Shown here: one piece after another, positions 1-22,229 of the stretch | How the letters are laid out: each line of letters begins with the position of its first letter | Position numbering within the stretch: the first letter of the stretch is position 1 | Virus record (IMG/VR): IMGVR_UViG_3300020172_001141 | Location: 1 to 22,229 of that record | Length of the DNA: 22,229 nt | From: a virus | Reading direction: 5' to 3' (one strand) | The notes under the pieces: model-generated | Told to the model about the DNA's origin: nothing | The model's input: the letters and a program-made list of their open reading frames with translations, nothing else | The model's database searches: none | Program-made: the position numbers and the translations under genes

Positions 1-74
1 AGATTCTTGAGTTGCTTGGCTCTGATGTTAAGGCTGGTCTAGAAAAATTGTTTGTTCCACCTGTCAGAAATTAA
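1..74 (+). CDS. 3' end of an unrecognised gene (partial)
   Basis: The window opens inside a reading frame (first full codon at 3) that ends at TAA 72-74. It encodes about 23 residues ending in LFVPPVRN. The codons are AT-rich and mixed like the phage core genes, not like the GC-rich gene that follows. The stop lies 14 nt before the next ATG, with AGGAG at 77-81 between them, so the two genes are probably co-transcribed. The fragment is too short to assign a family. Reading-frame continuity and the tight spacing are the only evidence that it is a gene. Confidence 0.6.
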   Translation, partial: ILELLGSDVKAGLEKLFVPPVRN

Positions 75-88
75 TTAGGAGAAAATAA

Positions 89-1798
89 ATGGCAACTCTG
101 TATTTCAACGGTGCGGTAGACGGCGAGTGGACAGAACTCGGCAACTGGTGGAGTGACGACCAGTTCACCGTGCAGGCGACGAGTCTGCCAGCCAGCACCG
201 ACGATGTGATCGCTACGGCTAGCATCTCCAGCAACAGTGGGGCTGCACCTACGGTAGCGAACCTGACAACGAGCCATCCTTTCTCTATTACCACCACCGT
301 CACCGGAGACGCGACGTTCACTGGCGATTCGTCCAACGCTGGCAATATCACGGGAAATGTGACGTTCCACAACAGTTCGGCCAACAGCGGCACCGTCACC
401 GGCGACGCGGTGTTCAACGACAGTTCGTACAACAACTACGGCACCGTCACCGGCGACGCGGTGTTCAACGAAAATTCGTTCAACAGCAGCGACGGCACCG
501 TCACCGGCAACGCGACGTTCAATGACGACGCGGACAACTACGGCACCGTCAGTGGCAACGCGACGTTCAACGACGGTGCGTACAACAGCGGCACCATCAC
601 CGGCAACGCGACATTTACGGCGTCATCGTATACGGGCAATCCAGTGGGCTATAGCGTCACTGGCACGGTGACGTTTTCTTCTGCAAGTCCTGTTTCTTTC
701 ACGATGAACAACGGCACGGGCGGTTGGAATGTTGACACAACCAATTGGGTTTTCACCACAGCGGGGCAGAACTGGACGTTCAACGACAGTTCGTACAACG
801 GCGGCACGCTCCGCTCCGGCGACGCGACGTTCAATGACAGTTCGTGGAACGCAAATTTTGTTTACGGCGACGCGACTTTCAACGACTACGCTTTCAATTC
901 TTCAAGCGGGTGGGCGTGGGCTGGCGCGACGTTCAACGACAATTCGTACAACGACGGCACCGTCAGTGGCGATGCGACGTTTGGCAGCGGTTCCAACAGC
1001 GGCACCGTCAGTGGCGATGCGACGTTTGGCAGCGGTTCCAACAGCGGCACCGTCAGTGGCGATGCGACGTTTGGCAGCGGCGGCTCCAACGGCGGCTATG
1101 TTTATGGCAATGCGACGTTTGCCGGTGCCTCGTACAACTCCGGCAACGTCAGCGGCAACGCGACGTTCAACGACAATACGGTCAACGCCAACGGCGCAAC
1201 CGTCGGCCTAGAAGCGACGTTCAACGACTATGCTTACAACAGCGGCTTCGTCGGCGGAGACGCGACGTTCAACGACGCTACTTACAACTCCGGCACCGTC
1301 AACGGCAGCGCAACGTTTTCGGCCTCCGCGTATTCTTTGGCCCCAGTAGGGACGGTTGTGGGGGCCGTCACATTCTCTTCGGCCACTCCAGTTAGTTTCA
1401 CGTTGACAGACTACCAGTGGAGCGCCGACGCCTCGCTGTGGGTTTTTGAAACTGCGGGGCAGCATTTGACGTTGAACGGCGCGTCGGCGTTCAATCCTCT
1501 TGGCGGTTCTGTGGTTGTCAACGGAGACTGTACGCTCAACGGCGCCTCCATCGTGTTTGGAGTTACTATCAACGGCAACTGCACGTTTAACGACAGTGCG
1601 TGGTTGGCGGGGGACAGCACCATCAACGGCAACTGCGCGTTCAACGACACTTCATACTTCTCGTCGCAGGAAGGTATTGCCATTAACGGAGATTGCGCGT
1701 TTAGCGGTCAGGCGTACAACGCGAGCAGAATCTCTGGCTCTGTTACCCCCGCCTACAAAACAGGCATCAACGGTTCCTCAATTCTTGGAATAGTATAA
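89..1798 (+). CDS. Repetitive beta-solenoid-like surface protein, probable phage fibre or adhesin
   Basis: A 569-residue protein made of degenerate repeats of about 15-20 residues around G(D/N)ATFND-SxNxGTVxG. Residues 1-70 are a non-repeat head with W/NWW and LPAxxDDV elements, resembling N-termini of secreted beta-helical repeat proteins. Repeats fill about 71-183, 229-417 and 459-550. Two related inserts interrupt them (about 184-228 and 418-458), each with a TFSSAxPVSFT segment and WVFxTAGQ. The last four repeats carry Cys where the others carry Ala (C481, C498, C516, C536), the only cysteines in the protein. The start is supported by AGGAG at 77-81. Codons are strongly GC-ending: 38 of 60 bases are G/C at 541-600 against 15 of 60 at 1861-1920 in the next gene, suggesting acquisition from another genome. 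A stacked beta-strand fibre is inferred. No enzymatic domain is recognised. Host adhesin or virion decoration are both possible. Confidence 0.75.
   Translation: MATLYFNGAVDGEWTELGNWWSDDQFTVQATSLPASTDDVIATASISSNSGAAPTVANLTTSHPFSITTTVTGDATFTGDSSNAGNITGNVTFHNSSANSGTVTGDAVFNDSSYNNYGTVTGDAVFNENSFNSSDGTVTGNATFNDDADNYGTVSGNATFNDGAYNSGTITGNATFTASSYTGNPVGYSVTGTVTFSSASPVSFTMNNGTGGWNVDTTNWVFTTAGQNWTFNDSSYNGGTLRSGDATFNDSSWNANFVYGDATFNDYAFNSSSGWAWAGATFNDNSYNDGTVSGDATFGSGSNSGTVSGDATFGSGSNSGTVSGDATFGSGGSNGGYVYGNATFAGASYNSGNVSGNATFNDNTVNANGATVGLEATFNDYAYNSGFVGGDATFNDATYNSGTVNGSATFSASAYSLAPVGTVVGAVTFSSATPVSFTLTDYQWSADASLWVFETAGQHLTLNGASAFNPLGGSVVVNGDCTLNGASIVFGVTINGNCTFNDSAWLAGDSTINGNCAFNDTSYFSSQEGIAINGDCAFSGQAYNASRISGSVTPAYKTGINGSSILGIV
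956..1080 (+). repeat. Perfect 45-bp tandem repeat, about 2.8 copies
   Basis: The unit begins GGCACCGTCAGTGGCGATGC and is 15 codons long. Copies run 956-1000 and 1001-1045 without a mismatch, and a third is identical over 1046-1080 before diverging. It encodes GTVSGDATFGSGSNS. Identity at the DNA level, among repeats that are otherwise degenerate, points to recent duplication by slippage or unequal recombination. It keeps the reading frame. Confidence 0.95.
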
Positions 1799-1803
1799 AA
1801 ACT

Positions 1804-2781
1804 ATGCCATTCTATATTAAAGGAAATAAATTATTAGCAAATAAAATATTGAGTAAATTCTCTAAAAATGTTATACCACAACATATTAATACCAGTACTG
1901 CTAATAGATTAATAGACAAAAACCCCTCAACAGACAGTTTAGTATACTCCAGCCAAAATCCTTATGGTGGCGTAGGAGACGCTGGCATTTGGGTTCGTAA
2001 TCCCAACTGTTGGATCAATGGAGTAAGTAATATAAGTTGTTTCAGTCCAGCACAGCGAAGCGGAGCGGCATGGAATACGCGGGCTGGAACACTAATTACC
2101 ACAAAACATATTATACAAGCCAAACACTATCTTACATCAATTCTGCCCGGTGGAACTCCAATAATTTTTGTAGACGAAAACAATAATGCTATAAGTCGCA
2201 AGATTGTGGGCTATGCTACTGATAGTACAGATATAGCAATAGGATTATTAGATAGCGACGTTCCTAATAATATAAAAATAGCTAAAGTATTACCAAAAAA
2301 CTTTAGAGATTATATTAGTCATACAGTTTTAGAGATAGAAAATAATAGCTTGGTATCTTTTGTCTTAACCCCTTTTCTATATTCTGTCTCTTTGGATCAA
2401 GAAGAAAAAGCTATTTTAAAAATTTTTTCTGGTGGCTATGCCACTAATTCTTCTGACGGAGTAAGATACGTTTCTGCTGAATTTTATAGTCCCAAAGCCA
2501 ACGATAGCTATCTATTAAATCAACAACCAAACCCATTGCCAAATCAATTTTCTAGTTGGTCAGAAACTATAATTGCTGGAGATAGCGGAAATCCTATTTT
2601 CTTAATTATAGATAATCAATTGGTGGTTTTAACTACTTGGTGGTCACCGGGCAATGGCCCATTCATATCAGATTCTGTAAGATATGATGCTATTAATAGT
2701 CTTATAGAAAGCTTAAGCCCCGGAGCGGGCTATAGTTTAACGCCTATTGATCTAGAATTAGTATATCACAAATATAGCTAA
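1804..2781 (+). CDS. Trypsin/chymotrypsin-fold serine protease
   Basis: A 325-residue protein with the three signatures of the S1/chymotrypsin fold in the right order. GTLITTKHIIQAKHYL at about 95-110 gives the candidate catalytic His108, in the place of TAAHC. STDIAIGLL at 141-149 gives Asp143, in the place of DIAL. AGDSGNPIF at 258-266 gives Ser261, with GDSGNP in place of the usual GDSGGP. No signal peptide is evident. Residues 1-60 are a polar, low-complexity-looking leader that could be a targeting or pro-region. The gene starts 5 nt after the repeat-protein stop with no good Shine-Dalgarno, so translation may be coupled. Base composition is strongly AT-rich, unlike the upstream gene. 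Processing of the neighbouring fibre, cleavage of a host surface protein, or action inside the host are all open. The fold call is firm; the biological role is inferred. Confidence 0.82.
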   Translation: MPFYIKGNKLLANKILSKFSKNVIPQHINTSTANRLIDKNPSTDSLVYSSQNPYGGVGDAGIWVRNPNCWINGVSNISCFSPAQRSGAAWNTRAGTLITTKHIIQAKHYLTSILPGGTPIIFVDENNNAISRKIVGYATDSTDIAIGLLDSDVPNNIKIAKVLPKNFRDYISHTVLEIENNSLVSFVLTPFLYSVSLDQEEKAILKIFSGGYATNSSDGVRYVSAEFYSPKANDSYLLNQQPNPLPNQFSSWSETIIAGDSGNPIFLIIDNQLVVLTTWWSPGNGPFISDSVRYDAINSLIESLSPGAGYSLTPIDLELVYHKYS

Positions 2782-2786
2782 TCGTG

Positions 2787-2792
2787 TATAAT
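2787..2792 (+). promoter_or_regulatory. Possible -10 element (TATAAT) before the lipoprotein gene
   Basis: A perfect TATAAT lies in the 34-nt gap between the protease stop (2781) and the lipoprotein ATG (2816), with AAGGAA at 2803-2808 downstream. Transcription starting about 7 nt after the element would still leave the ribosome site in the message. No TTGACA-like -35 is present about 17 nt upstream (TATCAC there). In AT-rich DNA such a hexamer can arise by chance, so this is a weak candidate. Confidence 0.3.
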
Positions 2793-2815
2793 ATAGAAGA
2801 ATAAGGAACATAAAC

Positions 2816-3151
2816 ATGAAAAAACTACTACTCATAATTACCAGCTTATTTTTGATTGGGTGCGCATATCAGCCGCTTTGCCGTTTTAATGGCGAAGATG
2901 TGACCAATATGTACGCATATTATGTTGAAGAGTGGCAAAAAGAGGCTCAATCTTCTTTTGAAAGTGCTGAAAAAGCAGTATTTGAAGTTGCCCCAAAACC
3001 AGATGAAATTCTTGGGCCAAATCCCGACGCCTCTAAGTGTATTTGCAAAGGAAGTGGTATAATAGTACATGGCGATAAGCACACAACCCCGTGTCCTTAC
3101 CACCACAAAGGGGGTATTTCGATTAAAGCTCCCTCACCAGTTAAAAAATGA
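2816..3151 (+). CDS. Small lipoprotein with C-terminal Cys/His motif
   Basis: A 111-residue protein starting MKKLLLIITSLFLIGC, a short basic N-terminus, hydrophobic stretch and LIGC lipobox, so lipidation at Cys16 by the host is expected. The mature protein has a helical acidic middle (about 27-65) and a C-terminal motif KCICKGSG...HGDKHTTPCPYH (about 74-96). Its CxCxGxG followed by HGDxHxTPCP resembles half of a DnaJ-type zinc centre, seen in small phage proteins. AAGGAA at 2803-2808 supports the start. It heads a run of small membrane-associated genes (to 4520). Roles in lysis (outer spanin-like), superinfection exclusion or envelope remodelling are possible, but no family is recognised with certainty. 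Confidence 0.7.
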   Translation: MKKLLLIITSLFLIGCAYQPLCRFNGEDVTNMYAYYVEEWQKEAQSSFESAEKAVFEVAPKPDEILGPNPDASKCICKGSGIIVHGDKHTTPCPYHHKGGISIKAPSPVKK

Positions 3152-3161
3152 AAGGTTAATC

Positions 3162-3449
3162 ATGCAGAATTATATTGTTTACGGCCTAATTGCCATTGGT
3201 GTTTTATTTATACTATCCAACTTTGTAAATGCCAAGTACGTAATTTCATCACTATTCAAGAAAACTAAAGTAGATACCACGCCGTCAACAAGCGTTGATG
3301 AGGAAAATTTCCTACATATTATTTCTCTTTGGTATCAACTAAAAGAGTGTTGCGATAAGTGCAATCTCACGGCGGCATCAGACAAATTAGACGAAGTATT
3401 TCCACTTCTGAATCTAAACGAGGTTAAGCCCAATGACAAAGTTTCTTAA
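3162..3449 (+). CDS. Small membrane protein, unknown function
   Basis: Encodes 95 residues from ATG 3162, which has AAAGGT at 3151-3156 just upstream. An in-frame start at 3069 would overlap the lipoprotein gene by 83 nt and place hydrophilic residues before the membrane segment, so it is less likely. Residues about 4-25 (YIVYGLIAIGVLFILSNFV) form one membrane helix. The rest is a soluble domain with a CxxC pair (ECCDKC) and an amphipathic look. It overlaps the next gene by 17 nt. No family recognised. Confidence 0.65.
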   Translation: MQNYIVYGLIAIGVLFILSNFVNAKYVISSLFKKTKVDTTPSTSVDEENFLHIISLWYQLKECCDKCNLTAASDKLDEVFPLLNLNEVKPNDKVS

Positions 3450-3879
3450 TCTTAATACGCTAGTTGGCATACTTCTAATTGTTGGTGGCTTAGTTTTATA
3501 TAGACCAGCAATAGATAAAGACTTAATAAATTTAAACATTGATAAGCCATCGGCTAGCGTTTTAGAAACTGTTAAGCCAGTATCTCAATTAATAACAGAC
3601 CCAACGGACAAAGCTAAGTTTGCCATTTTCAATCAAGAATTTGCCAAACGTGTTATTAATTATAAGGCCGACATTCAACAGATCAATGATGTGTATGTTC
3701 TAGCGGCCTCTGCGTTTTTTAAAGATTCATTACGTGATAAGTATGAAGATTTAGACGTTAAGCTAGTTGATCTAATTAAAAGTATAACAACAGAAGACAA
3801 TCATAAACTGTCTCAGGAAGAACTCACAAAGATATCGGAATACTTTATGGGGCTTTCTTGGTCACTAATATATAACTAA
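3433..3879 (+). CDS. Small membrane-anchored protein, unknown function
   Basis: Encodes 148 residues. About 8-24 (NTLVGILLIVGGLVLY) is a single membrane helix at the N-terminus. The remaining 120 residues are predicted mostly helical and charged, consistent with a soluble domain on one side of the membrane. The start overlaps the end of the previous gene by 17 nt, suggesting coupled translation, and the next gene begins 2 nt after its stop. No signature motif or family recognised. The similar layout of its upstream neighbour (one helix plus a small soluble domain) suggests the two act together, which is inference. Confidence 0.65.
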   Translation: MTKFLNLNTLVGILLIVGGLVLYRPAIDKDLINLNIDKPSASVLETVKPVSQLITDPTDKAKFAIFNQEFAKRVINYKADIQQINDVYVLAASAFFKDSLRDKYEDLDVKLVDLIKSITTEDNHKLSQEELTKISEYFMGLSWSLIYN

Positions 3880-3881
3880 AC

Positions 3882-4520
3882 ATGAAAATACAAGTTCAAC
3901 AAATAAGAGATATTGTAGACGCGATCTTCTCTAAGATGGGATATAATATTAAGAACTTTAATATTCAATTTCCACATCCTCTAGATATCAAAATAGTTCG
4001 TGATGAAAAAGACAATATTGTTCTTAAATTCACGGGCGCTTTGCCCAAGGTTACTTGGCAGAAATTCATCACGCTAACCGCCAGAATCTCTGGAATTTCT
4101 TTGGGTCAAAAAGAGGGCGTTTTAATGCTCAAATATTTACCCGACGTTCCATTCTCATATGACGATCAATCAACAGAGCTTCTTTTTGGACAGGCTCAAC
4201 CATATGATTTTGGCGATATCTACAGTGAAATCAACTCAGAATACCAAGACGAAGAAAGAAAAATTTTAGCAAACAAGTGCTTGCATTATGCCTCTGAGTG
4301 GGCTACAATAGCTAACCAAAGCGGAAGCTTATCGGACACAACGTCGTGTCACCGTAGAAATTTGAAAAGAGATTGCAAAAACTTTGTAATGGATAATATT
4401 AAGACTGATCCAGAAATACAAGCTGGCTCAGTTATTATTACATTCCTATTTTTCTACGTTGTACTTCCAGTAGTTTTAAAGTTTGTTCTTGAAAGACTAT
4501 TTAAAAAGCTTTTTAGTTGA
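3882..4520 (+). CDS. Protein with C-terminal membrane anchor, unknown function
   Basis: Encodes 212 residues. The first 180 are soluble, with mixed beta and helix (DIKIVRDEKDNIVLKFTGAL near 35-54). About 183-203 (SVIITFLFFYVVLPVVLKFV) is a hydrophobic tail anchor followed by a basic end (ERLFKKLFS). It starts 2 nt after the preceding stop and closes the run of membrane-associated genes. A 40-nt gap then leads to nrdA. The C-tail topology differs from the N-anchored neighbours. No recognised domain. Confidence 0.65.
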   Translation: MKIQVQQIRDIVDAIFSKMGYNIKNFNIQFPHPLDIKIVRDEKDNIVLKFTGALPKVTWQKFITLTARISGISLGQKEGVLMLKYLPDVPFSYDDQSTELLFGQAQPYDFGDIYSEINSEYQDEERKILANKCLHYASEWATIANQSGSLSDTTSCHRRNLKRDCKNFVMDNIKTDPEIQAGSVIITFLFFYVVLPVVLKFVLERLFKKLFS

Positions 4521-4560
4521 TAGTTGGTTAGTTAATCTTACAATTTAGAGGGGATACTAT

Positions 4561-6798
4561 ATGCGTGTTCAGAAGAGGAACGGCAGCGTTGAAGCATATA
4601 ATGTAGAAAAAATCCACAAGGTTCTTGAGTGGGCGATAAAAGATATCAGCAACGTATCGTGGTCAGATATAGAAATGAACGCCAAGCTGTCTCTTGATGA
4701 CGGCATAAGCACAAAAGATATTCATCAAATTCTAATCAAGTCTGCTAACGACCTTATGTCGCCAAGCAGGCCAAACTATCAATATGTCGCCTCTAGACTA
4801 TTGAATATGTCTTTAAGAAAAGACTTGTGGGAAAGATACGATAACCCACCCTCTCTACATAACCACCTAAAAAATAACGTTGGGGATGGCATATATGATC
4901 CTCAAATTTTAGATAAGTGGTCTAAAGAAGACATTGAAGAAATACAAGAGTTCTTAGATCACGATAGAGATTATTTATTCACATATGCTGGACTACAGCA
5001 ATTAATAGATAAATATCTTGTAAAGAATAGGGCAACTGGCAAGATATATGAAACGCCACAGTTTGCTTATATGGCAATAGCTATGGCCTTATTCCACACC
5101 ATTAAAGATGTAAAAGAGGCTTATGAGTGTTTTTCTACTTTCAAGATTAATCTTCCCACACCAATTATGGCGGGCGTAAGAACTAATATTAAGCAGTTTG
5201 CTAGCTGCGTATTGGTTGATGTTGATGATGATTTAGCATCTATATTCTCTAGCGTTCATGCCGTTGGCAAATACACAGCACGACGAGCAGGAATAGGTTT
5301 AAATATGGGTAGAATTCGCCCCATTAATTCTAGCATTAGAGGCGGCGAGGTTATACATACTGGTCTTATCCCATACTTAAAGATATTTGAATCAACAGTT
5401 AAGGCTACTAGTCAGAATGGTATTCGCGGCGGCTCTGCCACCGTACACATTCCATTTTGGCATTATGAAATAGAAGACGTTGTAGCATTAAAGAACAATG
5501 CTGGAACTGACGATAATAGGGTGAGAAAGCTAGACTATTCTATACAGTTTAATAAGCTGTTTTATGAACGTCTAATTAAGAATGAAGATATTACTTTGTT
5601 TAGCCCAGAAGAAACGGGCGGTCTTTATAGCTCCATGAATGATAATGAAGACTTTAAAAAGCTATATGAAAAATATGAGAATAGCCGCTATGTTAAAATG
5701 AAGAAAAAGATTAGTGCTAGAAAGTTAGCAGAAATATTTGCTAAAGAAAGATTAGAAACTGGCCGCATATATGTTATGAATATTGACAACGCTAACGAAC
5801 ACGGGTCGTGGCTTACTCCAGTATATATGAGTAATTTGTGTCAGGAAATAATTCACCCAACTAAACCAATTTCATCTATTGACGATAAAGAGGGAGAGAT
5901 TGGAATTTGTATTTTATCGGCACTAAACTTACTAGAACTTGAAGATGACAAAGATACTGAAAAAGCATGTTCAGTTGCTGTTCGTACTTTAGAATATATT
6001 ATTGATTACCAAGACTATCCAATTGTTGCTGGTGAGAATTTTACCAAAAATAGAAGATCGCTTGGTATAGGGATCACTAATTTTGCAGCATATCTTGCTA
6101 AAAATAAACTCAAATATGATGATCCAGATACGCTAAAATTAGTTCATGAAACTATGGAAAAAATTCAGTGGTATTTGCTCAATGAATCTTGCAAATTGGC
6201 TGAGATCAAGGGGCCATGCTCCAAGTTTAATGAAACAAAATATGCCCAAGGTTTGTTGCCGATAGATTGGTACAAAAAATCAGTTGACGAACTAGTTAAG
6301 CCAGAGTATACTATGGATTGGGAAGGTCTTAGATCAAGAATAAAAACCTACGGACTAAGGCACTCTACCCTAACCGCCATAATGCCCTGTGAGTCCTCTA
6401 GCGTCATCCAGAACAGCACTAATGGCATAGAACCTGTCAGGAACCTAATGTCTTACAAGAAGGCTAAGAATGGCATTTTAAAGCAGCTAGTGCCAAACTA
6501 TATGTCTCGTAAAAACTACTATACTTTAGCTTGGGAAATGGAAAACAATAAGGCCATACTTAATATTTGTGCCACATTGCAAAAATTTGTAGACATGAGT
6601 ATTAGTGTTAATCTATACTATAATTATTCTCATTATCCAGAAGGAAATATCCCCTTGAGTATTTTAATCAAAGATCAATTATATGGGTATAGATATGGTA
6701 TAAAGAACTTTTATTACTGCAACACGCCCGACTCTGATGGGAATACAGAAAAAGACATGTTATCTGAAACTTGTTCTGGAGGATCGTGTGCAATCTAA
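4561..6798 (+). CDS. nrdA: Class Ia ribonucleoside-diphosphate reductase, alpha subunit
   Basis: A 745-residue large subunit that reduces ribonucleoside diphosphates to deoxyribonucleotides for phage DNA synthesis, working with NrdB at 8028. Residues about 1-90 are an ATP-cone-like allosteric domain (VQKRNGSVEAYNVEKI). Active-site residues follow E. coli NrdA: Cys216 and Cys450 as the reducing pair, the N425-L-C427-Q-E429 motif with the thiyl Cys427, radical-transfer tyrosines Y718/Y719, and the mobile C-terminal pair C738/C743 in CSGGSC. PCESSSVIQNSTNGIEP is the conserved phosphate-binding segment. Length is close to the E. coli enzyme, so there is no intein. AGAGGGGA at 4547-4554 supports the start. 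The last codons overlap the start of a homing endonuclease remnant. Confidence 0.97.
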   Translation: MRVQKRNGSVEAYNVEKIHKVLEWAIKDISNVSWSDIEMNAKLSLDDGISTKDIHQILIKSANDLMSPSRPNYQYVASRLLNMSLRKDLWERYDNPPSLHNHLKNNVGDGIYDPQILDKWSKEDIEEIQEFLDHDRDYLFTYAGLQQLIDKYLVKNRATGKIYETPQFAYMAIAMALFHTIKDVKEAYECFSTFKINLPTPIMAGVRTNIKQFASCVLVDVDDDLASIFSSVHAVGKYTARRAGIGLNMGRIRPINSSIRGGEVIHTGLIPYLKIFESTVKATSQNGIRGGSATVHIPFWHYEIEDVVALKNNAGTDDNRVRKLDYSIQFNKLFYERLIKNEDITLFSPEETGGLYSSMNDNEDFKKLYEKYENSRYVKMKKKISARKLAEIFAKERLETGRIYVMNIDNANEHGSWLTPVYMSNLCQEIIHPTKPISSIDDKEGEIGICILSALNLLELEDDKDTEKACSVAVRTLEYIIDYQDYPIVAGENFTKNRRSLGIGITNFAAYLAKNKLKYDDPDTLKLVHETMEKIQWYLLNESCKLAEIKGPCSKFNETKYAQGLLPIDWYKKSVDELVKPEYTMDWEGLRSRIKTYGLRHSTLTAIMPCESSSVIQNSTNGIEPVRNLMSYKKAKNGILKQLVPNYMSRKNYYTLAWEMENNKAILNICATLQKFVDMSISVNLYYNYSHYPEGNIPLSILIKDQLYGYRYGIKNFYYCNTPDSDGNTEKDMLSETCSGGSCAI
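6778..6783 (+). promoter_or_regulatory. GGAGGA site inside the nrdA end, serving the endonuclease remnant
   Basis: GGAGGA is made by the codons for Gly-Gly in the conserved CSGGSC end of NrdA. It lies 4 nt before an in-frame GTG at 6788, which would give MQSNIKDLLEYNPKTGEIFW, the expected N-terminus of an HNH endonuclease. The site may therefore be borrowed from a fixed NrdA sequence. Spacing is short, and function is inferred. Confidence 0.4.
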
Positions 6799-7005
6799 TA
6801 TAAAAGACTTATTAGAATACAATCCTAAAACCGGAGAAATATTTTGGAAGATATCTCCAAACATAGAGGAATTGCGTGGAATAAAAAGAGACAAAAGTGG
6901 CAAGCAAGAATACAAATAGATGGCAAAAGAAAAGAATTAGGATTTTTTACAAATATTAATGACGCCATCACTAGGAGAAAAGAATATGAATCCCATATTA
7001 AATAA
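6788..7005 (+). pseudogene. Remnant of an HNH/AP2 homing endonuclease
   Basis: In the frame starting at GTG 6788, residues QSNIKDLLEYNPKTGEIFWK match the typical opening of phage HNH endonucleases (LLxYNPxTGxxxWK). That frame stops at 6917-6919. From about 6862 a different frame (shift of -1) reads HRGIAWNKKRQKWQAR, then IQIDGKRKELGFFTNINDA, and ends at TAA 7003-7005. This matches the AP2 DNA-binding domain found at the C-terminus of the same enzymes (GVSWxKxxxKWxAxI...LGxFxxxxxA). The central HNH nuclease core of about 100 residues is absent, so the gene has an internal deletion plus a frameshift. It overlaps the nrdA stop and the start of the following gene. No slippery heptamer is visible at the junction, so programmed frameshifting is unlikely. 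Ribonucleotide reductase genes are frequent targets of such elements. Confidence 0.75.
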
Positions 7006-7414
7006 CCGCAACCTTGATATTTTATCTCGTCTAAATGCTCAAGTTGAATGTCCACCAGCAACTCAAGATGTACAACTAAATCTTGAGAATAGACAAAGCT
7101 GTATAAACATTGCAAACTATGGCCCAGCGAACCCCAATCTTAGCGATGAAGAATATTGGCAGAAGAAAGCCGATCAATTTAAAACATCTGTTGAGGTTGC
7201 TAAGACTATGAGATGTTCTAACTGTGCGGCGTTTGTAATCAAGCAAAAAATGTTAGATTGTATTTCTATTGGTATTGATCCAAAAGAAGATGGAGAAGCC
7301 AAAGAAATAATAGACTTAGCAGATTTAGGATATTGTGAATTATTTGATTTTAAATGTGCGGGTAGTCGCACATGCGATGCTTGGGTAGCGAATGGGCCAC
7401 TTAAAGACAACTAA
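6986..7414 (+). CDS. Cysteine-rich protein, possible metal- or Fe-S-binding
   Basis: Encodes 142 residues from ATG 6986, preceded by AGGAGA at 6973-6978 (spacing 7). The longer in-frame start at 6959 lacks such a site. Eight cysteines are present: C22 and C39 in the N-terminal part, and C77, C80, C92, C117, C124, C130 in a compact C-terminal domain (RCSNCAAF...DCISIG...GYCELFDFKC...RTCDAWV). The pattern resembles small HiPIP-like or zinc domains seen in phage proteins. That resemblance is from memory and the metal is not known. It sits between nrdA and nrdB, right after the endonuclease remnant, so a redox role is conceivable but not shown. Confidence 0.7.
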   Translation: MNPILNNRNLDILSRLNAQVECPPATQDVQLNLENRQSCINIANYGPANPNLSDEEYWQKKADQFKTSVEVAKTMRCSNCAAFVIKQKMLDCISIGIDPKEDGEAKEIIDLADLGYCELFDFKCAGSRTCDAWVANGPLKDN

Positions 7415-7422
7415 AAGTAAAT

Positions 7423-8025
7423 ATGCACATCGATTTTATTGAGATAGGTACGTCAAATTTTGATAGCTTAATACAAAGAGTATCCGATAATGAAACCGGA
7501 ATATCTATAGAGCCATTAAAACACCTATTAGATCAATTACCAAATAAATCAAATGTAAAAAAAATAAATTTGGCCATATCAAATAAATGTGGAGTTATTG
7601 ATATTTACTACGTAACACAGGAAAATATTAATCAATATTCTTTACCTTGGTGGTTCATTGGTTCAAATTCTGTTAATAGTATACATGCTGGCGTTGCAAG
7701 AGTATTAAAAGAAATGAAACTTCCATCTTCACTAGTACAAAAAAATACGGTGGAAACAAAAAAACTTTCTACTATAATAGACGAACACGGCATAACATCG
7801 TTCAATTTACTTAAAATAGATACTGAGGGCCATGACGCAGTTATATTAGAAGATTATTTGAGCGATTGTAAAATGAGAAATTATCCACTACCAAAGATTA
7901 TTCATTTCGAAAATAATGGTCTATATCCAAAAATAGATTATGTAAAAATCAAGAATATGGCAATAGATTTGGGTTATAATAATATAAGAGAATCAGCAGC
8001 AGACACCATAATGTATAGGATATAA
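7423..8025 (+). CDS. FkbM-family SAM-dependent methyltransferase
   Basis: A 200-residue protein with the FkbM signature: IEIGT at 6-10 (SAM-binding loop), ISIEP at 27-31 (acidic residue for the SAM ribose) and LLKIDTEGHDAVIL at 129-142, the most diagnostic motif. FkbM enzymes O-methylate sugars or small molecules. The domain starts almost at the first residue, as in compact phage versions. The gene is strongly AT-rich with many ATA isoleucine codons, more so than nrdA, and splits the nrdA-nrdB pair, which suggests a later insertion. No clear ribosome site precedes ATG 7423. Likely target is a glycan, together with the transferases at 11251-13001 and 20539. That link is inferred. Confidence 0.85.
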   Translation: MHIDFIEIGTSNFDSLIQRVSDNETGISIEPLKHLLDQLPNKSNVKKINLAISNKCGVIDIYYVTQENINQYSLPWWFIGSNSVNSIHAGVARVLKEMKLPSSLVQKNTVETKKLSTIIDEHGITSFNLLKIDTEGHDAVILEDYLSDCKMRNYPLPKIIHFENNGLYPKIDYVKIKNMAIDLGYNNIRESAADTIMYRI

Positions 8026-8027
8026 AA

Positions 8028-9107
8028 ATGAAAACAATATTGAATAAGAATAATGTTGACTACTTAACACAACCGCTATTTTTAGGAGAAGACTTATCTC
8101 TACAGCGATATGATAAGTTTAAATATCCTGTATTTTTTGATCTCTATAAGAAGCAACTTGAATTCTTTTGGCGTCCAGAAGAAATTGAATTGAAGAAAGA
8201 TAGAAACGATTTCAAGAATGACGATATAATGTCAGAGAATGAACGTTTTATTTTTACTTCTAATCTTAAGTATCAGACAGTGATGGACAGCGTTATCTGT
8301 CGTGGAGTTCCCACATTAACACAATATGTTTCTAATCCAGAATTAGAAGCCTGTATGAATGTGTGGCAATTTTTCGAACAAATTCACAGCTATAGTTACA
8401 CATATATCATTAAAAATGTTTATAACAATCCTAGTGAGATATTAGACAGTTGTCTAACAGACAAAGAAATACTTAAAAGAGCTAACGTAGCAGTCAAAGA
8501 GTACAACGCTTTACGAGATATAGGACATTCTGGCAAACCTAAAGATATTAAAAGGCAGATTTACCTAACTCTTATTAGCGTTAATATTCTAGAGGCAGTT
8601 AGATTTTATGTGTCATTTATCTGCTCATTTGCTTTTGCCGAAAATAAGAAAATGATTGGCAATGCCGACATCATCAAACTTATTAAGCGTGACGAAGCAC
8701 TTCATCTATATAATACTCAAGAGATTATTAAGATTCTTCGAAACAATCCCGATGAGGGTTTCGTAAAGATAGCAGAAGAGTGCGAAGAAGATGCTATAGC
8801 AATGTTTGAGTCAGCTGCAAATGAAGAAAAGGCTTGGGCTGAATATCTCTTCAAAGATGGTTCTATTATTGGCTTAAATGAAAAAGTAATGGCAGATTAT
8901 GTTGATTGGCTATGTATGAGCCGAAGAAAAACTATTGGTTTACCATACGATAAGGGATGCAAAAACCCAATATCTGGATGGACTGACCCGTGGATGAATA
9001 GCGAATCTGTACAGGTGGCACCACAGGAACACGAAATTACTTCATATAAAATTGGTGCTAGTAAAAATGATTTAGAGGACATGGATTTAGGAGAAATGAA
9101 ATTATGA
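8028..9107 (+). CDS. nrdB: Class Ia ribonucleoside-diphosphate reductase, beta subunit
   Basis: A 359-residue small subunit that carries the di-iron tyrosyl radical used by NrdA. Ligands match E. coli NrdB: Asp87 (QTVMDS), Glu117 and His120 (FFEQIH), Glu189 (ILEAVRFYVSF), Glu223 and His226 (RDEALHL). The radical tyrosine is Tyr124 in SYSYTYI. All ligands are present, so the enzyme looks active and is a standard Fe/Tyr type rather than a Tyr-less variant. The acidic C-terminal tail (DLEDMDLGEMKL) is the likely docking peptide for NrdA. The gene begins 2 nt after the methyltransferase stop and overlaps dut by 4 nt (ATGA). It is separated from nrdA by about 1.2 kb of accessory genes. Confidence 0.97.
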   Translation: MKTILNKNNVDYLTQPLFLGEDLSLQRYDKFKYPVFFDLYKKQLEFFWRPEEIELKKDRNDFKNDDIMSENERFIFTSNLKYQTVMDSVICRGVPTLTQYVSNPELEACMNVWQFFEQIHSYSYTYIIKNVYNNPSEILDSCLTDKEILKRANVAVKEYNALRDIGHSGKPKDIKRQIYLTLISVNILEAVRFYVSFICSFAFAENKKMIGNADIIKLIKRDEALHLYNTQEIIKILRNNPDEGFVKIAEECEEDAIAMFESAANEEKAWAEYLFKDGSIIGLNEKVMADYVDWLCMSRRKTIGLPYDKGCKNPISGWTDPWMNSESVQVAPQEHEITSYKIGASKNDLEDMDLGEMKL

Positions 9108-9586
9108 CGTTGCACCCTCACTATTACGTTTTACCAGTATCCCATGATTGGACTGAAGATTATGATTTAATTAAAGTCTCATTATTAAATGAGCTAGCCA
9201 AAACCCCCACCAAGGCTAACATGAATGACGCTGGTTGTGATTTATATTCAACCGTAGAAACCGTTATTCCAGCAAAACAACGTAAGACTGTCAGCACCGG
9301 GATAGCACTAGAGATGCCAGAACATATGGCTGGTTTAATTTGGCCCAGATCGGGCCTATCAGTTAAGCAAGGCATAGATGTTTTGGCGGGCGTGGTGGAT
9401 TGTGGATATAGAGGAGAGATAATGGTATGTCTTTATAACACTTCTGATGAAAATGTTGTAGTACATATCGGGGATAGAATCGCTCAGATTATATTCCAAG
9501 AGGTTCCTCGCGTAAAATTGGAGGTCCATTCAACGTTAGGTTCCTCGCAACGAGGAGAAAATCGCTTTGGCAGCAGCGGCCTATAA
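9104..9586 (+). CDS. dut: Trimeric dUTP diphosphatase
   Basis: A 160-residue dUTPase that hydrolyses dUTP to dUMP and pyrophosphate, keeping uracil out of phage DNA and supplying dUMP. All five family motifs are visible: NDAGCDLYS 41-49, PRSGLS 81-86, GVVDCGYRGEI 96-106 with the catalytic Asp99, GDRIAQIIF 123-131 and RGENRFGSSG 150-159. Motif 5 is the flexible P-loop-like tail that closes over the substrate. There is an N-terminal extension of about 20 residues before the usual start of the fold. The start overlaps nrdB (ATGA). Its last 20 nt overlap phoH, and its codons for motif 5 contain the phoH ribosome site and a hairpin. Confidence 0.96.
   Translation: MTLHPHYYVLPVSHDWTEDYDLIKVSLLNELAKTPTKANMNDAGCDLYSTVETVIPAKQRKTVSTGIALEMPEHMAGLIWPRSGLSVKQGIDVLAGVVDCGYRGEIMVCLYNTSDENVVVHIGDRIAQIIFQEVPRVKLEVHSTLGSSQRGENRFGSSGL
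9542..9556 (+). promoter_or_regulatory. Hairpin that could cover the phoH ribosome-binding site
   Basis: TCCTCG (9542-9547) and CGAGGA (9551-9556) form a perfect 6-bp stem with a 3-nt CAA loop. The right arm contains most of GAGGAG (9552-9557), the Shine-Dalgarno for the TTG start at 9567. An 11-nt direct repeat AGGTTCCTCGC occurs at 9501-9511 and 9538-9548, so an upstream copy could also pair with the site. Ribosomes finishing dut would melt the stem. Coupling of phoH to dut translation is inferred. Confidence 0.45.
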
Positions 9587-10247
9587 CAACCCGAAGAAAA
9601 ACAAAAAGAATAAAACACAACCTAAACCCAACGTTTTAGTAGCTAAAACAGAAAATCAGAAAGAATATATTTGTTCTATTATAGAGAACGATATAACTTT
9701 TTGCACCGGACCATCTGGAACGGGCAAATCTTTCATTGCCGCTGGTATAGCTGCTGAACATTTAATGAAAGACAAGATTGACACCATAATAGTAACTCGC
9801 CCCCTAGTTTGCACTGGTAAAGACATAGGATCATTACCCGGAGAATTAGGAGACAAGATTAAGCCCTATCTTCAACCAATGGAAGAAAATTTAAAATATT
9901 TCCTTGGAAGAGACAAGTTTGGACTCTATTATAATACGAGAAGGATAAGATTTGAACCCTTAGAAACCATGAGGGGATCAACTTTTCATAACTCTTACAT
10001 GATTTTAGACGAAGCCCAAAACTGTACACTTGAACAAATAAAAATGTTCATAACCAGAATGGGCGAACATTCAAAGGTCATGATCAATGGCGATACTAAG
10101 CAAACAGATTTATATGACTCTAGTGGATTAAGTTATTGTTTAAATAAGCTTAAAGACATTAATGGCATAGGAATTTGTGGACTAGATTACCATGATATTC
10201 AAAGAAATGGAATACTAGGAGCAGTTTTACACGCTTTAGAATCTTGA
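9567..10247 (+). CDS. phoH: PhoH-family P-loop ATPase
   Basis: A 226-residue PhoH-like protein with Walker A GPSGTGKS at 48-55, Walker B MILDEAQN at 145-152, and the family segments VTRPLVCTGKDIGSLPG and INGDTKQTDL. PhoH proteins are putative RNA helicase/ribonuclease-linked ATPases and are common in marine and freshwater phages. The precise role in infection is unclear. The start is the non-AUG codon TTG, supported by GAGGAG 9552-9557 with 9-nt spacing. The first 22 residues are a basic, low-complexity tail (KKNKKNK). The gene overlaps dut by 20 nt and is followed by the FmdB-like gene, a frequent phage pairing. Confidence 0.93.
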   Translation: MAAAAYNNPKKNKKNKTQPKPNVLVAKTENQKEYICSIIENDITFCTGPSGTGKSFIAAGIAAEHLMKDKIDTIIVTRPLVCTGKDIGSLPGELGDKIKPYLQPMEENLKYFLGRDKFGLYYNTRRIRFEPLETMRGSTFHNSYMILDEAQNCTLEQIKMFITRMGEHSKVMINGDTKQTDLYDSSGLSYCLNKLKDINGIGICGLDYHDIQRNGILGAVLHALES

Positions 10248-10253
10248 GGAAAT

Positions 10254-10607
10254 ATGCTGTACGATTATAAGTGCGATAGCTGTTCGCACGAAATGGCTGA
10301 TGTGTACCAATCCATAAAAGACAATGCTTTGGTAAAATGTCCCAACTGTGGAAAGGACACCCTCCGTAGAGTAATATATGGTGGGCTAGGTTCGTTCATG
10401 AAGGACTCAAAAACTATAGGCCAAATAGCTGACAAAAATTGGTCACAGATGGGACACTATCAGCGTTCTGAGATTGAAAATAGGGGCGTTGAAAATAAAC
10501 CAAAAGAAGAATCTCCATTGTCAATGTTTGGAAGTGCTTCCAAAAAAGAAATCAGTAAAATGACAGTGGATCAAAAAAACAAGTATATTATGACAGGTGA
10601 AAAATGA
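10254..10607 (+). CDS. FmdB-type zinc ribbon protein
   Basis: A 117-residue protein with an N-terminal zinc ribbon MLYDYKCDSCSHEM...KCPNCG, cysteines C7, C10, C29 and C32, followed by the RRVIYGGLGSFM segment typical of FmdB/CxxC_CXXC_SSSS family proteins. Such proteins are widespread, small and poorly understood, and are often described as putative regulators. The C-terminal half (about 70-117) is polar and probably disordered. AGGA at 10247-10250 precedes the ATG closely. It overlaps the next gene by 4 nt (ATGA). Its position directly after phoH is common in phage genomes. Confidence 0.85.
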   Translation: MLYDYKCDSCSHEMADVYQSIKDNALVKCPNCGKDTLRRVIYGGLGSFMKDSKTIGQIADKNWSQMGHYQRSEIENRGVENKPKEESPLSMFGSASKKEISKMTVDQKNKYIMTGEK

Positions 10608-10945
10608 AATTTATTGAGCAGCTTACTAAAAGCGATTTAGAGAAAAAGTCGGTTCAACACGTTTTTAATGAAAAGGGAGTCTTGACTAGCAATAGTGAAG
10701 ATAAAGTATTCGCTAAGAATCTTGAGATTGATATTGGGAAGGGCGAGTTTCAACATCAGTACCTATTAAGAACTTATAATAATATCCCACTAGACCCAAT
10801 GGGTCCAGAAGCCAGAAGAGATATTTGGAGAAGAACAGAACTCAAACAAGTTTCTCGCCAAACATTTGATTATTATATTATGTATCTAAGGACAAAAAAC
10901 TCTCTGTATTATACTAGAGCGCAAAGGAGCTTTATCAATGGCTAA
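10604..10945 (+). CDS. Conserved-looking phage protein, unknown function
   Basis: Encodes 113 residues, hydrophilic, with no signal or membrane segment. An N-terminal half rich in charged residues is followed by LDPMGPEARRDIWRRTEL (about 64-81) and an aromatic basic end (YYIMYLRTKNSLYYTRAQR). The Arg/Tyr-rich end suggests nucleic acid or protein contact, which is only inference. It starts in an ATGA overlap with the FmdB-like gene and overlaps the next gene by 8 nt. I do not recognise the family. Confidence 0.65.
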   Translation: MKFIEQLTKSDLEKKSVQHVFNEKGVLTSNSEDKVFAKNLEIDIGKGEFQHQYLLRTYNNIPLDPMGPEARRDIWRRTELKQVSRQTFDYYIMYLRTKNSLYYTRAQRSFING

Positions 10946-11243
10946 TAAAAAGGGACCACTAAGCAAGGTTGAAGTGTTTTATATTCAAGAACACGTTAAG
11001 CTTGGTAAGGACATACACGACATTGCTACTGATTTAGATCGTGGCATTAAATCTATTGAGAGATGCGTAACAAAAGCACAAAAAGAATTTGCATCAAAGC
11101 CATTGACAGCAAGCGATCAGTTTGCTAGAACTAAGGGTTCTGTGGTAATGACAGAAAATGCCTCTACTATGGGCGACGTTGTGCGTAAGCGAAAACTTCC
11201 ACCAAAGACAGAAGCCTGCGTAACTGTTGTTAAAAAAGTTTGA
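10938..11243 (+). CDS. Small putative helix-turn-helix protein
   Basis: Encodes 101 residues. Residues about 8-45 (LSKVEVFYIQEHVKLGKDI then HDIATDLDRGIKSIERCV) read as two or three helices with a turn, like recombinase- or sigma-type helix-turn-helix domains, so DNA binding and transcription control are plausible. The C-terminal part is polar and contains GSVVMTENASTMGD. AAAGGAG at 10923-10929 gives a good ribosome site 8 nt before the ATG. It ends the tightly overlapping phoH-linked run. Assignment is from secondary-structure impression, not a diagnostic motif. Confidence 0.6.
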   Translation: MANKKGPLSKVEVFYIQEHVKLGKDIHDIATDLDRGIKSIERCVTKAQKEFASKPLTASDQFARTKGSVVMTENASTMGDVVRKRKLPPKTEACVTVVKKV

Positions 11244-11250
11244 TATAAGT

Positions 11251-11805
11251 ATGTTTGGAATTGACTCAAAATATTATCTTGGTGGATATGTAGTTGGTGG
11301 AGATAAAAATACATACGCCACCGAAACTTGGGATTGGATGATAGATAATAATATTAAGTCTATTATAGACATAGGGTGTGGAGAAGGATACTCTACCAAA
11401 TATTTTTTTGATAAAGGGTGTGACGTTTTAGGAATAGAAGGAAGCACAAAAGCAATAAATAATAGTCCAATTAAAAATAAATTAATATTGCACGACTATA
11501 CTCAAAAAGAATATATTCCAAACAAAAGATATGACGCCGCGTGGTGTTGCGAATTTGTGGAACACGTAGAAGAAAAATATATAGACAATTTTCTAGCTAC
11601 GATGAAATATGTGGATAAAATATTTTTGACACATGCTCTTCCGGGTCAAGGGGGATATCATCATGTCAACGAGCAAAACGCAGAATATTGGATAGATAAA
11701 ATAGAGTCTTTAAATTTTAGATTTAATTCTCTACTGTCTGAATATTTAAGAGCAATAACGGTGGCAAAGTGGACAAAAACATTGTTAGTGTTTGAAAAAA
11801 TATGA
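11251..11805 (+). CDS. Class I SAM-dependent methyltransferase
   Basis: Encodes 184 residues from ATG 11251. A TTG at 11227 in the same frame would overlap the previous gene, and its added residues fall outside the domain. Motif I IIDIGCGEG (38-46) binds SAM, IEGS (62-65) gives the acidic residue, EFVEHVEEKY (101-110) is the post-II region of Methyltransf_11/23 enzymes, and PGQGGYHHVNEQNAEYWI (131-148) is a conserved segment of small-molecule/sugar methyltransferases. Strongly AT-rich with many ATA codons, like the other glycan-type genes. It overlaps the GT25-like gene by 4 nt, so they form a translation-coupled pair. A sugar substrate is inferred from context. Confidence 0.85.
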   Translation: MFGIDSKYYLGGYVVGGDKNTYATETWDWMIDNNIKSIIDIGCGEGYSTKYFFDKGCDVLGIEGSTKAINNSPIKNKLILHDYTQKEYIPNKRYDAAWCCEFVEHVEEKYIDNFLATMKYVDKIFLTHALPGQGGYHHVNEQNAEYWIDKIESLNFRFNSLLSEYLRAITVAKWTKTLLVFEKI

Positions 11806-12431
11806 AATATTATTGCTTACACCACACGCCAGCTGTAGAAAGAAAACAATATCTTGAAATTTTTTTTGAGCAGCAAGACATAAAAGTTGAGTGGATAGAA
11901 GATTTTTTACCCACATGCGAAGAAGTGGCACAGTTTAGTCAAAAAATAAAATCTAAACATGCTGCAAAGAATGGAATTTTGAACAATGGAGAAATATCTC
12001 TTTTGCTAAAACACTCATTGGCATTAAAAAAAATATGCGAAATTAATGATTACGCTATCATATTTGAGGATGATATACAAAGTGTCAATTTTAAATTTAA
12101 TGATATTGCTTATGAGTTTAAAGATTTAGTAGAAAAGAATAATATAGATGTTTTATGGATAGGCTCTAGCCCAAATCATAGATGTGATATGCGCAAAACA
12201 AAGATATCTAGCATTTTAATTAATTCTAGAACAAACGCAAGACTATCACACTGTTATATGCTTCATTCAAAATTAGCATTAAGAATCTATGAAGAGTATT
12301 GTGATTTTAAACATCCATCAGATTGGCAATGGAATCATATAATAGATATATTCAAGTTAAGAAGTGCTTGGAGTTATCCGCATATTTATCAAAGAACAGA
12401 CGTTAGAGCAATTGACTCATTATTAAGATAA
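11802..12431 (+). CDS. Glycosyltransferase family 25-like (LPS glycosyltransferase type)
   Basis: A 209-residue protein. GEISLLLKHSLAL (63-75) and YAIIFEDD (84-91) match the GT25 core (GEIxCxxSHxxxW...ALILEDD). FEDD is the DxD-like metal and nucleotide-sugar site. The N-terminal MKYYCLHHTPAVERK matches the opening strand of GT25 enzymes, which normally has INL and RxxR. The family adds galactose or related sugars to lipopolysaccharide or protein glycans. Placed between two methyltransferases (ATGA overlap before, 3 nt gap after), so the three likely act on one substrate. Possible targets are virion proteins or host surface sugars. The length is slightly short for the family. Confidence 0.82.
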   Translation: MKYYCLHHTPAVERKQYLEIFFEQQDIKVEWIEDFLPTCEEVAQFSQKIKSKHAAKNGILNNGEISLLLKHSLALKKICEINDYAIIFEDDIQSVNFKFNDIAYEFKDLVEKNNIDVLWIGSSPNHRCDMRKTKISSILINSRTNARLSHCYMLHSKLALRIYEEYCDFKHPSDWQWNHIIDIFKLRSAWSYPHIYQRTDVRAIDSLLR

Positions 12432-12434
12432 CGC

Positions 12435-13001
12435 ATGAATTTTAAGCACATATATCACCTACCACAGTTTGGTCAGGATTGGTTTACTTTTCCAAAATTA
12501 TATTCATATTTTGTAAATAACGTTCCAAACGGTGGACATATAGTTGAAGTAGGCTCTTGGAAAGGCAAAAGTGCGGCCTATATGGCTGTAGAAATTATAA
12601 ACTCTAAAAAAAACATTAGACTTGATTGCATAGATCAATGGGACAAGTTTGATCCTACGCACTATAGTGATGATCAATACGCTAAGAATAATTCTGTATA
12701 TGAGTTATTTTTATCAAACATAGAGCCGGTTAAGCATGTGATTCATCCAATCAAAAAAGAATCCATAGAAGCAAGCAAGCTTTATGGTGACAAAACTATC
12801 GACATTGTTTTTATAGATGCTTGTCATGATTATGACTGTGTAATAAATGATATAAATGCATGGCTACCTAAAATAAAAACTGGTGGAATAATTGGTGGGC
12901 ATGATTATAATCAAGCTGGTGTAAAAATGGCTGTAAAAGATATATTATCAAATTTGGATATATTAGAACAAGAACTATGCTGGTATTGTAATATTAAATA
13001 A
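12435..13001 (+). CDS. Class I SAM-dependent methyltransferase (Methyltransf_24/CmcI type)
   Basis: A 188-residue protein. Motif I HIVEVGSWKGKSAAYM (35-50), acidic DQW (67-69), DIVFIDACHDYD (123-134) with the metal-type acidic residues, and GGIIGGHDY (150-158) are the features of the CmcI/MdmC-like, often metal-dependent O-methyltransferases. No clear Shine-Dalgarno precedes ATG 12435, 3 nt after the previous stop, so reinitiation is likely. It ends with a TAATG junction to the next gene. Together with 11251 and 11802 it forms a glycan-modification cassette. Substrate unknown. Confidence 0.83.
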   Translation: MNFKHIYHLPQFGQDWFTFPKLYSYFVNNVPNGGHIVEVGSWKGKSAAYMAVEIINSKKNIRLDCIDQWDKFDPTHYSDDQYAKNNSVYELFLSNIEPVKHVIHPIKKESIEASKLYGDKTIDIVFIDACHDYDCVINDINAWLPKIKTGGIIGGHDYNQAGVKMAVKDILSNLDILEQELCWYCNIK

Positions 13002-13453
13002 TGAAAGATACTATGTTTATTAATACGCACGATCAATGGCTTCAAGAATATCGCAAGGACAAATATAAGGTTTGGATCAGAGTCACCCTATCTAGCGGGA
13101 TAGACTATTATCTTCCAGATCATGAATCTTGGTTAGAACTTAAGCCACTATGTGAAAAACAAAAATTAAAAGTGAACAAGGTCGGCCTACAATACCGATC
13201 TAACTATGTTGAGGTTGACACGGTGGATACTGATGGTGTATACTTGATACGCTCTATTATTGGCATGATGGGCGAAAATAGCAGACAGTCTATTACCATT
13301 GGTAAGCTATATGGAACAGTTTTGAAGAAAGAGCTTTGGGTAACACCAGAGCTAATCTCGGAAATTAAAGACGAAACAAACGTTGAAGATTGCTTTAAGG
13401 AAGCATTAATTTTGAATTATGAAACCCAAGAAACCAAAACCAGAACTATTTAA
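13001..13453 (+). CDS. Unknown phage protein
   Basis: Encodes 150 soluble residues. The pattern is alternating beta-like (KVWIRVTLSSGIDYYLP, VGLQYRSNYVEVDT) followed by a helical acidic end. There are no cysteines in a metal pattern, no P-loop and no membrane segment. It begins in the stop of the upstream methyltransferase (TAATG) and overlaps the next gene by 35 nt. It leads into the recombination and replication block, so a replication-linked role is possible but unproven. Confidence 0.6.
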   Translation: MKDTMFINTHDQWLQEYRKDKYKVWIRVTLSSGIDYYLPDHESWLELKPLCEKQKLKVNKVGLQYRSNYVEVDTVDTDGVYLIRSIIGMMGENSRQSITIGKLYGTVLKKELWVTPELISEIKDETNVEDCFKEALILNYETQETKTRTI

Positions 13454-13940
13454 TAGAGATTGTCAAAAGCAGTGGTCAGAGTCTCATAAATATAAGCATA
13501 TTCATACCGGTGAATATTGTACGTTTGAGGCTTATGTTGCTGAGTATATAGTATTGCGACGTTCTGAAAGATTGAATTTAGGAAAGCCCTCGTATAAATT
13601 CTGGACCAAGGGCGATCCTCTACACTGGCTTTGGAAAAAGCAATATGGGGCCGCTATACAACTAAAGAAAAAGTATAGCGAAGAAGCTATATTAAGTGCT
13701 ATTAAATCTAAAGACTTTGATAGACTATTAGTCCTTGGCATACAAAATGGCAGGGGATATAAAGTCAATCCAGAAGCAGAAAAAGTAATAGCAAAACACC
13801 AAAAACAAATTGAAGAATCTAATAATAAAATTGATGTGAATCTAGAAATTGAAGAAACTCAAACTTCTAAGCTTGAAACTAGAGGCACACAGAGCTATAA
13901 TACAAAGAGGACTACCATGAACCAGTTGAGGAACCTATGA
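13419..13940 (+). CDS. Unknown phage protein preceding the recombinase
   Basis: Encodes 173 residues, basic at the N-terminus (MKPKKPKPELFNRDC). A compact region at about 20-95 is rich in aromatic and basic residues (YKFWTKGDPLHWLWKKQYG), and a polar, probably disordered tail lies beyond about 120. The W-rich basic core suggests nucleic acid or protein binding, but no family is recognised. It overlaps the previous gene by 35 nt and the recombinase by 4 nt (ATGA), which implies coupled expression with uvsX. Confidence 0.6.
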   Translation: MKPKKPKPELFNRDCQKQWSESHKYKHIHTGEYCTFEAYVAEYIVLRRSERLNLGKPSYKFWTKGDPLHWLWKKQYGAAIQLKKKYSEEAILSAIKSKDFDRLLVLGIQNGRGYKVNPEAEKVIAKHQKQIEESNNKIDVNLEIEETQTSKLETRGTQSYNTKRTTMNQLRNL

Positions 13941-15037
13941 GTAAAGTTAAGAAAGCAAACAAGTTTAGTGAAGATATGGTTAGCAATAATGTTGTAACCA
14001 AGTATGGAGATGTAGTTAGAAGTGGCACGGAAGTTCTAGCCAACATAAATAATCTACAACTTGTTGGGCTATCTCCAGCACTAGATATAGCTCTTGGTGG
14101 CGGTCTAAGAGAGGGGTCGGTCGTTGTAATGACAGGTGATCCAAAAAGCGGCAAAACAACAACCGCCCTACACTTTGCTGTTAAGTGCCAGAAAAAGGGC
14201 AAGAGGGTAATCTATCTAAACACAGAGGGTAGATTAGCAAAGCACAACTTCGATGGAATAAAAGACTTAAAATCAGATGATATATTGATAATTGAGTCTA
14301 CAGATGAGCGAGTCTTATCAGCAGAAGATTTTCTCAATATTATAGAATACTATATCAACAATGATCCCGGCTGTTTAATCATAGCAGATTCTTTATCCAA
14401 CATGGTTCCTGCGGTAGAACTTGAGGGTGAAGTGAGAACGGGCGTTAGAAATGCACTTCCAAGATTACTATCCATGTTCTTCAAAAGAATTAGCGGAACG
14501 CTAATGAAGAACAAAACTATACTTATTTGTATCACACACAATATTGCTAATACTGGAGGATCACCATACGCTCCACAAAAGATGGCAGATTGTGGTAATA
14601 TGTTACAATACCAAGCAGGAACCAACATGGTCATTACCCACAGGGGAAAGTGGCAAGTGCCAAAAGACACTGGCACACACGTTGGTCAAATTGCTAATTG
14701 GAACGTAAAGACTTCATGTGCTGGCGGTAAGCCAAATAGCACAGCAGAAGGGTGGATTAGGTATGGAGTTGGGGTTGATGAAGTACAAGAAATTATACAA
14801 ATAGCATGTGAGTTTAGATTGATTAAAGCCGCTGGTGCTTGGTATACAATATCATGTGCCGCAGATCAACCAGAGCATGAAACTATTAAAAACTACTTGT
14901 CTACCAAGGGTGCTAATACTGTGGAAGAAATAGAAAAAGCGCTAAAGTTTCAAGGCGTAAATGCTGTTGCGGATTTCCTAAACACAAATCCAAAGATTGC
15001 CGACTTTATATATGAAAAGATCAAGGAGCTAAATTGA
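13937..15037 (+). CDS. uvsX: UvsX/RecA-like recombinase
   Basis: A 366-residue RecA-superfamily strand-exchange ATPase for recombination-dependent replication and repair. GLSPALDIALGGGL (44-57) is the classic lead-in, Walker A is GDPKSGKT (67-74), the candidate catalytic Glu97 lies in LNTEG, and Walker B is LIIADS (147-152). A THN segment and an acidic-basic loop region follow. Compared with bacterial RecA the N-terminal polymerisation segment and C-terminal tail differ, as in phage recombinases. GAGGA at 13928-13932 supports ATG 13937. Its stop is embedded in the next gene's TTG start region (15034). It heads the nuclease-helicase-primase order. Confidence 0.93.
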   Translation: MSKVKKANKFSEDMVSNNVVTKYGDVVRSGTEVLANINNLQLVGLSPALDIALGGGLREGSVVVMTGDPKSGKTTTALHFAVKCQKKGKRVIYLNTEGRLAKHNFDGIKDLKSDDILIIESTDERVLSAEDFLNIIEYYINNDPGCLIIADSLSNMVPAVELEGEVRTGVRNALPRLLSMFFKRISGTLMKNKTILICITHNIANTGGSPYAPQKMADCGNMLQYQAGTNMVITHRGKWQVPKDTGTHVGQIANWNVKTSCAGGKPNSTAEGWIRYGVGVDEVQEIIQIACEFRLIKAAGAWYTISCAADQPEHETIKNYLSTKGANTVEEIEKALKFQGVNAVADFLNTNPKIADFIYEKIKELN

Positions 15038-15456
15038 AAGTTGTAGGAATTAATGGTAGAGAATATACGTGGAACCTCACAAAGTATGATGTATTTTATG
15101 ATGACACACGCAAACGATCTAAATACCATCTACGTGCTAGAAATTTGCTAAAAGAAATCTATAATAGCTATAGAATATTAGAAGAAGTAAAATTGCCGGG
15201 AAGTACGTCACTTCACAGAAAATCAGTTCTGTATCTTGACTTTTACGTACCGTCGATTAAAAAGGGTTTTGAGGTACACGGTCAACAGCACTATGAATAC
15301 TGTGAGTTTTTTCATAAAAGCAAAGCAGATTTCATTAAGTCTCAGGGCCGCGACGAAGATAAGATTCAGTGGTGTGAACTAAATAGTATTGAACTAATTA
15401 CATTAAAATATTCAGAAAGTGACGATGAGTGGAGAAAACACATTAAAGGCATCTGA
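15034..15456 (+). CDS. PD-(D/E)XK/Vsr-like endonuclease
   Basis: A 140-residue protein from TTG 15034, with AAGGAG at 15023-15028. The core LYLDFYVPSIKKGFEVHGQQHY (about 67-87) reads as a PD-(D/E)XK site: Asp69, Glu80 and the GQQHY element. It is followed by SQGRDEDKIQWCELNSIEL (103-121), the RDxxK...CxxNxIxL tail known from Vsr, DUF559-like and phage repair nucleases. It likely cuts branched or mismatched DNA. Standing right after the recombinase, it may replace a Holliday-junction resolvase. Sequence motifs show a nuclease; the junction-specific role is inferred. Confidence 0.75.
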   Translation: MKVVGINGREYTWNLTKYDVFYDDTRKRSKYHLRARNLLKEIYNSYRILEEVKLPGSTSLHRKSVLYLDFYVPSIKKGFEVHGQQHYEYCEFFHKSKADFIKSQGRDEDKIQWCELNSIELITLKYSESDDEWRKHIKGI

Positions 15457-15901
15457 AAAATTAGCAGCACATATTGCTCAAATTGATGACTATATCAATC
15501 TAACCAATGTTAAATTCTCTTCTTTTAAAGAAGAATATTTGCTAGCATCCAATCTATGTTTGGACGAGTTAAGAAAGATGACACAGCAGGAAGCGTTTGA
15601 TACGGCCTATATACTATATAGTTACTCAACATATATTCAAGATGAGATAAATAAAAACAAGGTTGTGTTTAACTGGTGTAACGATCAAATTGAGAAACTT
15701 GTTGTGGATAATAATCATGAGTTCAGTCAATATACTAAACATGAAGTAAAGCGACAGTCAGTTGTTCAAAATAATTCATATGCAACTAAAGTAGACCAAA
15801 TGTTGAAAATTGCTGAGTCACGCCTACAATCATTAGATGGCAAGGTGTACGAGCTAAAGAGAAAAGCTGATATATTACTAGAGAAAGGAAAAAGACAATG
15901 A
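15425..15901 (+). CDS. Small helical protein of the replication block, unknown
   Basis: Encodes 158 residues from ATG 15425. A GTG at 15419 is an alternative giving two more residues. It is almost entirely helical, with no Pro-rich or transmembrane region; two long amphipathic helices (about 40-100) and a C-terminal coiled coil (about 125-155, LKIAESRLQSLDGKVYELK) are suggested. It overlaps the nuclease by 32 nt. By position (after uvsX) a recombination-mediator (UvsY-like) role is tempting, but there is no diagnostic motif, so this is only a hypothesis. It joins the next gene by ATGA. Confidence 0.6.
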   Translation: MSGENTLKASEKLAAHIAQIDDYINLTNVKFSSFKEEYLLASNLCLDELRKMTQQEAFDTAYILYSYSTYIQDEINKNKVVFNWCNDQIEKLVVDNNHEFSQYTKHEVKRQSVVQNNSYATKVDQMLKIAESRLQSLDGKVYELKRKADILLEKGKRQ

Positions 15902-16314
15902 GTAATTTTGATGAATTTCTGTCATCTTTATCTGATGAACAAAAGAAGAAATTAGTAGAATCTTTAACATCTCAGTCGCCAGCAGCAAAGAAGCCAGATT
16001 CTCCAAAAACACCAAAACCAAAACAAAATAAAAAACCATCCACCCCATCTGCCACGGTGAATGAAAACTTTGTAGTTAATAAGGCAGAGTCTAATAGTAG
16101 GAGAAGAGAACCAGTGAAAGCTAGAAAGAACGAGTGGGTTGACGAAGGTGAAGATAAACACATAGAAACAAAATATGGGGCTAGAACACCAAGAACCAGA
16201 GAGGCAAGTAAAAAATTAGATGTTGAATGCAGTATTTGTGGTAGGTCTTTTAAGACAGACCCAAGATATGTTTATGGAGAATATCATCGTTGTAGTCGAT
16301 GCACGGGGAAATAA
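15898..16314 (+). CDS. Protein with disordered linker and C-terminal zinc finger
   Basis: Encodes 138 residues. About 1-25 is a short helix (FDEFLSSLSDEQKKKLVESL), about 28-80 is a Lys/Pro/Ser-rich disordered stretch (PDSPKTPKPKQNKKPS), and 108-138 holds a CxxC...CxxC zinc finger (C111, C114, C132, C135; CSICGRSFKTDPRYVYGEYHR). It resembles an adaptor that tethers a partner to nucleic acid. It sits immediately upstream of the helicase with a TAATG overlap, so a helicase-loading or single-strand-binding accessory role is possible. That is inference. Confidence 0.65.
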   Translation: MSNFDEFLSSLSDEQKKKLVESLTSQSPAAKKPDSPKTPKPKQNKKPSTPSATVNENFVVNKAESNSRRREPVKARKNEWVDEGEDKHIETKYGARTPRTREASKKLDVECSICGRSFKTDPRYVYGEYHRCSRCTGK

Positions 16315-17789
16315 TGGAAACAAAACTAACTGACATAGGCTCTGAACGTGCGGTATTAGCTGGACTAATGCAGTACGGTCTGGACGGTTACGTATCTATA
16401 TCCGATTTAGTTACTCATGAATCTTTTGGTCATGCTAATAATCAGATTATATATAAGTGCGTAGAGAAGGTAATACAAAACGACCAAAAGGTAGATATTA
16501 CATCATTATTATCTGCCGCTAATCAACTCAATTTATCAGAGAGTATTAATACTCCACAAGAACTGAAATACATTAAATCTTTATTAGACTTTCCAGTTAG
16601 TAAAGAAAATATATTTAGTTTCGCCATCCAGATAAAGAAGTTTGAATTTGCCCGCAAGATCAAGAAACTCACATCTAAAATTCATAAAGATGTTGATGAC
16701 GTTACTGGCTCAGAATCTATTAATGAAATTATACAGATTCTAGAAAATCCCGTCACAGAATTCCTCAGAGAAGATGACGGTGGAGACACTCCAGAAAAAA
16801 TAGGAAAAGACATTGATCAATATGTTCAATTCCTACAGGATAATAAGTGCGATATTATTGGCATCCCCACAGGGTTTAATAGATATGACACCGCAATTGG
16901 TGGCGGTCTAAGAAGAAAGTGTGTTGATCTTGTTTCTGCCAGACCAAAGGTTGGCAAGTCAGTATTTGCGGACAATGTGGCCCTTAATGTGGCCACTGGT
17001 GGAGTTCCCGTTCTAATGCTTGATACGGAAATGAGCAAAGAAGACCATTTAAATAGACTATTAGCAAATATCAGCGGAGTCCCGATTAATGAGATTGCTA
17101 CAGGAAAATTCGTAGACGATTCGGAAAAGCTAGATAAAGTCCAAGAAGCGGTTACTAAGTTACAAAACATTCCATATTCTTACGTAAGCGTTGCTGGAAA
17201 ACCATTTGAACAAATCTTAAATCTTATAAAGAGGTGGGTTGTACAAGAGGTAAAAGTAGACGGCACTGGCAAGACAAATGACTGTGTAATTATATATGAT
17301 TATCTTAAGCTAATGTCATCTAGCTCAATAACACATAATATCCAAGAGTATCAAGCTTTAGGTTTTCAGATCACTTCTTTACATAATCTTTGTGTTAAGC
17401 TAGATATACCATGCTTATCTTTCGTACAGTTAAATCGTGACGGCATCACCAAGGAAAGCACAGACGCCGTAAGCGGTTCAGATAGACTAATTTGGCTATG
17501 TACATCATTCTCAATTTTCAAAATCAAATCTCCAGAAGAACTAGCAGAAGATGGTCCAAATGCTGGTAATAGAAAACTAGTGCCAATCGTTGCTCGACAC
17601 GGCGGCGGTCTAGATGATGGGGATTATATTAATATGATTATGCAGGGCGCACACGCCAAGCTAAAAGAACTAAAGACACGCAATGAATTTAAGAATCAAC
17701 CAGTGGGCGACACTGGATTGATTGACTCAGAATCTCTCACAAAGATAGCAATCAATGGAATTACAAACGATCAAGAAAACGCTGAATAA
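16314..17789 (+). CDS. dnaB: DnaB-like replicative helicase (T4 gp41 type)
   Basis: Encodes 491 residues from ATG 16314, which overlaps the previous stop (TAATG) and has GGGGA at 16305-16309. An in-frame ATG at 16299 would add five residues. An N-terminal helical domain (about 1-150) is followed by the RecA-like motor, with Walker A ARPKVGKS (209-216) and Walker B IIYDYLKLM (326-334). It unwinds DNA 5' to 3' at the fork as a hexamer. FVQLNRDG and SDRLIWL are conserved motor segments. The gene overlaps the primase by 35 nt, as expected for a helicase-primase pair. No intein is present. Confidence 0.94.
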   Translation: METKLTDIGSERAVLAGLMQYGLDGYVSISDLVTHESFGHANNQIIYKCVEKVIQNDQKVDITSLLSAANQLNLSESINTPQELKYIKSLLDFPVSKENIFSFAIQIKKFEFARKIKKLTSKIHKDVDDVTGSESINEIIQILENPVTEFLREDDGGDTPEKIGKDIDQYVQFLQDNKCDIIGIPTGFNRYDTAIGGGLRRKCVDLVSARPKVGKSVFADNVALNVATGGVPVLMLDTEMSKEDHLNRLLANISGVPINEIATGKFVDDSEKLDKVQEAVTKLQNIPYSYVSVAGKPFEQILNLIKRWVVQEVKVDGTGKTNDCVIIYDYLKLMSSSSITHNIQEYQALGFQITSLHNLCVKLDIPCLSFVQLNRDGITKESTDAVSGSDRLIWLCTSFSIFKIKSPEELAEDGPNAGNRKLVPIVARHGGGLDDGDYINMIMQGAHAKLKELKTRNEFKNQPVGDTGLIDSESLTKIAINGITNDQENAE

Positions 17790-18774
17790 TAAAGCTGAAT
17801 TAGTTTTTTCCAAGCTTGGTATGAAATACGAAGTCTTTGGTGATAATATATATTCAACCTGTCCGGTTCATGAATCTAGCGATAATCCAAGAGCATTTTC
17901 ATTTTCTGTAGACAAAGGCATATGGAAGTGTTGGACTAGAGATTGTCAGCACCAATATAGAAATGATATATTTGGACTAATTCGTGGAGCATTGTCAAGC
18001 CAAGAAGGCACAGATGTTGGCTTTGGCGGGGCGTTAAAATGGGCCTGTGATTTAATTAATGTCAAACAGGGTCCAACGACAGCAATGCCAGAAGGAAGCC
18101 AGCCTAATGACTTCCAGACGCTTGTGGCGATGTTTAACGAGACAGTTGTTAGCAAAAATTATGCCCCGGTTGCAATTGAGCAATTAAAATGTCCATCAGA
18201 ATACTTTATTAATAGAGGATTTGATCCTAAGACCCTAGAGTATTTTGGAGTTGGAGATTGTTCAAATACAAACTCTAAAATGTATGACCGTGCCATTATT
18301 CCGATTCATGACGATTCTGGAGAAATAATGGTTGGTCTTATTGGAAGGTCAATCAAAGAATATAAAACACCTAAATTCTTATTATACCCAAAAGGTTTCA
18401 ACAAGGTTGATTTTTTCTACAACTATCATAGAGCAATTAAAAGCGTAGAAGAAACTGGATATTTGTTTTTAGTAGAGGGACAGGGAGATGTGTGGAAACT
18501 TTACGAGGCTGGAATACATAACGCTATGAGCCTTTTTGGCAAAACTCTTAGCAAAGAACAAGAATCAAAACTGTATAAAATGCCAGTTACGCATATCATA
18601 GTACTAACAGATAATGATCAAGCCGGTAGAGAATCTAAGACTCAGCTACAACGCCAACTACATAGATCATATAAATTAAGTTTTCCCAAACTTACCACCA
18701 AAGATATTGGCGACATGACAATAGATCAAATCAAAGATAATATATTTCCACAAATAAAGGGATTAAGAGTATGA
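17755..18774 (+). CDS. DNA primase with zinc-binding and TOPRIM domains
   Basis: A 339-residue primase. A N-terminal zinc-binding domain has CPVHE (C36, H39) and KCW...DC (C59, C64), the CHC2/DnaG pattern. The TOPRIM catalytic core has LVEGQGDVWKLY (239-250, Glu241) and VLTDNDQAGRES (283-294), with the DxD acidic pair. It lays down RNA primers for the lagging strand with the helicase. Length is shorter than bacterial DnaG and there is no C-terminal helicase-binding domain, typical of phage forms. The start overlaps the helicase by 35 nt, with a weak ribosome site. Confidence 0.92.
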   Translation: MELQTIKKTLNNKAELVFSKLGMKYEVFGDNIYSTCPVHESSDNPRAFSFSVDKGIWKCWTRDCQHQYRNDIFGLIRGALSSQEGTDVGFGGALKWACDLINVKQGPTTAMPEGSQPNDFQTLVAMFNETVVSKNYAPVAIEQLKCPSEYFINRGFDPKTLEYFGVGDCSNTNSKMYDRAIIPIHDDSGEIMVGLIGRSIKEYKTPKFLLYPKGFNKVDFFYNYHRAIKSVEETGYLFLVEGQGDVWKLYEAGIHNAMSLFGKTLSKEQESKLYKMPVTHIIVLTDNDQAGRESKTQLQRQLHRSYKLSFPKLTTKDIGDMTIDQIKDNIFPQIKGLRV

Positions 18775-19508
18775 AAATCATAGGCATATCTGGTAGAAAG
18801 CAAGCCGGTAAGAATACTGTGGCCAATTATATAAATGGCTGCGTGTTAAAAACTAGACAGATGGTACATGACTTTTATATAGATGAAGAAGGTCAGCTAG
18901 TCATTAATACAGAAGATTCTAATGGTGCAAATGGTTATGGAATCTTTGACGTTACTAGAAAAGATGGCGCATTTGTTGAGTATGCCGAAAAGGAACTGTG
19001 GCCATATATTAAACTTTATCATTTTGCTGATCCGCTAAAAGATATGGCTATAAACCTATTCGGTCTTAATCCAAAGCATGTTTATGGATCAAATGAAGAT
19101 AAAAATATGGAAACAGAATTGGAATGGAAGAATATTCCGCTTAGTAACAAAAAGTCTGGCAAGCCAACAGTAAGAGAATTCTTAGAGCATTTTGGTACAA
19201 AGATTGTTAGAAAAATAAAAAACGATGCTTGGGCTAGATTTTCTCTTAATAGAATGATTTCAGAGGGTTCGGAACTATCTATAGTTCCAGACGTAAGATT
19301 CCCAAACGAAGTAGATGCTATTAAGGATGAGGGTGGAATAGTAATAAGATTGACCAGAGATATTTTTAATAGTGACGCAGAAGCAGAAAAGGCTCTAGAC
19401 AAAGAATCATTCGATTGGAATAAATTTGATGTAGTAATTGATAATCAGAACATGTCGCTAGAAGAATTGTGCGAAACGCTAAAAACAAACACCATGCTAT
19501 GGAGTTAA
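18771..19508 (+). CDS. Deoxynucleoside monophosphate kinase (T4 gene 1-like)
   Basis: A 245-residue P-loop kinase. The nucleotide-binding loop GRKQAGKNT (8-16) is followed by KLYHFADPLKDMAINLFGL (81-99), REFLEHFGTKIVRKI (135-149) and IVPDVRFPNEVDAIK (171-185), a set characteristic of phage dNMP kinases. These phosphorylate dNMPs to dNDPs and feed the dNTP supply. ATGA overlap with the primase gene; the next gene starts 1 nt after the stop. Function is consistent with the nrdA/nrdB/dut set in this window. Confidence 0.85.
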   Translation: MKIIGISGRKQAGKNTVANYINGCVLKTRQMVHDFYIDEEGQLVINTEDSNGANGYGIFDVTRKDGAFVEYAEKELWPYIKLYHFADPLKDMAINLFGLNPKHVYGSNEDKNMETELEWKNIPLSNKKSGKPTVREFLEHFGTKIVRKIKNDAWARFSLNRMISEGSELSIVPDVRFPNEVDAIKDEGGIVIRLTRDIFNSDAEAEKALDKESFDWNKFDVVIDNQNMSLEELCETLKTNTMLWS

Positions 19509-19509
19509 T

Positions 19510-20529
19510 ATGCTTGTAACCTATATACGATCCTCTAGCTACAATAATTATTCATACTGTCAAATGCAGTATTTTATAACCTACGTACTGGGTCATCAAC
19601 CAGACAGCGGAAAGAAGGCAGAGCTTGGCACCATAGTTCATAAAGTCATGGAAACTTTGGCTAGGTTTAAAAAATATCAGCAAGATAATCCAAAGAAAGC
19701 CACGCTAGCAATTAATGATGACGCTTTGGGCGATATCAAAATTAAGAAGTCAGAACTATTTACAAAAGAGCTAGTAGAAGATATATTACAAAAGAGTTTT
19801 ACCTTTTATACTAAAGACTCTAAGAATAGTTTCACCAAGGGGGATAAGGAGACTTGTCTTAAGCTTGTTTGGGACACGTTGAATTACAACGATGGACAGT
19901 TTGATCCTAGATATAGAAACATAGTAGCAGCAGAGCCTCACTTCGATATACCAATCGATGAAGATTGGGCATTTTATGAATACGAAGTTGATGGCAAAAA
20001 GGTTGCTGGACAATTAGCGATTAAAGGAACTATTGACCTTGTAACAGAAACCGCAGATGGAATTATTGAAGTTATAGATTGGAAAACCGGAAGGCGTCTA
20101 GATTGGGCTACGGGAGAAGAAAAAACTTATGAAAAGTTATGTTCTGACCCACAACTATTGCTATATAATTACGCAATTTCCAAGCTATTTCCAGACTATC
20201 AACAGGCAATAATGAGTATCTTTTTCATTAAAGACGGTGGCCCATTTTCCATGTGTTTTGATAAATCTGACCAAAAACGCTTTTTGGATATGTTAAAAGA
20301 TAAGTTTGCAGACATCAAAAATAACAATACTCCACGACCTATTTCACAAAATAGAGAGAATTGGAAATGCACCAAATTATGCCACTATTGCAAGCATAAA
20401 TGGCCCGAAACCGACCAAAACATGTGTATATACATAGAGAATAGCTTAAAAACCAAAGGGATGGAGCAGACCATAAAGGATTGCACCAAGGATGGTTTTG
20501 AGATAGGGTTTTATTCTGCTCCCGGCTAA
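19510..20529 (+). CDS. RecB/Cas4-like PD-(D/E)XK nuclease with probable Fe-S cluster
   Basis: A 339-residue nuclease of the PD-(D/E)XK (RecB/AddB/Cas4-like) family. GTIVHKVME near 40-49 supplies the conserved His, KGTIDLV (about 172-178) the Asp, and IEVIDWKTG (about 186-194) the D/E-x-K pair. DPQLLLYNYA follows. Cysteines C17 at the N-terminus and C287, C291, C294, C306 near the C-terminus fit the one-plus-three arrangement of 4Fe-4S nucleases. GGAG 19501-19504 supports ATG 19510. It lies in the replication block, and no Cas1 or CRISPR array is present, so a DNA-repair or end-processing role is more likely than CRISPR adaptation. Confidence 0.85.
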   Translation: MLVTYIRSSSYNNYSYCQMQYFITYVLGHQPDSGKKAELGTIVHKVMETLARFKKYQQDNPKKATLAINDDALGDIKIKKSELFTKELVEDILQKSFTFYTKDSKNSFTKGDKETCLKLVWDTLNYNDGQFDPRYRNIVAAEPHFDIPIDEDWAFYEYEVDGKKVAGQLAIKGTIDLVTETADGIIEVIDWKTGRRLDWATGEEKTYEKLCSDPQLLLYNYAISKLFPDYQQAIMSIFFIKDGGPFSMCFDKSDQKRFLDMLKDKFADIKNNNTPRPISQNRENWKCTKLCHYCKHKWPETDQNMCIYIENSLKTKGMEQTIKDCTKDGFEIGFYSAPG

Positions 20530-20538
20530 GAGGTAAAA

Positions 20539-21393
20539 ATGTCTGATAAATTACTAACTATTGCTATGGCTACTTATGATGATTATGATGGAGTGTTTTT
20601 CTCCGTACAGTCATTGAGAATTTACCATCAGTTGTGTAGAACTGACGCTGTTCAGTTTATGGTTTTAGACGGCAACCCAAACAGCGAACACGGCAAAGCG
20701 TGTAAGTCATTTATAGAAAATCAAGCTAGAGGAAAGTATATTCCATATCATGGAGTGCCTAGCTCTTTTAATAAATACAAAACAGTAGATAATGCTGATG
20801 GTAAATATGTTCTTATAATGGATTGCCACGTTATTCTAGAGCCAAACGCAATATCGTCATTAATAGATTACTTTGCAAATAATCCAGACTGCAAAGACTT
20901 AATACAAGGCCCGCTATGGTATGATGATTTAATAAATATATCAACACACTTTGATCAAAAGTGGAGCGGAGACATGTATGGCACTTGGCAAACAAATAAA
21001 TTAGCATATGATAAGGGCGATCCTTTTGAAATTGAGATGCAGGGTATGGGATTATTAGCATTTGAAAAGTCTGCTTGGAAAGGCATTAATCCACATTTTA
21101 GAGGCTTTGGTGCAGAAGAAGGATACATAGCAGCAAAGTTCAAAGAGTGGGGAGGTAGAAACATATGCCTACCGTCTTTGAAATGGAATCATAGATTCGG
21201 AAGACCAAACGGTGTTAAGTACCCACTAATATTAGAAGATAGAATTTGGAACTACTTTGTTGGTTGGCTAGAAATAACCAAAGACCCAAACCATACAATG
21301 ATACAAGATATTCAAAAGTATTTTTCAGAACGAATTCCAGCCGGTAGCGTAAAAAGTATTTTACAATCCGCTATCGAAAAAGTATTAAACTAG
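20539..21393 (+). CDS. GT-A fold glycosyltransferase (GT2/GT27-like)
   Basis: A 284-residue protein. LTIAMATYDDYDGVFFSVQS (6-25) is the GT2 opening strand and loop, LIMDCHVIL (92-100) contains a DxD-like DCH metal motif (95-97), and FRGFGAEEGYIAAKFKEW (187-204) with WNHRF (216-220) matches the galactosyl/GalNAc-transferase C-terminal element. It transfers a sugar from a nucleotide donor. The acceptor may be a phage structural protein or host glycan. AGAGG at 20529-20533 supports ATG 20539. It stands apart from the glycan block at 11251-13001. The next gene, possibly a virion protein, follows 9 nt after its stop, so modification of virion proteins is suggested. Confidence 0.85.
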   Translation: MSDKLLTIAMATYDDYDGVFFSVQSLRIYHQLCRTDAVQFMVLDGNPNSEHGKACKSFIENQARGKYIPYHGVPSSFNKYKTVDNADGKYVLIMDCHVILEPNAISSLIDYFANNPDCKDLIQGPLWYDDLINISTHFDQKWSGDMYGTWQTNKLAYDKGDPFEIEMQGMGLLAFEKSAWKGINPHFRGFGAEEGYIAAKFKEWGGRNICLPSLKWNHRFGRPNGVKYPLILEDRIWNYFVGWLEITKDPNHTMIQDIQKYFSERIPAGSVKSILQSAIEKVLN

Positions 21394-21402
21394 GAGACAA
21401 TT

Positions 21403-22229
21403 ATGCCCATTCCCCAAAGAAAAAAAGATGAAGATAAAACACAGTTTGTTTCTCGCTGCATGAGTAACGAGGTAATGAAAAAGGATTATCCAGACTCCAA
21501 ACAAAGAGTAGCGGTTTGCTTAGATCAAACGACAGCAGATTGTGATTGCGTAGAGGCTGCTGATTTCAGATTAAATTTTGAAACTATGGGATATGAAGAA
21601 GAATTAAATGAAGATAATTTATACATCCCAACAGAAGCAGAATATGTAGACTTTGAAGAAGAAGTTGAAGAATTTGATATTGCTGCCGAAAAGCCGGGAC
21701 TGTGGGAAAATATAAGAAAGAAAAAAGAGCGAGAAGGCAAAAACTATAAGCCAGCAAAACGCGGCGATCCAGACCGCCCAGACCCTAAGTCTTGGAAAAA
21801 AGCACAGTCTGGTGACGATAGCGAAATGGCCATAGAGCAACTACAAAAGATGCACGACCAGCTAATGGAAATAGTTGCCAGTTTACAATCAATGAATATA
21901 CCAGTTGAGTTTCAAGATTGGACAAAGGATATGATTTCCAAGGCAGAAATATACGTACAAAATGTTTATGACTTTGTAAAATATTATGAGCCGGGAAAGT
22001 ATGAAGATGAATATACAGACAAAGAAGATGAGGTAGATGAACCATCTGAAACAGAAGATACGATGGATATGGAAGAAGGCTCTTATGAATATAAAGACCC
22101 AAAAACTGGAGAAATCTACACTTATAACCGTCGCGGATACTATGAAAAAGACGGCACGATTCTTATCTATATTGGCAAAGCAGAAGAATACCAAGGACGC
22201 AAAGTAAAACTAAATAAACCTTTTAGAAC
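21403..22229 (+). CDS. Acidic, probably virion-associated protein (partial, runs off the window)
   Basis: The frame is open from ATG 21403 to the window end, at least 275 residues, with AGGAG at 21392-21396. The N-terminus has DKTQFVSRCMSNEVMKKDYP and the QRVAVCL element (CxxxxxxxxxxF/YPxxxQRxAVC), a motif I know from phage prohead, portal or capsid-associated proteins. The middle holds GLWENIRKKKEREGK and PAKRGDPDRPDP, a widespread GLWxNIxxKR motif. Around 150-190 there is a helical DWTKDMISKAEIYVQNVYDF segment, and about 195-220 is strongly acidic. Several features argue for a structural role, but no single domain proves it. The C-terminus is missing. Confidence 0.65.
   Translation, partial: MPIPQRKKDEDKTQFVSRCMSNEVMKKDYPDSKQRVAVCLDQTTADCDCVEAADFRLNFETMGYEEELNEDNLYIPTEAEYVDFEEEVEEFDIAAEKPGLWENIRKKKEREGKNYKPAKRGDPDRPDPKSWKKAQSGDDSEMAIEQLQKMHDQLMEIVASLQSMNIPVEFQDWTKDMISKAEIYVQNVYDFVKYYEPGKYEDEYTDKEDEVDEPSETEDTMDMEEGSYEYKDPKTGEIYTYNRRGYYEKDGTILIYIGKAEEYQGRKVKLNKPFR

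Follow-up and report, generated by a model that had tools for sequence, protein, structure and literature searches.

A predicted chymotrypsin-fold serine protease encoded beside tail fibre genes in uncultured phages

The known enzymes of phage tails are mostly sugar-cutting depolymerases and cell-wall hydrolases. The virus record IMGVR_UViG_3300020172_001141 raises the question of what a protease with the catalytic signature of chymotrypsin might do directly behind the gene for a repeat-rich fibre protein. The window, by which we mean the whole stretch of DNA analysed, is the complete record of 22,229 bases, itself probably a fragment of a larger genome.

The protease gene occupies positions 1804-2781 on the plus strand, starts with ATG and encodes 325 residues. 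Its translation bears out the preliminary description of this DNA, which had placed three catalytic residues in the correct order: His108 (codon 2125-2127), Asp143 (2230-2232) and Ser261 (2584-2586), all on the plus strand, the last lying within AGDSGNP (residues 258-264) and thus in the GDSGxP motif at the nucleophile. Close relatives in IMG/VR are 47-66% identical. A scan with a DNA pattern for GD-x-G-[NS]-P-x-F-x-I-x-[DN]-N, in which the Ser codon was left free, yielded 43 viral and 8 cellular stretches, and nearly all of the viral matches are homologous across the protease domain. Relatives found in this way were selected for the GD and G positions, but the pattern placed no constraint on the Ser codon or on the parts of the protein around His and Asp. 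Homologues keep the triad, as His108, Asp143 and Ser261 are each invariant in 33 of 33 aligned rows, and it is therefore not a chance arrangement. His102 is likewise invariant in this alignment, as are Gly259, Asp260, Gly262, Pro264, Phe266 and Asn271, which were imposed by the search pattern for part of the set. Values of dN/dS in homologue pairs (0.08-0.34) indicate purifying selection.

Structure prediction and a serine-protease search, the checks proposed in the preliminary description, agree on a chymotrypsin fold. With 7 alignment rows AF2 gave a pLDDT of 38, but 33 rows resolved the fold, with a pLDDT of 91.1 and a pTM of 0.89. The predicted model aligns to bovine chymotrypsin (VIA-align) with a Z of 15.8 over 186 residues at 3.0 A, and 992 of 1000 compared chains reach Z >= 8. 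The best 50 PDB matches from Foldseek are all chymotrypsin-fold, almost all of them S1 proteases, plus HGF-beta-type relatives, and the closest viral structure model is that of an uncharacterised protein from an uncultured phage. Elements of the model follow the order seen in chymotrypsin, with His108 just after a strand, Asp143 and Ser261 each just before one, and a helix at residues 291-304. When the family profile was compared with PDB sequences, 16 of the 17 matches were S1 proteases, each of them weak (E 0.035 to 3). The window protein alone has no Pfam or PHROG family match and no meaningful PDB sequence match, and the Pfam Trypsin model gives no match above its curated cut-off, the best among the 33 homologues being E 0.13 for one member. 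We therefore call the protein S1-like, not a member of the catalogued Trypsin family, and conclude from the predicted model that the product of 1804-2781 is a chymotrypsin-fold serine protease.

The likeness to MEROPS family S1 (chymotrypsin, trypsin and elastase; PF00089) comprises the predicted double-barrel fold, the His-Asp-Ser order, GDSGxP at the Ser and a TLIT-x-x-H-(5)-H segment at the His. In contrast to S1 members, the window protease falls short of the Pfam cut-off, lacks both a Cys right after the catalytic His and an Asp at the residue-189 position, possesses an extra conserved N-terminal helix and Cys69...Cys79 segment, and is encoded in phage tail modules. The equivalent of Asp189, as placed by sequence alignment only, is Thr255, and the position varies across the family (T, D, A, P, G, N, E, S and others). 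Arg/Lys specificity is therefore unexpected, and the earlier label of trypsin-like does not hold for specificity. For a possible zymogen activation at Arg35-Leu36, which resembles R15-I16 of chymotrypsin, no pocket residue for the Arg was found. Among close relatives the most variable part of the protein is residues 171-250 (2314-2553, plus strand), in the Asp143-Ser261 interval, where the mean frequency of the top residue is mostly 0.32-0.48 (0.62-0.68 at 191-210), compared with about 0.64-0.92 in the rest of the protease domain (residues 21-170 and 251-325). By its position, this stretch would form the start of the second barrel. A separate observation concerns the proteases of loci L067 (9751-10656) and L071 (360-1265), which are 97.7% identical; four of their seven residue differences cluster in a loop next to the S1 pocket that corresponds to residues 277-284 of the window protease.

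The preliminary description considered such a protease to be uncommon in tailed phages and distinct from the prohead type, and both statements are upheld. A tblastn search of 50,697 phage records with four family members as queries found one relative, the uncultured podovirus MW202510, and the protein of this distant podovirus, used in turn as query against viral sequences, gave no match. Like prohead proteases, the window protease is a phage-encoded serine peptidase in a structural gene region, but it differs from them in its predicted chymotrypsin fold in a neighbourhood of tail fibre genes, not portal or capsid genes, and in its probable role; in MW202510 a separately annotated putative protease adjoins the capsid gene. 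A trypsin-like serine protease has been reported in alphaproteobacterial phage cluster N (PMC10783043), and is alike in belonging to tailed phages. It is probably another lineage, given that MW202510 was the only named phage matched by the four queries. No description of a fibre-linked protease family was found in open-licence papers. What appears to be new here is a family outside Pfam and PHROGs and its link to receptor-binding fibres, the S1-type fold and chemistry being already known.

The upstream gene (89-1798, plus strand) encodes a repeat fibre protein of 569 residues, with an N-terminal LYFN..W..LGNWW domain, repeats of about 16 residues ('GTVTGDATFNDSSYNN') and a conserved C-terminus, GINGSSILGIV. 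It is a probable beta-solenoid and has a weak Bactofilin match. As the preliminary description stated, the protease directly follows this GC-rich gene, starting 5 bases past its stop, and GC content is 0.574 in the repeat gene versus 0.347 in the protease gene. GC3 is 0.72-0.76 in the repeat genes of the window (89-1798), L002 (347-1384), L005 (6303-8001) and L008 (773-1897) and 0.24-0.29 in the protease genes adjoining them; homologous repeat genes in L006 and L012 have a low GC3 of 0.26-0.34, and the compositional jump is gene-specific. The C-terminal consensus G[IV]NG[SC][SG][IL]LG[IV] is common to the repeat proteins of the window (1750-1798), L002, L005, L006, L008, L012 and L030 and is retained even where the remainder diverges, and L072 and L069 encode a small tail protein with a similar ending, GSSGILGV. 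It is possibly an assembly motif; GINGSSILGIV as a signal for the protease was set aside, because L030 has the motif without a protease. In front of the repeat gene, positions 3-74 (plus strand) hold the C-terminal end of a small tail-module ORF, whose last 23 codons (ILELLGSDVKAGLEKLFVPPVRN, then the stop) are shared, and the same ORF lies ahead of the repeat gene in L003, L005 and L030.

Whether the two genes form a pair, as had been proposed, was assessed in the close relatives, and the pairing is kept, as adjacent or fused genes, in seven of ten distinct ones, the window counted. A repeat homologue lies directly upstream of the protease in the window, L002-L004, L005/L009, L006, L008 and L012/L013, and in these repeat-linked loci the ends of the two genes touch or lie within about 22 bases of each other. 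L010/L011 have a fusion in one ORF, in which the protease domain is followed by the N-terminal domain and C-terminal motif of the repeat protein, the repeats being absent. L022 and L024 encode the protease without a repeat gene directly upstream, the upstream gene in L024 resembling a glycosyltransferase, and in L067 that position is taken by a phage-tail-repeat fibre. Two protease domains per ORF are found in L002-L004; the 634-residue ORF of L002/L003 (L002 1389-3293) is a tandem duplication with both catalytic domains complete. L012 (8001-8375) and L013 (6960-7334) carry an in-frame deletion of about 200 residues that removes the catalytic core and keeps both ends. Because these contigs share 9,180 identical bases, the deletion counts as one observation, and it means that at least one assembled genome can do without the activity. 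L030 encodes a homologous repeat protein with the same C-terminus, and no protease was detected in its 99.9 kb contig. The fibre module further contains an Mtd_N gene in L005 and tail-fibre PHROGs, and the genes downstream of the protease in L005, L006 and L012 are tail genes. A search for the tail sheath gave a match in the contig of L030 only. One tail-locus protein of L005 shares 49% identity with a Pseudanabaena phage Pam2 protein.

In distant homologues the gene before the protease often encodes a fibre with the N-terminal domain of the Bordetella phage major tropism determinant, Mtd (Mtd_N, PF18454), which was found in 9 of 22 fibre-locus neighbour genes. The matches shown include L047 (twice), L054, L055, L069, L072 and L076, those of L072 and L076 being below the Pfam cut-off. 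L047 and L069 carry two fibre-protease pairs in tandem. The likeness to Mtd thus lies in the fibres directly upstream of distant members, whereas the fibre of the window lacks Mtd_N and is built of repeats, and we know of no protease partner of Mtd.

Beyond the fibre-protease slot, the window continues into a backbone block. Its first gene encodes a small lipoprotein (2816-3151, plus strand; 47-52% identity in L047, L069, L072 and L076), and the block also holds a membrane-anchored protein (3882-4520, plus strand; 57-61% in backbone relatives) and the ribonucleotide reductase genes nrdA (4561-6798; 87%) and nrdB (8028-9107; 91-92%). The match to L069 and L076 is in the same order: lipoprotein, three membrane-type proteins, NrdA (87%), NrdB (91-92%), dUTPase (79-80%) and PhoH (88%). 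However, the slot before the lipoprotein in L069 and L076 is filled by Mtd_N fibres and by proteases 30-38% identical to that of the window, and over all backbone relatives the range is 27-38%, with L072 at 27%. In L076 a sulfotransferase-like gene lies between the slot and the lipoprotein. Phylogenetic analysis places the window protease within the repeat-linked clade (SH-aLRT 100), and a tree forcing it together with the proteases of the backbone relatives is rejected (p-AU 0.0002). Since the backbone relatives have a different pair and the constrained tree is rejected, fibre and protease were apparently replaced together, and the two genes appear to be exchanged between phages as a matched pair. 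The window contig could instead be chimeric at 2781-2816, a junction known from this contig alone.

Several further genes in or near the slot may be mentioned. Sulfotransferase-like genes occur in or beside it in L076 (3540-4340), L082 (4544-5344), L055 (4402-5250) and L024 (3884-4486). The lipoprotein and membrane proteins at window 2816-4520 are conserved in order in the backbone group and could be a lysis cassette. Elsewhere in the window (7423-8025, 11227-13001 and 20539-21393) are genes for methyltransferases, one of them FkbM-type, and for GT25- and GT2-type glycosyltransferases, and these enzymes may modify glycans or virion proteins.

A search of cellular genome contigs with query A3 found no relative, whereas the DNA motif scan did find cellular ones. 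With a profile built solely from phage members, matches of E 1e-10 or better were obtained in 32 of 190 Verrucomicrobiales genomes, in none of 198 genomes from the phylum of L091 (Bacteroidota) and in none of 199 from that of L088 (Bacillota), the three groups that were compared. Some cellular homologues, for example that of Luteolibacter, adjoin phage-like genes. As a check for cyanophages, the photosystem family PF00124 was sought in 28 contigs, many of them fragments, and was absent. As a lead, the sequence matches in these three groups point to Verrucomicrobiota as the source and perhaps as the host. To our knowledge, few phages of Verrucomicrobiota have been described. Several of the Verrucomicrobiales homologues (L105, L110-L118 and profile matches) resemble secreted lipoproteins.

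What, then, might the protease do? The explanation that we put first, with about even confidence, is a tail-associated protease that is delivered by the fibre and trims host surface proteins. The gene would encode an active S1-fold serine endopeptidase belonging to the tail-fibre (adhesin) module; the enzyme would travel with its partner fibre at the tip of the tail and, where the phage adsorbs, would cut host-surface proteins in the way that polysaccharide depolymerases cut capsule. It would resemble those tailspike polysaccharide hydrolases and lyases in clearing the way from a position at the receptor-binding tip, but would differ in being a peptidase and a separate protein, not part of the trimeric spike. 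We infer activity, virion presence (from genomic context) and a host-surface-protein substrate from the predicted fold, the invariant triad, purifying selection, the fibre linkage, the one fusion and the exchange at the slot; variability at position 189 and in region 171-250 is expected if substrates differ. L022 and L024, without an upstream repeat gene, and the core deletion in L012/L013 count against this explanation. Moreover, linkage and co-exchange would follow equally well if every protease acted in the maturation of its own fibre.

Maturation is accordingly the main rival. While the particle is being assembled, the protease would cut its partner fibre, or else some other protein of the tail, with a specificity that has co-evolved with that fibre. 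Overlap or near contact of the two genes fits such a role, paired exchange is explained just as well by it, and the conserved GINGSSILGIV could be the recognition site. However, L030 has a repeat protein with the same motif and no detected protease, the similar GSSGILGV also ends a tail protein encoded next to other kinds of fibre, proteases of this one family accompany fibre types that are unrelated, and the repeat gene of L012/L013 persists beside a protease that has lost its core. The early suggestion that the protease matures the repeat protein is thus weakened, the close pairing standing and the maturation itself looking unlikely to us. We consider a late intracellular or lysis-phase protease, degrading host envelope or regulatory proteins and neighbouring late genes by chance, to be more improbable again. 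The possible lysis cassette of lipoprotein and small membrane proteins comes next in the window and in L047, L069, L072 and L076, and the verrucomicrobial cellular homologues look like secreted lipoproteins, but tail genes follow instead in L005, L006 and L012, and both the fusion and the pairing point to fibres. Furthermore, no signal peptide was seen by eye in the window's phage protease, so ordinary secretion is not implied. Chymotrypsin-fold domains of the Umb type bind rather than cut, and three Umb1 toxin particle chains are among the best 50 Foldseek matches in the PDB; the fold is thus also found in toxin particles, and the phage protein might be a binding module. If the domain served binding alone, some members would be expected to have lost the triad and GDSG, yet these are invariant even though the scan left the Ser codon free, and we regard mere binding as very improbable.

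Carriers of the protease in tail fibre clusters are uncultured freshwater-type phages. Extending a tail-associated role to the whole family is more tentative, and we would put it at clearly less than even confidence: these loci may be widespread, unrecognised adsorption modules, in which every receptor-binding fibre is accompanied by its own S1 protease, carried in the virion to digest surface proteins of the host, and both are exchanged as one when hosts change. Such modules would be the proteolytic counterpart of capsule depolymerases, directed mainly against Verrucomicrobiota and apparently related to their secreted proteases. If a fibre-tied, exchanged protease family is confirmed, protein surface layers would join the targets of phages, the gene pair would allow an adsorption module of a new kind to be recognised in genomes, and the family would offer a set of proteases with naturally varied specificity. 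Verrucomicrobiota as the host of these uncultured lake-type phages is a testable hint. Taken together, the findings suggest that, in some phages, the enzymes delivered to the bacterial surface may include a protease in addition to those that cut sugars.
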